IMG/VR virus record: IMGVR_UViG_3300036785_000484
Coordinates: 1-63,688 of that record
Strand: one strand, 5' to 3'
DNA from: a virus
Length of the DNA: 63,688 bases
Positions 1 to 63,688 of the stretch are shown here, in pieces. The translations under genes were made by a program, and so were the position numbers. Within the stretch, counting starts at the first letter, position 1. Every line of letters starts with the position of its first letter. The notes under the pieces are model-generated. The model was not told the origin of the DNA and did no database searches. It saw nothing but the letters and a program-made list of their open reading frames with translations.

Positions 1-162
1 GTGTGAGTCGGGATATCGTGCATGCAGCCCCGCCCACAGGTGGGACACACCACCCGGCACCGTTCCGCCACGATCACGCCGCCTCCCACCACCCCGAGCA
101 CAGCCACACAGCCACCTGGTGGACTATAGCTACCGCGATACCAGCAGTCCCCCCACGACTCC

Positions 163-274
163 GGCAGGTACTCCCCACATACCACGGGCGTCGATAGGGC
201 AACTTCCCCCACGATTCCTCCACTACCCCCACCCGATACGCCAGGTACTTCCCGCCCACCACACGCCCGATAGA
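163..274. repeat. Degenerate direct repeat pair
   Basis: The block from about 163 to 197 (CAGGTACTCCCCACATACC, then a CGATAG end) recurs in altered form from about 239 to 274 (CAGGTACTTCCCGCCCACC, then a CGATAG end). The spacing is about 76 bp. A CCCCCACGA-T/C-TCC block precedes the first copy and recurs between the two, so the unit may be a degenerate 70-76 bp tandem repeat. Function unknown. Confidence 0.5.
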
Positions 275-630
275 AAACGATCCCGCTTCCCTTTCCCAAC
301 CCACACGTGGGCACTGACCTGCACAATGTCCACTACTCAGCACCCCGTGGTAGAGGACATACTGGCCTCGATGAGCGAGGTTCACAGGCACACCACCACG
401 CCCTCACGACGCGCGCTCATGACCAGTCGGGTGCACAGTTGACTGGTCACGCCGGGAGCTGACCCACACCCATCCCGCCCACCGCCCGGGCACTATCCGC
501 CCACTACCTGCCGTCCTTCCCCGACCTCTACCACAGGGTTCCAGGGCTCCCACACCACACGCGTGACGCGTGACGCGATCCGCTACACACACCACCCCAC
601 ACCCACCCGACCACCCCAACACGCAGACAC

Positions 631-960
631 CCAAATGCACGCAGTACCAACACATCCCAACACACCAAATGTGTTGCAGCACCAGCGAATTGGCGAACAG
701 CGACCCCGCCCGCCACAACGCCCACCGACCCGCCCGAACACAGCCCCAAATCGCCGCTCCCCGCGTCGATCTGGCGACGCTACGACGCCGTCCGCAAAGT
801 CGCCAACCGCGACGAGCATCGAGAGAGGACGTCTTCCGTTCTCTCCCCTGTACCTAGCGTGGCATCGCGTTGGGGCCCCTCGCGCCAATTCGCCGCTGCT
901 GCAACACATTTCACGTTCGCGGCGTTCACCAATTGCACGCAGCCCCAACACATTTCACGT
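631..960. repeat. Direct and inverted 30 bp repeats
   Basis: Positions 667-695 are the near-perfect reverse complement of 883-911 (27 of 29 positions match); both contain GCAACACATTT or its complement next to CCAATT. A related direct copy lies at 927-960, and a weaker one at 631-661 shares GCACGCAG followed by CCAACACAT. Multiple copies in both orientations next to an early gene block suggest protein-binding sites, but no function can be assigned from sequence alone. Confidence 0.65.
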
Positions 961-1082
961 CCCCGTTGTAGGTTTTGGGGTTTGCTGGTCGGGCACGGTA
1001 AATCCGGCAAACCCGCAGCTCGGATACGCACTGCCCACGGGCGGGTAAGCACGGGTCAAGATTAGCCAGCCATCCCGGATTC

Positions 1083-1096
1083 TAGTGGGGTACTAT
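1083..1096 (+). promoter_or_regulatory. -10-like hexamer/operator motif
   Basis: TAGTGGGGTACTAT contains a TACTAT hexamer suitable as a -10 box, 47 nt before the first small gene. No clear -35 is seen. The 10-mer GGGGTACTAT recurs on the opposite strand at 33822-33831 just before a homing endonuclease gene, and TAGTGGGGT recurs before the gene at 15091, so the motif may bind a regulator. Confidence 0.4.
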
Positions 1097-1143
1097 TTGC
1101 GCAACGGGCACGGCACAGGGCCAGCCCCGGAAAGGGATCTGTA

Positions 1144-1368
1144 ATGGATATCGGTATTTACGCGGACCGGGAGACGCTGCTCAAGATCGCGGAGCAGATC
1201 AGGATCGCGTTCGAGGGCACCTCCGGTCACACGGACACGGTGGTCTACGGGAAACCTAATTCGATCCTGTCGAGCGACGGGATCTCCGTGACCTTCTCGA
1301 ACGACGACTCGGAGCCAGATGACGGCGGGTATCAGGGCGGCGAGGTGCTCGTGGACGTGAACGAGTGA
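1144..1368 (+). CDS. Hypothetical protein, first of early small-gene run
   Basis: A 74-residue acidic protein with no motif I recognise. The start ATG follows an AAAGGGA ribosome binding site at about the right distance. It opens a rightward run of about twenty genes in which nearly every stop codon overlaps the next start, so it is probably the promoter-proximal gene of one polycistronic message. Confidence 0.75.
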   Translation: MDIGIYADRETLLKIAEQIRIAFEGTSGHTDTVVYGKPNSILSSDGISVTFSNDDSEPDDGGYQGGEVLVDVNE

Positions 1369-1739
1369 TGACCAAGCCCAATATCCCGGTCGTCGGTTAC
1401 GGCCTGCTCGCTTCGGTGGCGAGCCAGAAATTGCTGTTCATCAGCTACGGGCATGTGTACGACATCCTGTCGGAGCGGTTCTACTGGCGGGAGCGGTGGA
1501 ACGGGCATAACTGGTGCGACCCGGTGAAGGGGGTCTGCTGTGATGTGGCCCGGATCAACCGGGAGAACAACGAGCCGCTGCTGTCCTGCCTGGTCCGCCG
1601 GAAAGATGGGACCGTGGGGATGGGTTACATGACGGCGGCGGAGATCCGGTACGGGCAGACCCTCGGTGGTCGTGATGAGATCCAGGTTCACGCTGACCGG
1701 GAGCGGGAGAAGTGCTGGTCGTACTTCGGGGTGTACTGA
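1368..1739 (+). CDS. Hypothetical protein
   Basis: A 123-residue soluble protein of unknown function with scattered Trp and Cys residues and no zinc-ribbon spacing. ATG at 1368 shares one base with the previous stop (TGATG). A GTG at 1365 would overlap by four bases and add one residue. Confidence 0.75.
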   Translation: MTKPNIPVVGYGLLASVASQKLLFISYGHVYDILSERFYWRERWNGHNWCDPVKGVCCDVARINRENNEPLLSCLVRRKDGTVGMGYMTAAEIRYGQTLGGRDEIQVHADREREKCWSYFGVY

Positions 1740-1740
1740 C

Positions 1741-1953
1741 ATGCTTCAGCTGGTGAGCCCGGGTGACTATCCGTTCCCGGTGAAGGCGAGCGGGGTGCCG
1801 GATAACTCGGCGTTGCGGGCCTGGTGTTGGGCGCATGCGATCTATATCGCGGAGTTCGGACCGATCCCGATGTCCGCTATCGACGCGTGGCGGGACGCTC
1901 ACCGGGACCAGATTGAGAAAGCCCCGCTGGTCAAGGTGATCGTGCTGACATGA
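1741..1953 (+). CDS. Hypothetical protein
   Basis: A 70-residue protein starting two bases after the previous stop. A longer in-frame start at 1666 would run deep into the preceding gene and give an Arg/Ser-rich N terminus typical of shadow reading, so ATG 1741 is preferred. No recognised domain; a central hydrophobic stretch (AWCWAHAIYIAEFG) looks like a core helix. Confidence 0.7.
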   Translation: MLQLVSPGDYPFPVKASGVPDNSALRAWCWAHAIYIAEFGPIPMSAIDAWRDAHRDQIEKAPLVKVIVLT

Positions 1954-2117
1954 GCTATCCGGAGACGTGGCCGGGCCGCTGCACCGTGACCGGGTGCGAT
2001 CAGGTCGCCGGGGTCGCGATGACCTCGGACTTCGGCCGGAAACGGTGGGCCCGGTGCGACGAGCACCTGGGCTGCGACGACGACGGAAACCCAAGGGAAG
2101 GTGCGATCAATGAGTGA
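1950..2117 (+). CDS. Small zinc-ribbon-like protein
   Basis: A 55-residue protein starting at an ATGA overlap with the previous stop. Paired metal-ligand candidates are visible: Cys-x4-Cys near the N terminus (CTVTGC) and Cys-x2-His-x2-Cys later (CDEHLGC). This is typical of the small zinc-binding proteins common in actinophages. Target and role unknown. Confidence 0.65.
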   Translation: MSYPETWPGRCTVTGCDQVAGVAMTSDFGRKRWARCDEHLGCDDDGNPREGAINE

Positions 2118-2385
2118 TGACCATGAAGTCCGGGAGCTGCGCCGAAGGCTGAAACGCGCTAACACGACGATGGGGCGTCAGGGGAGGACCATCGCGGACC
2201 TGCGTGGGCAGCTGGCCCGGGTCCGGGAGGACCACTCGAAGCTGGACCGGGGGGAACTCCGCCGGTTGGAGCGGTTCGAGGAGATGGCTTTGGAGCAGTT
2301 CGCGCTGGACAAGGACCGGCTGGACCGTTCGCACGAGGAGATCAAGCGGCTGCACGAGAAGCTGGACGAGGAGACGGACTCATGA
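2110..2385 (+). CDS. Coiled-coil protein
   Basis: A 91-residue, highly charged protein whose heptad-like Leu spacing and Arg/Glu content from about residue 8 to 88 predict one long coiled coil. ATG 2110 overlaps the previous gene by 8 bp; a GTG at 2101 would add three residues. It may oligomerise or scaffold a partner; no enzymatic motif is visible. Confidence 0.7.
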   Translation: MSDDHEVRELRRRLKRANTTMGRQGRTIADLRGQLARVREDHSKLDRGELRRLERFEEMALEQFALDKDRLDRSHEEIKRLHEKLDEETDS

Positions 2386-2591
2386 TGACCGAGCCCGTGA
2401 CGAAGGAGCAGCCGAAAGCCAAGGCCGAGAAGTCCCGGAGGGTCCGGGTGTGGTGCTGCTATAACGCGGACGGCTCCAACTTTGTGCTGTTCAGCACGGA
2501 GCTGTCCGCCCTGCGCTACATGGCGGAGAACCACATGGACGGCTGTAAGTCGGTTGAGTACGGGGTTCCGCTGAACGAGCAGATCGGATGA
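2382..2591 (+). CDS. Hypothetical protein
   Basis: A 69-residue protein with a Lys/Glu-rich N terminus followed by a compact segment (VWCCYNADGSNFVLFS) and a short helix. It starts at an ATGA overlap with the previous stop. No recognised family. Confidence 0.7.
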   Translation: MMTEPVTKEQPKAKAEKSRRVRVWCCYNADGSNFVLFSTELSALRYMAENHMDGCKSVEYGVPLNEQIG

Positions 2592-2633
2592 CGCAGCCCC
2601 GGAAGTTGCACCTGACTGGGTACGCCGAAACGC

Positions 2634-3257
2634 ATGGGGGTGCACGAGATCGCGGGCGGCCCGAAGCTGGGTGGCTGGCTGGAAGTGTGGCCGCGTGCCG
2701 CGATGGAGGACGCGGTAGCGGCCCGCCCGACCATCCCGCTGAAGATCGGGGACCGGGTGATCGGCGAGGCGAACCTGTCCGTGGACGACACCGGGCTGAA
2801 AATCGAAGCCGAAGTGGACCTGTCGTTCTCGTTCCGGGCCAAGGATCAGCAGTGGGAGAGGGACTCGGAATATCCCGGCGACGAGTACGCGCGCCGGGTG
2901 ATCAGCGGGCTGACCATCGAAAGCATGGAGCTGTCCACCGGAGAGGAGACGAACATGACTGATTATTACGTTGGTCAGTCCTGGGTGAACGACATCGACT
3001 TGAACGGGGTGAAGACCCTGTCCGCGCTGGAGTTGATCGTGCGGGACCTGAAGACCGCCCTCGAAGCGCAACCTGGCATCGACCCGTGCGGGCCGGTGGA
3101 ACTCTGGGGTAACACGGAGCAGAACTCCACCGGATTCTTCATGGGCGACACCACCGCGCTACACGACGAGGGCTGGTACCGGATCACCCCGATCCTGGGT
3201 GGGGTGGGAGTACCTGACGGAAGGAGGTCGTCGTGTGACGGAGATGAGCGCTGCTGA
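2634..3257 (+). CDS. Hypothetical protein, possible 5' frameshift
   Basis: The open frame encodes 207 residues of unknown function. Its ATG at 2634 has no ribosome binding site and leaves a 42 bp gap that is odd in this tightly coupled run. An ATG at 2588 has the usual ATGA overlap but reads another frame for 16 sensible codons (MTQPRKLHLTGYAETH). The two frames meet at a run of five G, so a one-base change there would join them. A well-placed internal start at 2955, after GGAGAGGAG, could give a second product of about 100 residues. The C terminus overlaps the next gene by 23 bp. Confidence 0.6.
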   Translation: MGVHEIAGGPKLGGWLEVWPRAAMEDAVAARPTIPLKIGDRVIGEANLSVDDTGLKIEAEVDLSFSFRAKDQQWERDSEYPGDEYARRVISGLTIESMELSTGEETNMTDYYVGQSWVNDIDLNGVKTLSALELIVRDLKTALEAQPGIDPCGPVELWGNTEQNSTGFFMGDTTALHDEGWYRITPILGGVGVPDGRRSSCDGDERC

Positions 3258-3399
3258 GAAGGACAAGCTGATCCTTGCTCTGCGCCGGAAGGGCTACACC
3301 TACGCGCAGATCGGGAAGTCGGTGGGGATGAGTAAGAACGGGGTCCGGTACGCCCTGATCCGTGCCGCGCAGGGCCGACCCGGGCGGTCGATCCGGTGA
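3235..3399 (+). CDS. Small helix-turn-helix protein
   Basis: A 54-residue protein made almost entirely of a resolvase/sigma-type helix-turn-helix: LRRKGYTYAQIGKSVGMS followed by a second helix. GTG 3235 is chosen because AAGGAGG lies at 3221-3227; an ATG at 3244 is also possible. Likely a DNA-binding regulator or accessory factor of the early genes. Confidence 0.7.
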   Translation: MTEMSAAEKDKLILALRRKGYTYAQIGKSVGMSKNGVRYALIRAAQGRPGRSIR

Positions 3400-3617
3400 G
3401 CAACCGGCGGGCGGTCCTGCACGGCGGGCCGGTGGATCAGCGGGTCATCGAGGACGTGCCGGAGGAGACCGAGTTCATCAAGATCCCGTCGAACTCCGGG
3501 GTGAAGTACGCGCATTACCGGCGGATGGGTGACGGGGTGGATGATCACGGCCGGTTCTGGCGGTTCGACTTCACCAACGTGTACGACTCCGACCAGCTGC
3601 TCGTGGAGGGCTCATGA
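3396..3617 (+). CDS. Hypothetical protein
   Basis: A 73-residue acidic protein starting with GTG in a GTGA overlap. The middle (FIKIPSNSGVKYAHYRRMGDG) resembles a small beta-rich fold but matches no family I know. Confidence 0.7.
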   Translation: MSNRRAVLHGGPVDQRVIEDVPEETEFIKIPSNSGVKYAHYRRMGDGVDDHGRFWRFDFTNVYDSDQLLVEGS

Positions 3618-3814
3618 GTGAGAGCACCCAGGAGTGGGCGGAGCGGATCACGAAGACGAAGGACTGCCCGTGTATCGCGCACGCCCGGGAGCACCTGTCT
3701 AACGCGCAGAACCTCAACGAGGTCGAGGGCATGGCCGGTCAGGCGTTCTTCGTGCTGGGCTGCGCGCTGAACTCGCTGATCAACCATGTGGACGGTGTCC
3801 ATGACCCCCTCTGA
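3614..3814 (+). CDS. Hypothetical protein
   Basis: A 66-residue, mostly helical protein. Cys-x-Cys and His near residues 18-25 (CPCIAHAREH) could bind a metal but do not form a full zinc site. ATGA overlap with the previous stop. Confidence 0.7.
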   Translation: MSESTQEWAERITKTKDCPCIAHAREHLSNAQNLNEVEGMAGQAFFVLGCALNSLINHVDGVHDPL

Positions 3815-3827
3815 GAGAGGAAGACCC

Positions 3828-4169
3828 ATGCCCCGTAAGAAACCCGACGACGACCCGTTTCACGGCCCGGAGTGGGACGCGTACTGCACCCATGTCCGGG
3901 AGGAGCTGATCCCGATGATCACCGACAGCGCGGTCACGGTGTCCCTGGTCCCGTCCAACGGGAAACCGGACGTGAAGTTCGCCGTCGAACTTGGGTTCAT
4001 GATCATGCTCGACAAGCCGATCATCGCGGTGGTCCCGCCCGGTACCAAAGTGCCGTTGAAGCTGGTCAAGGTCGCCGACGAGATCGTGGAGGGCGACATT
4101 TCCGACCCGGACTTCCAGGACCGGTTCCACGCCGCTATCGACCGGACCACGGCGAAGGTGAAGCGATGA
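3828..4169 (+). CDS. Nucleoside deoxyribosyltransferase-like protein
   Basis: A 113-residue protein with a Rossmann-like core. The block DVKFAVELGFMIMLDKPIIA, then a PPGTKVP loop, matches the pattern in nucleoside 2-deoxyribosyltransferase and related proteins, where an ELG(x)A/M helix carries the catalytic Glu and the next strand is hydrophobic. Such genes are frequent in actinophages and exchange bases on deoxynucleosides. ATG 3828 follows GAGAGG by 7 nt; earlier in-frame starts lie inside the preceding gene. The substrate cannot be read from sequence. Confidence 0.55.
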   Translation: MPRKKPDDDPFHGPEWDAYCTHVREELIPMITDSAVTVSLVPSNGKPDVKFAVELGFMIMLDKPIIAVVPPGTKVPLKLVKVADEIVEGDISDPDFQDRFHAAIDRTTAKVKR

Positions 4170-4363
4170 GGATCACGGTGGCGTTGGAGATCGGTGAGCG
4201 GACCGTGGTGGAGCAGCTGACGACCACGGAGGACTTCCGGGGTGACTACCGGGGCGCGATCCAGCAGATCGCGGGCCGGATCGAGCTGGGCACCTACGGC
4301 CCTCAGCAGAAGGAGGACGGGTACATGTTCGACCACCCGCTGCAGATGCGGATGCAGGAATGA
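4166..4363 (+). CDS. Hypothetical protein
   Basis: A 65-residue protein with ATG in a four-base overlap with the previous stop. It alternates beta-strand and helix (RITVALEIGERTVVEQL, then a helix) and has no known motif. Longer in-frame starts would run almost fully through the previous gene. Confidence 0.7.
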   Translation: MRITVALEIGERTVVEQLTTTEDFRGDYRGAIQQIAGRIELGTYGPQQKEDGYMFDHPLQMRMQE

Positions 4364-4695
4364 CCGAGGAGCTGATCGGGGCCGGGTCGATGGCCTGCCC
4401 CAACTGCCGGGCCGAGATGATCCGCGAGGGTACCGGGATCGGCTGCCACAAATGCGGGATGTACATCGGGCCGGGACCGGGCGGGAACGCCGGGGTGGAG
4501 TTGTTGACCAAGATGACGATGCCCCCGAACCCGCTGATGGTCCCGTTCCGGGACATCGAGGAGTTCCAGATCCAGAAGGGCTCCCGGGTCGGCTTCGAGA
4601 GGGACGGTGTGATCATCACCGGCATCGTCACGTCCTACGACGTGAACAAGGAGACCGGCGTGGTCACCATCACGATGGAGGACAACGACCCGTGA
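4360..4695 (+). CDS. Zinc-ribbon protein
   Basis: A 111-residue protein with an N-terminal zinc ribbon at about residues 13-34: Cys-x2-Cys (CPNC) and Cys-x2-Cys (CHKC). The C-terminal half is beta-rich and resembles a small barrel (SRVGFERDGVIITGIVTSYD). It may bind nucleic acid or protein; the exact role is unknown. ATGA overlap. Confidence 0.7.
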   Translation: MTEELIGAGSMACPNCRAEMIREGTGIGCHKCGMYIGPGPGGNAGVELLTKMTMPPNPLMVPFRDIEEFQIQKGSRVGFERDGVIITGIVTSYDVNKETGVVTITMEDNDP

Positions 4696-5168
4696 TCCAC
4701 GCCGCCCGGTCCCAGGACAACCGCTACCAGTACGAGTTCACCTACCGGTGGGCGAAGGGTCCGCTCTGCGGCTGGATTCTGCTGAACCCGTCACGTCAGG
4801 AGATCAGCGCAAACGGCGACCCGGCTCATGTGCGGCTCGGGCCGACCGGTCAGCGCTGCGTCAACTACGCCTTGGCCTGGGGTTATTCCGGGATCGTGAT
4901 CCGTAACCGGTTCGCTTACCGGGTGACGAATCCGGCGGAGCTGCTGACCGTGGACGACCCGTACGGCCCGGAGAACCACCGCTACCTGCTCCGGGCCGGG
5001 GCCGAGCCGCTGACTATCGCGGCCTGGGGCCGGTCCCCGATCCTGCATCAGGCCCGGTCCCCGCTTGGTGTCGTGTTCCCGCTGATGTGTATCGGGAAGA
5101 ACATCGACGGCTCACCCCGGCATGTCCTGCACGCCGCCACTGTGGAGGAGCCGATGCCGTGGCCGTGA
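4692..5168 (+). CDS. DUF1643 family protein
   Basis: A 158-residue protein that matches the DUF1643 pattern along its length: WILLNPS near the N terminus, a DPA-VR segment, a Cys followed by AWGYSGIVIRNRFAYRVTNP, DPYGPENHRYL, and IAAWG near residue 115. The family is widespread in bacteria and phages and has no established activity. GTG start in a GTGA overlap. It sits among small proteins that may act early in infection. Confidence 0.85.
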   Translation: MIHAARSQDNRYQYEFTYRWAKGPLCGWILLNPSRQEISANGDPAHVRLGPTGQRCVNYALAWGYSGIVIRNRFAYRVTNPAELLTVDDPYGPENHRYLLRAGAEPLTIAAWGRSPILHQARSPLGVVFPLMCIGKNIDGSPRHVLHAATVEEPMPWP

Positions 5169-5329
5169 CCGACGAGATCGACACGATGGTGGACCGGATC
5201 GACGCGCTGGTCGACTGGGAGCTGACCGAGTCCCCGGCGGCGCGGGTGGAGCACGCCCCGCACCCGATGCGGTGCATGGTGGTCAGCTGGGGCGGCGATC
5301 TGAAGGCGACCCTGCAAAGGCCACGCTGA
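5165..5329 (+). CDS. Hypothetical protein
   Basis: A 54-residue protein with an acidic helical N terminus (TDEIDTMVDRIDALVDWEL). GTG 5165 makes the usual GTGA overlap; GTG 5159, two codons earlier, lies closer to the GGAGGAG at 5144-5150 and is also possible. No recognised domain. Confidence 0.65.
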   Translation: MTDEIDTMVDRIDALVDWELTESPAARVEHAPHPMRCMVVSWGGDLKATLQRPR

Positions 5330-5817
5330 TGCGCTCCTACAACGAGATCTACGAAAGTGCCGCTCCCACACCACCTTTCAGCAACGGCACCGAGTTCTAC
5401 GGCTGGTCTGAGAACTGGTGCTACGCCCCGTGCCATAACCCCGCCGAGCTGGCCTGGCAACGGTACGAGGAGGGGAAACGGAAGACCGCTCCGACGGAGT
5501 TCCCCGGCGGCTGCCCGCTGATCATGTGTGCGCTGAACGGCCGCACCCCGACTGAATGGTTGGAGCAGCCGCTGACCGACGGGCTGATCACGCTCGGCGA
5601 TCAGTACCACTGCATCGAGTTCCGCGGCCCCGACGAGGGCGGCGGCGATCCGCAGCCGCGACCGAAGCGGGACCCGCCGAACATGGACGGGCTGTTCCCG
5701 AGACCGGATCGTCGGGTGAGAATGCTGAGACCAACGGGGGCGGGGGCCGATGAATGGCGGAGATCAGAATCACGACCGTTGTCGAGATTAACGACAAGCG
5801 GGGCAGGCAGGCCATGA
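5329..5817 (+). CDS. Hypothetical protein, C-terminal frame uncertain
   Basis: A 162-residue reading with a Trp/Cys-rich N-terminal half (GWSENWCYAPCHNPAELAW). The final 39 codons are Arg-rich and overlap the next gene by 64 bp, far more than its neighbours. The -1 frame instead gives PETGSSGENAETNGGGGR and a stop at 5751-5753, exactly before the next ATG. A frameshift near 5698-5701 would restore normal packing. Function unknown. Confidence 0.6.
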   Translation: MRSYNEIYESAAPTPPFSNGTEFYGWSENWCYAPCHNPAELAWQRYEEGKRKTAPTEFPGGCPLIMCALNGRTPTEWLEQPLTDGLITLGDQYHCIEFRGPDEGGGDPQPRPKRDPPNMDGLFPRPDRRVRMLRPTGAGADEWRRSESRPLSRLTTSGAGRP

Positions 5818-5936
5818 CTGTTACCAAGGCCGCCGCCGCCGAGGCCGATCTCTCCGACTTCATCACCAAAGCGCTACACGAGGCCGAGCGTTCGCTGCGC
5901 TCCGTGATGAACACCCTCTACGGCGACTCGTCATGA
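5754..5936 (+). CDS. Hypothetical protein
   Basis: A 60-residue, mainly helical protein beginning with a short strand (EIRITTVVEIN). ATG 5754 has GGGGGC upstream but no strong ribosome binding site, consistent with coupling to the upstream gene. No family recognised. Confidence 0.65.
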   Translation: MAEIRITTVVEINDKRGRQAMTVTKAAAAEADLSDFITKALHEAERSLRSVMNTLYGDSS

Positions 5937-6172
5937 GCTACCGAAAGGGCATGACCTTCGGCCAGTTCAACGACATGATGGCCGCTAGCCGACAATCCGC
6001 CGAGGAGCTTCCGGTGCCGTGCGTTCACCCGTTCGAGGTGACCGGGATGCAGTGGCACGCCCGGAAAACGCCCGGGCATGTGATGGTCACCATCGACTAC
6101 GTCTGCCCGGACTGCGGGAAGACTGTCGCCCGGTCCAAGCGGGATATCCGGCTGAAAGGAACCGAAGAGTGA
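5933..6172 (+). CDS. Zinc-finger-like small protein
   Basis: A 79-residue protein with likely metal ligands: CVHPF and a later His in the first half, and Cys-x2-Cys (CPDCGK) near residue 61. The spacing suggests a single zinc site bringing the two halves together. ATGA overlap with the previous stop. Confidence 0.65.
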   Translation: MSYRKGMTFGQFNDMMAASRQSAEELPVPCVHPFEVTGMQWHARKTPGHVMVTIDYVCPDCGKTVARSKRDIRLKGTEE

Positions 6173-6381
6173 AGTACGAAACCGAGATTGTGCTGGGCAC
6201 CCGGTACCGGGACCGGCACACCAACTTCGAGGGCGTCGCGATCTCGGTGCATTTCTACGAGCACTCCGAAGCCAAGACCACCCTCCGGGCGCTGGTCGAT
6301 AACAAGGTTCTGGACCAGGCGTTCGATGTCCCCGACTTGATCGCGGTCAACGGCGACAAGGCCGGATTCAGTGCCCCCTGA
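6169..6381 (+). CDS. Hypothetical protein
   Basis: A 70-residue beta-rich protein (YETEIVLGTRYRDRHTNFEG, then VAISVHFYEH) with a GTG start in a GTGA overlap. The pattern fits a small barrel or SH3-like fold; no known family is claimed. Confidence 0.65.
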   Translation: MKYETEIVLGTRYRDRHTNFEGVAISVHFYEHSEAKTTLRALVDNKVLDQAFDVPDLIAVNGDKAGFSAP

Positions 6382-6613
6382 CGCCCCGGCGAAGCTGGTT
6401 CGGCACGTGTTCGCGCTGCTCCGCGAGGCCCGGATCACCGACCGCAGGGACCGGCTGAACCTGTTCCGGTGGATTCTTGATGACCCGTCCGTGATGTCCA
6501 CCAACGATTTGAACGAGCACGAGATCCAGGGCATCGCGGACACGCTCCGGAACTGGCAGCGTGAGGGCGAGCTGGAAGCCCAGGCCCGCGCTCACACCGG
6601 CCCGTTCTCGTGA
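6371..6613 (+). CDS. Hypothetical protein
   Basis: An 80-residue helical protein (RDRLNLFRWILDDPSVMSTN) starting with GTG and overlapping the previous gene by 11 bp. No recognised domain; the overlap suggests translational coupling. Confidence 0.65.
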   Translation: MPPDAPAKLVRHVFALLREARITDRRDRLNLFRWILDDPSVMSTNDLNEHEIQGIADTLRNWQREGELEAQARAHTGPFS

Positions 6614-6999
6614 CGATCATTGCAGCCGTCGTGCTGGCTATCGCGATCGGATGCGCCGTGATGTTCGGGATTGTCGCGCATTGCCTCCACGTGCGGCGGA
6701 ATGCGCTTGTGAAGAGATGCGATCAGCAGAACGCGTGGTTCCTGGCCGGGGACCCGAGAGGCATCTACGGTAATTCGATCCACTGGGTACGTGCCTGGAA
6801 TGTGGAGGCCGGTAAACCACCCCACCCGACCCCCGTGCTCGACGGGGTCAAGGTTGACTTCGGCGGTAACCGGGTCGCCCTGTCCACCGACCGGAAGCTG
6901 AACCAGGATCAGGTGGACGAGCTGACCCTGGCCTGGCACGCGTCGGCCACGAAACGCACACCGTCGGTGGACTGGATTGAGTTCGAGAGAGGCTGGTAA
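6610..6999 (+). CDS. Single-pass membrane protein
   Basis: A 129-residue protein with one N-terminal membrane helix at about residues 3-24 (IIAAVVLAIAIGCAVMFGIV) and a soluble remainder probably on the cytoplasmic side, since Arg and Lys follow the helix. The segment AWFLAGDPRGIYG resembles a motif seen after the membrane helix in small actinophage membrane proteins. GTG start in a GTGA overlap. Role unknown. Confidence 0.7.
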   Translation: MTIIAAVVLAIAIGCAVMFGIVAHCLHVRRNALVKRCDQQNAWFLAGDPRGIYGNSIHWVRAWNVEAGKPPHPTPVLDGVKVDFGGNRVALSTDRKLNQDQVDELTLAWHASATKRTPSVDWIEFERGW

Positions 7000-8316
7000 A
7001 TGACCACCTACACCCCGGAGTTCTACACCGACCACCGGGACGGGTCGGCGTCGTCAGCGCGGGTCGTGGTCCCGATCCTGTCCGGGCTGATCCACCCGAT
7101 GACCGTGCTCGACGTGGGCTGCGGGGCGGGGACCTGGCTGCGGGAGTGGGATCGGGGCATCTCGGTGGCCGGGGTCGACGGGGAATGGGCGCGGGAGTCG
7201 CTGGTGATCCCGCTGGACTTCACCCCGTACGACCTGCGAAAGCCGCTCGATCTGGGGAAACGGTTCGACCTGGTGACCTGCCTGGAAGTCGCCGAGCACC
7301 TCCCGGCGAGGTCGGCGAAAACCCTGGTCGAGTCGCTGTGCCGTCACTCCGATGTGGTCGCGTTCTCTGCTGCCGTGCCCGGGCAGGGCGGTCAGGGTCA
7401 CGTCAACGAACGCTGGCCGTCCTACTGGGCGAAGCTGTTCGCCAAGCACGGGTACGAGCCGCACGACTTCGTCCGGGACCGGATCTGGTGGGATCAGCGG
7501 GTCGAGTGGTGGTACCGGCAGAACCTGATCCTGTTCGCGAAGCCGTCGAAGTCCCGGCGCTGGCGGCCCAGCTCCGGCCGGTCCCTGGACCTGGCGCAGC
7601 CCGCGCTCCTGATGCCCGAGCTGGCCCCCAGGCTCGACGCCACCGTGTGTATTCCGTGGCGGCCCACTAAGTCCCGGCTGGCCCCGTACGAGCGGGTCAG
7701 GGACTTCTGGGGGCTGTTCGGCTGGCCGGTGGTGACCGCTGACTCCGACACGAAGATCTTCAGCCTGTCTCAGGCCCGGAACGCCGCCGTCGACAAGGCG
7801 ACAACGGACGTTGTCATTGTTTCGGACGCGGACACCCTGATCGATCCGCTGAACGTGCTCCGAGCCGTCGCCGACCCGATCGGGGTCTGGTGGCCGTTCG
7901 ATAAGTACCGCGTCCTGAGCCCCGACTACCTGGACACCCCGCTGGCGGAGCTGGTGAACGTGCCGCACGTGAACACCTGGGACGGGGCCGGGATCGCCGG
8001 GGTCGGCGGGTGCATCGTCACCACCACGAAGGAGTACTGGCGGCTCGGGGGCCAGCCACCGGAGTTCATCGGCTGGGGCTGGGAGGACACCGCGTTCACG
8101 ATGATCGCCCGCACCCTCTCCACGGTCCGACGGCTGAAGGGCTGCGTGTACGCGTTCGAGCACAACACCAACGCTCACCGGTACGTCGGCGGGAAGGCCG
8201 ACAGCCCCGGCTGGGACCGCGACATCGACCGGAACAAGGAGCTGTTCGGCTATTACCGGGCCGGGGATGGCCGACCGTGGCTGATGCGTGAGCTGATCGC
8301 ACAGCGGGACACCTGA
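7000..8316 (+). CDS. Fused methyltransferase-glycosyltransferase
   Basis: A 438-residue two-domain enzyme. Residues 1-185 form a class I SAM-dependent methyltransferase, with motif I VLDVGCGAGTWL near 36-47 and an acidic residue ending the next strand. Residues about 210-438 form a GT-A glycosyltransferase: SDAD near 275-278 is the metal/nucleotide-sugar binding motif, and GWGWEDTAF near 357-365 matches the G-W-G-x-E-D motif of galactosyltransferase-like enzymes. Glycosyl transfer and methylation may act on the same product. Acceptor unknown: virion protein, DNA or host glycan are all possible. The gene abuts the membrane protein gene and ends the dense early run. Confidence 0.85.
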   Translation: MTTYTPEFYTDHRDGSASSARVVVPILSGLIHPMTVLDVGCGAGTWLREWDRGISVAGVDGEWARESLVIPLDFTPYDLRKPLDLGKRFDLVTCLEVAEHLPARSAKTLVESLCRHSDVVAFSAAVPGQGGQGHVNERWPSYWAKLFAKHGYEPHDFVRDRIWWDQRVEWWYRQNLILFAKPSKSRRWRPSSGRSLDLAQPALLMPELAPRLDATVCIPWRPTKSRLAPYERVRDFWGLFGWPVVTADSDTKIFSLSQARNAAVDKATTDVVIVSDADTLIDPLNVLRAVADPIGVWWPFDKYRVLSPDYLDTPLAELVNVPHVNTWDGAGIAGVGGCIVTTTKEYWRLGGQPPEFIGWGWEDTAFTMIARTLSTVRRLKGCVYAFEHNTNAHRYVGGKADSPGWDRDIDRNKELFGYYRAGDGRPWLMRELIAQRDT

Positions 8317-8325
8317 CGTTTCGCC

Positions 8326-8352
8326 CGATTATCGGAGGACGGAGCAAACACA
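8326..8352 (+). promoter_or_regulatory. Repeated leader element, copy 1
   Basis: ATTATCGGAGGACGGAGC followed by AAACACA lies directly before a GTG start. It belongs to a set of four related leaders before consecutive small genes; GGAGGA is the ribosome binding site, but similarity extends on both sides of it. Confidence 0.6.
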
Positions 8353-8490
8353 GTGGGTTGGACGCGTTGCAGCACCTGTGATCGGTGGTACCGGGTGTGG
8401 TGGTGGCACAAACGGACGCTTGCCCACCGGCGGTGCTTGGAGGCCATCCTTGCGCGGCTGCGTATCGAAGGACGGAGCAGACATGAGTGA
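8353..8490 (+). CDS. Small Cys/Trp-rich protein
   Basis: A 45-residue basic protein with Cys-x2-Cys (CSTC) and a Trp-rich patch (WYRVWWWHKR). GTG 8353 follows leader copy 1. The stop overlaps the next ATG by 8 bp. The two cysteines with later His and Cys could bind zinc. Function unknown. Confidence 0.6.
   Translation: MGWTRCSTCDRWYRVWWWHKRTLAHRRCLEAILARLRIEGRSRHE
8461..8482 (+). promoter_or_regulatory. Repeated leader element, copy 2
   Basis: CGTATCGAAGGACGGAGCAG followed by AC precedes ATG 8483. It shares the TATCG-(A/G)-AGGACGGAGC core with copy 1 even though here it also codes for the end of the previous protein. Confidence 0.55.
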
Positions 8491-8608
8491 CAACTTCAAG
8501 ACCAGCACAGTCCGTGAGTGCGTTGACTGCGGATGCCCAAAAGTGCGTTGCGACGGATACGGGTACGGCGCAAAGTGCTGCCCAGACTGTAAGCACAACC
8601 CGAAATAA
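8483..8608 (+). CDS. Small zinc-ribbon protein
   Basis: A 41-residue protein dominated by a zinc ribbon: CVDCGC and CCPDC give paired Cys-x2-Cys ligands. Probably a minimal nucleic-acid- or protein-binding module. ATG 8483 follows leader copy 2. Confidence 0.65.
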   Translation: MSDNFKTSTVRECVDCGCPKVRCDGYGYGAKCCPDCKHNPK

Positions 8609-8614
8609 CGCAGT

Positions 8615-8638
8615 TTTATCAGAGAACGGAGCAAAAAC
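8615..8638 (+). promoter_or_regulatory. Repeated leader element, copy 3
   Basis: TTATCAGAGAACGGAGCAAA followed by AAC precedes ATG 8639; it matches the shared TTATC-N3-GAACGGAGCAAAAC form. Confidence 0.55.
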
Positions 8639-8830
8639 ATGGGTGTGACGCAGGTCTGTCGGAACTGCAACAGGCCGGTCAAGGAAGAAGACGGGCTAGG
8701 GAACTGGGTTCATGTGAGCTATCGCAGCGCCCACGCCATCACATTCGGTAGCCGACAGTGCGAGCTGTACGCCACGCCGGTATCGACCAGATGCACCAGC
8801 GCGTACGGCCTTGGCACTTCGACTGGCTGA
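8639..8830 (+). CDS. Small zinc-ribbon-like protein
   Basis: A 63-residue protein with N-terminal Cys-x2-Cys (CRNC) followed by a Trp-x-His segment and two later cysteines, consistent with one zinc site. Preceded by leader copy 3. Function unknown. Confidence 0.65.
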   Translation: MGVTQVCRNCNRPVKEEDGLGNWVHVSYRSAHAITFGSRQCELYATPVSTRCTSAYGLGTSTG

Positions 8831-8840
8831 ACATTCCGCA

Positions 8841-8866
8841 CGATTATCGGTGAAAGGAAACAAAAC
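8841..8866 (+). promoter_or_regulatory. Repeated leader element, copy 4
   Basis: CGATTATCGGTGAAAGGAAA followed by CAAAAC precedes ATG 8867. The CGATTATCGG half is identical to copy 1; the Shine-Dalgarno half differs. Confidence 0.55.
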
Positions 8867-9076
8867 ATGGATGAACAGATGACCGCAATCGCCACGGCGA
8901 TGAAGCACCTTATAGACGCATGGGCGTGGACCCGCACTGCGGGCTCTCCCGATCTCGCGAAAGACCACCCGCTGAATGTCGCGCGCCGTTCGATAAGCGC
9001 GGCCCAAGACCAGTTGGAGATGGCCTGCGAATACCTCTTGGAAACTCGCGTCTCGGTCAAGACATCGGACCTGTAA
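8867..9076 (+). CDS. Hypothetical helical protein
   Basis: A 69-residue protein predicted to be mainly alpha-helical, with a first helix AIATAMKHLIDAWAW and a second AAQDQLEMACEYLLE. No known family. It ends the small-gene block before the tRNA-like element. Confidence 0.65.
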   Translation: MDEQMTAIATAMKHLIDAWAWTRTAGSPDLAKDHPLNVARRSISAAQDQLEMACEYLLETRVSVKTSDL

Positions 9077-9131
9077 GGGGTATCACATGAGCCGTCTGGC
9101 TAGCCCAAGCGGCCCGGCGACTACATGATCT

Positions 9132-9185
9132 TGGAGTTACAGCAAATCCGCTAGTTGGAGGCGGGTTCGGGTCCCGCCGACTCCA
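9132..9185 (+). ncRNA. tRNA-like acceptor/T-arm fold
   Basis: A seven-pair stem (TGGAGTT 9132-9138 with GACTCCA 9179-9185) encloses a T-arm-like hairpin (GGCGGG, loop TTCGGGT, CCCGCC at 9160-9178). Upstream, GCCCAAGCGGC at 9103-9113 resembles the D-arm of class II tRNAs. I could not fold the region into a complete cloverleaf: the space between acceptor and T-arm is only 21 nt, and no seven-base anticodon loop with U33 appears. It may be a decayed tRNA, a tRNA-like RNA, or a fragment such as the 3' half of a host tRNA. Confidence 0.35.
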
Positions 9186-9265
9186 CTTAACGTAAGGATG
9201 CGTTATCGGCGGGACACACCGCCGTAGTCTGACGCCAAGTCCGATGACGGGGCGATACTCAGGCC

Positions 9266-9802
9266 ATGCCCCGAAAGACCCCGGAGAACCGACGGGCTGA
9301 TGGTGAGCTGGACCGGCGGAAGGTTCGGCTGACTCAGGAGCAGCGGGCGGAGCGGAACCAGCTCATCCTGCAGTTCTTTTTGGCGGGCCGATCCGAGGTG
9401 TGGATCGGGAAACACCCGAAGGTTCTGCTGACCTCCCCTACCGTGCACAACATCATCGCCGACCAGCTGAAACTCGCCGCGAAACGGCAGGGGCTGCTGT
9501 CCGATCAGGCGATGACGGTGTACGTGGAGCGGCTGGAACTGCTCTGGGGCCGGGTCTCGCCGCGGATCATGGACCCCGACCCGGAGCAGGCCGCGACCCA
9601 GCTGAAGGCCATCGAGGTCGGACGCCGGTTGATGGAGCAGTTCGCCCGGCTCTACGACCTGAACGAGGAGCGCACCCCGGTCATCATGCCGCCGATGGCC
9701 GACGAGGAGCTGGACGTGGACGAGGACAGCCCGGCGTTCCAGCAGCTCGATGACCTGACGAAGTACCGGCTGAAGCAGCACCGCAAGGAGCAGGGCCGGT
9801 GA
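9266..9802 (+). CDS. terS: Terminase small subunit (putative)
   Basis: A 178-residue, charged helical protein directly before the large terminase region. Residues about 30-70 contain a helix-turn-helix-like segment (LILQFFLAGRSEVWIGKHP, then a recognition-type helix TVHNIIADQLK), as expected for the DNA-recognition domain. The middle helix and acidic C terminus fit oligomerisation and large-subunit contact. It would bind the packaging site and deliver DNA to the ATPase. The assignment rests on position and fold pattern, not on a family-defining motif. Confidence 0.7.
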   Translation: MPRKTPENRRADGELDRRKVRLTQEQRAERNQLILQFFLAGRSEVWIGKHPKVLLTSPTVHNIIADQLKLAAKRQGLLSDQAMTVYVERLELLWGRVSPRIMDPDPEQAATQLKAIEVGRRLMEQFARLYDLNEERTPVIMPPMADEELDVDEDSPAFQQLDDLTKYRLKQHRKEQGR

Positions 9803-9999
9803 AACGGCTGATCCTCGACGCTGTCGATGTCTTGTTCTGGGTCGCGATGTCACCGATCATTGCAGCCATGCGCCGCGCGGTCCGGGACGAGCTCAGCCAC
9901 GGGGAGATCACTGTCGACCTGGCCGAGATGGAGGCCGAGATCGAAGTCTGGGAGCCCCAGACTGGGTGGCGCGCCCGGTGGAACCTGCTGACGCCGTGA
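9799..9999 (+). CDS. Hypothetical protein between terminase genes
   Basis: A 66-residue protein, GTG start in a GTGA overlap. Residues 3-24 are hydrophobic (LILDAVDVLFWVAMSPIIAA) and could be a membrane or amphipathic helix; the rest is acidic with several Trp. No family recognised. Confidence 0.65.
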   Translation: MKRLILDAVDVLFWVAMSPIIAAMRRAVRDELSHGEITVDLAEMEAEIEVWEPQTGWRARWNLLTP

Positions 10000-11636
10000 C
10001 CGCCTTCGCCGAGCCGGTCCGTGTGACCGGGAGCATGACCCCCCGGCTGTTCACCCCGCCGCTGATCGAGAACTGCGACGCCCAGCCCGGTGAGGAGCAG
10101 TGCCCATGCGGCTGCGGGCTGAACGACCGCACCTCGTGGGGCGGCGCGTGCATCGGCTTCCTCACCATGGTCTGCCGGTGGTCCCTGCTGCCCTGGCAGG
10201 TGTGGCTGTACTGGCACGCGCTGGAGAAGAAACTCGACCACACTGGATTCCGGTTCCAGTTCCTGGTGATCCTCGTCGCCCGGCAGAACGGCAAGACGAA
10301 ATGGGGCCGGGGCCTGGGGCTGTGGCGGCTGTTCTACTCCAAGAGCGGCCGGGTCAACGGGAAGCATCCAGGTGCCAAGCTGGCTGTGATCGCCGCCCAG
10401 ACCCTCGACTACGCCGAGACGACGCTGAAGGAGGTTGTGGACGAGATCCGCGACACGAATGCGCTGGCCCCGGAGTTGGTGAACCACAAGGAAACCAACG
10501 GTAAACACCGGGCCATCCTCACCAACCGGCGGTACTGGCGGGCGGCGACCGCGAACACGAAGGGCGCCCGGTCGCTGTCCGTGGATCTCGTTTGGCTGGA
10601 CGAGCTGAGAACGCACTCCACCTGGGACGCCTGGGACGCGATCACCCCGACCGGCACCGTCCGCCCCTGCTCGCAGGTGCTCTGCACCACCAACGCCGGG
10701 GACGCCCGCGCGGTGGTTTTGCTCTCCCAGCAGGCGGCGGCGCGGAGACGGATCACCAACAAAGACACCCGGAGCACGAAGACCGGCTACTTCGAATGGT
10801 CCGCCCCACCCGAGTCCGACCCGAGGGACCCGACCTACTGGCCGATGGCGAACCCCGCCGTGGGCCTGCTGAACGAGTTCACCATCGAGGATCTGCACGG
10901 CCGCCTGGAAACCATGCAATACAAGAACATGCCCGGGTGGCAAACCGAGTACCTGTGTCAAACGGTGGACGCGCTGGACCCGGGCGTGATCCCCGCCGAG
11001 TTCTGGCAGGACGGTATGGATGCAACCAGTGGGAGGGCAGAGACATCGCCTGTGTACGCGGCGCTCGACGTGAACTACCAGCGCACCACCAGCTACGTCG
11101 CTATCGCGGCGCGGCGCGGCGACGGGAACCTGCACATCGAGATCGCCGTGGCGGCCCGGGGGACGGACTGGGTGGTCGACTACCTCGCCGAGCGCAAAGA
11201 CCGGTTCGAGGGCGTGGCGGTGCAGAAGACGGGTGCCCCCGCGAGCGGGATGATCCCTGACCTGAAACGGGCCGGGGTCAAGGTGGTGGAGTGGGGACCG
11301 GGGCTGGAACTGCAGGCCGGGTGCGCGCTGTTCTTCGACGGGGTCTGCGATCACACCATCTTCCACCGCCGCTCCGCCGTGCTGGATAAGGCCGCCGCGA
11401 GCGGGGTGGCCCGGCGAGCCGGTGACGCGTGGATCTTCGACCGGCGGAACTCCCCGGTGGACGTGGCCCCCATCGTCGCCTGCACCGCCGCCGTCTGGCT
11501 GGAAGGGCGTCCGCCCCCGGCGAAGTCGAAGGTCTACGAATGGCCCGACGAGGACCTGATCACAGCGTGGGAGGCCGAAGCCGTCGAGGAGGCCAGGGCC
11601 GCAGAGGTGTTCGACCTTGACCAGTTACGGAGGTAA
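9996..11636 (+). CDS. terL: Terminase large subunit
   Basis: A 546-residue packaging motor. The N-terminal ATPase has a Walker A-like ARQNGKT near residues 95-101, a Walker B DLVWLDE near 200, and a coupling segment LCTTNAGD about 30 residues later. The C-terminal RNase H-like nuclease begins with the Asp-bearing strand YAALDVNYQR and ends near VDVAPIVACTAAVW. It cuts concatemeric DNA and translocates it into proheads through the portal encoded downstream. GTG 9996 gives the four-base overlap typical here; GTG 9966 would add ten residues and overlap the previous gene by 34 bp. Confidence 0.93.
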   Translation: MTAFAEPVRVTGSMTPRLFTPPLIENCDAQPGEEQCPCGCGLNDRTSWGGACIGFLTMVCRWSLLPWQVWLYWHALEKKLDHTGFRFQFLVILVARQNGKTKWGRGLGLWRLFYSKSGRVNGKHPGAKLAVIAAQTLDYAETTLKEVVDEIRDTNALAPELVNHKETNGKHRAILTNRRYWRAATANTKGARSLSVDLVWLDELRTHSTWDAWDAITPTGTVRPCSQVLCTTNAGDARAVVLLSQQAAARRRITNKDTRSTKTGYFEWSAPPESDPRDPTYWPMANPAVGLLNEFTIEDLHGRLETMQYKNMPGWQTEYLCQTVDALDPGVIPAEFWQDGMDATSGRAETSPVYAALDVNYQRTTSYVAIAARRGDGNLHIEIAVAARGTDWVVDYLAERKDRFEGVAVQKTGAPASGMIPDLKRAGVKVVEWGPGLELQAGCALFFDGVCDHTIFHRRSAVLDKAAASGVARRAGDAWIFDRRNSPVDVAPIVACTAAVWLEGRPPPAKSKVYEWPDEDLITAWEAEAVEEARAAEVFDLDQLRR

Positions 11637-11639
11637 CCC

Positions 11640-12035
11640 GTGAGCGATTTCAACCCGTACGACGACGCTATCCCGGTCGGGGAGCGGCTGGGCTCCCAAC
11701 GGCTCTACGAGCCGGAGCCCGTGGTGGAACCCTCACCTGAACCGGGTGAGGTGGTCCAGATCAGCAAACGGCTGCTCAGGCGTCGAGCGAACGCTTCTGA
11801 GCAGCCGTTGAAGCCTGTACAGCAACCATCCCAACCGACGGCTGGCAAACCACGGGTGGATCGTCGGGAGTGGTCGTCCACCGCCCTGGAAGTCGGCGGC
11901 CTGTCGTCCTTCTCGGCGGGTTTCTGGTTCATCCCGGGCTGGGTCGGGGTCATGCTCGGGCTGATCGTGAGCGGGCTGTGCCTGGTGCTCCTCGGCGTGG
12001 CGACCTCGAATCAGCTCGGCAGGCCGCGAGACTAG
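11640..12035 (+). CDS. Membrane protein
   Basis: A 131-residue protein with a Pro-rich soluble N-terminal part (residues 1-75) and a C-terminal hydrophobic block from about 85 to 122 long enough for two membrane helices (WFIPGWVGVMLGLIVSGLCL and onward). GTG start preceded by GGAGGT at 11629-11634. Membrane proteins in this position occur in other actinophages; role unknown. Confidence 0.65.
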   Translation: MSDFNPYDDAIPVGERLGSQRLYEPEPVVEPSPEPGEVVQISKRLLRRRANASEQPLKPVQQPSQPTAGKPRVDRREWSSTALEVGGLSSFSAGFWFIPGWVGVMLGLIVSGLCLVLLGVATSNQLGRPRD

Positions 12036-12040
12036 GCGAC

Positions 12041-13375
12041 GTGAGTGTCCTCGCCCGACTGAGGCAGCCCGGCGCTGTCGAGCAGCGCACCCTGACCACC
12101 AGCGCCTTCGTGCCGCCGCCCGCGGTGGGGGTGCTGGACGACTACGTCGGTGTGCATCAGGCGATGTCCGTGATGACGGTGATGGCCTGCGTGCGGCTGC
12201 TGTCCGACACCATCGCTTCGCTGCCGTGGAAGGTGTACCGCCGGGACGCGAAGAACGTCCCCATCGAGGTCACCCCGCAACCGGCGCTGATCCGTACACC
12301 GTTCCCCGGGATGGACCTGTTCCAGTACAAGCAGCTGATGGTGATCAGCCTGGCGCTGCGCGGCAACTTCTACGGCCTGATCACCGCCCGGGACAACCGG
12401 GACAACCCGACCGCCGTGCTGCCGCTGCACCCCGACGTGGTGTTCCTGGAACGACGGCCCGATATCCTGCGCTGGTTCGATCCGGTCTACCGGGTGATGG
12501 GGGAGAAGCAGTCCACTCACGACATGCTGCATGTCCGGCGGTTCACGATGCCCGGCGAGCCGTGGGGACTGTCCCCGGTTAGGCAGGCGGCGGTGGCGAT
12601 CGGGATGAACCTCGCCGCCGAGGAGTACGGCTACCGCTACTTCAAGGAGTCCGCCACGCCAAGCGGTCTGCTCTGCTCCGATCAGGATCTGGACGACACG
12701 GCGGTGCTGCAGGCTCAGCAGCAGTGGATCAAGTCCCACCAGGGCCGGAAGCTGCCCGCTGTGCTCGCGAACGGGTTCAAGTTCCAGGGCCTCTCGATCA
12801 ACCCGGAGGAGTCCCAGTTCCTGGCGACGCGGCAGTTCCAGCGGTCCGAGATCTGCATCATGTACGGGGTCCCGCCGATCCTGATCGGCGACACGAAGGA
12901 GACCACGGCGTGGGGCACCGGGGTCGAGCAGATCAACCTGGCGGCGGTCGCGTACACGTTCCGGGCCTGGACGACCTGCATCGAATCCGTGTTCTCCGAC
13001 ATGCTGCCCGGCGGTCAGTTCGTCCGGTTCGACTTCAACTCCCTGCTGAGGGGCGACATCAAGACCCGCTTCGAGGCGTACGACAAGGCGCTGAAAGCGT
13101 TCTGGATCACCCCGAACGAGGTCAGGTCCTTCGAGGAGATGGAACCGCTGGAGAACGGCGATGAGCCTTTGCAGCCCGCGAACTACGTGCCGCTCGGCTT
13201 CGAGCCGATGGCCGGTGGGGTGCTGACGAAGCCGCTCACCGTGTCCGCCCCGGTCGGCAAGCCGGGCACGGCTCCCCAGCAGCCGCTGCCCGGCAAGCCC
13301 CTGGTTGGTGGGGAGTTCGGGAACGGTCAGCCGGTTGGCGCGCCTGCTGCCGCAAACGGTAAGGCGCGAGGATAA
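12041..13375 (+). CDS. Portal protein (HK97-like)
   Basis: A 444-residue protein of the HK97 portal family. Typical features are an N-terminal helix with VMACVRLLSDTIASLPW, a central LHPDVV-type strand, and YGVPPILIGDT near residue 274, followed by a helical stem region. It forms the dodecameric ring at the capsid vertex through which terminase drives DNA and to which connectors attach. GTG 12041 lies six bases after the previous stop; upstream extension would run into the membrane protein gene. The C-terminal 55 residues are Pro/Gly-rich and probably disordered. Confidence 0.92.
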   Translation: MSVLARLRQPGAVEQRTLTTSAFVPPPAVGVLDDYVGVHQAMSVMTVMACVRLLSDTIASLPWKVYRRDAKNVPIEVTPQPALIRTPFPGMDLFQYKQLMVISLALRGNFYGLITARDNRDNPTAVLPLHPDVVFLERRPDILRWFDPVYRVMGEKQSTHDMLHVRRFTMPGEPWGLSPVRQAAVAIGMNLAAEEYGYRYFKESATPSGLLCSDQDLDDTAVLQAQQQWIKSHQGRKLPAVLANGFKFQGLSINPEESQFLATRQFQRSEICIMYGVPPILIGDTKETTAWGTGVEQINLAAVAYTFRAWTTCIESVFSDMLPGGQFVRFDFNSLLRGDIKTRFEAYDKALKAFWITPNEVRSFEEMEPLENGDEPLQPANYVPLGFEPMAGGVLTKPLTVSAPVGKPGTAPQQPLPGKPLVGGEFGNGQPVGAPAAANGKARG

Positions 13376-13395
13376 TCCCCGCCCAGGAGGTAGAG

Positions 13396-15018
13396 ATGAC
13401 TGAGCACGCCAATAGGGCACGCATCCTCGATGTCCGCGAGGAGCGGAAAGCCGCCAGCCGCTTCGAGTTCCGTGAGGACTCTGCCGGTGACTTCGTGCTG
13501 GAAGGCTACGCGGCCACGTTCACCCCCTACGACGTGTACGGGGGACCGGACCGGGGTGGCTGGGTGGAAACCCTGGCCCTGACCGCGTTCGACGTGACCC
13601 TCGGCGAGCGCCCCGATGTGCAGCTGCTAGTCAACCATGAGGGCCTCCCGTTGGCCCGGACCATCGCCGGGACGATGGACCTGTCCCGGGACTCGCACGG
13701 CCTGAAGGTGCTGGCCCGGCTGGACCGATCCGACCCGGATGTCCAGTCGCTGGCCCCGAAGCTGAAGCCGCAGCGCAACGGCCGGTCCAACATGGACGAG
13801 ATGAGTTTCGCGTTCCGGGTGAAGGACCAGCTCTGGGACGACAACTACACCAACCGGACGATCACCGAGGTGTCCCTGCACAAGGGCGATGTGTCCGTCG
13901 TGAATTACGGCATGAATCCGGGTACGAGGGCCGCGCTGCAGCAGGGGGTGGACGCGCTCGCGTCGCTGTCGCACAAGGAGCTGGTCGAGCTGCGCCGACT
14001 GGACCCCGATCTGGTGCACCGCGCCGAGCTGGCTTTGGCGTCGCTCCCGGACCGTCGGGCCTGGCAGTCCAACGAGGTGCACGACCTCACCAAAGGGCGC
14101 TGCGCGCGCTGCGAGGAGGCGCGCGCGAAGACACCCAAGGCGTACTCGGGTGTCTCCAACTTCGCAGACCCCGGCTATCTGGACTCCTCCGGGAACCCGG
14201 CCAAGGGCGGCAACGGGGTGAAGCGGTACCCCATCGACGCCGCGCACGTGAAGGCCGCGTGGTCCTACATCAACATGCCCAAGAACCAGAAGGGCTACAC
14301 CGCCGGTCAGCTGGCGTCGATCAAGAGCAAGATCCGGGCGGCGATGAAGGAAGCAGGGCACGACGTGAGCGATGACAGCAAAGGGGCCGCGAGCCTACGG
14401 CCCGTGTCGCAGTCCGGGCCGAGCGGTGTCTCCCACTACGACATGGTGCGGAACACGGACGGGGGCACCACAATGATCGCGGTGCTCTACGACGGCTCCC
14501 GTACCCCGCTGCCGTCGGCACCCGCGTCCCCGATGACGCAGGGTTCCCGACCGGCACCTGGGGACGCCCGGCTCGGCGGGATGTTCCCGTACGTCTGGCC
14601 CGGCCCCGGGGTGCGGGTCTCCGACCAGCGTGACGACGCTGAGGCGTGCGACGACCCGGACTGCGACAACCCGGACCACAACCACGAGGGCCGGGCGTTC
14701 GGCGGCAAGAAGGCCCCGCCGTTCAAGAAGGGCGGCGGGAAGGCCGACGACGGTGACGACGAGGACGACAACGAGCAGGGCCGTGGCTTCGTGGACGCCC
14801 AGGACGCGATGGCCGACTACGACGGCCAGGACGCCGAGGGTGCGCTCGATGACCAGCAAGACGATGACGAGGACGAGCACGAGGAAAGCGTCGGCAACGA
14901 GCTGCTCGGCCAGGGTCCGATCAACGTGACCCGGATGCTGAACGAGTTCCGCAAGTCGAACGAGATCCCGGACATCAGGAGCGTCAGCGAAGGTCTCGCC
15001 TACCTGAAACGCGCGTAA
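13396..15018 (+). CDS. Prohead protease with C-terminal extension
   Basis: A 540-residue protein. Residues about 18-200 are an S78 (HK97-type) prohead protease: NHEGLPLARTIAGTMDL carries the catalytic His, DEMSFAFRV the nucleophilic Ser, and EVSLHKGDVSVVNYGMNPGT follows with the acidic residue. Residues about 255-325 resemble the DUF6582 module (RYPIDAAHVKAAWSYIN, then a helix with IKSKIRAAMKEAG). The remaining 200 residues are very acidic and probably disordered, with Asp/Glu runs near 450-495. The usual enzyme is about 200 residues; the extension could serve as scaffold, since no separate scaffold gene is seen before the capsid gene. It is preceded by AGGAGG. Confidence 0.88.
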   Translation: MTEHANRARILDVREERKAASRFEFREDSAGDFVLEGYAATFTPYDVYGGPDRGGWVETLALTAFDVTLGERPDVQLLVNHEGLPLARTIAGTMDLSRDSHGLKVLARLDRSDPDVQSLAPKLKPQRNGRSNMDEMSFAFRVKDQLWDDNYTNRTITEVSLHKGDVSVVNYGMNPGTRAALQQGVDALASLSHKELVELRRLDPDLVHRAELALASLPDRRAWQSNEVHDLTKGRCARCEEARAKTPKAYSGVSNFADPGYLDSSGNPAKGGNGVKRYPIDAAHVKAAWSYINMPKNQKGYTAGQLASIKSKIRAAMKEAGHDVSDDSKGAASLRPVSQSGPSGVSHYDMVRNTDGGTTMIAVLYDGSRTPLPSAPASPMTQGSRPAPGDARLGGMFPYVWPGPGVRVSDQRDDAEACDDPDCDNPDHNHEGRAFGGKKAPPFKKGGGKADDGDDEDDNEQGRGFVDAQDAMADYDGQDAEGALDDQQDDDEDEHEESVGNELLGQGPINVTRMLNEFRKSNEIPDIRSVSEGLAYLKRA

Positions 15019-15046
15019 GTAACCAGGATCACAGCCCTGACCTGCG

Positions 15047-15090
15047 GCTAGCAATGGTTAATTGCTAGCGCGCTGCTATATAGTGGGGTT
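15047..15090 (+). promoter_or_regulatory. Promoter/operator cassette A
   Basis: A perfect inverted repeat, GCTAGCAAT / ATTGCTAGC with a 5 nt spacer (15047-15069), overlaps TAATTGCTAGCGCGCT. A TATATA hexamer at 15077-15082 then lies 8 nt before ATG 15091. The TAATTG-TAGCGCGCT block recurs at 17597 and, inverted, at 58597-58620, so this is a repeated control element. The short distance to ATG suggests a leaderless transcript. Confidence 0.65.
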
Positions 15091-15387
15091 ATGAGCAAAA
15101 CACAGACCAAGACCATCATCAGGAACTACGAGCTGCTCCGTTGCAGCGGTCGGATCGGGGCTCTCGGTGGCGAGACGTCTCATCCCGAGATCATCGAGCG
15201 CGACATGATCGAGGTCGACACCGCCGACACCGATGCCAACCGGATCGAAGCCATCAACAACGTCATCGGCGGCATCCAGTGGTACCTGGACGAGGAGTCC
15301 GGTGACTGGGGCGCGGGCGAGACCCCGAGAATCGTGAAGGCCCGCCAGGAGCTGGCCGAGATCCGCAAGTCGGTGTTCGGGCGCTAA
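15091..15387 (+). CDS. Hypothetical protein, leaderless accessory gene
   Basis: A 98-residue soluble protein of alternating helix and loop with no known domain. It is separated from the protease gene and has its own promoter cassette immediately upstream, with no ribosome binding site, as expected for a leaderless message. Its stop overlaps the stop end of the convergent glycosyltransferase gene by 4 bp. Autonomously expressed accessory genes of this kind (morons) often act on the host or on superinfecting phages, but nothing in the protein shows its target. Confidence 0.75.
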   Translation: MSKTQTKTIIRNYELLRCSGRIGALGGETSHPEIIERDMIEVDTADTDANRIEAINNVIGGIQWYLDEESGDWGAGETPRIVKARQELAEIRKSVFGR

Positions 15388-16376
15388 GCCCCCCGACGCG
15401 CGCACTTCTCCCGGACCCGCTGCGCGTTCAACTCCCGCCACTGCGGGAGCAGCTCCTCGATCCGGGCTTTGACACCCAGGAACAGCTCCTTGTCCTTCAC
15501 CACCATCCGGTTCCGGATCGCGCCGGGCCCCATCGTGTGGTACACGCGCGGGGTGCCCATCCCGTTGGACCGTTTCTGCTTGATGGTGATATTCGCCGCC
15601 TCCGGGAAGATCCGCTGCAGGGAGACCGCCCGGGTGTGGTCGTAGTAGGAGCGCATCGCCGACTTCGAGCTGGGCTCCTTCTTGTACCGGAGCAGGGGCA
15701 GCACGATGGCGGTGGAACTCCCGGCGTCCGCCCGGGTGCCGTACTGGAACGCGTGCGTGATGTCGTCCTCGTAGGGTCCGTACCAGTCCTCGCGGCCCGC
15801 CCCGACCTTCTCGATGAAGCAGGAGTAGGGGAACCCGGCCCGGGCGAGTTGCAGCTTCACGTACGGGATGGAGGACAGTTGCGCCCCGACCATCCGGCCG
15901 TTCGTGGCGAGTGTGACCGCGATCAGCAGGTCCACGAACAGCGCCAGCCCGCCGTTGCGGGCCACCACTTCCCGGCCCGCCCACCCGTCGCGGGGGAACA
16001 CGGCCCGGATGATGTTGTCATCGAGCTGCAAAACACCCCAGCAGCCGCGCCGCTCCGCTTCCCGGCAGGCCCACTCCCGGCCCGGGAACGCGCCGAGGAA
16101 CCCCGGGTTCGGTTCGGCGGCGAGCATCCAATGCTGCCGGGCGTAGTCGAGCGACCAGTCTTTCGTATAGACCGCGAGCCCGTGATCGTCGTGTTCGTAG
16201 TCGGGGGCGTCCCGCTCGGAGATCACCCACACAATGTCGTGCACACCGAATCCGTGCAGGTCGCTCAGGAACTGAGCGGTGGGGCGCTCATCCAGCTTGG
16301 GCCGCATCCCGGAGATCACCGCGACGAGCAGCCCGGAACGCTGGTCAGACCTTGTAACGAACATCGAGCACCCCAT
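15384..16376 (-). CDS. GT-A type glycosyltransferase (putative)
   Basis: A 330-residue leftward protein. VLQLDDN near residues 115-121 is a DxD-type metal-binding site at the end of a Rossmann half, and GREDWYGPYEDD near 194-205 fits the second acidic motif of GT-A enzymes. The overall layout resembles glycosyltransferases found in phage modification clusters, including those associated with TET/JBP systems, though no TET protein is visible here. It is co-transcribed with the ParB-like gene, overlapping it by 32 bp. ATG 16376 is the longest start; ATG 16364 is possible. Likely substrates are virion proteins or modified DNA bases. Confidence 0.65.
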   Translation of the reverse strand: MGCSMFVTRSDQRSGLLVAVISGMRPKLDERPTAQFLSDLHGFGVHDIVWVISERDAPDYEHDDHGLAVYTKDWSLDYARQHWMLAAEPNPGFLGAFPGREWACREAERRGCWGVLQLDDNIIRAVFPRDGWAGREVVARNGGLALFVDLLIAVTLATNGRMVGAQLSSIPYVKLQLARAGFPYSCFIEKVGAGREDWYGPYEDDITHAFQYGTRADAGSSTAIVLPLLRYKKEPSSKSAMRSYYDHTRAVSLQRIFPEAANITIKQKRSNGMGTPRVYHTMGPGAIRNRMVVKDKELFLGVKARIEELLPQWRELNAQRVREKCARRGA

Positions 16377-16908
16377 CCAGGTCCACCAGATAGCCCTGGG
16401 CCGCTTCGGCGCTCTCCTTGTCCACGAACACCACGTTCACGGTGAACCCGCCCTCGGCGTCGGCCTGAATATCGGGGGTCACGTCGATCCCGTACTCGTC
16501 CTCGAACTGGTCGATGATGCTCTGCCAGTCCTCCAGCGCGAGCACGTCGGCGAACTCCGGGCCGAGCGCTTCCAGCTCGGAGATCAGCTCCGGATAGTCC
16601 CAGGTGGTGAAGTCGTGGGTGCGGTTGTCCGCGATCCGGAACGCCCGGATCTCCGCGGCGCTCAGCCGGTCCGCGACGATCACCGGCACCATGTCGAGGC
16701 CCAGCCGCTGCGCCGCGAGCAGCCGGGTGTGACCGGCCACGATGACGATGCCCTTATCCACGATGATCGGCTGCTGCCAACCGAACTTGTGCAACGATTC
16801 CGCGACGATCTCGATGGCCCGGTCCGGGATCTTGCGCGGATTCTTCTCGTACGGGTGGATATCGGTCACCTTCATCACGGTGGCCTGGCCCAGATCAGCA
16901 ACCTTCAT
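16345..16908 (-). CDS. ParB-like domain protein
   Basis: A 187-residue protein whose first 100 residues are a ParB/sulfiredoxin-fold domain: HPYEKNPRKIP, then a helix, GWQQPIIVDKGIVIVAGH and the signature VAGHTRLLAA near 57-66. The C-terminal 85 residues are acidic and unrecognised. Stand-alone ParB-like proteins in phages occur beside DNA methyltransferases and base-modification enzymes; some are nucleases and others CTP-dependent switches. Here it leads the glycosyltransferase gene in one leftward unit, so a link to modification is reasonable but unproven. It starts close to, and divergent from, the gene at 16951. Confidence 0.8.
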   Translation of the reverse strand: MKVADLGQATVMKVTDIHPYEKNPRKIPDRAIEIVAESLHKFGWQQPIIVDKGIVIVAGHTRLLAAQRLGLDMVPVIVADRLSAAEIRAFRIADNRTHDFTTWDYPELISELEALGPEFADVLALEDWQSIIDQFEDEYGIDVTPDIQADAEGGFTVNVVFVDKESAEAAQGYLVDLDGVLDVRYKV

Positions 16909-16950
16909 GACCTCCGAGACTAATGCCTAGCGCTGTGTCACGATGGAGCC

Positions 16951-17091
16951 ATGCCGACCGAACACGCACAACCCACCAACCCGAAGCCGACCCGGAGCGA
17001 TCCGGCCCCCACGGAGCGCCGGGACATTCCGAAACCGGAGCGGCGCGACCTGCCCCGCCCCGAGCACCGGGATATCCGACCAGGCCGATGA
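16951..17091 (+). CDS. Small Pro/Arg-rich repeat protein
   Basis: A 46-residue protein built of Pro and charged residues, with the repeated pattern RRDIPKP, RRDLPRP, HRDIRP. It is too short and disordered-looking for a fold. ATG 16951 has GGAG seven bases upstream, and its stop makes an ATGA overlap with the next gene, which supports translation. It may be a linker-like binding peptide; function unknown. Confidence 0.55.
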   Translation: MPTEHAQPTNPKPTRSDPAPTERRDIPKPERRDLPRPEHRDIRPGR

Positions 17092-17372
17092 CCCGGTCCT
17101 TCGACTTACCGATCCCCGAGGACGGTCAGCCCATCACCATCGAGGTGCCCGAGGGCTACGAGGTCGAAGCCCAGATCCGTCGGCTCCAGGCTGGCGGGGA
17201 TATCGACCCGGGCAGGATCAGGCTGCCTGGCCGTGATCCCGGGATCGACGTGTTCCCTCCCCGGGACGGCTGGGGGGTATTCATTGACCCCGACACTGGG
17301 GAGAAACTGTACGGGCCGCTGCCTCCTCACCAGGCTGCTACTGGTGGACCGGTACCGGGGCCGTTCGTCTGA
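17088..17372 (+). CDS. Hypothetical protein
   Basis: A 94-residue protein with a beta-strand N terminus (ITIEVPEGYEVEAQIRRLQ) and a Pro/Gly-rich C terminus. ATG 17088 is in an ATGA overlap; longer in-frame starts read the preceding small gene out of frame. Unknown function. Confidence 0.65.
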   Translation: MTRSFDLPIPEDGQPITIEVPEGYEVEAQIRRLQAGGDIDPGRIRLPGRDPGIDVFPPRDGWGVFIDPDTGEKLYGPLPPHQAATGGPVPGPFV

Positions 17373-17569
17373 TGGCCCAGTTCACCTGCGCGGCGTGTCA
17401 CGAGACGTTCGACGTGGACGAGGACTGGACCGAGGAGGACAAGATCGCCGAGTACGGGGAGACCTTTGGCGACCGGCCACTTGTCGATGTGGATGTGGTC
17501 TGCGATGACTGCTACCCGAAGATCCTCGGCTGGGCCCAGGACAAGGGGCTGATCGCCCCGGCGAATTGA
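17372..17569 (+). CDS. Zinc-ribbon protein
   Basis: A 65-residue acidic protein with Cys-x2-Cys (CAACH) at residues 6-9 and Cys-x2-Cys (CDDC) near 44, giving a classic zinc ribbon separated by an acidic loop. ATG shares one base with the previous stop. Likely a protein- or nucleic-acid-binding adaptor. Confidence 0.7.
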   Translation: MAQFTCAACHETFDVDEDWTEEDKIAEYGETFGDRPLVDVDVVCDDCYPKILGWAQDKGLIAPAN

Positions 17570-17595
17570 GCCCCACATCACATCCCCCACAACGG

Positions 17596-17685
17596 CTAAT
17601 TGGTAGCGCGCTAGACAATACTGGGGTAGATTCATCCTTGGAGCCAGGCACCAGGCCAGGCCAGAACCACCCAGGAGATTCGCAC
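17596..17685 (+). promoter_or_regulatory. Promoter cassette B with leader
   Basis: CTAATTGGTAGCGCGCTAGA followed by CAATACTGGGGTAG (17596-17629) matches cassette A. The region from there to ATG 17686 includes GGCACCAGGCCAG, then ACCACCCAGGAGAT. Nearly the same leader (GGCACCAGGCCAG, ACCACCC, AGGAGAT) precedes the leftward gene at 58545. Promoter and leader therefore appear to move or evolve as one unit. Confidence 0.65.
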
Positions 17686-18306
17686 ATGATCACCGTCAAG
17701 GTTTACCTCAACGAGAACAGCGGCTTCCGCGCTTTCAACCCGTTCCGCGCCGAGCTTCGGCTGGCCGTCGAGTTCCAGCTAGATGACACCGCCCCCGAGT
17801 TCGTCTTCGATGACGACCCCACCCTCACCAACGAGGAGGCCGACATCGCCTACCGCGCCGCCCGCGACGAGCACGCCACCTGGGTGATGCCGTTCCTGAA
17901 CCGGATCTACGAGCAGCTGAACGTCGGCGGCGACATGTTCCCCGCCGAGCCCTACACGGTCGAGTACCGGATGGCCGGTAACCGCTCACTCTCGGTCGGC
18001 GACCTGGTCGTCCTCGAATGGGACCGGGAGTTGATCAACGTGACCCGCGAAGGTCAGCCGGTCACCCTGCACGAGACCGAGGCGTACTCGGTCGAGTCGG
18101 TGGGCTTCCACCGCCGCCCGGCCCTGGCCGCCCGCAGAGGCGTCGAGAACTTCGCCAAGAACGAGGGCAGCCCGGACCACTTCATCCCGGTCCCGCGCAC
18201 CGACCTGGCCGTGAACGACGAGGGCCTGTTCGTCCTGAAGACCGACCGGCCCGCCGACAGCTACACCTTCGAGTTCGTTCAGGAGGATCTGCGCAACGGC
18301 CTGTGA
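17686..18306 (+). CDS. Hypothetical protein under cassette B
   Basis: A 206-residue, beta-rich acidic protein (MITVKVYLNENSGFRAF at the start) without a recognised domain. ATG 17686 follows AGGAG by 8 nt; an upstream in-frame start at 17566 would read through the promoter cassette. It is monocistronic, flanked by cassette B and the strong hairpin at 18319-18356. That arrangement marks an independently regulated accessory gene. Confidence 0.75.
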   Translation: MITVKVYLNENSGFRAFNPFRAELRLAVEFQLDDTAPEFVFDDDPTLTNEEADIAYRAARDEHATWVMPFLNRIYEQLNVGGDMFPAEPYTVEYRMAGNRSLSVGDLVVLEWDRELINVTREGQPVTLHETEAYSVESVGFHRRPALAARRGVENFAKNEGSPDHFIPVPRTDLAVNDEGLFVLKTDRPADSYTFEFVQEDLRNGL

Positions 18307-18533
18307 TCCAATCCATCTGAAGCCGCCCCGGGTGAGTCCATCCCCGGGGCGGCTTCCTGTTCGGGCATATGCCGGTAGACCGACGAGGTACCCACTCGCC
18401 GGTAGTCATGCCAGGCGATGTGCCCATTCCGGGTCGCGATCACCAGGACTCTTGGCAGCGGGGTGTAATACTCGACACACCGGCCCGCCGCCGGACCGTC
18501 GGCCAGCTCGACCTGCTTGAGAGCGACCATCAT
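18279..18533 (-). CDS. Hypothetical protein, read through terminator
   Basis: An 84-residue reading that starts at an ATGA overlap with the methyltransferase stop. The first 55 residues look protein-like (VEYYTPLPRVLVIATRNGHI, then HDYRRVGTSSVYRH). The last 30 are encoded by the terminator hairpin and by the antisense of the opposing gene, and look arbitrary (AAPGMDSPGAASDG). The gene may have lost its original stop. Function unknown. Confidence 0.55.
   Translation of the reverse strand: MMVALKQVELADGPAAGRCVEYYTPLPRVLVIATRNGHIAWHDYRRVGTSSVYRHMPEQEAAPGMDSPGAASDGLDHRPLRRSS
18319..18356. terminator. Bidirectional hairpin terminator
   Basis: A perfect 14-pair stem (GAAGCCGCCCCGGG with its complement at 18343-18356) and a 10 nt loop lie 12 bp after the stop of the rightward gene. 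There is no long T-run, so termination efficiency is uncertain. The hairpin lies inside the nominal 3' end of the convergent gene at 18279-18533. Confidence 0.75.
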
Positions 18534-19264
18534 CGGAGCCGGAACACGGCGAGTTCATGCGGAAGCGCGATCACCCCGCCCGGCCCCGGGATCTCCTCGA
18601 TGGCGTCGATCTTCGTCATCGAGAACGGGGCCGCCTCCAAGTCGTGCGGGCGCTCGCAGTAGCCGAGCCACGCGAAGTTCTCCGGCTTATAGTCGAACTC
18701 GTTGCTCACCCCGGGATAGCTGGACGCCAGCAGGTAGGTGGCCCCGGAGTCGGCGAACTTCCGCAAAACCAGCTCGATGTGCTCGGTGGGGAGATGAGCC
18801 AGGAAGTCCCGGCAGAGGATCGCGTCCATCACCGGCAGCCGGGGCACGGTGAGAATGTTCCGGGCGAAAAAGAAACACCCGGCGGGGTCGTCGGGGGTGA
18901 CCGTGACCCGGGGTGTCCCGAACCCGTCCCGGTTCCGCTGGATCTGCTCGATGTCCACGTCCCAGCCGACGTAGATCATCCGGCCCAGGTTGACGTGCCG
19001 CATCCAGGTCCAGTCGCCGCAGGGGGCGTCGAGCAGCGAGCTGATCTGATGCCGGTCCAACAGCTCACGCAGATGAAGCACCAGCGGCTCAGTGCAGCCC
19101 AGGCTGCTCCCGGGGCCGTTCAGCGACCCGCCCGGCTGATTCTGAGCGGCCAGGATCGGGGCCACGTCCTCTTCCATGAACTCCCGGATATCCACCCAGG
19201 CCCGTGCCTGAGCGTTGACGAAGTCCGGTCCTTCCAGCTTCTCGACGTACTCACGAATCACCAT
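18530..19264 (-). CDS. SAM-dependent methyltransferase (putative)
   Basis: A 244-residue class I methyltransferase: motif I LLDAPCGDW near 77-85, motif II YVGWDVD near 98-104 with the ribose-binding Asp, and CRDFLAHLP near 143-151 in the motif IV position. It lacks the N/D-PP-Y motif of adenine or N4-cytosine DNA methylases, so a sugar, small molecule or protein acceptor is more likely. It heads a leftward pair just before the capsid gene and lies in the same island as the glycosyltransferase. Methylation of an added sugar is one possible role. Confidence 0.75.
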   Translation of the reverse strand: MVIREYVEKLEGPDFVNAQARAWVDIREFMEEDVAPILAAQNQPGGSLNGPGSSLGCTEPLVLHLRELLDRHQISSLLDAPCGDWTWMRHVNLGRMIYVGWDVDIEQIQRNRDGFGTPRVTVTPDDPAGCFFFARNILTVPRLPVMDAILCRDFLAHLPTEHIELVLRKFADSGATYLLASSYPGVSNEFDYKPENFAWLGYCERPHDLEAAPFSMTKIDAIEEIPGPGGVIALPHELAVFRLR

Positions 19265-19356
19265 CGGCGAATCCTAAGCGTGTCGCGCCGGGATTCCGGG
19301 GAGGCACGGCCTTAGAGTGATCGCACGTCTAGCGGTCTTCCGAGGCAAAGGCTGCC

Positions 19357-19430
19357 GCCCGGCACGGGCGGAATCACTGGCCGACATGCCCTATTCGAGT
19401 CCCGGCACGGGCACCCTCTTCCACCGTGCC
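19357..19430 (+). promoter_or_regulatory. Structured leader of capsid gene
   Basis: Two hairpins lie in the 200 bp before the capsid gene: GCCCG-GCA-CGGGC at 19357-19369 and GGCACGG / CCGTGCC at 19404-19430. The CCCGGCACGGGC block is repeated in both, so alternative pairing is possible. The promoter for the capsid gene must lie in this interval, since a leftward gene precedes it; I do not see a clear consensus box. Confidence 0.4.
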
Positions 19431-19464
19431 CTCATGGCACTCGAAAACGAAGGACGCTCAAATC

Positions 19465-20931
19465 ATGACCGTAACCACCCTCGATCCGCTGAACCCGAAC
19501 GGTTCCGAGCGGATGGAGCCAGCCGGTGGGCTGGATGTCTATCTCGGGCAGCTGCTGAAGCGGCACACCAAACTGGTCCGCGACCGCGACGAGCTGAAGG
19601 CCAAAGCCGAGGCCGTGCTCATGGAAGCACGCGGCGCGGGCCGGGACGTGTTGGAGGCCGAGGAGGACAAGGACCTCCGTGGCTACATGACCAACATGGC
19701 GAAGATCGGCGACGAGCTGAGCGGCCTGGAGGAGCGGATCGAGCAGACCCGCGCCGAGGTCGAACGCTCCGGCACGATCAGCAAGGGCCTGGCCCGTATC
19801 CGCGCGGCCGGGGACCTGATCACCCGCGTCAAGGAGCAGTCCACCTATCCGCAGCCCAGCCGGAGTAACCCGGCGCACGTGTCCTACCTGCAGGACCTCA
19901 TCAAATACTCGATGAACCTGGACACCACGGGTCAAGCCCGTGACCGGCTGTTCCGGCACGCCCAGGATGTGATGACCGACGACGCGTACAAGGAGTTCCG
20001 GGACCTCTCCCGGGTCGACGGCTCCGGCGGCTACGCGGTCCCCCCGGCCTGGCTGATGTCCCAGTACATTGAGCTGGCCCGCCCGGGTCGCGCCATCGCG
20101 AACCTTGTGCAGCGTCAGCCGCTGCCCGGCGGGACGGACAGCATCAACATCCCGAAGCTGCTCTCCGGTTCCCAGACGGCGGTGCAGCAGCACGACAACG
20201 ACCCGGTGACGGACGTGGACATCACGGACACGTTCATCAACGCGCCGGTCAGGACCATCGCCGGTCAGCAGGGCCTCGCGATCCAGCTGATCGACCAATC
20301 CCCGATCGCTTTCGACGACGTCGTGTTCCGCGACCTGGTCGCCGACCACGCCAGCAGGACGGACGCGCAGGTCATCTCCGGGACGGGTGTGTCAGGCCAG
20401 ATCCTCGGCATCCTGCAGACCCCGAACATCGGTTCGGTGGCGGCGACGACGGTGGACATCAAGGGGTTCTACTCCGCGATCGCCAACGCCATCCAGACCG
20501 TGCACACCACCCGCTTCCAGCCGCCCGAAGTGATCGTCATGCACCCCCGACGGTGGGGCTGGTTCACCAGCCTGCTGGACGGGAACCAGCGCCCGCTGGT
20601 GCTACCCATCGCGGGTGGGCCGTTCAACGTCGCCGGTCTACTGGAGGCCGTCGACAGCCAGCAACGGGTCGGCCAGATTCAGGGCCTGCCTGTGGTCACC
20701 GACCCGAACCTGCCCACCACGGGCGGCGCGGGCACGGAGGACCCGGTCCTGGTGATGCGCGCCTCCGACATCGTGTTGTGGGAGGGCGGTATCCGTTCCC
20801 GGGTGCTGCCGGAGACGAAGGCCGCGAACCTGACGGTCCTGCTGCAGATCTACAACTACCTGGCTTTCAGCGCTGCCCGCTACCCGGCGAGCATCGTGCA
20901 GGTCACGGGCCTCACCGCCCCCGTCTGGTGA
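19465..20931 (+). CDS. Major capsid protein (HK97 fold)
   Basis: A 488-residue HK97-like capsid protein. Residues about 25-115 form a charged coiled-coil delta domain (LKRHTKLVRDRDELKAKAEA), normally removed by the prohead protease. The mature part follows from about 130, with GGYAVPPAWLMSQYIELARP and the C-terminal LQIYNYLAFSAARYPASIVQ typical of the family. ATG 19465 follows AAGGA. It stands as its own unit between the structured leader and a strong terminator, which suits high expression. Confidence 0.93.
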   Translation: MTVTTLDPLNPNGSERMEPAGGLDVYLGQLLKRHTKLVRDRDELKAKAEAVLMEARGAGRDVLEAEEDKDLRGYMTNMAKIGDELSGLEERIEQTRAEVERSGTISKGLARIRAAGDLITRVKEQSTYPQPSRSNPAHVSYLQDLIKYSMNLDTTGQARDRLFRHAQDVMTDDAYKEFRDLSRVDGSGGYAVPPAWLMSQYIELARPGRAIANLVQRQPLPGGTDSINIPKLLSGSQTAVQQHDNDPVTDVDITDTFINAPVRTIAGQQGLAIQLIDQSPIAFDDVVFRDLVADHASRTDAQVISGTGVSGQILGILQTPNIGSVAATTVDIKGFYSAIANAIQTVHTTRFQPPEVIVMHPRRWGWFTSLLDGNQRPLVLPIAGGPFNVAGLLEAVDSQQRVGQIQGLPVVTDPNLPTTGGAGTEDPVLVMRASDIVLWEGGIRSRVLPETKAANLTVLLQIYNYLAFSAARYPASIVQVTGLTAPVW

Positions 20932-20951
20932 GCTAAGCCGAACGAGAAAGG

Positions 20952-20980
20952 GGCACCGGCCAGCGATCCTGGCCGGTGCC
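20952..20980 (+). terminator. Terminator after major capsid gene
   Basis: A perfect 12-pair stem (GGCACCGGCCAG / CTGGCCGGTGCC) with loop CGATC, followed by TTTCGTT, lies 20 bp after the capsid stop. It also ends just before the stop of the convergent gene, so it may terminate both. Confidence 0.85.
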
Positions 20981-20991
20981 TTTCGTTGCGC

Positions 20992-21654
20992 CTACTGAGG
21001 AGTCCCTGACACCAGCTGACCGAGGAAGGTGACCTCGCACAGGTCCGGGCTCACGGCGGGTATCACCCGGTACGTCCACTCCGAGCCGGTCGAGTCCCTG
21101 ACCGTGAGGAGTAGCTCACCGAAGCCGGTCAGGACACTCGTCGCCTGGATCGGCCCGGAAGGCGAGTCACCCTCGGTCACGGTGGAGATGGTGATGGTGC
21201 CGTCGCCGCCGAGCATGTTGGTGTATGTCATCGGCGGCAGGTTCTGGTTCCCCAGTTCGGACTGGAACGAGCAGACGTAGCCCCAGTTGCCGTCCTTGGT
21301 CACCAGCACGTTACCCAGGCCGACCGTGGGTAATACTTCCAGCGCCCGCTGTACGTCCCCGGCGGCGGGGTGGTGGTTGATGTTGTCGGTGTCCGCGCCG
21401 TTGAAGTTCAGCCGGAAGCTGCCTGAGCCGGGGCTGCCGCCGATGTCGACCCGCTGAACCTCATTGACGCCGGTGGTGGGATTGATTCCCGCTCCGACGC
21501 TCATCAGATCCTCGATCCGGGCACTGACCAGCGTGATCACACCCGTCATCCCTTCGAGGATGCCGCCGTTGTTCACTGGCCGGGCCGGTGCTCCGAGCCC
21601 GCAGATCAGGGAACCGTCCGGGGCGGTGACGAGCACGTGAATCTCACCAGTCAT
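20992..21654 (-). CDS. Leftward virion-like beta protein
   Basis: A 220-residue protein on the opposite strand to the head genes. The block SGSFRLNFNGADTDNI, then AAGDVQRALEVLPTVG and NVLVTKDG, matches a repeat common in actinophage minor tail or surface proteins (strand, AAxxVQxALExLP helix, strand). Residues 1-40 and the C terminus are beta-rich. ATG 21654 is preferred over an upstream start because it opens with MTGEIHVLVTAPDG. It may be a capsid decoration or accessory adhesin expressed separately from the main operon. Confidence 0.65.
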   Translation of the reverse strand: MTGEIHVLVTAPDGSLICGLGAPARPVNNGGILEGMTGVITLVSARIEDLMSVGAGINPTTGVNEVQRVDIGGSPGSGSFRLNFNGADTDNINHHPAAGDVQRALEVLPTVGLGNVLVTKDGNWGYVCSFQSELGNQNLPPMTYTNMLGGDGTITISTVTEGDSPSGPIQATSVLTGFGELLLTVRDSTGSEWTYRVIPAVSPDLCEVTFLGQLVSGTPQ

Positions 21655-21733
21655 GGCGTCATCGTCGCATCCGTCGGCCGACATGCCGTGACGGCGCGCG
21701 GTCCGTGACGGCCCCGGGCCTTACCATCACCGC

Positions 21734-22231
21734 ATGGCACTCTCACGTAGCACCTTCCCGCCCCACGAGCTGACCGACGATGAGCGGGCCGCCACCGTCG
21801 GTCGATACGACCCCGACACGACCGCCGTGCCCGACCCGACCGGTCCGGGTGGCAGGCAGCGCCGGAACCCGCCACCGCCGGGGGGCAGCCACTACGTCCG
21901 GGACGAGGCGAGGGACCGGGCCGAGTCGATCCGGACAGCGGTGGCGCAGTACGAGGCGGTGGGTGCCGAAGTGCCCGACCATTTAGCGTCGCTGGCCGCC
22001 GAGCTCCCCGAGCCGGAACCCGAGCCCGAGGAGGAGCCCGAGGGGGCCGAGGCCGGGGCCGAGGAAGCCGAGACGGAGACCGAGACGGAGCCGAACGGCG
22101 ACGAGGAGGACTCCTGGGAGGATCTGACCGTGGCCGAGCTGCGCACCGAGCTGGACTCGATGGGTATCGAGGTCCCGCCGCACGCCAAGAAGGCCGACCT
22201 GATCGAACTGATCGTCAACGCGGCGGAGTAG
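21734..22231 (+). CDS. Head-region protein with SAP-like C terminus
   Basis: A 165-residue protein with a Pro-rich N-terminal half, a long Glu-rich stretch near residues 92-125, and a C-terminal helix-extended-helix (LTVAELRTELDSMGIEVPPH, then KKADLIELI). That last part matches SAP or Rho N-terminal-like DNA-binding modules. The position between capsid and head-tail adaptor genes suggests a virion or assembly role. A DNA- or scaffold-binding function is an inference. Confidence 0.65.
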   Translation: MALSRSTFPPHELTDDERAATVGRYDPDTTAVPDPTGPGGRQRRNPPPPGGSHYVRDEARDRAESIRTAVAQYEAVGAEVPDHLASLAAELPEPEPEPEEEPEGAEAGAEEAETETETEPNGDEEDSWEDLTVAELRTELDSMGIEVPPHAKKADLIELIVNAAE

Positions 22232-22234
22232 CTG

Positions 22235-22870
22235 ATGAACGCCAAGGCCATCCCGGACCTGATCGGCGTCACCGACCCGGACTGGCAGTCGTTTCTTACC
22301 AGCGACCCCGCCTACTACCTTCGGGTGGCCGGGGCCGCGATCCGGAAATACTGCGGCTGGCATCTCTGGCCGTCGATGACGGTCACCAAAACCAAGCTGA
22401 TGACCGGCTCGGATGGGATCGTCATGCTGCCCTCGCGCTACGTGACCGATGTCAGCCAGGTGGTGATGGAGAACCGCGACCCCGGGCTGGACCCGGTGAC
22501 GCTCGACCCGGACTCGTACAAGTGGTTCGAGCCGGGCTGGGTGCAGTGGATCGGGTCGGGGTGCGGCTGGGGCTGGGGCTGGCCCGGCGCGTACTACTAC
22601 GGCCCCGACACCCCCTACTACCTCCCGGTGACGAACTACGGGCTGGCGGACGTGACGTTCACGCACGGCTACGACGAGCTGCCCGACGATATCAAGCAGG
22701 TCGCGTTCGAGCTGACGAAAGGCATCCTGACGATCGGCCCCGGGGTGACGAACGTCAAGGAGGTGCAGTCCCCCCAGTACAAGACGGTGTTCGGGCAGGC
22801 GTCCGGGCTCACCCTGAACGATCAGCAGAAGGGCCGACTGGCCAACTACCGGATCGGCCGGTTCGCATGA
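22235..22870 (+). CDS. Head-tail adaptor
   Basis: A 211-residue protein in the position of the HK97 gp6-like adaptor that binds the portal ring. The N-terminal helices (SDPAYYLRVAGAAIRKYCGW) and the C-terminal helix (DDIKQVAFELTKGILTIGP) with a beta-sheet between fit that family. A Trp/Gly/Tyr-rich loop (GCGWGWGWPGAYYYGPD) near residues 109-125 is unusual. Confidence 0.75.
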   Translation: MNAKAIPDLIGVTDPDWQSFLTSDPAYYLRVAGAAIRKYCGWHLWPSMTVTKTKLMTGSDGIVMLPSRYVTDVSQVVMENRDPGLDPVTLDPDSYKWFEPGWVQWIGSGCGWGWGWPGAYYYGPDTPYYLPVTNYGLADVTFTHGYDELPDDIKQVAFELTKGILTIGPGVTNVKEVQSPQYKTVFGQASGLTLNDQQKGRLANYRIGRFA

Positions 22871-22886
22871 GCATCAAGCTGGCCTG

Positions 22887-23297
22887 ATGTCCCTGTTCGC
22901 CGAGCCGTTCACGGTCTGTCACATCCCGCGCCGGATCGACGTGACCACCACCGACCGGAACGGTAACCACCCTCTGCGCCCGCTGCCCCCGGTGAACCGG
23001 ACCTGCCAGTCGCTGACCCAGTTCGGTCGGCGCGGATCGTCTCATTCGATCATGAGCATCGAGTACGCCCAACGGGTGGAGACGACCATCCACATGGCCT
23101 GCTCCGATGTGACCCCCTACCAGGATCAGGACCAGGTGCAGTGCTTCGGGACGGTGGACGACACCGGCAACTATGTCGGCGGGATCGCGTACGTGGTGGA
23201 CGGTGACCCCGCCGACGACACCCACGGTCCGCTAGGCCAAAGCGTGTACCGGACGCTGGGCTTCGGTGGAACCGTCAAGCTAAGGCGGGTGAGCTGA
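22887..23297 (+). CDS. Head-tail stopper (putative)
   Basis: A 136-residue beta-rich protein placed between the adaptor and the next connector, the expected site of the stopper that closes the portal channel. A six-codon ORF at 22867-22887 links the adaptor stop to this ATG (TGATG), which suggests translational coupling. Sequence similarity to known stoppers is not obvious to me. Confidence 0.55.
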   Translation: MSLFAEPFTVCHIPRRIDVTTTDRNGNHPLRPLPPVNRTCQSLTQFGRRGSSHSIMSIEYAQRVETTIHMACSDVTPYQDQDQVQCFGTVDDTGNYVGGIAYVVDGDPADDTHGPLGQSVYRTLGFGGTVKLRRVS

Positions 23298-23830
23298 TGG
23301 CGTTCGTGGAGGTCGGCGTCGAAGCCGTCGAAGCCGTCGAAGGAACCGAGGCGGCGAGTGCCACCGAGGCCGGTTCGGCCGCCGAGGAGCTGGACGAGAA
23401 CGCCCCGTCCGGGGAGCACAACCTGGGCAACGGGAACTCGATGCACCTCTCGGAGGCGCAGTTCAAGGCGCTGCTGCACTCGCAGGCGGCGGTCGCGGCG
23501 GTGATGGACCGGGCCGGGAAGTGCGCTGACATCGCGAACTCGCTGGCGATCACGACCGGGGCCCGGTACGCGGTGAGCCTGCAGAATAAGCCGGACCGGT
23601 CCCGGACGCGGGCGGCGGTGTACGCCGCGAACTTCAAAGCTGTGATTGACGAGCTGTATCACTCCACCCTGCTGAAGGCGGCGGCGCAGACCGGGAGTGA
23701 TCCCCGGCAGACCTCGGAAAGCCACGAGGGTGAACACCCGCACGGTGAGGAGCACGAAGCCCCGGTCAAGGGTGCGGCGGAAGCCGAGAGCACCGCTGAA
23801 GCCGCCGAGTCCACCCTGGGGGAGCTGTGA
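23297..23830 (+). CDS. Head-tail connector protein
   Basis: A 177-residue protein with disordered, Glu/Ala-rich ends and a central fold (residues about 48-135) of helix-sheet type containing AALL-like helices and DRSRTRAAVYAANFKAVIDE. This looks like the small connector or minor capsid protein usually encoded before the tail terminator. ATG shares one base with the previous stop. Confidence 0.6.
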   Translation: MAFVEVGVEAVEAVEGTEAASATEAGSAAEELDENAPSGEHNLGNGNSMHLSEAQFKALLHSQAAVAAVMDRAGKCADIANSLAITTGARYAVSLQNKPDRSRTRAAVYAANFKAVIDELYHSTLLKAAAQTGSDPRQTSESHEGEHPHGEEHEAPVKGAAEAESTAEAAESTLGEL

Positions 23831-24390
23831 CCCGGCCGTTCCCCACCGTGCTGCCGCCGCCGATGGCCGGGCTGCTGGTCAGCTACCTGACACCCCTGCT
23901 GGCCCCGGCCCCGGTCACCACCCGGCGGCCTCACCCACTACCCGGCGACGATGTCGCCTACCCGGACGGGTATGTGCGGGTGGAGACGGCGGGCGGCACC
24001 TGGATGGCCCGCTCCGAAATTTTCTTCGACGCCAGCGCGATCATCCACAGCTACGTCGACTACGGGCACGAACCGCAGGGTGAGGACCTCTGCAACCGTG
24101 CCCTGGCCTGGGGCGGGAACTCGCAAGGCCTGACCCTCCCGCTCACCGACACGTTCGACGGGATCACCTACGACTGGTATGTCACCTACTCCCGGATCAC
24201 CGCGCTGTGCACCGAGCATTCCGACCCGCTGGTGCGTTTGACCCGGTACCGGGGAATGGTGACCTGGAGGTGCGCCGCCATCGGTCTGCCTGAGCCGACA
24301 CCCGTTACAGCTGTTCATGTTCATGAGAAGACCGACCAGCCCGCACGACGGGTCAGGCGAGGGGTCAAAGTCAAAGTAGAGAGAGGATGA
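23827..24390 (+). CDS. Tail terminator (putative)
   Basis: A 187-residue protein starting with GTG in a GTGA overlap. Its position directly before the tail tube gene and its alpha/beta pattern (PPPMAGLLVSYLTPLLA helix, then YVRVETAGG strand) match tail terminator proteins, which cap the tube and join it to the head. The last 35 residues are basic. Confidence 0.65.
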   Translation: MTRPFPTVLPPPMAGLLVSYLTPLLAPAPVTTRRPHPLPGDDVAYPDGYVRVETAGGTWMARSEIFFDASAIIHSYVDYGHEPQGEDLCNRALAWGGNSQGLTLPLTDTFDGITYDWYVTYSRITALCTEHSDPLVRLTRYRGMVTWRCAAIGLPEPTPVTAVHVHEKTDQPARRVRRGVKVKVERG

Positions 24391-24465
24391 CGCCGCGTGT
24401 CGCGGCTCGATTCTTCACGGAATGATGCGACGCTATCCCCGGATCGATCCCACCAGGAGGAGTAA

Positions 24466-25113
24466 ATGACCACCGCAGCCCCCCCGACCGTCATCGCGGA
24501 AGTCGCGGAACTCGCGGCACCCTCGCCCCGGGTCACCGGCGGTGTCCTGTTCAACCTCAACCTCGCTGTCACGCTGCCGCAGAGCGCGAAAGACCCGCTC
24601 GACCCGACGTTCACCACCCTCGGCCGGGTGTCGTCCGACGGCGTCGACCGCACGGAGGAACGCGGGAACGTCGAGGTCCAGGACTGGGGTGGGAATCTTG
24701 TGGCCGTGCTGCAGGACAAGTACGGGTTGACCATCAAGTTCAAGCTGCTGCAGTCGATGAACGCCGACGTGCAGAAGGCGGCGCACGGCCACAACAACGT
24801 GACCGTGACCCCACCGACCACGACCACCGGCACTGAGATCGCCGCCAAGCTGAACCAGACCCTGCTCGACAACGGCGTCTGGGTGTTCGACGGCTTCTAC
24901 GGGAAGATCCTCATGCGGCTGGTCATCCCCTACGCGCGCATCACCCTGGTCGGGCCGATGAAGTGGACCCACAAGGAACTGGTCATGTACGACATGACCC
25001 TCAAGCCGCTCCCCGACAACGCCAACAACCACGGCTACCAGTACTGGAACGACGGCGTCACCACGCTCGGCTACTCCGTCACCCAGGGTGCAGTGGTCAA
25101 AAAGGCCGCATAG
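24466..25113 (+). CDS. Major tail protein (tube)
   Basis: A 215-residue beta-rich protein preceded by AGGAGG. It lies between the terminator and the chaperone genes and has the usual size of a tube monomer. Segments such as ERGNVEVQDWGGNLVAVLQD and ITLVGPMKWTHKELVMYDMT fit the tube fold. It polymerises around the tape measure protein. Confidence 0.85.
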   Translation: MTTAAPPTVIAEVAELAAPSPRVTGGVLFNLNLAVTLPQSAKDPLDPTFTTLGRVSSDGVDRTEERGNVEVQDWGGNLVAVLQDKYGLTIKFKLLQSMNADVQKAAHGHNNVTVTPPTTTTGTEIAAKLNQTLLDNGVWVFDGFYGKILMRLVIPYARITLVGPMKWTHKELVMYDMTLKPLPDNANNHGYQYWNDGVTTLGYSVTQGAVVKKAA

Positions 25114-25116
25114 CCC

Positions 25117-25590
25117 GTGACCACCACCGCCACGAAGCGGAAGACGACCGCGCGTAAGCCCGCGAAGGCCCGCGCGTCGAACGGCCAGACCAACGGGCAT
25201 GCGAATGTGCCGGTGGTCCGACCGCCGGAGGAGCACGTCCCCCGGGAGCCAGAAACCGAACCTGCAGCGTCGGCCCCAGCTCCCGGGGTGATCCCGGATC
25301 ACCCGTACGGCGACCGGATGATTCAGGTGTTCTTCCCCTCCGAGGGTGAGCCGATCGTCGTCCCGCACATCTCGACCGTGCAGGTCACGGAGCTGTTCCT
25401 GTGGGAGAACCACCGGCAGGGACTCGACCTTATGCAGCAGTCCTGGCGGTGGATGGACCTGGCCGAGATCCCCGATGTCGTTCAGCGTCAGGTGGTGGCG
25501 TTGGAGAGGACCGACAAGAAAATGTTCTGGGAGCAGTGGTTCGCCGGGTACAGCCCGCCCGCCACCGGGGAGCCACCGGGGGAATCGTGA
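25117..25590 (+). CDS. Tail assembly chaperone, upstream ORF
   Basis: A 157-residue protein with a basic, disordered N terminus (residues 1-65) and a folded C-terminal part (VQVTELFLWENHRQGLDLMQ). It lies directly before the tape measure gene, where siphoviruses encode the G-type chaperone. The next ORF is in the -1 frame and a GGGGGAA run at 25578-25584 could be a slippery site, giving a longer fusion as in lambda G/GT. GTG start. Confidence 0.75.
   Translation: MTTTATKRKTTARKPAKARASNGQTNGHANVPVVRPPEEHVPREPETEPAASAPAPGVIPDHPYGDRMIQVFFPSEGEPIVVPHISTVQVTELFLWENHRQGLDLMQQSWRWMDLAEIPDVVQRQVVALERTDKKMFWEQWFAGYSPPATGEPPGES
25578..25584 (+). promoter_or_regulatory. Possible -1 frameshift site
   Basis: GGGGGAA, read as GGG-GAA in the upstream chaperone frame, lies four bases before its stop. 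A one-base backward slip on GGG keeps perfect P-site pairing and enters the frame of the downstream ORF, which is open across this point. Confidence 0.45.
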
Positions 25591-26012
25591 TGGTGGGGCG
25601 GGTGATCTGCGAGCACCGCCACGCCCTAGTCCGAGACCTGCTCGCGATGGGCTTCCGGGCGCATGACCTGTTCACCCCCAAGCTGTCGTTCTATGAGCTG
25701 ACCTGCATCATCGTCGCCGCCCCACCGACCAGCTCGGTCCGGTACTTCCTCGACGGCGGGTGGAGCAAGGAAGCCCAGCTGCTGGCTAACCAGCAGGAAT
25801 ACATGGCCGGGTTCGCTAAGCTGGCGCACCCCTACGACCGGCCCGGCCAGATCCTCGGCAGCGGCGACCCGGATCAGCGCACCGCCGCGAACCCGTTCGG
25901 GTCGGGCATCTTCAAAGCCGACGCGTACACGTGGGACGAGTTCACCGCCCTGGAACGGGAGCGGTACGCCAACGCCCAGTACACCCCGACCGCCGGGGCC
26001 AGGAGGATCTGA
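25587..26012 (+). CDS. Tail assembly chaperone, downstream ORF
   Basis: A 141-residue ORF read either from GTG 25587/ATG 25590 or by -1 frameshift from the previous ORF. It has helical segments (RALVRDLLAM-type start and a WSKEAQLLANQQEYM helix) and ends one base into the tape measure ATG. The arrangement matches the T-domain of siphovirus tail chaperones, which recruits the tail tube protein. Confidence 0.7.
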   Translation: MMVGRVICEHRHALVRDLLAMGFRAHDLFTPKLSFYELTCIIVAAPPTSSVRYFLDGGWSKEAQLLANQQEYMAGFAKLAHPYDRPGQILGSGDPDQRTAANPFGSGIFKADAYTWDEFTALERERYANAQYTPTAGARRI

Positions 26013-29000
26013 TGACCGCCGCCCTGGGGGAAGCTGCCGGAGGGTTCGACCTCACCAGCCTGTTCGTCTCCGTCGTCCCGTCCTTCTCCGGGATGGCCGA
26101 CGCGATGAAGGAAGCCGGTGGAGCCGGGGCTGAGGGCTTCCAGGAGGGCTTCAAGGATTCGTTCCACCCGTTCGAGAACGCGTCGAGTGTCATCTCGGAG
26201 AGCACCAACATGTTCGCCAAGGTCGGCGGGGAAGCGGCTGAGGCGTTCGCCGGGGCGTTCTCCTCGCTGATGAAAGGCCAAATGCCGGACCTGGTCAGCG
26301 GTTTCAATGTGGCCGAGGACGCCGTGAAGGAGTTCGTGGGCAACACGGTGGGCGAGATCCCGCTGATCGGGGGCATCTTCGAGAAGACGTTCGGCGGGAT
26401 CATGGACACCATCGACGCGTTCAAAGGACCCGCCGGGGAGTTCATCGACACGCTGATGCAGATGGGTGAGGGCTGGCAGGAGACGGCCCGGACCATCGCC
26501 GGTCAAACACTGGACACGGGGAAGATCCCGGAGCTGATGGACATCGTGAAGCAGCTCGGGGCCGAGGGTGTCCCGAACCTGGAAGTGGTGAGCAAATCCA
26601 TCGGTCAGATCTCCACCCGGCTCGGCGAGCTGAACCCGGAGCAGCTGAAGGAGTTCATGAAAACCTACGCCGGGTTCAGCGAGCTACTGGGCACCGCGCC
26701 CAGCGCCGAGACCCTGACCGGGGTGATGAACGCGTTCAAAGTGCCCACCGAGGACGCGAATAAGGCACTCACCGAGCTCGGTAACACCGCGATCGCGGCG
26801 GGGATACCCATCAATGAGCTGCTGATGCAGATGGGGCGCGGCGATGTCGGGCTGGCGGCGTTCGGTTTCAACATCCAGCAGGCCGGGACGATGCTGGCGT
26901 CGATGAACAAGGAGGGTATCCAGGGCGGACGGATGCTTGCCGCGTTCCAGACGGCGGGGGCGAAGTTCGCCAAGGAGGGGCTCACGCCGAAGGAGGGCTT
27001 CAAAGACCTGGTCGACACCATCAAGAACGACATCGCGAAGGGCACCGACGCGGGCGGCACGGAGGCCCTTCTACTCCTCAAAAAGTATTTCGGCGCGGCT
27101 AACGCCGAAAAGATCTTCGAGGGCATCAAGCAGCATCTCATCGACCTGCCCGACCTGATCAAGCCGCTAGAGGACTTGGATCAGGGGCCGGAGAAGGCGC
27201 TCTCCGCGACCGAAACCCTGGAAGACAAGCTCAAGTCGCTGAAAGCTGTTCTTGACTCGGCGCTGGAACCGCTCACCAAAGGGATGGCCGACAAGCTGAC
27301 CGAGGTCGGCACCAGGGTTTCAACGTGGATTCAGACTCACCAGGGGGAGATCCTCGGCGCGGTGAAAACCGTCCTCGACCAGATCGTGTCGTGGACGTCC
27401 ACCTCGCTGGACATCATGGGGCACGCCGTGCTCGGGGTCGCGCCCTACCTGAATGTGATCAAGAGCATCATGGTCGACATCGGCAAGATCATGGTCGACA
27501 TGCTTGAAACCCTGACCACGGTCGGGGCGGCGGTGCACCTACCCGGGATGGCGGACGCGAAGCGGTCCGTGGACGAGATGCACGGCGCGCTGGACCGGCT
27601 CGGGAATCTGGATATCACCAAGTTCTCGACTCAGTTCGGCAACGACATGCTCTGGGCGCGGGGCCAGGTGAACAAGGCCGGGGAGGGGCTGGATGGTCTG
27701 CTGAACCCGATGATCGCCGCCGGGAACATCTCGGACGCGTTCAAGATGAACATCACCGACGCGAAAACCGGGGTTGAGGGCGTCAAGGACATGTTCGAGA
27801 AGACCGCCGAGGGCGGCCTGAAGATCCTCGGCGACGACAACCAGTACGAGATGATCACCGCCAAGCTGCGGAAGCTCGGCATCGACGTGACCACCGGCCC
27901 GGACGGGGTCGTCACCAAGATCACGGCGGGCAACCAGCTGATCGGGAAGCAGTTCGGCGACTGGTACAAGCAGGCCACCGGGAAGGATCTGACAGTCAAG
28001 GTCGAGGTCAAGCCCCATGAGAAGCAGACCCTCGATGACCTGATGACCGGGGCTGGGGTGCCGGATGCGAACAAAGGGCCGGAAGGGGTGAAGCTGCCGT
28101 TCACACTGTTCATGGACCCCAACCAGGCGTCGGGTGGGCTCGGCACACTCGTCCCGGGCGGGCTCGGCTCGCTGGAAGTCGGCGGGGGAGGGAGCACCGG
28201 ACTCCCGGGCAGCCCCGGAACGGGTTTCCAGGCGGGCGGGGAGGTGAAAGGGGCGGTTCAAAAGGCGATGATCGACTCCGGGTTCTCCGCCGCCGACTGG
28301 CCCGCCATCGACTACATCATCAGCCATGAATCCTCCTGGGACCCGACCTCGCAGAACAACTACGACATCAACGCGAAGCAGGGCAACCCGTCGCGGGGTT
28401 TGGGTCAGCTGACCCTGTCGAACTACCGGGCCGCCGGGGTCGACCCGCACACCAACGACCCGTACCTGCAGGGCATGGCGATGATGAGCTACATCAAAGG
28501 CCGGTACGGCTCCCCGTCCGCCGCCTACGCGCACTGGGTCGCCAACCACAACTACGCGGGCGGCGGGCCGAACATGGGTAAGTTCTCCACGATGGGCCAG
28601 CCTGTCCCCGGGGAATGGCAGCCGGGCCGGGACACGGTGCACGGGGTCCTCGAAGTCGGCGAGTACGTCGTGCGCCGCGATAAGGCTCAGAAGCACAAGA
28701 AGCTGCTCGACGCCGTCAACTTCGGTGGGATGGGATTCGTCACGGGCGGCAATGTGCCGTTCCCGAACGACGGCAGCCCCGGCAGCCCGGACTACGGGGT
28801 GTCCCCCGAAATCCTTCAGGTCGAGCAGATCGCCCGGAACTTCAACCTGCCCCTGACCTCCGGCTATCGCGATCCGGGCGGACCGGCGGTGGCCGGGGTC
28901 AGCGCCGCGAAGTCGTATCACGGTCGGGGGATGGCGGGCGACTTCTCCGACGGCGACAAGACCGAGAACGAACTGAGGTTCGCGGCCTACATGTACCAGA

Positions 29001-30049
29001 ACTACGGCCGGGGGATCGCCGAGCTGATCCACGACGACCCGCGCTGGACGCACAACATCAACGACGGCCGGGATGTGGGGCCGATGGGCCAGTTCTACAC
29101 CACGGCCCAGGCCGGTTATCACGGCGACCATGTGCACATCGCCATCAAGCACGCGGGCTCGGGCACGGGCGGTCCTGACGATCTCGGCTCCCCGGGCGGG
29201 TCGGGCTTCCCCGGCGGCTTCTCCCCGATGGGGCTGGGCAGCCCCGGCGGCGGCGGTCTGTTCGGCGGCGGTGGAATTGGCGGGCCGACCCCGGCCCAGC
29301 AGCGGGAGCTGGCCCGGATCGATGAGCGGATCGCGAAGATCAAGGCCAAGCTGGACACCGCCGAAGCCGACTACAACAGATACGCCCAGATGGCCCCGGA
29401 GGAGCAGGCGCTCAATAGGAACGAAATGGAGAAGGCCAAGGACAAGCGGGACAAGCTGCAGGGTGAATACGACGACGCGCTGCAATCGCGCAACGACAAG
29501 CAGCTGTCGATCAACGAGCACCTCGCGAAGGAGGGAGGGAAGGAGAAGACGTTGTTCGGGAAGACCACCGACGAGAGCGCGGGAAGCCGGATCGGTGAGG
29601 GTCTAGTCAAAGGCGTGTTCCAGGAGCTGGGTTTCCCCGACGTTTTCGGGAAGCCGTTCACCGAGTGGGGCATCTGGAAACTCGCGATGGGCGGCCTCGG
29701 TTTCGGGGCCGGGCTGCTAGAGCAGGCGATGGGCGGCGGTCAGGGCGGCGGTCAGGGGGGAAAATCCGGTGGCGGCGGAGGTCTACTCGCCGGGGCCGGT
29801 GGCGGTCTGATCAAAGCGCTGACCGGGATGGACTCCAAAGGTATCGCCTCGGTAATGGCTCCGAGTCAGGCCCCGGAGAACGTGCCGCTCGGGGCGAACC
29901 CGGCGGCGTTCGGCGGGCTGTCCATCGTCAACAATAACAACGGGATCATGCACCCCAACGACGTTCAGTCCACGATCCAGCGCGGCATCGTGGACGGTTC
30001 CCGTCAGGTCGCGACGAGCGGCGGCGCTCCGGTGGTGCAGCCGCACTGA
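26012..30049 (+). CDS. Tape measure protein with two wall-hydrolase domains
   Basis: A 1345-residue protein that sets tail length; by the usual rule its size implies a tail of roughly 200 nm. Residues 1-730 are helical with several Gly/Ala-rich amphipathic stretches. Residues about 745-855 are a lysozyme/transglycosylase-like domain: HESSWDP with candidate catalytic Glu near 773, then GLGQLT. Residues about 930-1045 are an M15-like peptidase domain with SYHGRGMAGDFSD (His 970, Asp near 977) and HGDHVH (His 1040 and 1042) as zinc ligands. A coiled coil and Gly-rich tail follow. The domains would open the wall during DNA entry. ATG shares one base with the previous stop. Confidence 0.92.
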   Translation: MTAALGEAAGGFDLTSLFVSVVPSFSGMADAMKEAGGAGAEGFQEGFKDSFHPFENASSVISESTNMFAKVGGEAAEAFAGAFSSLMKGQMPDLVSGFNVAEDAVKEFVGNTVGEIPLIGGIFEKTFGGIMDTIDAFKGPAGEFIDTLMQMGEGWQETARTIAGQTLDTGKIPELMDIVKQLGAEGVPNLEVVSKSIGQISTRLGELNPEQLKEFMKTYAGFSELLGTAPSAETLTGVMNAFKVPTEDANKALTELGNTAIAAGIPINELLMQMGRGDVGLAAFGFNIQQAGTMLASMNKEGIQGGRMLAAFQTAGAKFAKEGLTPKEGFKDLVDTIKNDIAKGTDAGGTEALLLLKKYFGAANAEKIFEGIKQHLIDLPDLIKPLEDLDQGPEKALSATETLEDKLKSLKAVLDSALEPLTKGMADKLTEVGTRVSTWIQTHQGEILGAVKTVLDQIVSWTSTSLDIMGHAVLGVAPYLNVIKSIMVDIGKIMVDMLETLTTVGAAVHLPGMADAKRSVDEMHGALDRLGNLDITKFSTQFGNDMLWARGQVNKAGEGLDGLLNPMIAAGNISDAFKMNITDAKTGVEGVKDMFEKTAEGGLKILGDDNQYEMITAKLRKLGIDVTTGPDGVVTKITAGNQLIGKQFGDWYKQATGKDLTVKVEVKPHEKQTLDDLMTGAGVPDANKGPEGVKLPFTLFMDPNQASGGLGTLVPGGLGSLEVGGGGSTGLPGSPGTGFQAGGEVKGAVQKAMIDSGFSAADWPAIDYIISHESSWDPTSQNNYDINAKQGNPSRGLGQLTLSNYRAAGVDPHTNDPYLQGMAMMSYIKGRYGSPSAAYAHWVANHNYAGGGPNMGKFSTMGQPVPGEWQPGRDTVHGVLEVGEYVVRRDKAQKHKKLLDAVNFGGMGFVTGGNVPFPNDGSPGSPDYGVSPEILQVEQIARNFNLPLTSGYRDPGGPAVAGVSAAKSYHGRGMAGDFSDGDKTENELRFAAYMYQNYGRGIAELIHDDPRWTHNINDGRDVGPMGQFYTTAQAGYHGDHVHIAIKHAGSGTGGPDDLGSPGGSGFPGGFSPMGLGSPGGGGLFGGGGIGGPTPAQQRELARIDERIAKIKAKLDTAEADYNRYAQMAPEEQALNRNEMEKAKDKRDKLQGEYDDALQSRNDKQLSINEHLAKEGGKEKTLFGKTTDESAGSRIGEGLVKGVFQELGFPDVFGKPFTEWGIWKLAMGGLGFGAGLLEQAMGGGQGGGQGGKSGGGGGLLAGAGGGLIKALTGMDSKGIASVMAPSQAPENVPLGANPAAFGGLSIVNNNNGIMHPNDVQSTIQRGIVDGSRQVATSGGAPVVQPH

Positions 30050-31188
30050 TGAGACTCTCACGCGGTGGTCCGCTAGTCCCCAGCCTGTACACCCTGACCG
30101 GTCCAGCGGCCACGTGGCCGGGTAACACGACCGTGTTCGACCCGCAGCCGTTCCTGGACCCGGCGATCCCGTTCGCCGCGCTGCCGCCCGCCCTGCGCGG
30201 CATGAACACGCACCTGGTCTACCTGTCCCCGACCAACGATGTCATCAACCTGGCCGGTCCGCACGCGGGCCGGGAAGGGGTCCGCGCCGCCACCCAGATG
30301 CAGGGCGATCAGCAGTGGCCGTTCGAGCAGGTCATCACCAACAGCCCGTATGTGATGGGCGGGGAGATTGAACGCACCAACATCCCGCAGCGGGAATACA
30401 ACCTGGGTATCATCATCGGCTCCCACGCCCCGCCGATGACCGAGTACCAGTACCGGATGGCCGAGGATCACTGGTGGGATACCCAGGACGAGAACAACGA
30501 CGGCTGGCTGTGCGGATACACCCGGTTCTCCGGGTGGCGGTTCGACCCGGTGCGCCCCTTCAAAACGGTGCAGTCCCCGCAGAAGATGGACTCCACCGCG
30601 TACGGGAACAATGTCAGCCAGTGGGACATCACCTGGGTCGCGGCCCGGCCGTACTTCACCAAACCGGCGCTCTGGCGGACGTTCCAGTCGGCGCTGGCGG
30701 GGCCACCGAAACCGCCGCCGGGCACCGCGCTGCAGGAGCTGATCGACCAGCTGACGCACGACGTGTACTACTGGGGCACCCTGCCGATCGCTAACCGGGG
30801 GAACCTGGCCTCGAATGTGACGTTCTACGTGTCCAGTCCCGGGCAGGCGATTGTGCAGGACAACGACTCGTCCCGGCTGGTGGCGCTGCCGTTCACGCAG
30901 CCCGACGTGGGCACCTACTTCGTGGACACGGAGAACGGTCACCGGACCCTGACCGCCGCCAACGACCCTCAGGACAACCTGCTGTTCGACCTGATCCGGC
31001 AGTCCCAGATCCTCGATTTCTTCCTCTCCGGCATCGCGAACGAGGGCCTGCCGCTGGCGCTCACATGGAACAACCGGTTCATCTATCAGATCCCGCCGCG
31101 CACCGTCGTGTCGTTCACGGTCGGGCACTCCGAGCCGGACGGGGTCATCGTCGCCAGCGTGTCTCAGCGGTTCAAACGGTCCCGGTGA
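30049..31188 (+). CDS. Minor tail protein (distal tail-like)
   Basis: A 379-residue beta-rich protein immediately after the tape measure gene, where the distal tail protein is normally encoded. The N-terminal half contains GDQQWPFEQVITNSPYVMG and GGEIERTNIPQREYNLGI, a pattern seen in minor tail proteins of actinophages. It probably forms the ring joining tube and tip. ATG in TGATG overlap. Confidence 0.75.
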   Translation: MRLSRGGPLVPSLYTLTGPAATWPGNTTVFDPQPFLDPAIPFAALPPALRGMNTHLVYLSPTNDVINLAGPHAGREGVRAATQMQGDQQWPFEQVITNSPYVMGGEIERTNIPQREYNLGIIIGSHAPPMTEYQYRMAEDHWWDTQDENNDGWLCGYTRFSGWRFDPVRPFKTVQSPQKMDSTAYGNNVSQWDITWVAARPYFTKPALWRTFQSALAGPPKPPPGTALQELIDQLTHDVYYWGTLPIANRGNLASNVTFYVSSPGQAIVQDNDSSRLVALPFTQPDVGTYFVDTENGHRTLTAANDPQDNLLFDLIRQSQILDFFLSGIANEGLPLALTWNNRFIYQIPPRTVVSFTVGHSEPDGVIVASVSQRFKRSR

Positions 31189-31203
31189 TGCGAGCATCGG
31201 ACC

Positions 31204-31422
31204 ATGAAACTGACCTGGGATGAACTCAAGGACGATCAGGGCACCTACTGGGCGTCGATGCCCTACGTGATCCGCACATTCGGGGTCACCGGCAGCGGCG
31301 AGCTGACCTACCGGCTGGAAGGCCCCGGCGTCGACTCCAAGAGCGACGATGTGTCGTCCCTGATGATCGAGGCGCAGCTCGACGCCGACCGGGCCGCGTT
31401 CCGAAAGGCGCTGGGAGTGTGA
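31204..31422 (+). CDS. Hypothetical tail-region protein
   Basis: A 72-residue protein (LTWDELKDDQGTYWASMPYV at the start) in the minor tail operon. No domain recognised; perhaps a small tip component or assembly factor. Confidence 0.65.
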   Translation: MKLTWDELKDDQGTYWASMPYVIRTFGVTGSGELTYRLEGPGVDSKSDDVSSLMIEAQLDADRAAFRKALGV

Positions 31423-31856
31423 CGATGGCCGACAAAAAGACGACCCCGGAGCCGGAAACCCCCGGCGACCCGAACATTCACCGGTTCGAGAACGGCTGGG
31501 TGCTGATCACCCACGGCGGCTGGCAGGTCAGCGTCGGCCCGGACGGGCTGATCATGCTGCCTCGTCACCTGCTCCCCGACGAGGTGGAGGACTTCTGCGC
31601 CGCCGCGACCGCCGCCGCCGAGATCGGGCGCGCGATCCGGGCGGCGAACCGGGCCAACGAAACCCCGCTAGGCCAGCTACCCAGCAGCAAAGCGATGGTG
31701 GTGGAGGGCCCACCACCACCCGGCTACGTCCCGATGCCGGTCCGGGAAGGACCGAACTCGCCGCCGCGTCAGACCTCGACGATCGGACGCCGGTCGCGTA
31801 ACCCGCGCGCTCCCCAGGCCGCGATGCCAGGCCAGTCTCAGCAGCGCCGGAGGTAA
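31419..31856 (+). CDS. Hypothetical tail-region protein
   Basis: A 145-residue protein with a small folded core (HRFENGWVLITHGGWQVSVG) and a Pro/Arg-rich C-terminal tail. GTG 31419 overlaps the previous stop; ATG 31425 is also possible. Unknown role in the tail operon. Confidence 0.65.
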   Translation: MTMADKKTTPEPETPGDPNIHRFENGWVLITHGGWQVSVGPDGLIMLPRHLLPDEVEDFCAAATAAAEIGRAIRAANRANETPLGQLPSSKAMVVEGPPPPGYVPMPVREGPNSPPRQTSTIGRRSRNPRAPQAAMPGQSQQRRR

Positions 31857-31862
31857 CCCGTC

Positions 31863-33809
31863 GTGAGCCAGTTCCTCACGAATATCTTCGGGCTGCCCAC
31901 ACAGTCCAACATCGGCCTGAGGTTCACCCAGTGGCTCGATGACTTCCTGCCCACGCCGGGGGCCACCGGAGTCCCCGACCTGATGACCCAGCCGCTGCAA
32001 TGCATGACGTACCTCAACGGGGTCCGGGACCTGATGGCGCAGTCGGGGAAGCAGAAACCGCTGATCCGGCTCGGCGACTCCAACTTGGAGGTCATGCAGG
32101 AACTGGACGGTGAACTGTCCTGCTCGATGGAGGAGCTGATCGCCGACACCGGCAAGGTTGTGCTCACCATCCATAAAGACAACTGGCTGGTCGACTACAT
32201 GACCAAGCAGACGATGGGTGTCACCGACCTGCACCTGATCATCGACCCGATCCCGACCAAGCAGAACTGGCGCTACCGGTGGGGCGGGAAGATCACCGCG
32301 ATCCACGTCCGGAAGACCGAGAAGGGCGAGGCGGAGATCGAGCTGACCGCGCTCAGCTTCTACGAGCACTCGAAAAGGCTGCTGGTGGCGGCGAATCCGC
32401 TCTTCCCGCCGGAGATCCAGCTGCCCCGCATGTGGGTGCTGCCCGGGCCGGTGCGGTCCATCATCGCGGCGACGATGTTCGTCAACCTGGCCCGAATCTT
32501 CATGCCCGGCTGGTCCACGATCACCAACATCGCGAACCCGGCGGCCTGGATCAACCCGCTCAACCCGGACGCCGTGCTCAACGTCCTCCCGACCGAATGG
32601 CCGATCCAGGTCGCGTTCGTGGACCCCGTGCTCGACCAGTCCCGGTGGAGCAGCATCGGTTCCACCTGGAACAACTGGCACGACGCGTTCAAGGATCTGC
32701 TGCTCGACGCGGGCTGCATGATGCGCTGGTACACCTACCTGAAGACCGACGAGGACTCCCCGAACATTGAGCTGGCCAAGCTGCTCAACCTGGCCCCCGA
32801 CCTGCTCTCCGAGATCCTCGGGGTGGACCTCTCCCAGGTGGATCAGACCATCGAGAAACTGACTGCGCCGCAACGGAACTGCGCCATCGTCAGCCTGATC
32901 GACATCTCCGGGGTGACCGGCCCGACCGGGACCGCCGCCGACGGGCTGCTCTCGACGGTGGCGGTCACGCTGGACGACCTGATCACCCCCATCGCGATCA
33001 ACCTCGGCACCGGGGAAACCTACGACCCCGGCCAGATACTCAACGGGGAGCCGGTGCAGGAGGCCACCGGGATCGACCAGACCCTGCTGATCGAGCAGCT
33101 GTTCGACGTGGCCCCGGTCCCGCCGAAAGTGATCTGGTGGGACGGCTACTTCAACGGCATGATCTCCACCGACCTGACCTGGAACAAGGGCACGGTCAAG
33201 ACGATCATGACCGGCTCAAAATCGCCGACCCTCGTCAACGAAGCCCAAACCTTCGCCATCCGCTACGGCCTCTCCCAACTGCAAACCGTCATCACCGCAG
33301 GCCTATTCGCCAACGAAGGACCCGCCCCCGTCGGCGCGGGCCTGGACAACCTGTACCAGGGCCAGCTGGATAACACCCTGCTGGCGTGGGAGCGGTTCAC
33401 CGACCCGATCCGCGCCCTCTACGCCGGGGACCTGGCCTGGCAGGAGCACTTCGAGAAGGGCTCCGGCACCGCCTACACCCTGGCTAGCATCCTGACCCTG
33501 CGGTCCGGTAACTGGAAGACGAGAGACTGGGCCGCGTTCAAAGCGGTCCCACTGGACGGGCACCCGTGGATCGCGCTACTCGACTACGCGCTCGGGGACC
33601 GGATCGGGTTCGAGTCCGACGGGATCATCTACGTCGACAACGTGACCGGGCTGAAGCGTGAATGGGACTGGTCGAAGCCGGTGAAGGTCACCGTCCAAAT
33701 CGGGCAGGACAAAAACAAGGCTGATCCTCTAAACGCTGCTTTCAAGACCTTGGCTGCTGTGTACTCATTTGTCGGAGAGTTGGCAGGTGAGGGCACGTTG
33801 TTCGGCTAG
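31863..33809 (+). CDS. Minor tail protein (Gp37-like)
   Basis: A 648-residue tail-tip protein resembling the ReqiPepy6 Gp37-like family: an N-terminal region with LIRLGDSNLEVMQELDGE and WRYRWGGKITAIHVRKTEKG, a central segment with NNWHDAFKDLLLDAGCMMRW, and a C-terminal virus-hub-like part with GDRIGFESDGIIYVDNVTGL. It probably belongs to the baseplate hub. GTG start after GGAGGT. The end of the gene lies just before an inserted homing endonuclease gene. Confidence 0.78.
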   Translation: MSQFLTNIFGLPTQSNIGLRFTQWLDDFLPTPGATGVPDLMTQPLQCMTYLNGVRDLMAQSGKQKPLIRLGDSNLEVMQELDGELSCSMEELIADTGKVVLTIHKDNWLVDYMTKQTMGVTDLHLIIDPIPTKQNWRYRWGGKITAIHVRKTEKGEAEIELTALSFYEHSKRLLVAANPLFPPEIQLPRMWVLPGPVRSIIAATMFVNLARIFMPGWSTITNIANPAAWINPLNPDAVLNVLPTEWPIQVAFVDPVLDQSRWSSIGSTWNNWHDAFKDLLLDAGCMMRWYTYLKTDEDSPNIELAKLLNLAPDLLSEILGVDLSQVDQTIEKLTAPQRNCAIVSLIDISGVTGPTGTAADGLLSTVAVTLDDLITPIAINLGTGETYDPGQILNGEPVQEATGIDQTLLIEQLFDVAPVPPKVIWWDGYFNGMISTDLTWNKGTVKTIMTGSKSPTLVNEAQTFAIRYGLSQLQTVITAGLFANEGPAPVGAGLDNLYQGQLDNTLLAWERFTDPIRALYAGDLAWQEHFEKGSGTAYTLASILTLRSGNWKTRDWAAFKAVPLDGHPWIALLDYALGDRIGFESDGIIYVDNVTGLKREWDWSKPVKVTVQIGQDKNKADPLNAAFKTLAAVYSFVGELAGEGTLFG

Positions 33810-33817
33810 TACAGTAG

Positions 33818-33831
33818 TATGATAGTACCCC
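33818..33831 (+). promoter_or_regulatory. -10 box for leaderless HNH gene
   Basis: TATGATAGTACCCC sits directly before GTG 33832. TATGAT (33818-33823) is a good -10 hexamer and would place the transcription start within a base or two of the start codon. The last ten bases are the reverse complement of the motif at 1087-1096. Confidence 0.5.
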
Positions 33832-34455
33832 GTGGAGCGGTGGAGACCAATCACTCGGGGTGGTGGAAAATTCATCGGTCGGTATGAGGTCAGCGATCAC
33901 GGTCGGGTTAAGAGCGTCGAACGAAGCGCCCAGGTCGGCGGTGGAGGCACCCGCCGGGTCCGTGAGCGGATCTTGAAGCAGAACCCGAACGGTAAGCCGG
34001 GTCGTGAGTACCTGTACGTCGGGCTGCATGTACCCGGTCATCCGCCGATGAGATGCGCCGTTCATGTGCTCGTGCTGGAGGAGTTCGTTGGCCTGTGCCC
34101 TCCGGGGATGGAGAGCTGCCACGGCGACGGCGACACTCAGAACAACTGGCTGACGAATCTGCGCTGGGACACGCCCACGAACAACAACGCCGACAAGATC
34201 AAGCACGGTCGGCACCGGGGCCGGAAGCCGGGCGGCCCGATCTGCGATAAGGGCCATCTCCGGGAATGTGTCGGGGTCAATGATCTCGGTGAGGCGCTGT
34301 GGTTCTGCCGGGAATGTAAGCGAGAGCGCGATAATGAAGCCCGCCGGGATCGGGTTCCCACAGATCAGCAGCGCCAGCGGACGCTCGACTACCAGCGGGA
34401 GTATCAGCGGGAGTATTACCACCGGGTAGTCAAACCGAGGAGAGCGAAGCGGTGA
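33832..34455 (+). CDS. NUMOD4-HNH homing endonuclease
   Basis: A 207-residue mobile endonuclease. Residues 1-35 form a NUMOD4 module (WRPI, then YEVSDHGRVKS), and residues about 72-125 an HNH domain: HVLVLEEFVG, ESCHGDGDTQNNWLTNLRWD and N-D-KIKHG. A C-terminal Cys-x-His/Cys-x2-Cys zinc site (CDKGHLRECV, CRECKRERD) and basic tail follow. It lies between two tail genes in the same operon, using its own -10 box and a GTG start. It would cut allelic sites lacking the gene. Confidence 0.88.
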   Translation: MERWRPITRGGGKFIGRYEVSDHGRVKSVERSAQVGGGGTRRVRERILKQNPNGKPGREYLYVGLHVPGHPPMRCAVHVLVLEEFVGLCPPGMESCHGDGDTQNNWLTNLRWDTPTNNNADKIKHGRHRGRKPGGPICDKGHLRECVGVNDLGEALWFCRECKRERDNEARRDRVPTDQQRQRTLDYQREYQREYYHRVVKPRRAKR

Positions 34456-35132
34456 GCAACAAGTCCAAGCGGAACGGTCGTTCGAGGGTCTCCGAGGGTC
34501 AGCCCCGCTCCCCGGGTCACCGGAGCGACACGTCGTCCCGGTATTCGTTCGGTGGGGCGGACCCGTACAGCCGGAAGCCGCCGACGCTTCAGTTCGGGGA
34601 TCGGGGCGAGCTGACCCCGCGCACCATCGAACAGGCCAACCTGAGCCCGGAGGAGAAGCGGCTGGCCCGCGAGATGCTGCTGGTTCAGGCCGCGTACCTG
34701 GAGATCTACGACTGCCTGGACTACCCCACCGACCCGGACGGGCACACCGTGGACCTGTCCGCTATCCACATGACCCAGCCGAAGATCGCCATCGCCTGGA
34801 CGCTGGCCCTGAACGGTTTCCGGCGCACCGAGCATCAGTACATCAAGAAGCGGCATTATTCCGCGCCCGGTGTGGTCGAGGGCGCGTACACCTGGGTCGA
34901 CACTCGGAGCGGGGAGACCGCCGCCGAGGAACTGAGGCCCGATCACCGGCCCGATGATCCCCATCTGCCCCCGGACACCCGGAGGCTGGCCGCTCAGCGT
35001 GACGGGGCTCCCGGCCAGCAGCCGCCCGACCTGTGGAGTGTGACCGTGGTGCCGACGTTTGAAGGCTTTGACGACGACGACCGGCGCGCATCCCCGGCTG
35101 TCGAGGGTCCATCGGGCACCATAACGCCATGA
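34452..35132 (+). CDS. Hypothetical tail-operon protein
   Basis: A 226-residue protein with disordered basic N-terminal and acidic C-terminal ends, and a folded middle (residues about 60-125: LSPEEKRLAREMLLVQAAYL, then WTLALNGFRR). GTG start in a GTGA overlap with the homing endonuclease stop. Its function in the tail is unknown. Confidence 0.65.
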   Translation: MSNKSKRNGRSRVSEGQPRSPGHRSDTSSRYSFGGADPYSRKPPTLQFGDRGELTPRTIEQANLSPEEKRLAREMLLVQAAYLEIYDCLDYPTDPDGHTVDLSAIHMTQPKIAIAWTLALNGFRRTEHQYIKKRHYSAPGVVEGAYTWVDTRSGETAAEELRPDHRPDDPHLPPDTRRLAAQRDGAPGQQPPDLWSVTVVPTFEGFDDDDRRASPAVEGPSGTITP

Positions 35133-37003
35133 CCGTGACCATTCCGCTCGGTGATCCGGTGACCACCGCCGCTCAAGCGCTGCCGGTCGGCTCCCTGGTG
35201 TACTTGGCGTCGTACCTGATCCGGATGAAGCTGAACGCGGAGACCACCGGACCGGACACACCGAACCTGTACTCCGCTGACCTGGAAATCCAGGGCGACC
35301 AGGGCGCGATGAATGTCGATCCGCTGGTCGGGCCGCAAGGCTACCTGGGTCACCACTCGTTCCCGCTGCGCCGCCAGGAGACCGCACCCGACGGGTCGAT
35401 AGTTTCCACCTCGGACGACCTGGCCGCGTTCGAGGACACACTCACCGATACCCCGGCGGACATCGGCAAGTACTGGAACCTGAGCCTGGTCGATGAGTGG
35501 GGCAACATCATCGGCCTGGAGTCTCACATCTGGTGGGGCACGGCCTGGCGGATTCTGATGATCGGGAGTTTCGGTCAGCCCGGCCCGGTGCCGAACATTG
35601 AGCCGTCGATCGATGTCATCGAACCTCAGCTCCTTCCGACCTACCCGGATATCACGTCCTCGATTGACACCTACGGCACCACAACCGACCCGTCCTGGGT
35701 GTTCAACCTGGCGCTGCCCGCCGGGGTGGCCGGGCCGGTGACCGAGCTGTACGAGTTCCCCGACGTGGACACCGCCGGGTGGCCGCCGCCGTCGGGGTCG
35801 CTGATGACCGCCACCGACGAGTTCACCAGCGGCGGGTTTCGGATCTGGCGTGCGATGGTGGTGGACCAGTGGCTGCCCGGGGCCTGGTCGATGCCGGAGA
35901 ACTCGTTCGTCACGTACACCGGGGTGGCCCAGCAGGCGGGGATCGGCAGCTTCGTGATCCCGCCGCAGCCGTGGCCGTGGACCGTGATCGTGTGGGGTCA
36001 TCTGGGCTCAACCGGCTCCGGGGTGACCCTGAGCGCGAAGCCGCTGATGATCGGCTGCCAGGTGCTGCTCGGCGACCCGGTCAGCGGCACCCTGATCGGG
36101 CGCGGGCTGGGTAACGTGCTGTCCAAGGTCGCGATCATGCCGCACTATTCGAACTCCGAGGTGAAGGGTGCCGACAAGGACTCGATGACCCCCACCAACC
36201 GGCGGGCGCTGGTCCCGGCCAACCACACCAACCCGGCTCAGGGCACGGTTTACATCAACCTGTGGAACGACGGCGCGCTGGGCGTGTACAACTTCCACCC
36301 GAAGGACGCCCAGCTGTTCCTGATGGTGCTGCCCGCGCTCAACGAGCCCCCGCCGCCGCCGCCGACGACGATCCCCATCACGGTGGTGCACGGCCAGCAC
36401 TGCGACCACCTGTGGGGAAGTTTCCCGCACTCGGTGGCGTCCGGGAACGCCGTCGTGATGATGGTCTCCGGGTTCTCCACGGGCGGGACGGTCACGGTGC
36501 ACCCGCCGACCATCAACTGGCTGTCGCCGGTCACCCCGGCCGGGGCCTTCCCGGTCTGGGCCGGGTCGGGGGGAAGCAACTGTCTGCTCAGCTCGGCCGG
36601 GGGCTGGTTCATCTCGATCTGGGTGCTCCCGGACTGCCCGGCGGCGAACGGGCTTAGGGTGTCGGTCGACGGCGCGGGCGGCTACGGCTGGGACGCCATC
36701 GAGGTCAGCGGCCTGGGTACTTCCCCCACGGTGAACGCCCAGAATCACGGCACGGCCGCCAGCAGCGACAAGTACACGTCGGGTGTGATCACCCCCACCG
36801 CGCTCAACGCGCTGATCCTCGGCAACTGCGACTCCGGTGATGGGATCGCGACGACACCCGGGTCGCCGTGGACGACGTACGGGACGCTCACCCGGGCCTG
36901 CGGCTGGCGCATCCATGACGGGGCGACCCCCAGCTACGACTGGTCGGGGAAGCTGACCGTCAACGGATCGTGGGTCTCCGGTGTCGTCGCCCTTACCCCG
37001 TAA
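35129..37003 (+). CDS. Minor tail protein, long paralogue
   Basis: A 624-residue protein whose first 405 residues are paralogous to the whole next gene product: both contain EIQGDQG/EVQGDQG, the block DIGK with GNIIG, IGSFVIPPQP, WGHLG, LGDP and a MPHYSN motif in the same order. A Pro-rich linker (NEPPPPPPTTIPI) then leads to an extra 210-residue beta domain, a possible receptor-binding module. ATGA overlap. Confidence 0.75.
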   Translation: MTVTIPLGDPVTTAAQALPVGSLVYLASYLIRMKLNAETTGPDTPNLYSADLEIQGDQGAMNVDPLVGPQGYLGHHSFPLRRQETAPDGSIVSTSDDLAAFEDTLTDTPADIGKYWNLSLVDEWGNIIGLESHIWWGTAWRILMIGSFGQPGPVPNIEPSIDVIEPQLLPTYPDITSSIDTYGTTTDPSWVFNLALPAGVAGPVTELYEFPDVDTAGWPPPSGSLMTATDEFTSGGFRIWRAMVVDQWLPGAWSMPENSFVTYTGVAQQAGIGSFVIPPQPWPWTVIVWGHLGSTGSGVTLSAKPLMIGCQVLLGDPVSGTLIGRGLGNVLSKVAIMPHYSNSEVKGADKDSMTPTNRRALVPANHTNPAQGTVYINLWNDGALGVYNFHPKDAQLFLMVLPALNEPPPPPPTTIPITVVHGQHCDHLWGSFPHSVASGNAVVMMVSGFSTGGTVTVHPPTINWLSPVTPAGAFPVWAGSGGSNCLLSSAGGWFISIWVLPDCPAANGLRVSVDGAGGYGWDAIEVSGLGTSPTVNAQNHGTAASSDKYTSGVITPTALNALILGNCDSGDGIATTPGSPWTTYGTLTRACGWRIHDGATPSYDWSGKLTVNGSWVSGVVALTP

Positions 37004-37021
37004 CCCCGATGGAGGCCGAGG

Positions 37022-38146
37022 ATGACCACCGCCCAAAGTGATCTGACGTTCCTGGCGAACTACCTGATCAACGCCCGGGTCTACGGCGTCGTCGTGCCGC
37101 CTGACGCTATCGGGAGCGAATTCTTCGCCACCTTCGAGGTGCAGGGCGACCAGGGCACGCTGACGATGGCGGCGATCATCGGCCCGCGCGGGCCTGCCGG
37201 TCAGGACGCGTTCCTGCTGTTGCTGCAGAACGATGCGCTCGATGACCCCGCCAACCTGCCGATCACGTTGCAGAACACCAAGGCCGATATCGGTAAGACG
37301 TGGCTGTTCGATGACATTGACGGGGTCGGGAACATCATCGGCTCCTCCGCGTACATCTGGTACGGGACCGCGTACCGGCGGATGATGCTCGGCACCCCCG
37401 GACCGCCCGGGCCGTACCCGATCATCACCCCGGATGTGGAGCTGGTCCCCCCGGCTCAGGGCTCCACGATCTCCGTGGACTACACGAACCCGGCGAAGCC
37501 GTTCTGGCACCTCCAACTCGGCGTTCCGCAAGGCCCTCAGGGACCGGCCCCCGCGATGGGGCTGTGCCCCGATGTGGATCTCGTGACCAACCCGCCGCAG
37601 CCGCTGTCCCTGCTCGGCTTCACCGGCCGGATGACCACCGACCCGACCCCGAGACCTATCTGGGTGCCGGTCTCCGTCAGCCAGCTCATCCCGAGCCCGT
37701 TCTCGATGCCCGAGAGCGCGTTCACCTCGTTCTCCGGGCTGTCCCAGCGGGCCGCTATCGGATCGTTCGTGATCCCGCCTCAGCCGTTCCCCTGGACCCC
37801 GATCTGCTGGGGCCATCTCGGCGCGTTCGGGCTGGAACTTTCCGCCGACCCGCTGACTATCGGCGGGGAGATCCGGCTCGGCGACCCGACCACCGGCCAG
37901 TTAGTCTCCCGGGGCTTCGGGAACACGCTCGGTGAAGTGAACTTCATGCCGCACTACTCCAACCCGAGCAACACAGGTGCCGCGATCACCCCCACCAACG
38001 GGGTCGCGACGGTCCCGGCGAACCATTCCAGCCCGGCTCAGGGCACGCTCTACGTGAACCTGTACAACGACGGCGCCGCCGGGGTGTACCAGTTCCACCC
38101 GACCGACGCGCAGGTGATGGTGCTGATCCTGCCAGTGACCGAGTAG
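37022..38146 (+). CDS. Minor tail protein, short paralogue
   Basis: A 374-residue paralogue of the previous product without the C-terminal extra domain. It includes short collagen-like GPRGPAG and GTPGPPGPYP segments, common in tail fibres. AT-poor leader with GGAGG before ATG 37022. The tandem pair probably arose by duplication and may form a mixed complex. Confidence 0.75.
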   Translation: MTTAQSDLTFLANYLINARVYGVVVPPDAIGSEFFATFEVQGDQGTLTMAAIIGPRGPAGQDAFLLLLQNDALDDPANLPITLQNTKADIGKTWLFDDIDGVGNIIGSSAYIWYGTAYRRMMLGTPGPPGPYPIITPDVELVPPAQGSTISVDYTNPAKPFWHLQLGVPQGPQGPAPAMGLCPDVDLVTNPPQPLSLLGFTGRMTTDPTPRPIWVPVSVSQLIPSPFSMPESAFTSFSGLSQRAAIGSFVIPPQPFPWTPICWGHLGAFGLELSADPLTIGGEIRLGDPTTGQLVSRGFGNTLGEVNFMPHYSNPSNTGAAITPTNGVATVPANHSSPAQGTLYVNLYNDGAAGVYQFHPTDAQVMVLILPVTE

Positions 38147-38157
38147 AGGGGCCTCTG

Positions 38158-41100
38158 ATGGGTGCCACCGGGGCCATCGACCTTTACGCGGGCCGGAACT
38201 CGATCAGCGGGTCGAACATCTTCGACCTCAACAAATCGCCGCTCAGTCAGCTCAACGCAGGCACCGAGGATGTCATCGGCGAGCACGGCCAGAACGTCGG
38301 TGACGCGTTGTGGAAATCCGTTCAGATGATCATCGACTCCATCCTCGGCCTGGACCCCAGCAGCATGTCCGGGAAGACCGCCAACGACATCATCACGATG
38401 TTCGAGAACGTCTGGAACTTCCTGGGTGAGCTGAACCCGACCAGCCCGACCTTCGATCCGCTGGCCGCGATCGTCACCTTCATCAACAGCATGCTCAAGC
38501 CGTCCAACCTGATCGCGACCCTGGTGGCTGACGCCACCCATTCCGGTGGGGTGACCGGGTTCATCCCGCTGGAGAACCTGGCGCTGGACGCCATTGAAGG
38601 TGCGGTCGGCAGCGTTCAGCAGCTGATCGACGCCATCATGAATTTCTTCGGCTTCGGGGCGGGCACCGCCTCCTACGACGAAGTGCAGAAGCTGTTCGGA
38701 TTCTTCTACCAGTTCCTCGGTGCGCCGTCCGGCTGGCTGTCCGACCTCACCGACGCGGGCGCGTCGATCATCGGCTTCATCGAACACCAGCTGATGCCGA
38801 CCAACCTGCTGACCGGCTTCGACATGTTCATGCTGCACTGGCGGACCGGCCTGAACCTGGTGCTCGACCCCAGCTTCGAAACGACGCTGGCGTGGCCCGG
38901 CGCGATCATGGGCGTGCAGTCCACCGACCACGCGCGCACCGGCACCCACTCAATGAAGATCACCTCCGACGGCACCACCCGCGACGGGCACCTGCTGCGC
39001 AACCAGGTCGGTCCCCTGACGCAGTACGTGAAGTCCGGGCAGACCTTCGACGTCGAAGCGTTCGTCTACCCGGACCCCGCCACCGCCACCGCCGGGACCG
39101 GTCATCTCGACCTGGTGATGATCGCCACCGAGTCCACCGGCAGCGACCCCAGCTCCGAGGTGTCGGCCACCCGCATCGTCATGCCGACCACCGGCCAGTG
39201 GACGTGGATGCGCGGCAAGGTCACCGTGCCCAGCACCTACAACTACGACACCGCCGACTTCGTCTTCCGGATCGAAAGCGACATCCCCACCGGCGACATC
39301 GTCTACATCGACGACATCGCGGTGATCGACACCTCGGCGCAGCAGGACATCCTGCAGGCCATCCTTAACTCGGTCGGCCTGGGCGGCATCCTCAACGTCA
39401 CCCAGCTGGACACGTTCTTCCACAACCTCACCGCGATGCTGGGCCTACCGACGCTGGCGGATGTCTCGTTCGATATCGAGAACGCGATCAACAACTTCGT
39501 CAACAACATGCTGGACCCCAGCGTTTACTTCAGCAACCTGACCGCGATGCTGGGCCTGCCGACCCTTTCCGATGTCGCGTTCGATGTGACCACCGCGATC
39601 CAGACGTTCATCACCGACATGCTGCACCCGGCCAACCTGCTGGCGCCGTTGGAGCAGCTGACCTCCGGGGTCTTCACCATCCCGCAGCTCAACATCCCCG
39701 GACTGGACGCGACGAAGATCATCTCGGGTATCTTCGGCACCGGGCAAATCCCCAACCTGGACGCGTCCAAGATCATCTCCGGTGTCCTGAACGCTTTGCA
39801 GATTCCCGGCCTCGATGCGACGAAGATCATCACCGGGACGTTCACGGCGGGTCAGATCCCGAGTCTGCTTGCCGGGTGGGGGAAGACCGTCGATGCCACG
39901 CTGATGGCGAATGTCACCGTCGCGAACACGGCGGCGTGGCTGACCGCGACCGATCAGAACATCTCCGACTACATCTATCAGGCGATCCACGGCGGCACGA
40001 CCACCGGCAACGCACTGACCACCATCAAGACTTCGCTGCAGAACATTCCCGGCCTCAACATCGTCAGCGCGGTCCTGGCGTCCATCATCCCGGCGCTTGA
40101 CGCGACGAAGATCACCACCGGCATCTTCACCACGGGCCAGATCCCGAATCTGGATGCGTCCAAAATCGTGACCGGCGTGCTCAACGCGCTGCAGATTCCG
40201 GGTCTGGATGCCTCCAAGATCATCTCCGGAGTGGTTGCGGCGGCGAGCATCCCGAATATCACCAAGGCCATGTCAACCGACATGCAGTCCATCATCGACA
40301 ACGTTTATCAGGCCAGCTTTGGCGGTAGCTCCACCGGCAACACCCTGGCCTCGGTTAAGACCTCGCTGCTGAGTATTCCTGGCGTCAATATCATTTCGTC
40401 GTTGCTGGCCTCGGTGATCCCCGCGCTCGATGCCACCAAGATCACCACCGGTACCTTCCCCCAATCCATGCTCAATATCACCAGCATCGCGGGCTCAATC
40501 ATCACCGGCACCGTCGCGGCAGCGAACATCGCCGGTTTGGACGCCACCAAAATCATCAGCGGCATCTTCACGACCGGCCAGATACCCAACCTTGACGCCT
40601 CCAAAATCGTTACCGGTGTGCTCAACGCCTTACAGATACCGGGTTTGGACGCGACCAAAATTATCAGCGGTGTAGTGGCGGCGGCTCAGATCCCGAACAT
40701 CACCGCAGCGATGAGCACCGACATCCAGGCTTTGGTCGACGGCGCATTCCAGGCCATGCACGGGGGTACGTCAACGGGGAACCTGGTATCGACATTCAAA
40801 ACGAGTCTGCTCAACATTCCCGGCGCGAACATCATCTCGGCCATCCTGGCGTCCATCGTCCCCGGCCTCGATGCGACGAAGATCGTCACCGGGACGTTCC
40901 CGCAGTCAATGCTCAGCATCACGTCGATAGCGGGCAGCATCATCACCGGCACCGTCGCGGCGGCCAACATCGCTGGCCTCGACGCCACCAAGATCATTTC
41001 GGGCATTTTTACGACCGGTCAGATACCGAACTTGGACGCCTCGAAGATCGTGTCCGGCGTCCTCAACGCCTTACAGATCCCCGGTTTGGATGCCACGAAA

Positions 41101-44100
41101 ATTACCAGCGGTATCTTCACGACCGGCCAGATACCGAACCTCGACGCGTCGAAGATTGTGTCGGGAGTGCTGAACGCGCTACAGGTCCCCGGCTTGGATG
41201 CCTCCAAGATCATCAGCGGCACGTTCGCCAACTCCATGTCGCCCGGTCTGTTGCCGCAATCACTATGGAAAACCAGCACGACCGCGGGTACCAACCTGGT
41301 GCTCAGTCCCGACTTCGAGGACAACACAGTCGCAAGGACTGCGAGCAGCTTCAGTTCCCCCGCTAACGCGACATTCACCTACTCGACCACCCAAGCCCAC
41401 GGCGGCACACAGTCGTACGCCATCCAAACCGCATCGGACGTATCGAGCCAATGGGATGTCATGTGGCTGCCCGGCAGCAACTACGGGACCAACTCCTTCG
41501 ACCAAATGACTCGGTGCCAGGCCGGTCAATGGTTCTACATGGAGCTATACATCAGGGCCAAGTCCACCAATACGGCGACGAGTGGTTTAGCTAACTTCGG
41601 GTTGTTCCTCGCCAACTCCGCGTCCGGCGGTTCCACCCAGACAGCTATTTGGACTCAAACCCCGGCAGTGACGTCGATCTCCACTACCGGGTGGACGAAA
41701 ATGTCCGGGTGGGTGCAGGTTCCGGTTGGGTATGACCTGTGTTGCGCGATGCTCACGTTCAGTAATCAGAACGTCGGGGCGCAGACCTACTACATAGACG
41801 ACGCTCGGTGTGTTGAGGAAACACAGCCGCAGTCGATCACCGACCTGTTCAGCCAGGGTCTTTACGGGGCGAGCAGACCGGCCATCCCGGTGGTTTTCGA
41901 CGCGGTCGGTGCCGGTGTCCAATTAGATAGCACGGTCGTCACCGAGAACCACACCATCACCGGCCCGAACGCCGTGGTGTTCGTGTCGACGTACGATACG
42001 CCAGGCACTCTCACCGTGAGGATCGGCGGGTCGTCCGGCCCGCTGATGACGCAAGTCGCCTCTGTGAGCTATTCTTCGTCGCCCGTCGACTACCTCTTCG
42101 CGTTCGTCCTGCAGAACGCACCCACCGGAGTCCAGCAGATCTATGCGTCGGCATCGAACGCTGTAGCGATGTCCATCAACTCCGAGTCCTTCAGCAGCGC
42201 GGTGTCGTTCGGCACCCCAGTCACCGCCTTTAGTAATGCGGCGACCACGCCGTCCCTGACGGTGGGCGGCACCAATACCTACGACCGGGTGGTGGCGGCA
42301 TTCGGCGGATACTCGACCAGCTTCACCGGGTTCAATCAGACGCAGCGATCCAACCAGCCGTTCACCCCCGGCGCTGGGCTTCCGCTGGTGATCGGCGACG
42401 CCCCCGGCGCGGCCAGCGTCAACTTCTCCTGCACAAATTCAAACCCGTGGGGCGGCATCGCCATCCCGATCAGCGGCACCCCAGCCAGCTCCACGAATAC
42501 CGGCAACCCGGTCAGCTCCCTGTTCGCCGGGCTGCAGGACATGATGACCCGGATCTACAGCCAGCCCACCTTGGGCAGTTTCATCCCAGGGCTTAATGTG
42601 CAGAGCCCTATCGGTGGCGTACTCACCGACGTGACCACGGCGTTCCAGACCACTGTCGACAAGACCATCCAGGGCGTCACGGGTAGTACCGGCAGCGGCA
42701 ACGCGGTCGGCCAGCTTGCGTCGGTGTTCAACCAGGCGATGGGCTACCTCGGGTTCAACTTCAACAACCAGACCACCCCGCCCACCAACTCGGTCGCGGG
42801 TACCACCGGCACCAACCAGACCAGCTTGAACAACCGGGCGGTGACCAAGCCGTCCTACAACGCGATCGACCCCACCGCCGATTCGGTGTTTCCGCTGTCC
42901 AGCATTAGCGGCTCGTCGTCGGCCACCACCGTCTCGGTCACCGCCGCCCAGAGCGCGATGGGAATCATCGGCACCCCCGATGCCGGGGTCAAGCAGAGCG
43001 TGGAGTGGCTGGGTTACGGTCCGGCCACCATCACCGGCGTCTACTACAACATTTACTCGATGAACGGCTCCACCGGGGCGCTGACCCTGGTGTACGCGTC
43101 ACCTAATGTCGTGGGCAACATCACTCTCGGTGGATCGTCGCCGACCTGGGTCAACCTCGCGATCCCGGCTGCCAACTACCTCACCGCGCAGCAGAACACC
43201 TACTACGCCATGGAGGTGGTCGTCGCGGGCACCGGCACCTACAGCCTCGCCGGGATCAACCACGCCTGGCTACCCAGCGCGGGCCACCCCACCGCGTACC
43301 CGAAGCAACTCGCCGTCACGCGGGCCATCAGCGCCGGGACCATCGCCATCGACGCTTCCCCGGCTGGAAACAACGTTGCGGTCGCGGGGGCAGCCACCCA
43401 GAACACCAACGTCACCATCGCCGCCACCGCGACCGCACTTGTCGTCGGAGTCACCGTCGTCACGGCAGCAAACACCACCAGCGCACCGACGATTTCATGC
43501 AAGATCGGCAGCACAACCCTCGCCCAGCTCGGTGTGTATCAGTCCGGTCCCATCGGCGGGGTCTGCTCTACCGTCGCCCTGTATGGGCTGATCAACCCGC
43601 CCACCGGGGCACAGACCATTACCACCACCGCAACACCGAACCCGCTCGCCAGTGACGCCGCCTACCTCAGCGTCTGTGTCGACACGTACACGAACGTCGC
43701 GTCGTTCGGCACGGCGCAAACAGCAAACGGGTCAACGGCAGCGGCGTCACACACCGTGACCAGCGGTGCGACAGGTGGCCGCATCGTCCAGATGTTCGGC
43801 GTGGTGCAGGCGAACGTGTCTCTGACGTTGAGCGCCTACAACCAAACTCAGCGCCAAAACGTCGCCAGCGGTGCCAGCAGCTACGGCTCGTGTGTGATGG
43901 GTGACGCGGCGGGGGCAGCGAGCGTCACCATCTCGGCGACGATCTCGTCGGCGGCGGCCTGGGGCTCGGTCGCCGTCCCGCTCAACCCGGCACCGGCCGC
44001 GCCGCCCAGCAGCATCCCCAGCCCCACCTGGTCGCAGACCGTGCCATGGATGGCGCTGTCCGGCGCGGCCGCGGCCACGACCTATGCACCACTTGTGACG

Positions 44101-44664
44101 CAGTACGCGGCGGCGGGCTCCTACACCTACAGCGTCCCGTCGTGGATGAAAGCGGGGAACCACTTCGACATCCTGGTGGTCGGCGCGGGTATGGGCGGCC
44201 AGGGCGGCGGCGGTCCATCCAACGGTGTCGGCGGTGGTGCCGGAATCTGGGCGACGCCGGTGACCCTCGTCTATGGCGTCGACATCCCCACCAGCACCAC
44301 CAACTTCACCGTCACCATCGGCGCGGGCGGGATAGGCGGTGCTGGCGGCGGTGGCTTTCCCAGCGGCAGTGCGGGCGCGCAATCGTCGGTGGCCATGACC
44401 GGGCACACCACCATCGCCGCCAATGGCGGCTCCTCGGCAGCAGGCTCCACTACCGGGCTCTCACCCGGTAACCAGCCCCTGACGGGCGCCGACGGTTACG
44501 CCGGGATCTACTACGGCGGTGGAACACAACCCGCCGCCGGAGCCAACGGGAACGCGCCGGGCGGCGGCGGCGGCGGCGGTATCTGGGGTTACTTCAACGC
44601 GCTGGCCGCAGGTCCTGGTGGCAAGGGCGGCGATGGTGGAGTCTGGATCCGCGCCTACATGTAA
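38158..44664 (+). CDS. Giant repeat-containing tail fibre
   Basis: A 2168-residue fibre protein. Helical N-terminal region (1-230); a jelly-roll, carbohydrate-binding-like domain at about 238-400 (NLVLDPSFE at the start, IVYIDDIAV at the end); a repeat array at about 510-1035 built from variants of TTGQIPNLDASKI, GVLNALQIPGLDATKI and longer units; a second jelly roll at about 1040-1220 (NLVLSPDFE to YYIDDARCV); further beta domains; and a Gly-rich tip after about 2000. Size, repeats and binding-like domains point to a long, flexible receptor-binding fibre. ATG 38158 follows GAGGGG. Confidence 0.85.
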   Translation: MGATGAIDLYAGRNSISGSNIFDLNKSPLSQLNAGTEDVIGEHGQNVGDALWKSVQMIIDSILGLDPSSMSGKTANDIITMFENVWNFLGELNPTSPTFDPLAAIVTFINSMLKPSNLIATLVADATHSGGVTGFIPLENLALDAIEGAVGSVQQLIDAIMNFFGFGAGTASYDEVQKLFGFFYQFLGAPSGWLSDLTDAGASIIGFIEHQLMPTNLLTGFDMFMLHWRTGLNLVLDPSFETTLAWPGAIMGVQSTDHARTGTHSMKITSDGTTRDGHLLRNQVGPLTQYVKSGQTFDVEAFVYPDPATATAGTGHLDLVMIATESTGSDPSSEVSATRIVMPTTGQWTWMRGKVTVPSTYNYDTADFVFRIESDIPTGDIVYIDDIAVIDTSAQQDILQAILNSVGLGGILNVTQLDTFFHNLTAMLGLPTLADVSFDIENAINNFVNNMLDPSVYFSNLTAMLGLPTLSDVAFDVTTAIQTFITDMLHPANLLAPLEQLTSGVFTIPQLNIPGLDATKIISGIFGTGQIPNLDASKIISGVLNALQIPGLDATKIITGTFTAGQIPSLLAGWGKTVDATLMANVTVANTAAWLTATDQNISDYIYQAIHGGTTTGNALTTIKTSLQNIPGLNIVSAVLASIIPALDATKITTGIFTTGQIPNLDASKIVTGVLNALQIPGLDASKIISGVVAAASIPNITKAMSTDMQSIIDNVYQASFGGSSTGNTLASVKTSLLSIPGVNIISSLLASVIPALDATKITTGTFPQSMLNITSIAGSIITGTVAAANIAGLDATKIISGIFTTGQIPNLDASKIVTGVLNALQIPGLDATKIISGVVAAAQIPNITAAMSTDIQALVDGAFQAMHGGTSTGNLVSTFKTSLLNIPGANIISAILASIVPGLDATKIVTGTFPQSMLSITSIAGSIITGTVAAANIAGLDATKIISGIFTTGQIPNLDASKIVSGVLNALQIPGLDATKITSGIFTTGQIPNLDASKIVSGVLNALQVPGLDASKIISGTFANSMSPGLLPQSLWKTSTTAGTNLVLSPDFEDNTVARTASSFSSPANATFTYSTTQAHGGTQSYAIQTASDVSSQWDVMWLPGSNYGTNSFDQMTRCQAGQWFYMELYIRAKSTNTATSGLANFGLFLANSASGGSTQTAIWTQTPAVTSISTTGWTKMSGWVQVPVGYDLCCAMLTFSNQNVGAQTYYIDDARCVEETQPQSITDLFSQGLYGASRPAIPVVFDAVGAGVQLDSTVVTENHTITGPNAVVFVSTYDTPGTLTVRIGGSSGPLMTQVASVSYSSSPVDYLFAFVLQNAPTGVQQIYASASNAVAMSINSESFSSAVSFGTPVTAFSNAATTPSLTVGGTNTYDRVVAAFGGYSTSFTGFNQTQRSNQPFTPGAGLPLVIGDAPGAASVNFSCTNSNPWGGIAIPISGTPASSTNTGNPVSSLFAGLQDMMTRIYSQPTLGSFIPGLNVQSPIGGVLTDVTTAFQTTVDKTIQGVTGSTGSGNAVGQLASVFNQAMGYLGFNFNNQTTPPTNSVAGTTGTNQTSLNNRAVTKPSYNAIDPTADSVFPLSSISGSSSATTVSVTAAQSAMGIIGTPDAGVKQSVEWLGYGPATITGVYYNIYSMNGSTGALTLVYASPNVVGNITLGGSSPTWVNLAIPAANYLTAQQNTYYAMEVVVAGTGTYSLAGINHAWLPSAGHPTAYPKQLAVTRAISAGTIAIDASPAGNNVAVAGAATQNTNVTIAATATALVVGVTVVTAANTTSAPTISCKIGSTTLAQLGVYQSGPIGGVCSTVALYGLINPPTGAQTITTTATPNPLASDAAYLSVCVDTYTNVASFGTAQTANGSTAAASHTVTSGATGGRIVQMFGVVQANVSLTLSAYNQTQRQNVASGASSYGSCVMGDAAGAASVTISATISSAAAWGSVAVPLNPAPAAPPSSIPSPTWSQTVPWMALSGAAAATTYAPLVTQYAAAGSYTYSVPSWMKAGNHFDILVVGAGMGGQGGGGPSNGVGGGAGIWATPVTLVYGVDIPTSTTNFTVTIGAGGIGGAGGGGFPSGSAGAQSSVAMTGHTTIAANGGSSAAGSTTGLSPGNQPLTGADGYAGIYYGGGTQPAAGANGNAPGGGGGGGIWGYFNALAAGPGGKGGDGGVWIRAYM
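39700..41230 (+). repeat. Coding repeat array in tail fibre
   Basis: The DNA encodes repeated GLDATKI/NLDASKI units arranged at about 50-60 bp spacing within larger units of about 400 bp that also carry a TSL-x2-IPG-x-NI block. Codon choice differs between copies (GACGCGACG, GATGCCACC, GATGCGACG), so the copies are old or selected for DNA divergence rather than recently duplicated. Confidence 0.75.
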
Positions 44665-44673
44665 AGGAGAGAG

Positions 44674-44994
44674 ATGGGAAGCAACCAAGTCGTTCCGTCA
44701 ACGCCGCACACGTCGTGGCTCATCAACGTCAACCCGCCCAATACCGACGACCCGACCCAGCCGTCCATCCTGGACGTGTACGACCTGATGGCCACACTGC
44801 CCTCGGGTGGCTACCGGGTGGAGTGGCTGTCCTACCCCGACGAGGAGCATCCCGGCGACCTTGCCTACCTACTGAGCCTCTACAAGAACAGTCAGGCTCA
44901 GCAGGCGCACATCGGCGACTACGTGGTGTTCGACGGCGAGAACGCGCGCCGCTACGACGCCACCGAGTACGAAGCGACGTTCGCCCCGGCATAA
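44674..44994 (+). CDS. Hypothetical fibre-associated protein
   Basis: A 106-residue protein following the fibre gene by 9 bp and preceded by AAGGAGAGAG. It has a WLINVNPPNT start and a compact alpha/beta core (YRVEWLSYPDEEHPGD). Possibly a fibre chaperone or small tip subunit; no family recognised. Confidence 0.65.
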   Translation: MGSNQVVPSTPHTSWLINVNPPNTDDPTQPSILDVYDLMATLPSGGYRVEWLSYPDEEHPGDLAYLLSLYKNSQAQQAHIGDYVVFDGENARRYDATEYEATFAPA

Positions 44995-45031
44995 ATTCAC
45001 AACAAGGAGGATCAGATGAAGGAGAGAACAC

Positions 45032-45298
45032 ATGGGTGACGAGCACACCAACGGATCGTCAGCCGCTCAGCCGTCGATGAAGGAGCGGCTCACACGGCTG
45101 GAGCAGGAGTCGGCGCTGCAGGCGCAGACCATTCAGCGTCTCGCTGCCGCGCTGGGCGCGTTTCTGGCCAGCGCGATGCAGCCGCAGCTGAAAGATCAGC
45201 TGACCGAGCAGCTGCTCGGCGGCGGCGGGTCGCCGTTGCAGATGCCGATCCCCAAGCTCAACGATGTCAACGCGGTAGAGGCGGTGTCACATGGCTGA
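45032..45298 (+). CDS. Small coiled-coil protein
   Basis: An 88-residue protein with a coiled-coil-like helix at about 16-50 (MKERLTRLEQESALQAQTIQ) and a hydrophobic helix after it (RLAAALGAFLASAM). It could be a membrane-interacting or oligomerising accessory factor of the fibre operon. A seven-codon ORF (45016-45039) overlaps its start. Confidence 0.65.
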   Translation: MGDEHTNGSSAAQPSMKERLTRLEQESALQAQTIQRLAAALGAFLASAMQPQLKDQLTEQLLGGGGSPLQMPIPKLNDVNAVEAVSHG

Positions 45299-45557
45299 GC
45301 AGACCAAACCTAAGATCCCCGTTCCGGTCCCGGCGGAAATCCCGATGCCACGGGATGTTCCCACGCCGACACCGCCGGAGTACGCGACGGGCGCGGTCAA
45401 GCAGGACCCAACCACGCTCGCCGTCGCGGTCCGCACCGATATTCCCGACGTCGACTACAGCCACGACTGGGGTGTGATGACGATTGAGCACGGCGGCCAT
45501 TACGCCACCTGGGATGAGGTGTCGACCTGGGATGACCTGGCCGTCACCGCCCGTTAG
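45291..45557 (+). CDS. Hypothetical protein
   Basis: An 88-residue Pro-rich protein ending in HYATWDEVSTWDDLAVTAR, a segment typical of small actinophage tail-region proteins. It ends the rightward tail operon and overlaps the convergent fibre gene by 4 bp. Confidence 0.65.
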   Translation: MAEQTKPKIPVPVPAEIPMPRDVPTPTPPEYATGAVKQDPTTLAVAVRTDIPDVDYSHDWGVMTIEHGGHYATWDEVSTWDDLAVTAR

Positions 45558-47221
45558 AACAGTGCGAAGAATCCGCTCGGCGACGCCGCCGGGGCGGGCG
45601 GGACGTTGAGGTTGTCCCAGATGGTGTTGTTCACGGTGATAGTGCCGCTGCTGGCGCCGCCGAACACCTCCAGCTCCAGCTGGGTGATATCCAAGATGGT
45701 GTTCGTCCAGGTCATGTAGTTCGTCCAGGTGACACCGTCTGGGCTGGCATCGAAATAAATCACGTTCGCGGTGTGTCGAATACGCAGCCACGCGAAACTG
45801 GTGGAGTTGTACGCGTAGAAGTTCGACACGATGTTGCTGTTGTTGATGAACACGCTGGCGGACATGTACAGGGCGGTGCCGCTGTCGTTTCGAGCCCACT
45901 CCACATAATTCAGGCCATTGGTACTGGTGAGCCGGAAAGGGGCGTACAGGGTGGTGGCAGCCTGGCCGAACTGGACAACCTGGACATAAACCGCCGACTC
46001 GGTGAGGTCATATACGGCAACGGACGTGACGATGCCGCTCCCGGAAGCGGCCGTGAGCAGCACCAGTTGCCCACCGGACACGGAGGCGTTGGAGCCCCAC
46101 CCCGCCCACTTGGAGACGTCCTGGGTCGCGAAGTTGTCGGTGAAGGTGGAGATCTTCGGACCCGGCGGGGTGTTGACGTTGTCCCAGATGGTGTTGGGAA
46201 CAGTAATGGTTCCGGTGGTCTGTCCGCCGAGCAGCGCGACATACATATTGGTCATGCCGGTGGTGCCGCTGACGGTCCAACTGCCGCAGTTCGTCCAGGT
46301 CAGACAGTCCGGGCTGGCATCGAAATAGACCACGCCCCCGGTGTGGCGAAACCGCAGCCAGGCAAAAGTGACGGGATCGTAGGTGTAAAAGGCGCTGACA
46401 TAGACCTGGGCTGCGTTGACGTACACAGAAATTGCGATCGCGTTGCCATTGGTGGGGCTGGGAATATAGCCCCACTCCATATAGTCGCCGTAACCATTGT
46501 TGGGGGAAGCGAGCCGGAACGGCACGTAGTTGCTGGTAGCACACTGGGAGAACTGAAGAGCCCGGACGTAAATAGACGACTCGGTCAGATCGTAAACCGC
46601 GTTACTGGTTATCTGCCCCGGACTAGAGGGGGCAGCGACCAACGACAATTGCTGATTGACTACCGAAGCGTTGGCGCCCCACCCCGTCCATTTCGTGGTG
46701 TCCTGGGTGGCGAAGCTGTCGCTGAAGGTGGACACCTTCGGCGGTGCCGTGTAGGTGACGGTGAGGTCGACCTGGTCGAGTGAGAAGACGGAGCTTGTTG
46801 TGCCGCTGTGGGTGGCTGTCACCAGCACCCGCAGACCATTGAACACCTGCAGGTCGGTCGGTGTGCCCACCGTCAATGTGTCCGTGTGCGCCGACGTACT
46901 GAGTGTCGCGGTCGCCGCCGAGCCGATGGCGGTGCCGGTAGAATCCTGCAGCTGCACCGTAATCGAAGTCCAACGCGAAGTAGTAGCAACCAAACTTCGT
47001 ATCGCGGCGCTGACGCTGCTGATTGTCGCGCCCATCACGGGACCGGTGAACGTGTACCCGCCGATAACGATGGTGCCGACGCCGCCGGAGGCCGCATTGG
47101 TGAAGGTGGCGTAGGTGGCCGGGTTTGTGCCTACCGCGCCGTCCCAGGCGTTGGCGGTGCTGGCCCATGTTGTGCCGCTGGTGGAGACAACACTGGTGCC
47201 GCGCGACTGAGCGGTGGCCAT
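45554..47221 (-). CDS. Tail protein with two lectin-like domains
   Basis: A 555-residue leftward protein. An N-terminal beta domain (residues 1-165) is followed by two homologous domains of about 180 residues (about 168-350 and 355-545), each starting STF-DSFATQD/STFTDNFATQD and ending in TIWDN-N-PP. These resemble concanavalin A/LamG-like sugar-binding folds (FAWLRFRHTGGVVYFDASPD). Likely a receptor-binding component. ATG overlaps the next leftward gene's end by one base. Confidence 0.78.
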   Translation of the reverse strand: MATAQSRGTSVVSTSGTTWASTANAWDGAVGTNPATYATFTNAASGGVGTIVIGGYTFTGPVMGATISSVSAAIRSLVATTSRWTSITVQLQDSTGTAIGSAATATLSTSAHTDTLTVGTPTDLQVFNGLRVLVTATHSGTTSSVFSLDQVDLTVTYTAPPKVSTFSDSFATQDTTKWTGWGANASVVNQQLSLVAAPSSPGQITSNAVYDLTESSIYVRALQFSQCATSNYVPFRLASPNNGYGDYMEWGYIPSPTNGNAIAISVYVNAAQVYVSAFYTYDPVTFAWLRFRHTGGVVYFDASPDCLTWTNCGSWTVSGTTGMTNMYVALLGGQTTGTITVPNTIWDNVNTPPGPKISTFTDNFATQDVSKWAGWGSNASVSGGQLVLLTAASGSGIVTSVAVYDLTESAVYVQVVQFGQAATTLYAPFRLTSTNGLNYVEWARNDSGTALYMSASVFINNSNIVSNFYAYNSTSFAWLRIRHTANVIYFDASPDGVTWTNYMTWTNTILDITQLELEVFGGASSGTITVNNTIWDNLNVPPAPAASPSGFFALF

Positions 47222-47703
47222 CAGTAACTGTTGACCGCGACGCAGACGTACTTGGCGGCGACCTCGTCGTAGATGAAACCCATGATGTGTGTCTTGCCGA
47301 CCGTGGTGGAGCTGATCATCGCGGCGTTATCGGAGCTCTGGAACTGAGTTCCGGGTGCGAAGGTTCTCGACGTGCCGTTGTCCTTCACCCGCACGATCAG
47401 CTTGTAGCCCGCCGCCGGGCCGGTCACCGTGATGCCGGTGAGGTTGACCGCGAGCGCGGTGATGTTCAGCTGGTCGTTGCCGCACGCGGTCAGCGACGGG
47501 GTGGCCGAGGACGCGGTCGACGTGACATTGGGCGCATCGGCCTTGGAAGCCCAGGCGGAGCCGGTGGAGGTGAGCACGAAGCCGGTCGTGCCCGCAGCGG
47601 AGACCCCGGTGCCGCCGTTGGCCATCGGCAGGACGTTGGCGACCTCAGCGGTCAGGTCGATGCTTTCTACGACCTGCCGGTCGGCGACCTTGGTGACAGC
47701 CAT
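47221..47703 (-). CDS. Tail fibre segment protein
   Basis: A 160-residue protein beginning with a tail-fibre-like N terminus that includes VLPMANGGTGVSAAGTTGFV, a motif common in phage fibres just before receptor domains. The rest is a beta-sandwich (LIVRVKDNGTSRTFAPGTQF). Part of the leftward fibre cassette. Confidence 0.75.
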   Translation of the reverse strand: MAVTKVADRQVVESIDLTAEVANVLPMANGGTGVSAAGTTGFVLTSTGSAWASKADAPNVTSTASSATPSLTACGNDQLNITALAVNLTGITVTGPAAGYKLIVRVKDNGTSRTFAPGTQFQSSDNAAMISSTTVGKTHIMGFIYDEVAAKYVCVAVNSY

Positions 47704-47708
47704 AGCTC

Positions 47709-49325
47709 CTACTTGAAGTAACTGACCCTCACTTTGTCGCCCGAGAGCGGCGCGGTGAGGTACGTGATGGTCGCGCCCGAAATGGTGTAATCATTGCCCG
47801 CGCCGGGCTCCTGCTGCAGCCCGTTCAAGTACACCTCCTCGGTCCCCGCGATGGGGGTGTTGGCCAGGGTGAAGGTGACGTTGGAGCCGTTCACCGAGCC
47901 GGACGGCGTTTCTCGGGTGATCCGGTTGGTGGCGTTCAGGTAATCGGCACCGGCGGTGTTGCTGGCCGCGCTGATGGCGGTGCCGTTGCCTTTCAGCAGG
48001 CCGGTGATGCTGGTCTGCACAGTGATGGCCGGGGTGGTGGTGGCTGTGGCCACGGTGCCCGCGAACCCGTTGGCGGAGGCGACCGACACGCTGGTGACCG
48101 TGCCGCCACCGGCACCGGCGTTGGTGATGCTGTACGCGGCGTCCCACGTCCCGGCGGTGGTGCCGATGTTGGTGACGGTGGCCAGCAGCTGCGAGGACGC
48201 GGCCATCGTGATGAGCAGGCTGCCGCCGTTCATGTTGACGGTGATGGTGCCGGTGGAGCGGTTGGTGATCCAGAACGATTGACCGGCGACCAGGGTGGTG
48301 GCGTTGGGCAGTACCAGGGTCTGGTTCAAGGTGCCGGTGAACTGGGTCAGGCCGGGAGATGCGACGGTCAGCGTGGTGGTGGTACCGCCGGTGGCGATGC
48401 TCTGCACCGTCTCGATCAGGCTGTTGAACGCGGCATTGCCGTTGGCGTCGCGGAAAGCGACCGTCGATGCGGTGGACAAGGCCGTCATCGGGACGGCGGT
48501 CGGGGTGGCGGCGGAGCCGGTGGCGTTGGCGATGACGCTGTTGGCGGCCAGGTTCGCCATCTTGGCCAGCGTCACGGCGGCGGCGGCGATGGTGGTGGCG
48601 TTCGACCCGGCAGCGGCGGTGACATCGCCGGTCAGCGCGGCGCGACCCAGCTGGTTACCGGTCTTCGTCAACGACGAGTCGACGGTGACCTCCCCGGCGC
48701 CGGAAAACATCGTCCACTGCATGTTGTTGGTGCCGTAGACGAATCCCGACCCCGACGACGGGACGACGACGGTGTAGCCGCTGCCCGCCGTGATCGACGT
48801 GCCGTTCTCCACGAACACGTAGTCCCCGGCCGGGTTCTCGCTGCCGGACTGCTCGGGGGCGCGGGCCACCGTCAGGTTGGTGGTGTTGGCCGAGCACTTG
48901 TAGAGGCCGTTTGCTGGTTGGCTGGTGTAGTTTCCCGCGCCGCCCGCCGCGCCGGTCGCTGCGGGCGCGTTCATGATCAGGATGTAGTCGTTGACGGCGA
49001 TGGCGACACCGTCGACCGTGGTGCCGCCGATCTGCGTGACGCTGCCCGAGGAGATCGTCAACGTCTCCGTCACGGTCGCGGCCCGCGCCGACGGCTTGGT
49101 GTCCAGGCCCTGCGCCACACTGTCGACGTAGCCCTTGGTGGCCAGCGACGTGGACGAGGTGGGGGTGATACCCGCCTGCTCCCCGGTGAACGCGCGGGTG
49201 CCGTCGGCCTTGATGTAGGAGGTGGCGAGCTGGCCGTCGGTGATCCCCGCCGCAGCGGCCAGCTGGGTGGTGGTGATGGTGGCGGAGCGTATCTGCTTGC
49301 CACCGTCAATCTGCTGCTGGGTCAT
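47709..49325 (-). CDS. Tail fibre protein
   Basis: A 538-residue fibre. The N terminus has LATKGYVDSVAQGLD, an adaptor motif common in tail fibres. The middle is Thr/Ala-rich with repeated ATT/TLAKMANLAANSVIANATGS segments. The C-terminal 90 residues (EEVYLNGLQQEPG, YTISGATITYLTAPLSGDKV) share a fold with the C terminus of the next upstream gene product. ATG preceded by AAAGG. Confidence 0.8.
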   Translation of the reverse strand: MTQQQIDGGKQIRSATITTTQLAAAAGITDGQLATSYIKADGTRAFTGEQAGITPTSSTSLATKGYVDSVAQGLDTKPSARAATVTETLTISSGSVTQIGGTTVDGVAIAVNDYILIMNAPAATGAAGGAGNYTSQPANGLYKCSANTTNLTVARAPEQSGSENPAGDYVFVENGTSITAGSGYTVVVPSSGSGFVYGTNNMQWTMFSGAGEVTVDSSLTKTGNQLGRAALTGDVTAAAGSNATTIAAAAVTLAKMANLAANSVIANATGSAATPTAVPMTALSTASTVAFRDANGNAAFNSLIETVQSIATGGTTTTLTVASPGLTQFTGTLNQTLVLPNATTLVAGQSFWITNRSTGTITVNMNGGSLLITMAASSQLLATVTNIGTTAGTWDAAYSITNAGAGGGTVTSVSVASANGFAGTVATATTTPAITVQTSITGLLKGNGTAISAASNTAGADYLNATNRITRETPSGSVNGSNVTFTLANTPIAGTEEVYLNGLQQEPGAGNDYTISGATITYLTAPLSGDKVRVSYFK

Positions 49326-49336
49326 GGGTCAGCCTT

Positions 49337-49747
49337 TCACTGGACGATGTAGTCAACGCTCAGGTCGTCGGTGGGTTGTGGTGCTACCGAGAACGTAATC
49401 TGGCTGGCGCCGGTCTCGGTGTATCCCGAGCCGCGCGTCTCACGCAGCCCGTTCCGGTAGACCGCCGTGGTATCGGTGCGGTAGGGCTGCGCGGTATCGA
49501 AGTTCGTGTTGACCCCGTTTTTGACGCCCGAAGGTGCTTCTCCGACAACAGGATTGCCGGTACCGGGCGGTCCGGGTTCTCCGGGTGGCCCGGGCGGACC
49601 GGCCGGTCCGCCCCCGGAGACGGTGACCCCGAACACCGGGACATCGACGGTGACCTGCGGGACAGGCACCTGGACGGTGATGTCGAACTGCGGAACCTCG
49701 ACCGTGATCTCGCCGATGGCCTGGTCGGTGACGATCTCATCCGTCAT
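49337..49747 (-). CDS. Collagen-like tail fibre protein
   Basis: A 136-residue protein: an N-terminal strand-rich part with repeated VPV/TVDVP segments, a short collagen-like stretch (GPPGPPGEPGPPG) near residues 53-65, and a C-terminal domain (VYRNGLRETRGSGYTETGAS) similar to the end of the neighbouring 538-residue fibre. Probably a trimeric fibre piece. Confidence 0.78.
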   Translation of the reverse strand: MTDEIVTDQAIGEITVEVPQFDITVQVPVPQVTVDVPVFGVTVSGGGPAGPPGPPGEPGPPGTGNPVVGEAPSGVKNGVNTNFDTAQPYRTDTTAVYRNGLRETRGSGYTETGASQITFSVAPQPTDDLSVDYIVQ

Positions 49748-50205
49748 GGCAGCCGGGTGACGTCAGCGTCCAGCGTGATCGTGCCCTGCACCAGGGTGAT
49801 GACCGGGTCTGGGTTAGTCGGGTCGCTGATCTGGCAGTCCCATACCCCGGTGTAGGTCTGGATCTGCTGGGTGGCGCCGGTCTGGGGGTTGGTGCTTCTC
49901 CGTATGGTCCCGGTCCCGGCCAGCCGGGCGGTGTCGACTGACGATAAAACGACAGCAGCAGGTCCACTGCCGACCGGGGGCGTGATCAGAAACGACGCGT
50001 CGATCGGGGTGGAAGGGTTACGGTCCTTACGTACCTGAGCGTTCCAGTCCATGCCCGTGACGAGCGAGGTCGGCGCGGTGATCTGAATGGTGAGGGTGTC
50101 GCCGCCGTAGGCGGCGATGTCGACCTCCTGAGGCCTGGTGTCGATGGTCTCCGCAGCCGCTACAGGCTCAACTTCCAGACGCTGCTCAGGGGACATAGGG
50201 CACAT
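49744..50205 (-). CDS. Structural beta-sandwich protein
   Basis: A 153-residue protein and first gene of the leftward fibre cassette. It has a beta-sandwich pattern (GGDTLTIQITAPTSLVTGMD, then VWDCQISDP) typical of small phage tail proteins. ATG 50205 or 50196 is likely; upstream extension gives a Cys/Arg-rich implausible N terminus. It is divergent from the lysin gene. Confidence 0.65.
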   Translation of the reverse strand: MCPMSPEQRLEVEPVAAAETIDTRPQEVDIAAYGGDTLTIQITAPTSLVTGMDWNAQVRKDRNPSTPIDASFLITPPVGSGPAAVVLSSVDTARLAGTGTIRRSTNPQTGATQQIQTYTGVWDCQISDPTNPDPVITLVQGTITLDADVTRLP

Positions 50206-50288
50206 GGTCGCAGATTCAGACGGGGCCGGATCATTGACACGCCAGCAATCGACCGGGCAGCACCTGCGCTGTGTGCGACCATCAGGCC
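50206..50288. promoter_or_regulatory. Divergent control region
   Basis: The 83 bp between the leftward fibre cassette and the rightward lysin gene must carry both promoters, unless transcription enters from further away. No clear -10/-35 pair is visible; CATTGACAC at 50232-50240 includes a TTGACA-like hexamer on the plus strand. Confidence 0.35.
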
Positions 50289-52586
50289 GTGTCACATTAC
50301 ACACCCGATGACATCGCGCTGGGTATCATCGCCGAGGGACAGCGGCGCGGGGTCACCCAGAAGGGCATCCAGATCGCCATCTCCACCGGCCTGGTGGAGA
50401 GCAACTTGACGATGTACGCCAACCACGCGGACCCGGAAAGCCTCACCTACCCGCACGACGCCATCGGCTCCGATGCCAACAGTGTCGGGGTGTTCCAGCA
50501 GCGCGACCCGTGGTGGGGCAACTGCTATGAGCGCATGCACGTCCCCGACAGCTCCGGCCTGTTCTTCGACTCGCTGGTGGATCAGCGAATCGGCGGCGAT
50601 GACTACAACACCAACGCCACCACCCCCGGCGGCTGGGCGCAGATGGTGCAGCAGAGCGCATACCCGGACCGCTACGACGAACGGTATCCGGAGGCGTGTG
50701 AGATCTATGACCGCCTGGTAGGTCAAACAACGGGAGGAGCCCCGCTCGTGGGTGAGAAGGTACTGGCCTATGACCACAGCATCGTGCCGCAGGAGACCGG
50801 CTACTGGTGCGGCCCGGCTAGCGCGCAGGTCTGCCTGAACATCCGGGGCATCTATGTCCCCGAATCCCAACTAGCCGAGGAGTGCGGCACCGACCAGGGC
50901 GGCACCGACTATGTGGCGCTGATCGAACGGTGCCTGGACCCGAGACTCCCGGAAGCCAACTACACCAGCGTCGACGCCCCCCACGACCCACCCACCGCCG
51001 ACGAGAAGGACCGGCTGTGGGACGGCATCCTGCGGTCCATCAACTCCGGGTACGGGATCGTGATGAACTGGGTCGCCCCACCGGCGAACTACCCGGTTGG
51101 GATCAAAGGGTCACAGTCCCCCAGCTACGGCGGCGGGACCATCTACCACTACGTCACCTGCGCCGGTTACGACGACAACCCCGCTCAGCGGGCGGTGTGG
51201 ATCGCCGACTCCGGTTTTCAGCCGTTCGGCTACTGGATGAGCTTCGACCAGTGCGCCACCCTGATCCCACCCAAAGCAGCGTGCTACGCCAACCTGCCCC
51301 ACCCCACCTCGGAGGCACCGGTGCCTGACTACGTCCGACTCGACTACGAGCAGAAATGCGGACCCATCGACCCGGCCACCGGGTACGGCACCGGCTGGCC
51401 GCAGCTGGGTGTCAACGAGCAGGGTCAGAACCTGTACCTGGTGGACGCGCTGTCCGACATCCTGCATCTGCTGGAGCAGGGCAAGTCGTCGGTGCACTGG
51501 CGCGCTGAGTACGCCGCGCCCAAGACCCCGCTCGACTACGCGAAGCTGGACTACGAGCAGAACGCCGGACCGGTCGGCGAAGACGGCTACGGGCACGGCT
51601 GGCCGCAGCTGGGTGGCCGTAGCATCACCGACGCGGTCGCGCACATCAAGAACACCCTGGCGGGTGGTGAGCCCCCTTTCCCCCCTAACCCCGGCGGAGG
51701 GGGGTCCGGGCGGTTAGCGATCCTGACGTTCGCCGGGACCTGGGCGGCACCGGGGGTCGGGTTCCCCAGCGATGTGGCTCAGGCCTGCGCCGACGTGGCT
51801 GACGAGGTCCCCGTCCAGGCACCGTGGAGCTTCGGTAAGCCGGTGAGCTACGCCGAATCTGTGAGGATCGGTGTGGACTGGGCGGTGGACTGGACCCTGA
51901 CCCACGCCGACCGACCGGTCATCCTCGGCGGATACAGCCAGGGCGGCGAGGCGGCGGCCCGGGTCCGGATGGAGTTCGAACCCGGCGGTCGGCTCGCGCA
52001 GCTGCACCCCAACTATGTCGCCGGGTACGTGTTCGGGAACCCGTCCCGCCACCTGGAGAAGACGTTCCACGGCGGGCCGCCGACCGACGGTGAAGGGATC
52101 GCCCAGTTCCGGCTGCCGCTGCTCGGGGACGAGTGGTGCGAACTGGTCGACACCTACGACATGTACGCCGGGGTGCCCGCCACCCTGACCGGGGAAATCA
52201 TGCGGGACGTGTACACGCTCTGCACCGAACTGGAGCTCGGCGGCGGTTTCGAGGAGACATTCGTCGCCAACTGCCTCGCGCTGCTCGGCAACCTCGACGG
52301 GGACGCCTACGACGACGTGAAACGCGGCATGTACCGGCACGGCATCGACATCGAGGAAGCGCAGCTGCTCCCCGAGGCCGTGATCAACCCACTCACGGAC
52401 CGGCTGATCTCCGTCAAAGGCATCGCCGCCGCCATCCAGGCGTGCGTGCTGGGGATCCAGTTCATCTGCTGGCAGCCACCCACCGCCCCGCACATAGAAT
52501 ATGGAATCAGAGAAGTTTTCCCGGGCCAAACCTACGTTCAGCTGGCCATACAGCACGTACATCATTGGGCCGCAGTGCGGGTGTAG
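50289..52586 (+). CDS. Fused endolysin: LysA-type domains plus LysB esterase
   Basis: A 765-residue multidomain lysis enzyme. Residues 1-145: lysozyme/transglycosylase-like, candidate catalytic Glu 37 (STGLVESNL) and GVFQQR near 67. Residues about 158-335: C39-like cysteine peptidase with Cys 174 (GYWCGPAS), His 287 (IYHYVT) and Asp 308. Residues 347-375 and 416-445: two copies of a YVRLDYEQ to GWPQLG wall-binding-like motif. A Gly/Pro linker leads to a cutinase-like LysB esterase (474-765): nucleophile Ser 550 in GGYSQGG, Asp about 621-624, His 735 (APHIEYG). LysB enzymes cut mycolyl-arabinogalactan ester bonds. GTG 50289; GTG 50271 would add six residues. Confidence 0.9.
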   Translation: MSHYTPDDIALGIIAEGQRRGVTQKGIQIAISTGLVESNLTMYANHADPESLTYPHDAIGSDANSVGVFQQRDPWWGNCYERMHVPDSSGLFFDSLVDQRIGGDDYNTNATTPGGWAQMVQQSAYPDRYDERYPEACEIYDRLVGQTTGGAPLVGEKVLAYDHSIVPQETGYWCGPASAQVCLNIRGIYVPESQLAEECGTDQGGTDYVALIERCLDPRLPEANYTSVDAPHDPPTADEKDRLWDGILRSINSGYGIVMNWVAPPANYPVGIKGSQSPSYGGGTIYHYVTCAGYDDNPAQRAVWIADSGFQPFGYWMSFDQCATLIPPKAACYANLPHPTSEAPVPDYVRLDYEQKCGPIDPATGYGTGWPQLGVNEQGQNLYLVDALSDILHLLEQGKSSVHWRAEYAAPKTPLDYAKLDYEQNAGPVGEDGYGHGWPQLGGRSITDAVAHIKNTLAGGEPPFPPNPGGGGSGRLAILTFAGTWAAPGVGFPSDVAQACADVADEVPVQAPWSFGKPVSYAESVRIGVDWAVDWTLTHADRPVILGGYSQGGEAAARVRMEFEPGGRLAQLHPNYVAGYVFGNPSRHLEKTFHGGPPTDGEGIAQFRLPLLGDEWCELVDTYDMYAGVPATLTGEIMRDVYTLCTELELGGGFEETFVANCLALLGNLDGDAYDDVKRGMYRHGIDIEEAQLLPEAVINPLTDRLISVKGIAAAIQACVLGIQFICWQPPTAPHIEYGIREVFPGQTYVQLAIQHVHHWAAVRV

Positions 52587-52596
52587 TATCACATTT
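52584..52596 (+). promoter_or_regulatory. -10 box for leaderless HNH gene
   Basis: TAGTAT at 52584-52589 lies 7 nt before GTG 52597 and overlaps the lysin stop codon. The arrangement parallels that before the other NUMOD4-HNH gene at 33832. Confidence 0.45.
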
Positions 52597-53169
52597 GTGT
52601 CAGCTGAGGAATGGCGGTCGGTAGTCGGCTGGGAGGACCTGTACGAAGTCAGCTCACTTGGCCGGGTACGTGTTCTCGACAGGATCATCCAACGGCATGG
52701 TCGGCCACAGAAGCATGGCGGGAATCTCGGCGGCAGCTATGTGAAGCGCGGTCATCTGCTCTCGCCATATAGGACACCGCCGATGGACTACCTCACCGTG
52801 AACTTGGAGCGGGGGGATGAAAAGCGCCGCGTGCGCATTCACACGCTGGTGATCGAAGCGTTTGTCGGGCCACGGCCAGGCGGCCTTGAGGCGTGTCACG
52901 GTCCCGGCGGCTCAGACGATAACAGCCGTCCGAATCTCAGATGGGACACCAGACGCGAGAATATGTTGGACGAGGTACGTCACGGCACCCACCACAACGC
53001 CGTGAAGACGCACTGCAAGCGCAACCATGAGTTCACGCCCGAGAACACCAGGATCAATCCCACCAGCGGGTCGCGCCAATGTCGGCGCTGTGTCTACGAG
53101 GGGAATAAGGCGCGTATCTTGGCTAAGGCGTCGGCGGTTCTGCCGGGGGTGGCGGCGGAGCCGGGGTGA
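52597..53169 (+). CDS. NUMOD4-HNH homing endonuclease
   Basis: A 190-residue homing endonuclease with the same plan as the one at 33832: NUMOD4 (EEWRSVVGWEDLYEVSSLGR) then HNH (HTLVIEAFVG, EACHGPGGSDDNSRPNLRWD, N-x3-D-VRHG) and a Cys-rich C terminus (CKRNHEFT, CRRC). The frame is open back to 52501 inside the lysin gene, but GTG 52597 matches the domain start and the -10 box. Its 3' end overlaps the convergent secreted-protein gene by 47 bp, so it was probably inserted here. Confidence 0.87.
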   Translation: MSAEEWRSVVGWEDLYEVSSLGRVRVLDRIIQRHGRPQKHGGNLGGSYVKRGHLLSPYRTPPMDYLTVNLERGDEKRRVRIHTLVIEAFVGPRPGGLEACHGPGGSDDNSRPNLRWDTRRENMLDEVRHGTHHNAVKTHCKRNHEFTPENTRINPTSGSRQCRRCVYEGNKARILAKASAVLPGVAAEPG

Positions 53170-53590
53170 GACCCGGCGGTGGCCATTGATCCTGAGGGGT
53201 CGGACCCGTTATCGCCCACGGCACACCCCACCCATCCGGGATCACATCGGGGTCGGGACGGCCAGGGTGATCCGGCTGGCCGGGGAACACCCGCCAGCAC
53301 TGCCACATCTGCGCGATGGGGATGAACCCGCCCCATTCACAGTGAATGTGGCCCTCGATGGTGAAATTGAAGTCGCAGTAGCCGCCACCGGCGCCGAGGA
53401 CGTTGACGGCGGTCCCCACACCGGGGCAGAGCAGGAGTGCCGCCGCACCGGGAGTCAGGCCGGGGCTGATGCCCGGCTCACCGCCGAGACCGTTCCCGCT
53501 ACCTCCCGGGTCACCCGACGCAGTCGGGGCAGGCAGCAGGATGACCAGTCCAGCCAGGGCCGCGAAGGCAAGCCTGGCTGGACTGGTCAT
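53123..53590 (-). CDS. Secreted protein with signal peptide
   Basis: A 155-residue leftward protein with a Sec-type signal: short basic start, hydrophobic LAFAALAGLVILLPA and a likely cut after ASG/A near residue 26. The mature part has paired cysteines (CPGVGTAVNVLGAGGGYCDF, then HIHCEWGG) and a Pro-rich tail. Similar small exported proteins with an HxHCE motif occur in mycobacteria and their phages. Role unknown, perhaps envelope modification or superinfection exclusion. Confidence 0.75.
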   Translation of the reverse strand: MTSPARLAFAALAGLVILLPAPTASGDPGGSGNGLGGEPGISPGLTPGAAALLLCPGVGTAVNVLGAGGGYCDFNFTIEGHIHCEWGGFIPIAQMWQCWRVFPGQPDHPGRPDPDVIPDGWGVPWAITGPTPQDQWPPPGLTPAPPPPPAEPPTP

Positions 53591-53650
53591 CCCCGAAGTA
53601 TCAGCGCGCCATCCACACCGGCCGGGTTACCACGCCGACAATGTAAGCCC

Positions 53651-53959
53651 ATGACCGAACCCGAGCCCAAGCCGCCGTTGCTGCCCCGCTGGTTCGCCAC
53701 CAAGGGACCACAACCCGGCTGGCTGGCCGAGTACTGGTCGATGATCCTGGCGGTGCTCAGCGCGGTGGTGGTGCTGCTCAACACCCTCGTCACCGTGCAG
53801 GGGATGAGCGTCACGACCGAGAAATGGGTGAACGCCGTGGTGGCGTGGGTCGCGGCGGGCGCGCTGTTCCTGCAGAGCCGGTATAAGAACGTGGGCGCTA
53901 TCGCGAAGTGGCGCGCCCAGGTGCGTGCCGAGGAGGCCGAGAAGCCGACGGAGGGCTAG
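53651..53959 (+). CDS. Holin (putative)
   Basis: A 102-residue protein with two predicted membrane helices, about 29-50 (SMILAVLSAVVVLLNTLVTV) and 61-79 (WVNAVVAWVAAGALFLQSRY), and a charged C-terminal tail. Size, two-helix layout and position near the endolysin fit a holin that releases the lysin. Longer in-frame starts overlap the secreted-protein gene antisense and are rejected. Confidence 0.75.
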   Translation: MTEPEPKPPLLPRWFATKGPQPGWLAEYWSMILAVLSAVVVLLNTLVTVQGMSVTTEKWVNAVVAWVAAGALFLQSRYKNVGAIAKWRAQVRAEEAEKPTEG

Positions 53960-54222
53960 GCCGTGCGGGGCTGGTACAGCGGGGGCAGCTCGTCGTCCAG
54001 TTCGTTCTTGATCTGATAGATACGCGGGGTGGAGAGCCCGGTCTCCTCACGGACCGGGGTGACAGTCACTCCCTCATCGAACGCGTCACGGATCGCTGAG
54101 CGCAGTCTCAGCTCCGACTCCCACGCCAGCTGACGCTTCTCGTCCAGGTCAGCCGCCGCCGACCGGAGAAGCGCACGGTGCCGTTCCTCCACCTCAGGCG
54201 GTGCGCCCTTTCGATTAGCCAT
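53956..54222 (-). CDS. Small helix-turn-helix protein
   Basis: An 88-residue charged protein with a C-terminal helix-turn-helix: GVTVTPVREETGLSTPRIYQ. The N-terminal two thirds is a long charged helix probably used to dimerise. A TATAGT box lies 8 nt before ATG 54222, which suggests a leaderless message. It may regulate the divergent gene or itself. Confidence 0.7.
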   Translation of the reverse strand: MANRKGAPPEVEERHRALLRSAAADLDEKRQLAWESELRLRSAIRDAFDEGVTVTPVREETGLSTPRIYQIKNELDDELPPLYQPRTA

Positions 54223-54272
54223 AAAAGGTGACTATACCCCGCTATCAATTAAAACGCTAAACTAGCTAACTT
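54223..54272. promoter_or_regulatory. Divergent AT-rich promoter region
   Basis: This 50 bp AT-rich gap serves two leaderless-type genes. On the minus strand TATAGT (complement of 54231-54236) is 8 nt before ATG 54222; on the plus strand TAAACT (54258-54263) is 9 nt before ATG 54273. The minus strand also reads AATTGATAGCGGGGTATAGT, which resembles cassette A. Confidence 0.5.
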
Positions 54273-54650
54273 ATGGTTGCCCGCTGCCCAGTCAAGGGAT
54301 GTGTTAAACAGGTCTACGCCCTAGGGCTTTGTAAGCGTCACTGGGACAAACAGCGTCGTTATGGCGACGTGAATCACGAACGACCTCGTCGCGAGAGTCA
54401 CTGGGCGTGGCGGGGTGATCAAGTTAGCTCGGGAGGAGTTCACGCCCGGCTCCGGGTATGGCATGGACCGGCCCGGCAGTATCCCTGTGTTGACTGCGGC
54501 GAGCCTGCCCTGGATTGGTCATTTAATGGCGGGCCAGGATTCAGTACCGATCTTGACCAGTACAAACCGAGGTGCCGGAAATGCCATTCCACAATGGACC
54601 GAAAACTAGGCTGCTGGTACCGCGCTACCAATAACCCAAACCTGGACTAG
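54273..54650 (+). CDS. HNH-type zinc protein
   Basis: A 125-residue protein. The N terminus is a short zinc finger (CPVKGCVKQVYALGLCKRHW). The C-terminal half has HNH-like features: C-x2-C (CVDCGEPALDWSF), a STDLDQYKPRCRKCHSTMD block with Cys-x2-Cys-His. Similar proteins are annotated as HNH endonucleases in actinophages. It may be a homing enzyme or DNA-packaging accessory factor. No ribosome binding site; a -10 box lies 9 nt upstream. Confidence 0.75.
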   Translation: MVARCPVKGCVKQVYALGLCKRHWDKQRRYGDVNHERPRRESHWAWRGDQVSSGGVHARLRVWHGPARQYPCVDCGEPALDWSFNGGPGFSTDLDQYKPRCRKCHSTMDRKLGCWYRATNNPNLD

Positions 54651-54701
54651 ACTAGACCTTGGCCTGGCAAGCGGCCAGCCCCCTCCGAGAGGACCACGAC
54701 G

Positions 54702-55088
54702 ATGCCGACACAGACCGCCATGATGACGGTGGCGGAACTCACCTGCACCCGATCGTTCCTGGGGTTTTCGCAGACCCAGCTGGCCCGGCACCTGCAGATT
54801 GACCTGCGCCGATTGCAGCGGATGGAGAAGGGTGAGGAAGCCATCCCGTCCGGGATCGTGACCGAGATCGACGACATCTACGAGGAGACCGAGAACCTGG
54901 TCAACAACCTGATCCTGCAGTACCGGCGGAAACTCAAGAAGGCGGAGGAGACCGGGGATGATGTGATCCTCATTACCCAACGGGACGCGGAAGCGACCGG
55001 AAGGTATCCGGCGTCTTGGCACCGGGCTGTCGCCGCCCGCGTCGTCAGCGCGGTCCCCGGTCTCGTTATCGACTACGAACCCATCTAA
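54702..55088 (+). CDS. Helix-turn-helix regulator (XRE/DUF1870-like)
   Basis: A 128-residue protein with an N-terminal helix-turn-helix at about 9-45 (TVAELTCTRSFLGFSQTQLA, then LRRLQRMEKGEEAIP) and a C-terminal helical and alpha/beta part (residues 55-128). The arrangement resembles YdiL/DUF1870 proteins, a family that includes regulators of anti-defence operons, but this match is by eye. Its leader (TTGGCCTGG, GGCCAGCCC, GAGAGGACCAC) loosely resembles that of cassette B. It ends in overlap with the convergent gene at 55085. Confidence 0.65.
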   Translation: MPTQTAMMTVAELTCTRSFLGFSQTQLARHLQIDLRRLQRMEKGEEAIPSGIVTEIDDIYEETENLVNNLILQYRRKLKKAEETGDDVILITQRDAEATGRYPASWHRAVAARVVSAVPGLVIDYEPI

Positions 55089-56113
55089 CCCCGCCACTGC
55101 TTGATCTCCTCCTCATCCGCGAACGCCCCCGGGCAGCCCGCCGCCCCCAGGGAATGCCCGAACTGATCCATCCCGCCGGTCCCGGTCAGCCCGTGCCAGC
55201 CTTCCCCGCAGACCGGGCAGCGCTCCACATAGTCCCGCGCGTAGTCGTCCCGGGGACCCGAATCGAGCTGCTCGTTGACCAGCTCGTCTATCGCGTCCAG
55301 AACCTCCTGCTCGTCGTTCCCGGTCTTGGGAGCCCGCCTCGGGTCCCGCCGCCGGTTATAGCGGCTCCCAGGCGGAAATTCGCGTAGCCGGGCCGGGTCG
55401 GCGTACCGCTGGAACGCGGTCAGGGTGTCGTCCACCGTGTAGCGGGGCATCTGAGGCTGTCGGCTCACGGTCACCGGTCCCTCATAGAGCGGGGTCAGTC
55501 CTTCCAACCGTCGGACCGTGTTGGGGCTCAGCATGGTCGCCAGCAGCTCCGCCGGGATACCGAACGCGGCCGCGATCTGCTCCCGGTTCAATGGGACCGC
55601 CTCGGTGAAGTCGATAGTGTGCGGCCAGGACAGCAGCGGCTGACCGGAGTGGAACCGGATCTCGTGCAGCTCGGCGTCCCGGGTCCGCTCACTGAGCAGG
55701 CGTCGAGGATCAGGACAGCCCTGAATCTCGGTCCGATCACTGATCTGATAGTCACCCGGGTGGCAGGTGTTCCCCGGCAGCGCGTACCAGTCCAGCCCGG
55801 GGCAGCCCCACCACACCACGTAGCAGTCGATGCGCTCCGAGTCCACGAACCGGCGTTGCAAGTCGGGGAACTCGGTCACCCGTCGGGTGGTGATCATCCG
55901 GAACGCAGGCGGGTTGAGCAGCGTGGTGTCCGGGTCACGGGACCGGTTGAACGTGACACTGGCCTCCTCGATATCGTCCGGTCGGTCGGCGGCATGCACA
56001 GGCTGATCGCCGACCGGGAGGCGCATCTTCCACCAGTGCCAGTCGCCGTGCAGCAGCTCGCTGTTCCTCGGGTAGCGCGGCAGCTCGTGCGGGCGCAGCA
56101 GGATGCGCGTCAT
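55085..56113 (-). CDS. Hypothetical protein with zinc-like C terminus
   Basis: A 342-residue protein. Residues about 25-140 show strand-rich segments; about 165-210 contain LNREQIAAAFGIPAELL, a motif also seen in several unrelated phage proteins; the C terminus (CPVCGEGWHGLTG, then GCPGAFA) is a metal-site pattern frequent at the ends of actinophage proteins of unknown function. ATG 56113 shares one base with the upstream stop (TGATG). Confidence 0.7.
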   Translation of the reverse strand: MTRILLRPHELPRYPRNSELLHGDWHWWKMRLPVGDQPVHAADRPDDIEEASVTFNRSRDPDTTLLNPPAFRMITTRRVTEFPDLQRRFVDSERIDCYVVWWGCPGLDWYALPGNTCHPGDYQISDRTEIQGCPDPRRLLSERTRDAELHEIRFHSGQPLLSWPHTIDFTEAVPLNREQIAAAFGIPAELLATMLSPNTVRRLEGLTPLYEGPVTVSRQPQMPRYTVDDTLTAFQRYADPARLREFPPGSRYNRRRDPRRAPKTGNDEQEVLDAIDELVNEQLDSGPRDDYARDYVERCPVCGEGWHGLTGTGGMDQFGHSLGAAGCPGAFADEEEIKQWRG

Positions 56114-56370
56114 CAGCCGTAGTCCCACTCTCGTTCACACCCCGGGAAGCAAGTCCGGTCCTGATGACACCGGGAACAGTCGTACCGGCACCACGGACCC
56201 CAATAGCTCGGCTCGATAGTGTCGAATAGCACCCAGTCATGCGGAAGATGGGCCCGGCAGCCGAAGCACCACCTCATCCTGCCCGGTTTCCGTCTGACCT
56301 CCCGGAACGGGCCAGTCGTGCAGATATGGCCGATGGTCCGGTCGCCTTCCGCGATCGGGTAACAGCTCAC
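56113..56370 (-). CDS. Cysteine-rich zinc protein
   Basis: An 85-residue protein with Cys-x2-Cys (CFGCRAHLPHDW) and a second set (CSRCHQDRTCFPGC), enough for two metal sites. A Trp/Tyr-rich middle (EPSYWGPWCRYDC) separates them. Small proteins of this type are common in actinophage early regions. ATGA overlap on both sides. Confidence 0.7.
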   Translation of the reverse strand: MSCYPIAEGDRTIGHICTTGPFREVRRKPGRMRWCFGCRAHLPHDWVLFDTIEPSYWGPWCRYDCSRCHQDRTCFPGCEREWDYG

Positions 56371-56864
56371 CGCCGCCCCTTCGGGACCGGCATGGTCACC
56401 TCGTCGGTCGGCTGGAACGAGACCCCGTTCTCCCGCTGCACCGGACGGGTGGACGGGTTCTCGCCGGAGCGCACGATCAGCCCGAGCGCGTGCGACCAGC
56501 CGGGATGCTCAGTCGCGAAATGGTGGCAGCGTCGGCACAGATGCAGAATGTTCGCCGGATGCCATCGCCCACCCACCCCGCGGGACTTGCGGTGGTGCAT
56601 CTCCTGGCCGGTCATCTTCATGCAGAACTCACAAATGCCCCCGGACCGGCCGGAGACAGCGGCCCGGGTGGAGGTCTCCGTCCAGACCGGGCCGAGCTGA
56701 CCGGACATCCGGCAGTCCATCCCCACCGAGTCGGGATGTCTCAGCACCAGGCCGTGCTCGTCGGTGCGGACGGGGTTCAGGCAGACCGGGCACAGCACAG
56801 CTGCTCCTCTCCGGGTGGGATGCCGCCGGGGCGCTGGATGGGTCTCGGACCCCGAGGTCGTCAT
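56367..56864 (-). CDS. HNH endonuclease
   Basis: A 165-residue protein with a classical HNH fold: an N-terminal CPVCLNP pair, then CEFCMKMTGQEMHHRKSRGV with the first catalytic His, and WHPANILHLCRRCHHFATEHP with the remaining His and zinc-binding cysteines. ATG 56864 is preferred over a Pro/Arg-rich upstream reading; ATG 56876 is possible. It may nick DNA during replication, packaging or homing. Confidence 0.85.
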   Translation of the reverse strand: MTTSGSETHPAPRRHPTRRGAAVLCPVCLNPVRTDEHGLVLRHPDSVGMDCRMSGQLGPVWTETSTRAAVSGRSGGICEFCMKMTGQEMHHRKSRGVGGRWHPANILHLCRRCHHFATEHPGWSHALGLIVRSGENPSTRPVQRENGVSFQPTDEVTMPVPKGRR

Positions 56865-56953
56865 TGGACCGTCCATCGTTTCCGTTGGTGCCGGGGAGAT
56901 TCGCGATGTTAGAAGACCCGGCTCCGGTGACGTTGACGCCCCGGCGGCACGCT

Positions 56954-57133
56954 TCATGGGGCGGGATAGTTCGCGGCGACCCAGGCGCGGCCCGCCCGCC
57001 GCGCCGCACCCTTGTTGGTGTAGTCGCTCCGTGGGGACACGAAGCACGCCCCGTTGCTGGACTGGTACACCCAGCGCCAACCCCGGTCGGTCTCCTCCAC
57101 ATCGACATCGACGTGGTTCATGCTGCTGGTCAT
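56954..57133 (-). CDS. Small protein of YegP-like pattern
   Basis: A 59-residue protein with WRWVYQSSNGACFVSPRSDY and KGAARRAGRAW. The strand-turn-strand followed by S-x-Y-x2-K-x2-A helix resembles the short repeat of YegP/DUF1508 proteins. ATG 57133 makes an ATGA overlap with the upstream gene. Confidence 0.6.
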   Translation of the reverse strand: MTSSMNHVDVDVEETDRGWRWVYQSSNGACFVSPRSDYTNKGAARRAGRAWVAANYPAP

Positions 57134-57351
57134 CGACGCTCCTGCAGGAGCCGATAGATCGCGCCGAGCATGTGCGCGCACGCGGCCATCGCCTGGTCGC
57201 CGCTTAGCGCGGCCATCGCCTGGTCGTAGTGCCAGAAGTGATCCGGTCTCGGCCCGCCGTTGTCCATGTCCATCCGTTGCCTTTCGCTTTCGCTCGACAG
57301 CCAGTATTCGGCGTCCATCCGGTGCGTCGGGTGCGCCATGATCTGCGACAT
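57130..57351 (-). CDS. Hypothetical protein
   Basis: A 73-residue protein rich in Met, His and Gln (HRMDAEYWLSSESERQRMDM; DQAMAALSGDQAMAACAHML). A short repeat, DQAMAA, occurs twice. ATG 57351 is preferred; upstream reading is Gly/Asp/Arg-rich shadow. Function unknown. Confidence 0.65.
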   Translation of the reverse strand: MSQIMAHPTHRMDAEYWLSSESERQRMDMDNGGPRPDHFWHYDQAMAALSGDQAMAACAHMLGAIYRLLQERR

Positions 57352-57368
57352 GCTGACCGCACCGGCCT

Positions 57369-57497
57369 TCACGGCAGGTCCGGGATCGCGGCCAGCATCC
57401 GGCGCAGCAGCACCGGGTCGGTCACGGTCGGGATCGCCTGCAGCACCCGAACCGCCAGCTCCGTCAGCTCGAACATCGTGATCTCCTCCTCGCTCAT
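57369..57497 (-). CDS. Small helical protein
   Basis: A 42-residue protein, mostly one or two amphipathic helices (MFELTELAVRVLQAIPTVTD, then LLRRMLAAIP). ATG 57497 has AGGGAG upstream. Its size and leucine content suggest a protein-binding role; unknown. Confidence 0.55.
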   Translation of the reverse strand: MSEEEITMFELTELAVRVLQAIPTVTDPVLLRRMLAAIPDLP

Positions 57498-57505
57498 GTC
57501 GCTCC

Positions 57506-58036
57506 CTATCCATGTCGGCGCACCCGCTCGGCGGTGTGGACCCGGCCGGGGGCGGCTTCGGGCCGGGCCAGGTGAACCACCCGGCCCGCCCGAGTCTGCT
57601 CCGCCTTGGCCCTCAGGGACGCCAGCAACACGTCCTCCTCCGAAGCCTTCACGTCCTCGGTCTGCTCCGCGTCGAGCCAGTCCCAGTCGGTCTCCGCCAC
57701 CAGCCAGCGCTCGACCTGATCCGACCACTCCGACTCCGCCGTGACCCAGTCAGCCACGTCCTGCTCGAAGTCCGCCCCGAGCCAGGTGTCCATCGGGTCG
57801 GCGGTGCGCTCAGCGAACGCGGTCAGCGCCCCGGACGCCCGGACCGAGCTACCCCGACGCCGCTCCGACCGGACGAACTCCATCGTTCGGGTCAGGCGCT
57901 CGTTGGTGGACGACGAGCACTGCGTGTTCTGGCAGCACTCCGACGAATGCACGCCGCCGTTCGTCCAGTAGCCGTCGTCGCCGCACGGGAAGCACCCGGC
58001 GGGGCAGCACAGGTCGTTCGGGTTGCTGTAGCTCAT
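57506..58036 (-). CDS. Hypothetical protein with Cys-rich N terminus
   Basis: A 176-residue protein. The first 45 residues contain seven cysteines (CCPAGCFPC, then ECCQNTQC), likely one or two metal sites. The rest is acidic and helical with four Asp/Trp-rich segments (DTWLGADFEQDVADWVTAES; DQVERWLVAETDWDWLDAEQ). ATG 58036 forms an ATGA overlap with the upstream gene. Function unknown. Confidence 0.65.
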   Translation of the reverse strand: MSYSNPNDLCCPAGCFPCGDDGYWTNGGVHSSECCQNTQCSSSTNERLTRTMEFVRSERRRGSSVRASGALTAFAERTADPMDTWLGADFEQDVADWVTAESEWSDQVERWLVAETDWDWLDAEQTEDVKASEEDVLLASLRAKAEQTRAGRVVHLARPEAAPGRVHTAERVRRHG

Positions 58037-58545
58037 GACGACATCTCCATCGCGCCATAGGTGTTGAACGGCAGATCGCGGATGATCAGCTCCTCCACCC
58101 AGCGGTGCGTGATCACACCGTCGTCGCCGTGGACCTGGTGCGGTCCGTCGTGCGGGAACACCCGCTCGGAGCAGCACAGCCGCTCCGCGAACACCGGGAG
58201 GATGCAGACCATCCCGTCCGGGTGCACCGCGCCGCAGTCCCGGGCGGCGACCTTCGCCCCGTCCTCGAAACCGTCCATGACCGCAGCCCCGGCCAGGGTG
58301 GCGTTCGCCAGGTCCAGGCGGGTCGGGATCGGCTCCTTCACCGACTCCTCGACGTGCCCGAGCGAGGCGAACAGGGTCGCCGTGACACGCGGCGTCCGGG
58401 TGTGCGGGACGACGAGCACACCGTCGTCCTTGGCGTAGGCGGCTGACATGTTGAAGCCCTTGTCGATCAAGGCGTCGCCGATCTCGGTGAAACTTCCGCG
58501 CTTCAGCGTGGTGTTGCAGTAGCGCGCAACGAACTCCTGGTTCAT
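58033..58545 (-). CDS. Hypothetical protein under cassette C
   Basis: A 170-residue protein with no recognised domain; several Cys and His residues lie in the second half (DCGAVHPDGMVC; LCCSERVFPHDGPHQVH). ATG 58545 follows AGGAG by 8 nt. Its promoter and leader are near copies of those before the gene at 17686, so the two may be expressed together under the same signal even though they are 40 kb apart. Confidence 0.7.
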   Translation of the reverse strand: MNQEFVARYCNTTLKRGSFTEIGDALIDKGFNMSAAYAKDDGVLVVPHTRTPRVTATLFASLGHVEESVKEPIPTRLDLANATLAGAAVMDGFEDGAKVAARDCGAVHPDGMVCILPVFAERLCCSERVFPHDGPHQVHGDDGVITHRWVEELIIRDLPFNTYGAMEMSS

Positions 58546-58620
58546 CGCGTATCTCCTCGGGTGGTCCGGGCTGGCCTGGTGCCAACCGCTGAACTGAATA
58601 TAGCAGCGCAGTAGCAATTA
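58546..58620 (-). promoter_or_regulatory. Promoter cassette C with leader
   Basis: On the minus strand TAATTGCTACTGCGCTGCTA followed by TAT (58597-58620) matches cassette A at 21 of 23 positions. The following leader (GGCACCAGGCCAG, ACCACCC, GAGGAGATACGCG) matches the leader of cassette B up to the start codon. Confidence 0.7.
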
Positions 58621-58631
58621 TGTCCAACCGG

Positions 58632-58805
58632 TTAGCTGACAACCGATGGACCAGTTAACTCGGGCACCAGCAGCAGGGCCCGGGACAGCTCCTTGGCCCC
58701 TGGATTGATCTGACGGTGCGGCCAGATCATCGTCGCGCAGTCCCAGCAGACCGATTGAAGACCCGAGAAGTTCTGGCAGATCGCGCAGGTTCGCATCATC
58801 GTCAT
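58632..58805 (-). CDS. Small zinc-ribbon protein
   Basis: A 57-residue protein with Cys-x2-Cys (CAICQNFSG) and Cys-x2-Cys (CWDCATMIW) near the N terminus, then a helix. ATG 58805 is preferred over longer readings. It probably binds nucleic acid or protein through one zinc ribbon. It ends just before cassette C. Confidence 0.65.
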   Translation of the reverse strand: MTMMRTCAICQNFSGLQSVCWDCATMIWPHRQINPGAKELSRALLLVPELTGPSVVS

Positions 58806-58810
58806 GTCCT

Positions 58811-59023
58811 TCAGTCGTCGTCCCACTGAGCGCCGGGTATCGGCACGGTGTACTCCCCACACTCGGGGCACGTCGGTTCGTCGGTCAGCGCTGCGCACAG
58901 CACACACTCACGGGGCCCGTCCTGGGGCTCAGGCTCGTTCTCCGGGCCGAACCGGGCCGGGTTGGTGTGCCAGGACTGAAGCGGCTTAGGGATGCGCTCA
59001 GGGACGAAATCACGCGACGGCAT
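58811..59023 (-). CDS. Small zinc-ribbon protein
   Basis: A 70-residue protein with a basic N terminus and C-terminal zinc ribbon (CVLCAALTDEPTCPECGEYT). ATG 59023 shares one base with the upstream stop. Unknown partner. Confidence 0.65.
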   Translation of the reverse strand: MPSRDFVPERIPKPLQSWHTNPARFGPENEPEPQDGPRECVLCAALTDEPTCPECGEYTVPIPGAQWDDD

Positions 59024-59160
59024 CAGGACGCCATCGTCACCGGGTACCAGCACGGCCCGACCCCACGCTTGTGGTACGGCCACTTGTCGTGCGCGCAGGC
59101 GCAGACCCCCCGGGTGGTGGACTCCCGGTACTCCGTGCACGCGCACGTCTTCGGCTTCAT
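59023..59160 (-). CDS. Small cysteine-rich protein
   Basis: A 45-residue protein with five cysteines and a histidine pair (CACTEY, CACAHDKWPYH, CWYP), probably one zinc site. ATG 59160 makes an ATGA overlap with the upstream gene. Confidence 0.6.
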   Translation of the reverse strand: MKPKTCACTEYRESTTRGVCACAHDKWPYHKRGVGPCWYPVTMAS

Positions 59161-59525
59161 TGCAGGTCCAGCTCCGGCTGCGCGGGCTCGGGCAGTCCCG
59201 GCCCGGGCGGGTGCTGCTTCCGGTAGGCGCGGGCCACCTCGATATCGGCCCGCTCCACCGCCAGCCGCGCGTCCGCGAGATACGGGATCTCGTAGTCGTG
59301 GTGATCTGACCGGACCGCGATCCGGGCCGCCCGCTCCGCCGCCTGCTGCGAGGCCCCCGCCGCCAGCGCCGCCGCCAACGCCACCCGTACCGGATGCGCC
59401 GGGGAGAACCGCATCGGACGCCGGGACTCCTGGCCCTTCCCCGGCCAGGTGGTGCCCAGACACACCGCACCCGGGGCCGACCCGCAGTGCAGGCAGCGGA
59501 CATCCAGCGCCGGGTTCGTACTCAC
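59157..59525 (-). CDS. Zinc-finger protein (CxxCGxxPGxxC type)
   Basis: A 122-residue protein with N-terminal VRCLHCGSAPGAVCLG followed by FSPAHPVR, a zinc-site pattern recurrent in actinophage proteins (C-x2-CGA-x-PG-x2-C, then H-x2-R). The rest is an Ala-rich helix. Possibly DNA binding. ATGA overlap with the replication gene upstream. Confidence 0.7.
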   Translation of the reverse strand: MSTNPALDVRCLHCGSAPGAVCLGTTWPGKGQESRRPMRFSPAHPVRVALAAALAAGASQQAAERAARIAVRSDHHDYEIPYLADARLAVERADIEVARAYRKQHPPGPGLPEPAQPELDLQ

Positions 59526-60136
59526 ACCCGGATACCCAGCTTGGCTAGGCCGGACAGGACGTAATGCTTCGCGCAGAACTGGGCGAACGTGGACGGTTTA
59601 TCGCAGGACGGGTCGGCGCACTCCGCACCCGGCGGATGCTCCACCGGGCACACCACCGGGGGCACCTCCGCGTACCCGGACCGGACCCGCTGCCAGTACG
59701 CGGCCAGCCGCTGATCCGACGACCAATCCTCCGGGTACTCCGGGTCGGGCACCGACTTATCGACGTAGCCGTACCGGTCCCGACGCTGCCCGGCGGAGTC
59801 CACGTACCCGCCGCCGAACGCCAACTGCTGCGCCGGGGGCCGACCACCCAGATCGGACCAGGCGTCCTCCCGGGTATTTGGGTCCGACCGCTCGTACGCG
59901 TCCCGACGGAACCGCTGGATGATTAAGCCCAGATCGGCGGGCTGAACCAGTCGCTCCCGGGGCCGCTTGCACAGCTCGTGCGCCGCCGCCACTAGGTCAT
60001 CCCCGGTCCAGCCCAGATAACCGTCGTAATACTTTGACCAAGCAGCCATCGTCGCCTCGTTCGGCTCCGGTGTCTTATCGGGCGCGTTGGCAGCGAGCAT
60101 CGCGAGCGCGTCCCCAATGTCGATTCGAGTAATCAT
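59522..60136 (-). CDS. Replication accessory protein (putative helicase loader)
   Basis: A 204-residue protein beginning with a helical domain (IDIGDALAMLAANAPDKTPE, AAWSKYYDGYLGWTGDDLVA, then RERLVQPADLGLI). That pattern is common in phage replisome proteins annotated as helicase loaders or DnaA-like accessory factors. The C terminus carries Cys/His residues (ECADPSCDKPSTFAQFCAKH) that may bind zinc. Coupled by ATGA overlap to the replication initiator candidate. Confidence 0.6.
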   Translation of the reverse strand: MITRIDIGDALAMLAANAPDKTPEPNEATMAAWSKYYDGYLGWTGDDLVAAAHELCKRPRERLVQPADLGLIIQRFRRDAYERSDPNTREDAWSDLGGRPPAQQLAFGGGYVDSAGQRRDRYGYVDKSVPDPEYPEDWSSDQRLAAYWQRVRSGYAEVPPVVCPVEHPPGAECADPSCDKPSTFAQFCAKHYVLSGLAKLGIRV

Positions 60137-60987
60137 GTCAGCCCTTTCGGTTGACCGGGCTGACGACCCATTGCCATCCAGCCCAGCGTTTTCTCCTCGG
60201 CCCGGCTCAGCCGGTGTCCGTTCCTGGTCGCCCCAGCGCGACGTTTCATCAGCTCGGTGTACATGTGCGGCAGCTGACCGGGATAGACATCCGTGGTACC
60301 GGCCCACTCGCTCAGCACCGAGGACACGTCGTCGGGCGTCGCCCCGTCGTTGATCAGAATCTGGGTGTGCGCGTACAGCCCATCCCGGGTCCGTCGGGTC
60401 CGGAGCTGAGTTTTCGGCACCGCCTCGTGGACCAGTTTTCGGGCGTCATCGGAGACCCGGATTTGGTCGATGCCCTCGGGGCTTAGTGACGTACCCCTGT
60501 TAGTAACAACCAAGCCTGGAGAAGGAGAGTTCGTAGGTGGTTCTTTTAAAGAAAGAACATCCTTACCTGCCTGTGGAATAACCGTCTCAGTAACGGTTTC
60601 AGTAACGGTCTCCGTTACGTTATCCGTAACGTTACTGCCCTGATTGGCCAGCTCAGCCTGCCTGGCTCTCCACCTGGCCTGGCGCTCGGCGTTCATCCGC
60701 CGGGCATGGGCAGCCGACCTGTGCTGATCCCTGCTGGTCTGGGTCTCCTCGAACTCGGGGATGCTCCACCCGGTGAGGGTCGCGACGAACAGTTCCGCCT
60801 TCACGAGATCCGGGAGCACGGCCCGGTCGAAATGGGGAATCAGCGGGAGGTCATCGGTCTCGATCATGCCGTCGGTGCGATTCGCGACCGACCACATCAA
60901 GGCGCTGACGAACGATTGGAAATGAGCGGGTGATTTGTGGACCCGTCGGTCATTCAGCCATCGGTCAGGCAATCGCGTGTCGGTCAT
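60133..60987 (-). CDS. Replication initiator-like protein
   Basis: A 284-residue protein with an N-terminal winged-helix-like domain (RLPDRWLNDRRVHKSPAHFQ, WSVANRTDGMIETDDLPLIP), a charged linker, a VTETVTET repeat at about 117-135, and a C-terminal helical domain (GLYAHTQILINDGATPDDVS). This layout matches phage replisome organisers that bind origin repeats and recruit helicase. ATG 60987 is favoured over an upstream start that adds hydrophobic residues. The repeat inside the gene may be the origin itself. Confidence 0.7.
   Translation of the reverse strand: MTDTRLPDRWLNDRRVHKSPAHFQSFVSALMWSVANRTDGMIETDDLPLIPHFDRAVLPDLVKAELFVATLTGWSIPEFEETQTSRDQHRSAAHARRMNAERQARWRARQAELANQGSNVTDNVTETVTETVTETVIPQAGKDVLSLKEPPTNSPSPGLVVTNRGTSLSPEGIDQIRVSDDARKLVHEAVPKTQLRTRRTRDGLYAHTQILINDGATPDDVSSVLSEWAGTTDVYPGQLPHMYTELMKRRAGATRNGHRLSRAEEKTLGWMAMGRQPGQPKGLT
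60541..60640 (-). other. Candidate replication origin (iterons plus AT-rich block)
   Basis: Within the replication gene, about 48 bp are made of 12 bp units: CAGTAACGGTTT, CAGTAACGGTCT, CCGTTACGTTAT, CCGTAACGTTAC (plus strand, 60588-60635), with copies in both orientations of GTAACG. An unusually AT-rich segment (TTCTTTTAAAGAAAG, 60541-60555) lies 30 bp away. Iterons plus an AT-rich block inside the initiator gene is the plan of the lambda O origin. Confidence 0.5.
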
Positions 60988-61242
60988 CGGGTATTCACCC
61001 AAGCCGAGAATCACGCGAGCTAAGATCCACAACGTCAGCTCCCATTCGCATTAGCTGGCCGGTCCCGGGCGGGCTCACATCCCGCGCCGGGGCGCTTAAT
61101 CTTCGGGGAACCTGGGGGACTTTAGACCCTCTCACGGCGGATGGGAACTGCCCTGATCCGGTCGGCCGAAACTGGGGATAAACCTGGGGATTGTGTTCTG
61201 GGGACACGCCTTTGAATGTGTTTCGGTTCGGTCCCATCGCGC

Positions 61243-61271
61243 GATATCCTGTCCCTTGCAATCCCTGTCAA
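61243..61271 (-). promoter_or_regulatory. Sigma70-type promoter for replication genes
   Basis: On the minus strand a perfect TTGACA (61266-61271) is followed after 17 bp by GATATC (61243-61248), a moderate -10. It points towards the leftward replication genes and lies just after a terminator-like hairpin, which supports its role as their promoter. Confidence 0.65.
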
Positions 61272-61273
61272 CG

Positions 61274-61318
61274 ATTCAGCCCCGGCCCTGGTATTCGCTC
61301 CCAGGACCGGGGCTGAAT
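61274..61318. terminator. Strong hairpin between recombination and replication genes
   Basis: ATTCAGCCCCGG and its complement form a 12-pair stem that continues, after one unpaired base on each side, with CCTGG/CCAGG; the loop is about 10 nt. There is no T-run. It is placed to end transcription of the leftward recombination genes. Confidence 0.7.
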
Positions 61319-61367
61319 CAACTACCTGCCTAGCCGGTAGCCAGCTACTCCCTCAGATGTTTGCTGC

Positions 61368-62411
61368 CTAGTCACCCGGCGCGCCCTGCTGCGGCTCCGG
61401 GATGGTCTCGGGGCCAGGCGGTTCGGGTGTCGTGTAGTGGCCGATGATCTCGTCGGCTTCCGACGATGTGAGTTTATGCAGATCCGGCAGCCGCTTCTCG
61501 CGCTGCAAGAACAGGGTGATGTCCTCCAAAAGCCCGGCAGCAGAAAGCCCTTGGCCTTTGCCGAGCGCCCGGATACGGGTCAACTGCTCGTCGGTGGCGA
61601 GCTCGCAGTCCGGGTCGACCACCATGACCCCGGTAGGAGGAGACTCCCCGGTCGGCTGGGGCGCGAGAGGAGTCGCCTCGACCGGGGAGTCATTCGGGTC
61701 CACGTCGGCGGTCGCCTTGGACGCCTCCTCGGCGATCTCACGGAGCCGCGCGGTGCCGCGCACCCCCTCCCGCACCACTCTTTGCACGGTGACGTTCTGC
61801 AGCTGCAGCTCCTCCACGCTGTACGCCATCCCGAGTAGCACATCCGGGTATTGGATGCGGCACACTTCGGCGGTCGCTTTCGCGCGCAGCATCTCGGTCG
61901 GGTTGGTCTGGTACCGCTCGTTGGTGGTGTAACCGGCCTGCCGGGCGCGTTCCATCGTCCACTCCGACGACGCCCAATGCCCGTCCCGTAAACCCCGCCA
62001 GATGACCGACTCGTCGGAGGCGGACACCTCCTCGATCTTGAACCCGGCCCGGAGTACCTGAGCGGCCATCGTGCGCGCGTACACGGCGGGCTTCCCGTGT
62101 ACCACGAACACGTTCTGCGCTGACGCCATCGCGGACAGCCCGATCTCGCTCCCGTACAGCACAGCAGCCGCGAGGTTGTAGGTGGCGGTCTCCCCCAGCG
62201 GGTCGGTGCAACCCCGGGGCTTGTGACCCTGCTGGAAATGCTCCGGCACCATCGTCGTCTTGCTCATCGCCAGCGCCCACCGGTACGCCTTGTCCAGCGC
62301 GGCCACTTCCGCTTCGAGGCGCTGCAGCGCTCCGGTGGTGGGTTCGGTGATCTCCGAGACCGACGGCAGCTGCTGCTGCTCGACGGTTTCGATCTCCCTG
62401 TTTTCGCTCAT
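61368..62411 (-). CDS. RecT-like ssDNA annealing protein
   Basis: A 347-residue protein with a RecT-type core at about 40-235: ALAMSKTTMVPEHFQ, LGETATYNLAAAVLYGSEIG, LSAMASAQNVFVVHGKPAVY, RTMAAQVLRAGF, and NPTEMLRAKATAEVCRIQYP. These match single-strand annealing proteins of the RecT family. The acidic C-terminal third probably binds partners. It works with the exonuclease encoded just upstream in recombination or repair of replicating phage DNA. Confidence 0.88.
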   Translation of the reverse strand: MSENREIETVEQQQLPSVSEITEPTTGALQRLEAEVAALDKAYRWALAMSKTTMVPEHFQQGHKPRGCTDPLGETATYNLAAAVLYGSEIGLSAMASAQNVFVVHGKPAVYARTMAAQVLRAGFKIEEVSASDESVIWRGLRDGHWASSEWTMERARQAGYTTNERYQTNPTEMLRAKATAEVCRIQYPDVLLGMAYSVEELQLQNVTVQRVVREGVRGTARLREIAEEASKATADVDPNDSPVEATPLAPQPTGESPPTGVMVVDPDCELATDEQLTRIRALGKGQGLSAAGLLEDITLFLQREKRLPDLHKLTSSEADEIIGHYTTPEPPGPETIPEPQQGAPGD

Positions 62412-62433
62412 GTCGTTGTCACCTTCCGTTCCG

Positions 62434-62457
62434 AGACCGGTCCAAAAATGCCGGTCT
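62434..62457 (-). promoter_or_regulatory. Leader hairpin before recT-like gene
   Basis: AGACCGG / CCGGTCT form a perfect seven-pair stem with a 10 nt A-rich loop, 23 bp before the annealing-protein ATG. A 15-codon ORF on the same strand overlaps it. It may set the relative expression of exonuclease and annealing protein. Confidence 0.35.
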
Positions 62458-62529
62458 GCGTTCCATGAAGCGACGGGTCCGAGCGGGCCAAGCTGAGGCC
62501 GAACTGTACTCCTGCCCGTCGCCGATTCG

Positions 62530-63453
62530 TCACCTCGCTGTTAACTGGGATGGGTCCATTTTCGCCACCAGGGAGACCCCGCCCCGGAAGTGCGGCTGCC
62601 GGGCCGCGACCCGCTCCCCGTTGCACTCAATAAACTGCGCGCTACCCGCCTCCGACAGGATCTTCGACTTCAGCCCGACCAGCACCGCGTCCGCCGACTT
62701 GCACTCCGTGAGCGCGGTCAGATAATCCGACGCCAACGCCTCCGGGATCTCCACCGACGTGCCCGGCTCGATATCCGGGTGCAACTGTCGGAGGGTGGTG
62801 TACGTGGACACCGAGTCATCCAAATCGGGTGGCTGATCGTCGGCGAGGGACTTCCAGAACCGGCGGCACACCGCCAGCATCCACTCCCCGACCTTCTCAT
62901 CGAAGCTGACCGGATATGTGTGATGCGCGAAGTACGGGCCCATCAGCACCAGGTCGGCAGGCCAGTTCGTCATCCCGCAGAACAGCTGCTCCGCCTGCAC
63001 CTGCAGCGCGTAATCGGCTGGGCAGTCGCCGTCCAAATTCGGGTCGCCCCACTCGCCGAGATCCCTCGCGGTTTTCAACTCGATCACTTTCCGGGCCCGG
63101 CCCCGGCAGGCCCGACGGTCCGGGGTCGCCACCGTCGGGAACCCGAACTCCTCACTGACGTACTGCACCTCACCCGGGCTGAGTTTCCAGCCGGGGTGCT
63201 CCAGCTTCCACAGCTCCGCCAACGCCGACTCGAACGCGTGCCCGACCCGGAACCGGTCCGCATCAGGCTCCGGCCCAATCCGACCGGCCATCCTCATCCA
63301 GACGGTGTACGCCGAATGGAACCGAGACACCCCGCAGATCGACGCGACCTTGCTCGGCGAGATCATCGCCAGATGTTGAGGGGTGCCGGGCTCGATGAAC
63401 CCCCGACGGGTCGGGAATACCGGAGTGACCTCAAACATGCCTAACTGATCCAT
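62530..63453 (-). CDS. YqaJ/RecE-like exonuclease
   Basis: A 307-residue PD-(D/E)xK nuclease of the YqaJ/lambda-exo type. ISPSKVASICGVSRFHSAY and FRVGHAFESALAELW form the N-terminal part with the conserved GHAFE Glu. ATPDRR supplies the Asp, and KVIELKTAR the E-x-K motif, followed by ADYALQVQAEQLF, the QxQ-type motif IV. It resects double-strand ends so the RecT-like protein can load. ATG 63453. Confidence 0.88.
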   Translation of the reverse strand: MDQLGMFEVTPVFPTRRGFIEPGTPQHLAMISPSKVASICGVSRFHSAYTVWMRMAGRIGPEPDADRFRVGHAFESALAELWKLEHPGWKLSPGEVQYVSEEFGFPTVATPDRRACRGRARKVIELKTARDLGEWGDPNLDGDCPADYALQVQAEQLFCGMTNWPADLVLMGPYFAHHTYPVSFDEKVGEWMLAVCRRFWKSLADDQPPDLDDSVSTYTTLRQLHPDIEPGTSVEIPEALASDYLTALTECKSADAVLVGLKSKILSEAGSAQFIECNGERVAARQPHFRGGVSLVAKMDPSQLTAR

Positions 63454-63536
63454 CCGGCCCTCCTGCTCGTCGGCCTTTTGCCGCCTACGATCTGGACCTT
63501 AAACCAGGGTTGTGACAAGTCTCGGTAGGGACTCGG

Positions 63537-63688
63537 CTACGCACCGGCATTGAGCCACGGGTTCTCCTCGGCGTCGAATTGGAGATTCTCGATCCGTGCC
63601 TGCTGGTGACGGGCTCGGTGGTCCTTTGCTACCGACAGACGCTCAAACTCCAGTCGGTCGAGGTAGTATCGGCCCGCCGGAGTTTGAG
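63537..63688 (-). CDS. Partial hypothetical gene at window edge
   Basis: The C-terminal 50 codons of a leftward gene whose start lies beyond the window. The visible part is helical and charged (RLEFERLSVAKDHRARHQQA, then NLQFDAEENPWLN) and ends in TAG at 63537-63539. Coding is supported by the open frame to the edge and gene-like spacing to the exonuclease. Function unknown. Confidence 0.6.
   Translation of the reverse strand, partial: QTPAGRYYLDRLEFERLSVAKDHRARHQQARIENLQFDAEENPWLNAGA

Follow-up and report, generated by a model that had tools for sequence, protein, structure and literature searches.

Organization of the lysis locus

The window, by which we mean the whole 63,688-nucleotide stretch of viral DNA analyzed here, carries on its plus strand a lysis gene, lysAB, whose 765 codons run uninterrupted from a GTG at 50289 to a TAG at 52586. 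Its predicted product is a single LysA-LysB protein. Directly 3' of it, between the lysin and a holin candidate, lies an HNH endonuclease gene, which is a neighbor and not part of the mechanism discussed below.

50289..52586 (+), lysAB, in-frame LysA-LysB fusion ORF of 765 aa; GTG start and open frame, the equivalent GTG starting the fusion of contig L001
50298..50744 (+), muramidase/lysozyme-like N-terminal domain, residues 4-152; phrog_700 (8e-42), PDB 8b2h/8b2e muramidases
50754..51326 (+), C39-like cysteine peptidase of LysA, residues 156-346; phrog_1519 (1.6e-107), Pfam PF13529
51327..51662 (+), two presumed wall-binding repeats (DYxxLDYEQ...GWPQLG...); motifs at residues 347-375 and 416-443
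51675..51719 (+), Pro/Gly linker from LysA to LysB in the 0 frame; translation, and a low-confidence (flexible) stretch at residues 459-472 of the full-length model
51711..52583 (+), LysB-type mycolyl-arabinogalactan esterase domain, residues 475-765; phrog_102, D29 LysB fold, presumed triad
52594..53169 (+), HNH endonuclease gene; phrog_1492 (3e-67), start placed by eye
53651..53959 (+), holin candidate of 102 aa with two hydrophobic stretches, recognized by eye; no meaningful PHROG or Pfam match

On the opposite strand to the lysis genes, an ORF at 53123-53590 (-) codes for a possibly secreted protein whose N-terminus resembles a signal peptide and whose body is rich in Cys and Pro; no Pfam or PHROG match was found for it. 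A tail-like gene block on the minus strand (45554-50304), one gene of which has a collagen-like GPPGPPG stretch, is arranged head-to-head with lysAB; this region is conserved in L001 at 88-96% DNA identity.

The LysA part combines predicted peptidoglycan hydrolase domains with the presumed wall-binding repeats, a composition that fits an endolysin. Its N-terminal domain matches the muramidase 8b2h (3.6e-23) and is up to 58% identical to LysA of Mycobacterium phages; the full-length structure model is of low confidence over residues 1-153, and we make no structural claim for that domain. The following C39 domain (Pfam C39_2, PF13529, residues 165-308, 3.6e-14) reaches 69% identity to mycobacteriophage LysA. 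The two repeats, whose GWPQLG motifs begin at residues 369 and 437, gave no tblastn match against cultured phages, and may bind the wall. Across related viruses the N-terminal module is swapped while the junction with LysB is unchanged: Pfam GH19 is found in L001 and L059, and a muramidase-like module in the window and L002/L062. The exchanged GH19-like, muramidase-like and other modules (e.g., L001:5380-6080, L005:5311-6000, L059:4406-5060) all precede a part that is kept from C39 to LysB.

The C-terminal part matches phrog_102 (2.3e-63, residues 475-762), and when modeled alone from 12 sequences (mean pLDDT 70.8) its best PDB match is the D29 lysin B 3hc7 (E 2.8e-7, TM 0.53-0.60), pointing to an alpha/beta hydrolase fold like that of D29 LysB. 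S76, D150 and H261 of the domain (Ser550, Asp624 and His735 of the protein) are invariant across 16 LysBs and form the presumed triad, the Asp and His being assigned by position; the GGYSQGG motif singled out at the outset lies at residues 547-553. Hydrolysis of mycolyl-arabinogalactan is the predicted activity. The Pfam cutinase model fell below threshold for the window, and 6 of 12 clade members match it weakly. The domain matches 1,070 Mycobacterium/Mycolicibacterium phage records, most of them named lysin B, the closest cultured LysB being that of CELFI (42%). As the cultured relatives of this LysB all come from Mycobacterium/Mycolicibacterium phages, they suggest a mycobacterial host.

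The initial annotation, made from the bare sequence, had read the locus as LysA and LysB in one continuous frame joined by a Gly/Pro linker. This reading is borne out by the open 765 codons with domains on both sides and by the linker seen in the 0 frame; Pfam, PHROG and PDB matches agree with its calls of a lysozyme-like domain, a C39-like peptidase, two repeats and a LysB esterase. Of the two doubts that it raised, the suspicion that the esterase part might be of another enzyme class is answered by the phrog_102 match and the D29 LysB fold. The other, a sequencing error hiding a stop in the linker, finds no support: L001, a different contig with 96% identity in C39, 95% in LysB and 93% in DNA, has linker substitutions and 3 extra bases, and such an error is unlikely because the frame is kept in spite of both. 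A more distant lineage, L005 (about 60% identical), is also fused. No internal start for LysB, as an in-frame ATG, GTG or TTG, occurs in the window between 51600 and 51774; the first in-frame start-type codon is the GTG at 51774, within the LysB core.

A slippery heptamer within the fusion

The most interesting part of the locus, overlooked in the initial annotation, is a -1 slippery site at the start of the linker, with a further element just upstream of it.

51662..51670 (+), Shine-Dalgarno-like GGGTGGTGA, just 5' of the slippery site; duplex with the 16S 3' end
51674..51680 (+), -1 slippery heptamer C_CCT_TTC, in register with the LysA codons; heptamers of this class stand in 11 of 12 lineages
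51686..51688 (+), TAA met on a -1 slip, giving a predicted LysA-only product of 466 aa that ends ...GGEPPFPP; frame reading, L001 having TGA at the same place

Both the window and L001 thus have a slippery site in the long frame and a near stop in the -1 frame, which past the heptamer runs for four codons to TAA (window) or TGA (L001). A slip in the window would yield LysA alone, in the manner of dnaX. It had been supposed that the fusion would force equal amounts of the two enzymes, which is not secure, as the heptamer and the -1 TAA may also yield a LysA-only form; for the companion suggestion, that the product is cut after synthesis, we found nothing in favor, and frameshifting alone can give both forms.

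LysA and LysB of most related viruses are split at the same site

A search of IMG/VR with a LysB-domain profile and two DNA patterns recovered twelve distinct lineages including the window, and none beyond these. All are metagenomic and related to one another, so that the conservation counts given below are not independent. Among the lysis loci of these relatives, whose comparison had been proposed with the original reading, those of L001 and L005 share the fusion with the window; in the other nine lineages LysA and LysB occupy overlapping frames, with LysB in -1 relative to LysA. The junction of all nine is C_CCT_TTA or C_CCT_TTC, in register with the LysA codons and following the X_XXY_YYZ pattern of -1 slippery heptamers. 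The LysB frame opens in 6/9 just one codon ahead of the site, at the TGA of GGTGAGCCCCCTTT (TGA GCC CCC TTT), and in 7/9 there is no ATG, GTG or TTG from its opening to the conserved LysB core, the two others having a possible start (GTG in L060, TTG in L056). In-frame starts do lie upstream of the core in the controls, namely 17 LysA/LysB pairs of other phages plus 11 further loci with a separate lysB. Given the heptamer in 9/9 and the absence of starts in 7/9, LysB of the split lineages is most likely made only as a frameshifted LysA-LysB fusion. Translated in -1 beyond the site, each of them gives a Pro/Gly-rich linker that starts with PF and resembles those of the true fusions; their 0-frame tails share no sequence and range in length from 6 to 49 codons.

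In a codon alignment of LysA ends, the CCC and CCT codons are identical in 11/11 lineages with the site; these two alone are perfect among 40 conserved four-fold columns, against a median codon identity of 0.36. CCT is the rarest Pro codon elsewhere in the clade's genes (26/269), and in the six lineages with TTA at the site this codon accounts for 18/263 of all Leu codons. Among 86,706 codon positions (ORFs of at least 200 codons in the clade loci) in-phase C_CCT_TTN occurs 15 times, 10 of them at this junction; the probability of nine such sites by chance would be about 1e-22 for independent lineages, and is a rough guide as the lineages are related. The pattern GGTGAGCCCCCTTTNCNG is found in only 4 stretches in IMG/VR, all at the LysA-LysB junction. 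By these measures, the site appears conserved beyond coding need.

Beyond the clade, GTDB genome contigs yielded only two Mycobacterium loci, at about 40% and without the slippery site. No single locus of a cultured phage matches as much as 80% of the fusion, and the two closest that we checked, Boilgate and CELFI, have LysA and LysB in separate genes.

In L058, an HNH endonuclease ORF (L058:5238-5932) splits lysA between its two GWPQLG repeats; no Rfam intron was found in the interrupted gene. From there a short ORF, which starts at an ATG of its own (5804) preceded by GGAGG and contains a single GWPQLG repeat, leads through CCCTTTA into LysB.

Possible stimulators

In the window, GGGTGGTGA forms a more stable duplex with the 3' end of 16S rRNA than does any codon-spaced segment of the 870 nt before it, and in both the window and L001 the element is the strongest of the whole gene. 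An equivalent stretch (GGnGGTGA in many) lies about 3 nt from the site. In 8/11 lineages it pairs better than nearly all codon-spaced segments of its own gene (2.1st percentile or lower), and it is weak in L055, L064 and L056; no start codon stands at a suitable distance from it. In dnaX the corresponding spacing is roughly 10 nt, and as it is shorter here the effect of the element is uncertain. No conserved RNA structure was found in the 70 nt 3' of the site, which are GC-rich and, as pseudoknot-free folds, no stabler than shuffled sequences (z -1.15 to +1.41). Such 3' structures are not obligatory for -1 frameshifting in bacteria. In E. coli, C_CC.U_UU.C supports high-level -1 shifting and C_CC.U_UU.A/U/G more than 0.10% without stimulators (PMC4066793).

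Alternative explanations of the junction

For the window on its own, it is an even call whether lysAB is simply a constitutive fusion with the CCCTTT of its linker a non-functional remnant. The 0 frame is open throughout there and in L001, and L005 demonstrates a fusion without the site, having CCG TTC in place of CCT TTC. The retention of site and -1 stop among fused lineages concerns just two close sequences, the window and L001, in which the site may not have decayed yet and may be kept through inertia from a recent conversion; L005 lost it after fusing. However, both the window and L001 keep the heptamer together with a -1 stop at the same place, by different codons (TAA, TGA), and both have their strongest Shine-Dalgarno-like element there; moreover, a simple fusion accounts for the window but not for the nine split relatives.

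We regard it as improbable that the split lineages dispense with frameshifting and translate LysB on its own, whether through re-initiation or with a non-standard start codon. The pairs of lysA and lysB in mycobacteriophages normally have overlapping starts, and the GTG of L060 and TTG of L056 adjoin the LysB core, with CTG codons in L055 and L065; but the seven lineages lacking ATG, GTG or TTG for LysB are at odds with this, as are L059, L062 and L058, where the LysA frame runs on for 35-49 codons after the site and ends within the LysB linker and core or beyond them; re-initiation at such a stop would cut LysB. Separate translation would also leave the invariant CCC CCT TTN and the in-frame fusions unexplained. 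Slippage of RNA polymerase, rather than of the ribosome, on what is after all a C5T3 or C6T3 run is a still poorer candidate for joining the frames: polymerase slippage normally requires longer homopolymers, and what is conserved is an X_XXY_YYZ heptamer in codon phase, the base that follows TTT varying freely. Least credible of all is that the frame differences are sequencing or assembly errors, even though the C and G runs of the linker are error-prone and the data all metagenomic, as nine lineages all have LysB in -1 at this one motif, the frame of the window agrees with that of L001 across differing bases and a 3-base indel, and independent assemblies have identical junctions (L007/L042, 99.98% over 8,944 nt without gaps; L038/L057, 100% over 4,232 nt).

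Proposed mechanism and its evolution

To return to ribosomal frameshifting, we consider it very probable that the uncultured phages of this clade express LysA-LysB as a translational fusion, mostly by -1 programmed ribosomal frameshifting, which would be the commonest and probably ancestral arrangement. The LysA frame would be read through C_CCU_UUA or C_CCU_UUC to a stop 6-49 codons on, giving LysA alone, while some ribosomes would slip back by one base to CCC UUU and enter the LysB frame, which in most lineages lacks a start codon of its own, giving LysA-linker-LysB. For the window and L001 we propose that an indel on the 3' side of the heptamer moved LysB into the 0 frame, making the fusion the direct product and LysA alone the presumed outcome of a -1 slip. 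L005 would have fused independently, likewise through an indel: it retains the protein motif PPF, encoded as CCA CCG TTC, with the slippery site gone. In the LysB tree, the window and L001 group with the split L055 (95/91), and L005 with the split L064 (96/93). As the two fused groups each pair with a different split lineage, the simplest reading of the tree is a frameshifting ancestor followed by two independent changes to in-frame fusion.

The likely purpose would be to provide LysB at a fixed, sub-stoichiometric level, borne by the presumed wall-binding repeats of LysA. The LysBs of the clade are apparently without a peptidoglycan-binding N-terminus of their own, and fusion to the LysA repeats would hold them at the wall, an idea supported by L058, which retains the path from a repeat-containing ORF via CCCTTTA to LysB although an HNH gene has cut it off from the catalytic LysA part. 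More tentatively, and with the balance slightly against it, we propose that the slippery site sets the ratio of LysA to wall-anchored LysA-LysB, with LysB never expressed independently and with the logic inverted, dnaX-style, in the lineage of the window.

If this holds, it would be, as far as we found, the first case of frameshift control over an attack on the mycolate outer layer, and a new way of setting the order and dose of envelope breakdown, via a rationed LysB extension of LysA. It would explain why gene callers would annotate phages of the clade without lysB or with a truncated one. The apparent replacement, twice, of the frameshift by plain fusion lets one ask what the frameshift served, and a natural two-layer enzyme offers a design lead for lysins against mycobacteria.

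Comparison with known systems

Published descriptions have LysA and LysB, each directed at a different layer of the envelope, encoded separately; in the open-licence literature, we found neither a natural LysA-LysB fusion nor a frameshift between the two in mycobacteriophages. The cassettes of cluster K phages, Ms6 and D29 resemble the clade in the order of a C39-type LysA followed by a LysB esterase, and D29 in the LysB fold, but have separate genes with their own starts where the clade has one ORF or a slippery-site junction. Overlapping genes, an in-phase X_XXY_YYZ site, a short 0-frame product and a longer -1 fusion are shared with the phage tail assembly chaperones (gpG/gpGT); in contrast to these, the site in the clade concerns lysis enzymes, and both predicted products are envelope-acting enzymes. 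The window has its own presumed chaperone region (25117-25930), with two overlapping frames before the tape measure gene; no XXXYYYN heptamer occurs in it between 25301 and 25960.

A parallel to the window and L001 is the E. coli dnaX gene (tau/gamma), with a long 0 frame, a -1 stop within a few codons and a Shine-Dalgarno-like element upstream, though in place of A_AAA_AAG they have C_CCU_UUC or C_CCU_UUU, with a shorter spacing from that element and no clear 3' stem-loop. A lactococcal phage lysin described in 1994 is reportedly a peptidoglycan lysin only, with no mycolyl esterase, its 'lysA/lysB' being unrelated names. Like the lysins of the clade, it is made from overlapping frames; PMC10885494 cites it as a frameshift case. 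Two products of one lysin gene, as proposed for the clade, are made in Ms6, by an embedded second endolysin from an internal start (PMC3111421, PMC8309991). The LysB of Ms6, which needs a wall-binding part, has its own N-terminal peptidoglycan-binding domain (PMC8309991), whereas the LysBs of the clade would borrow the repeats of LysA through fusion.
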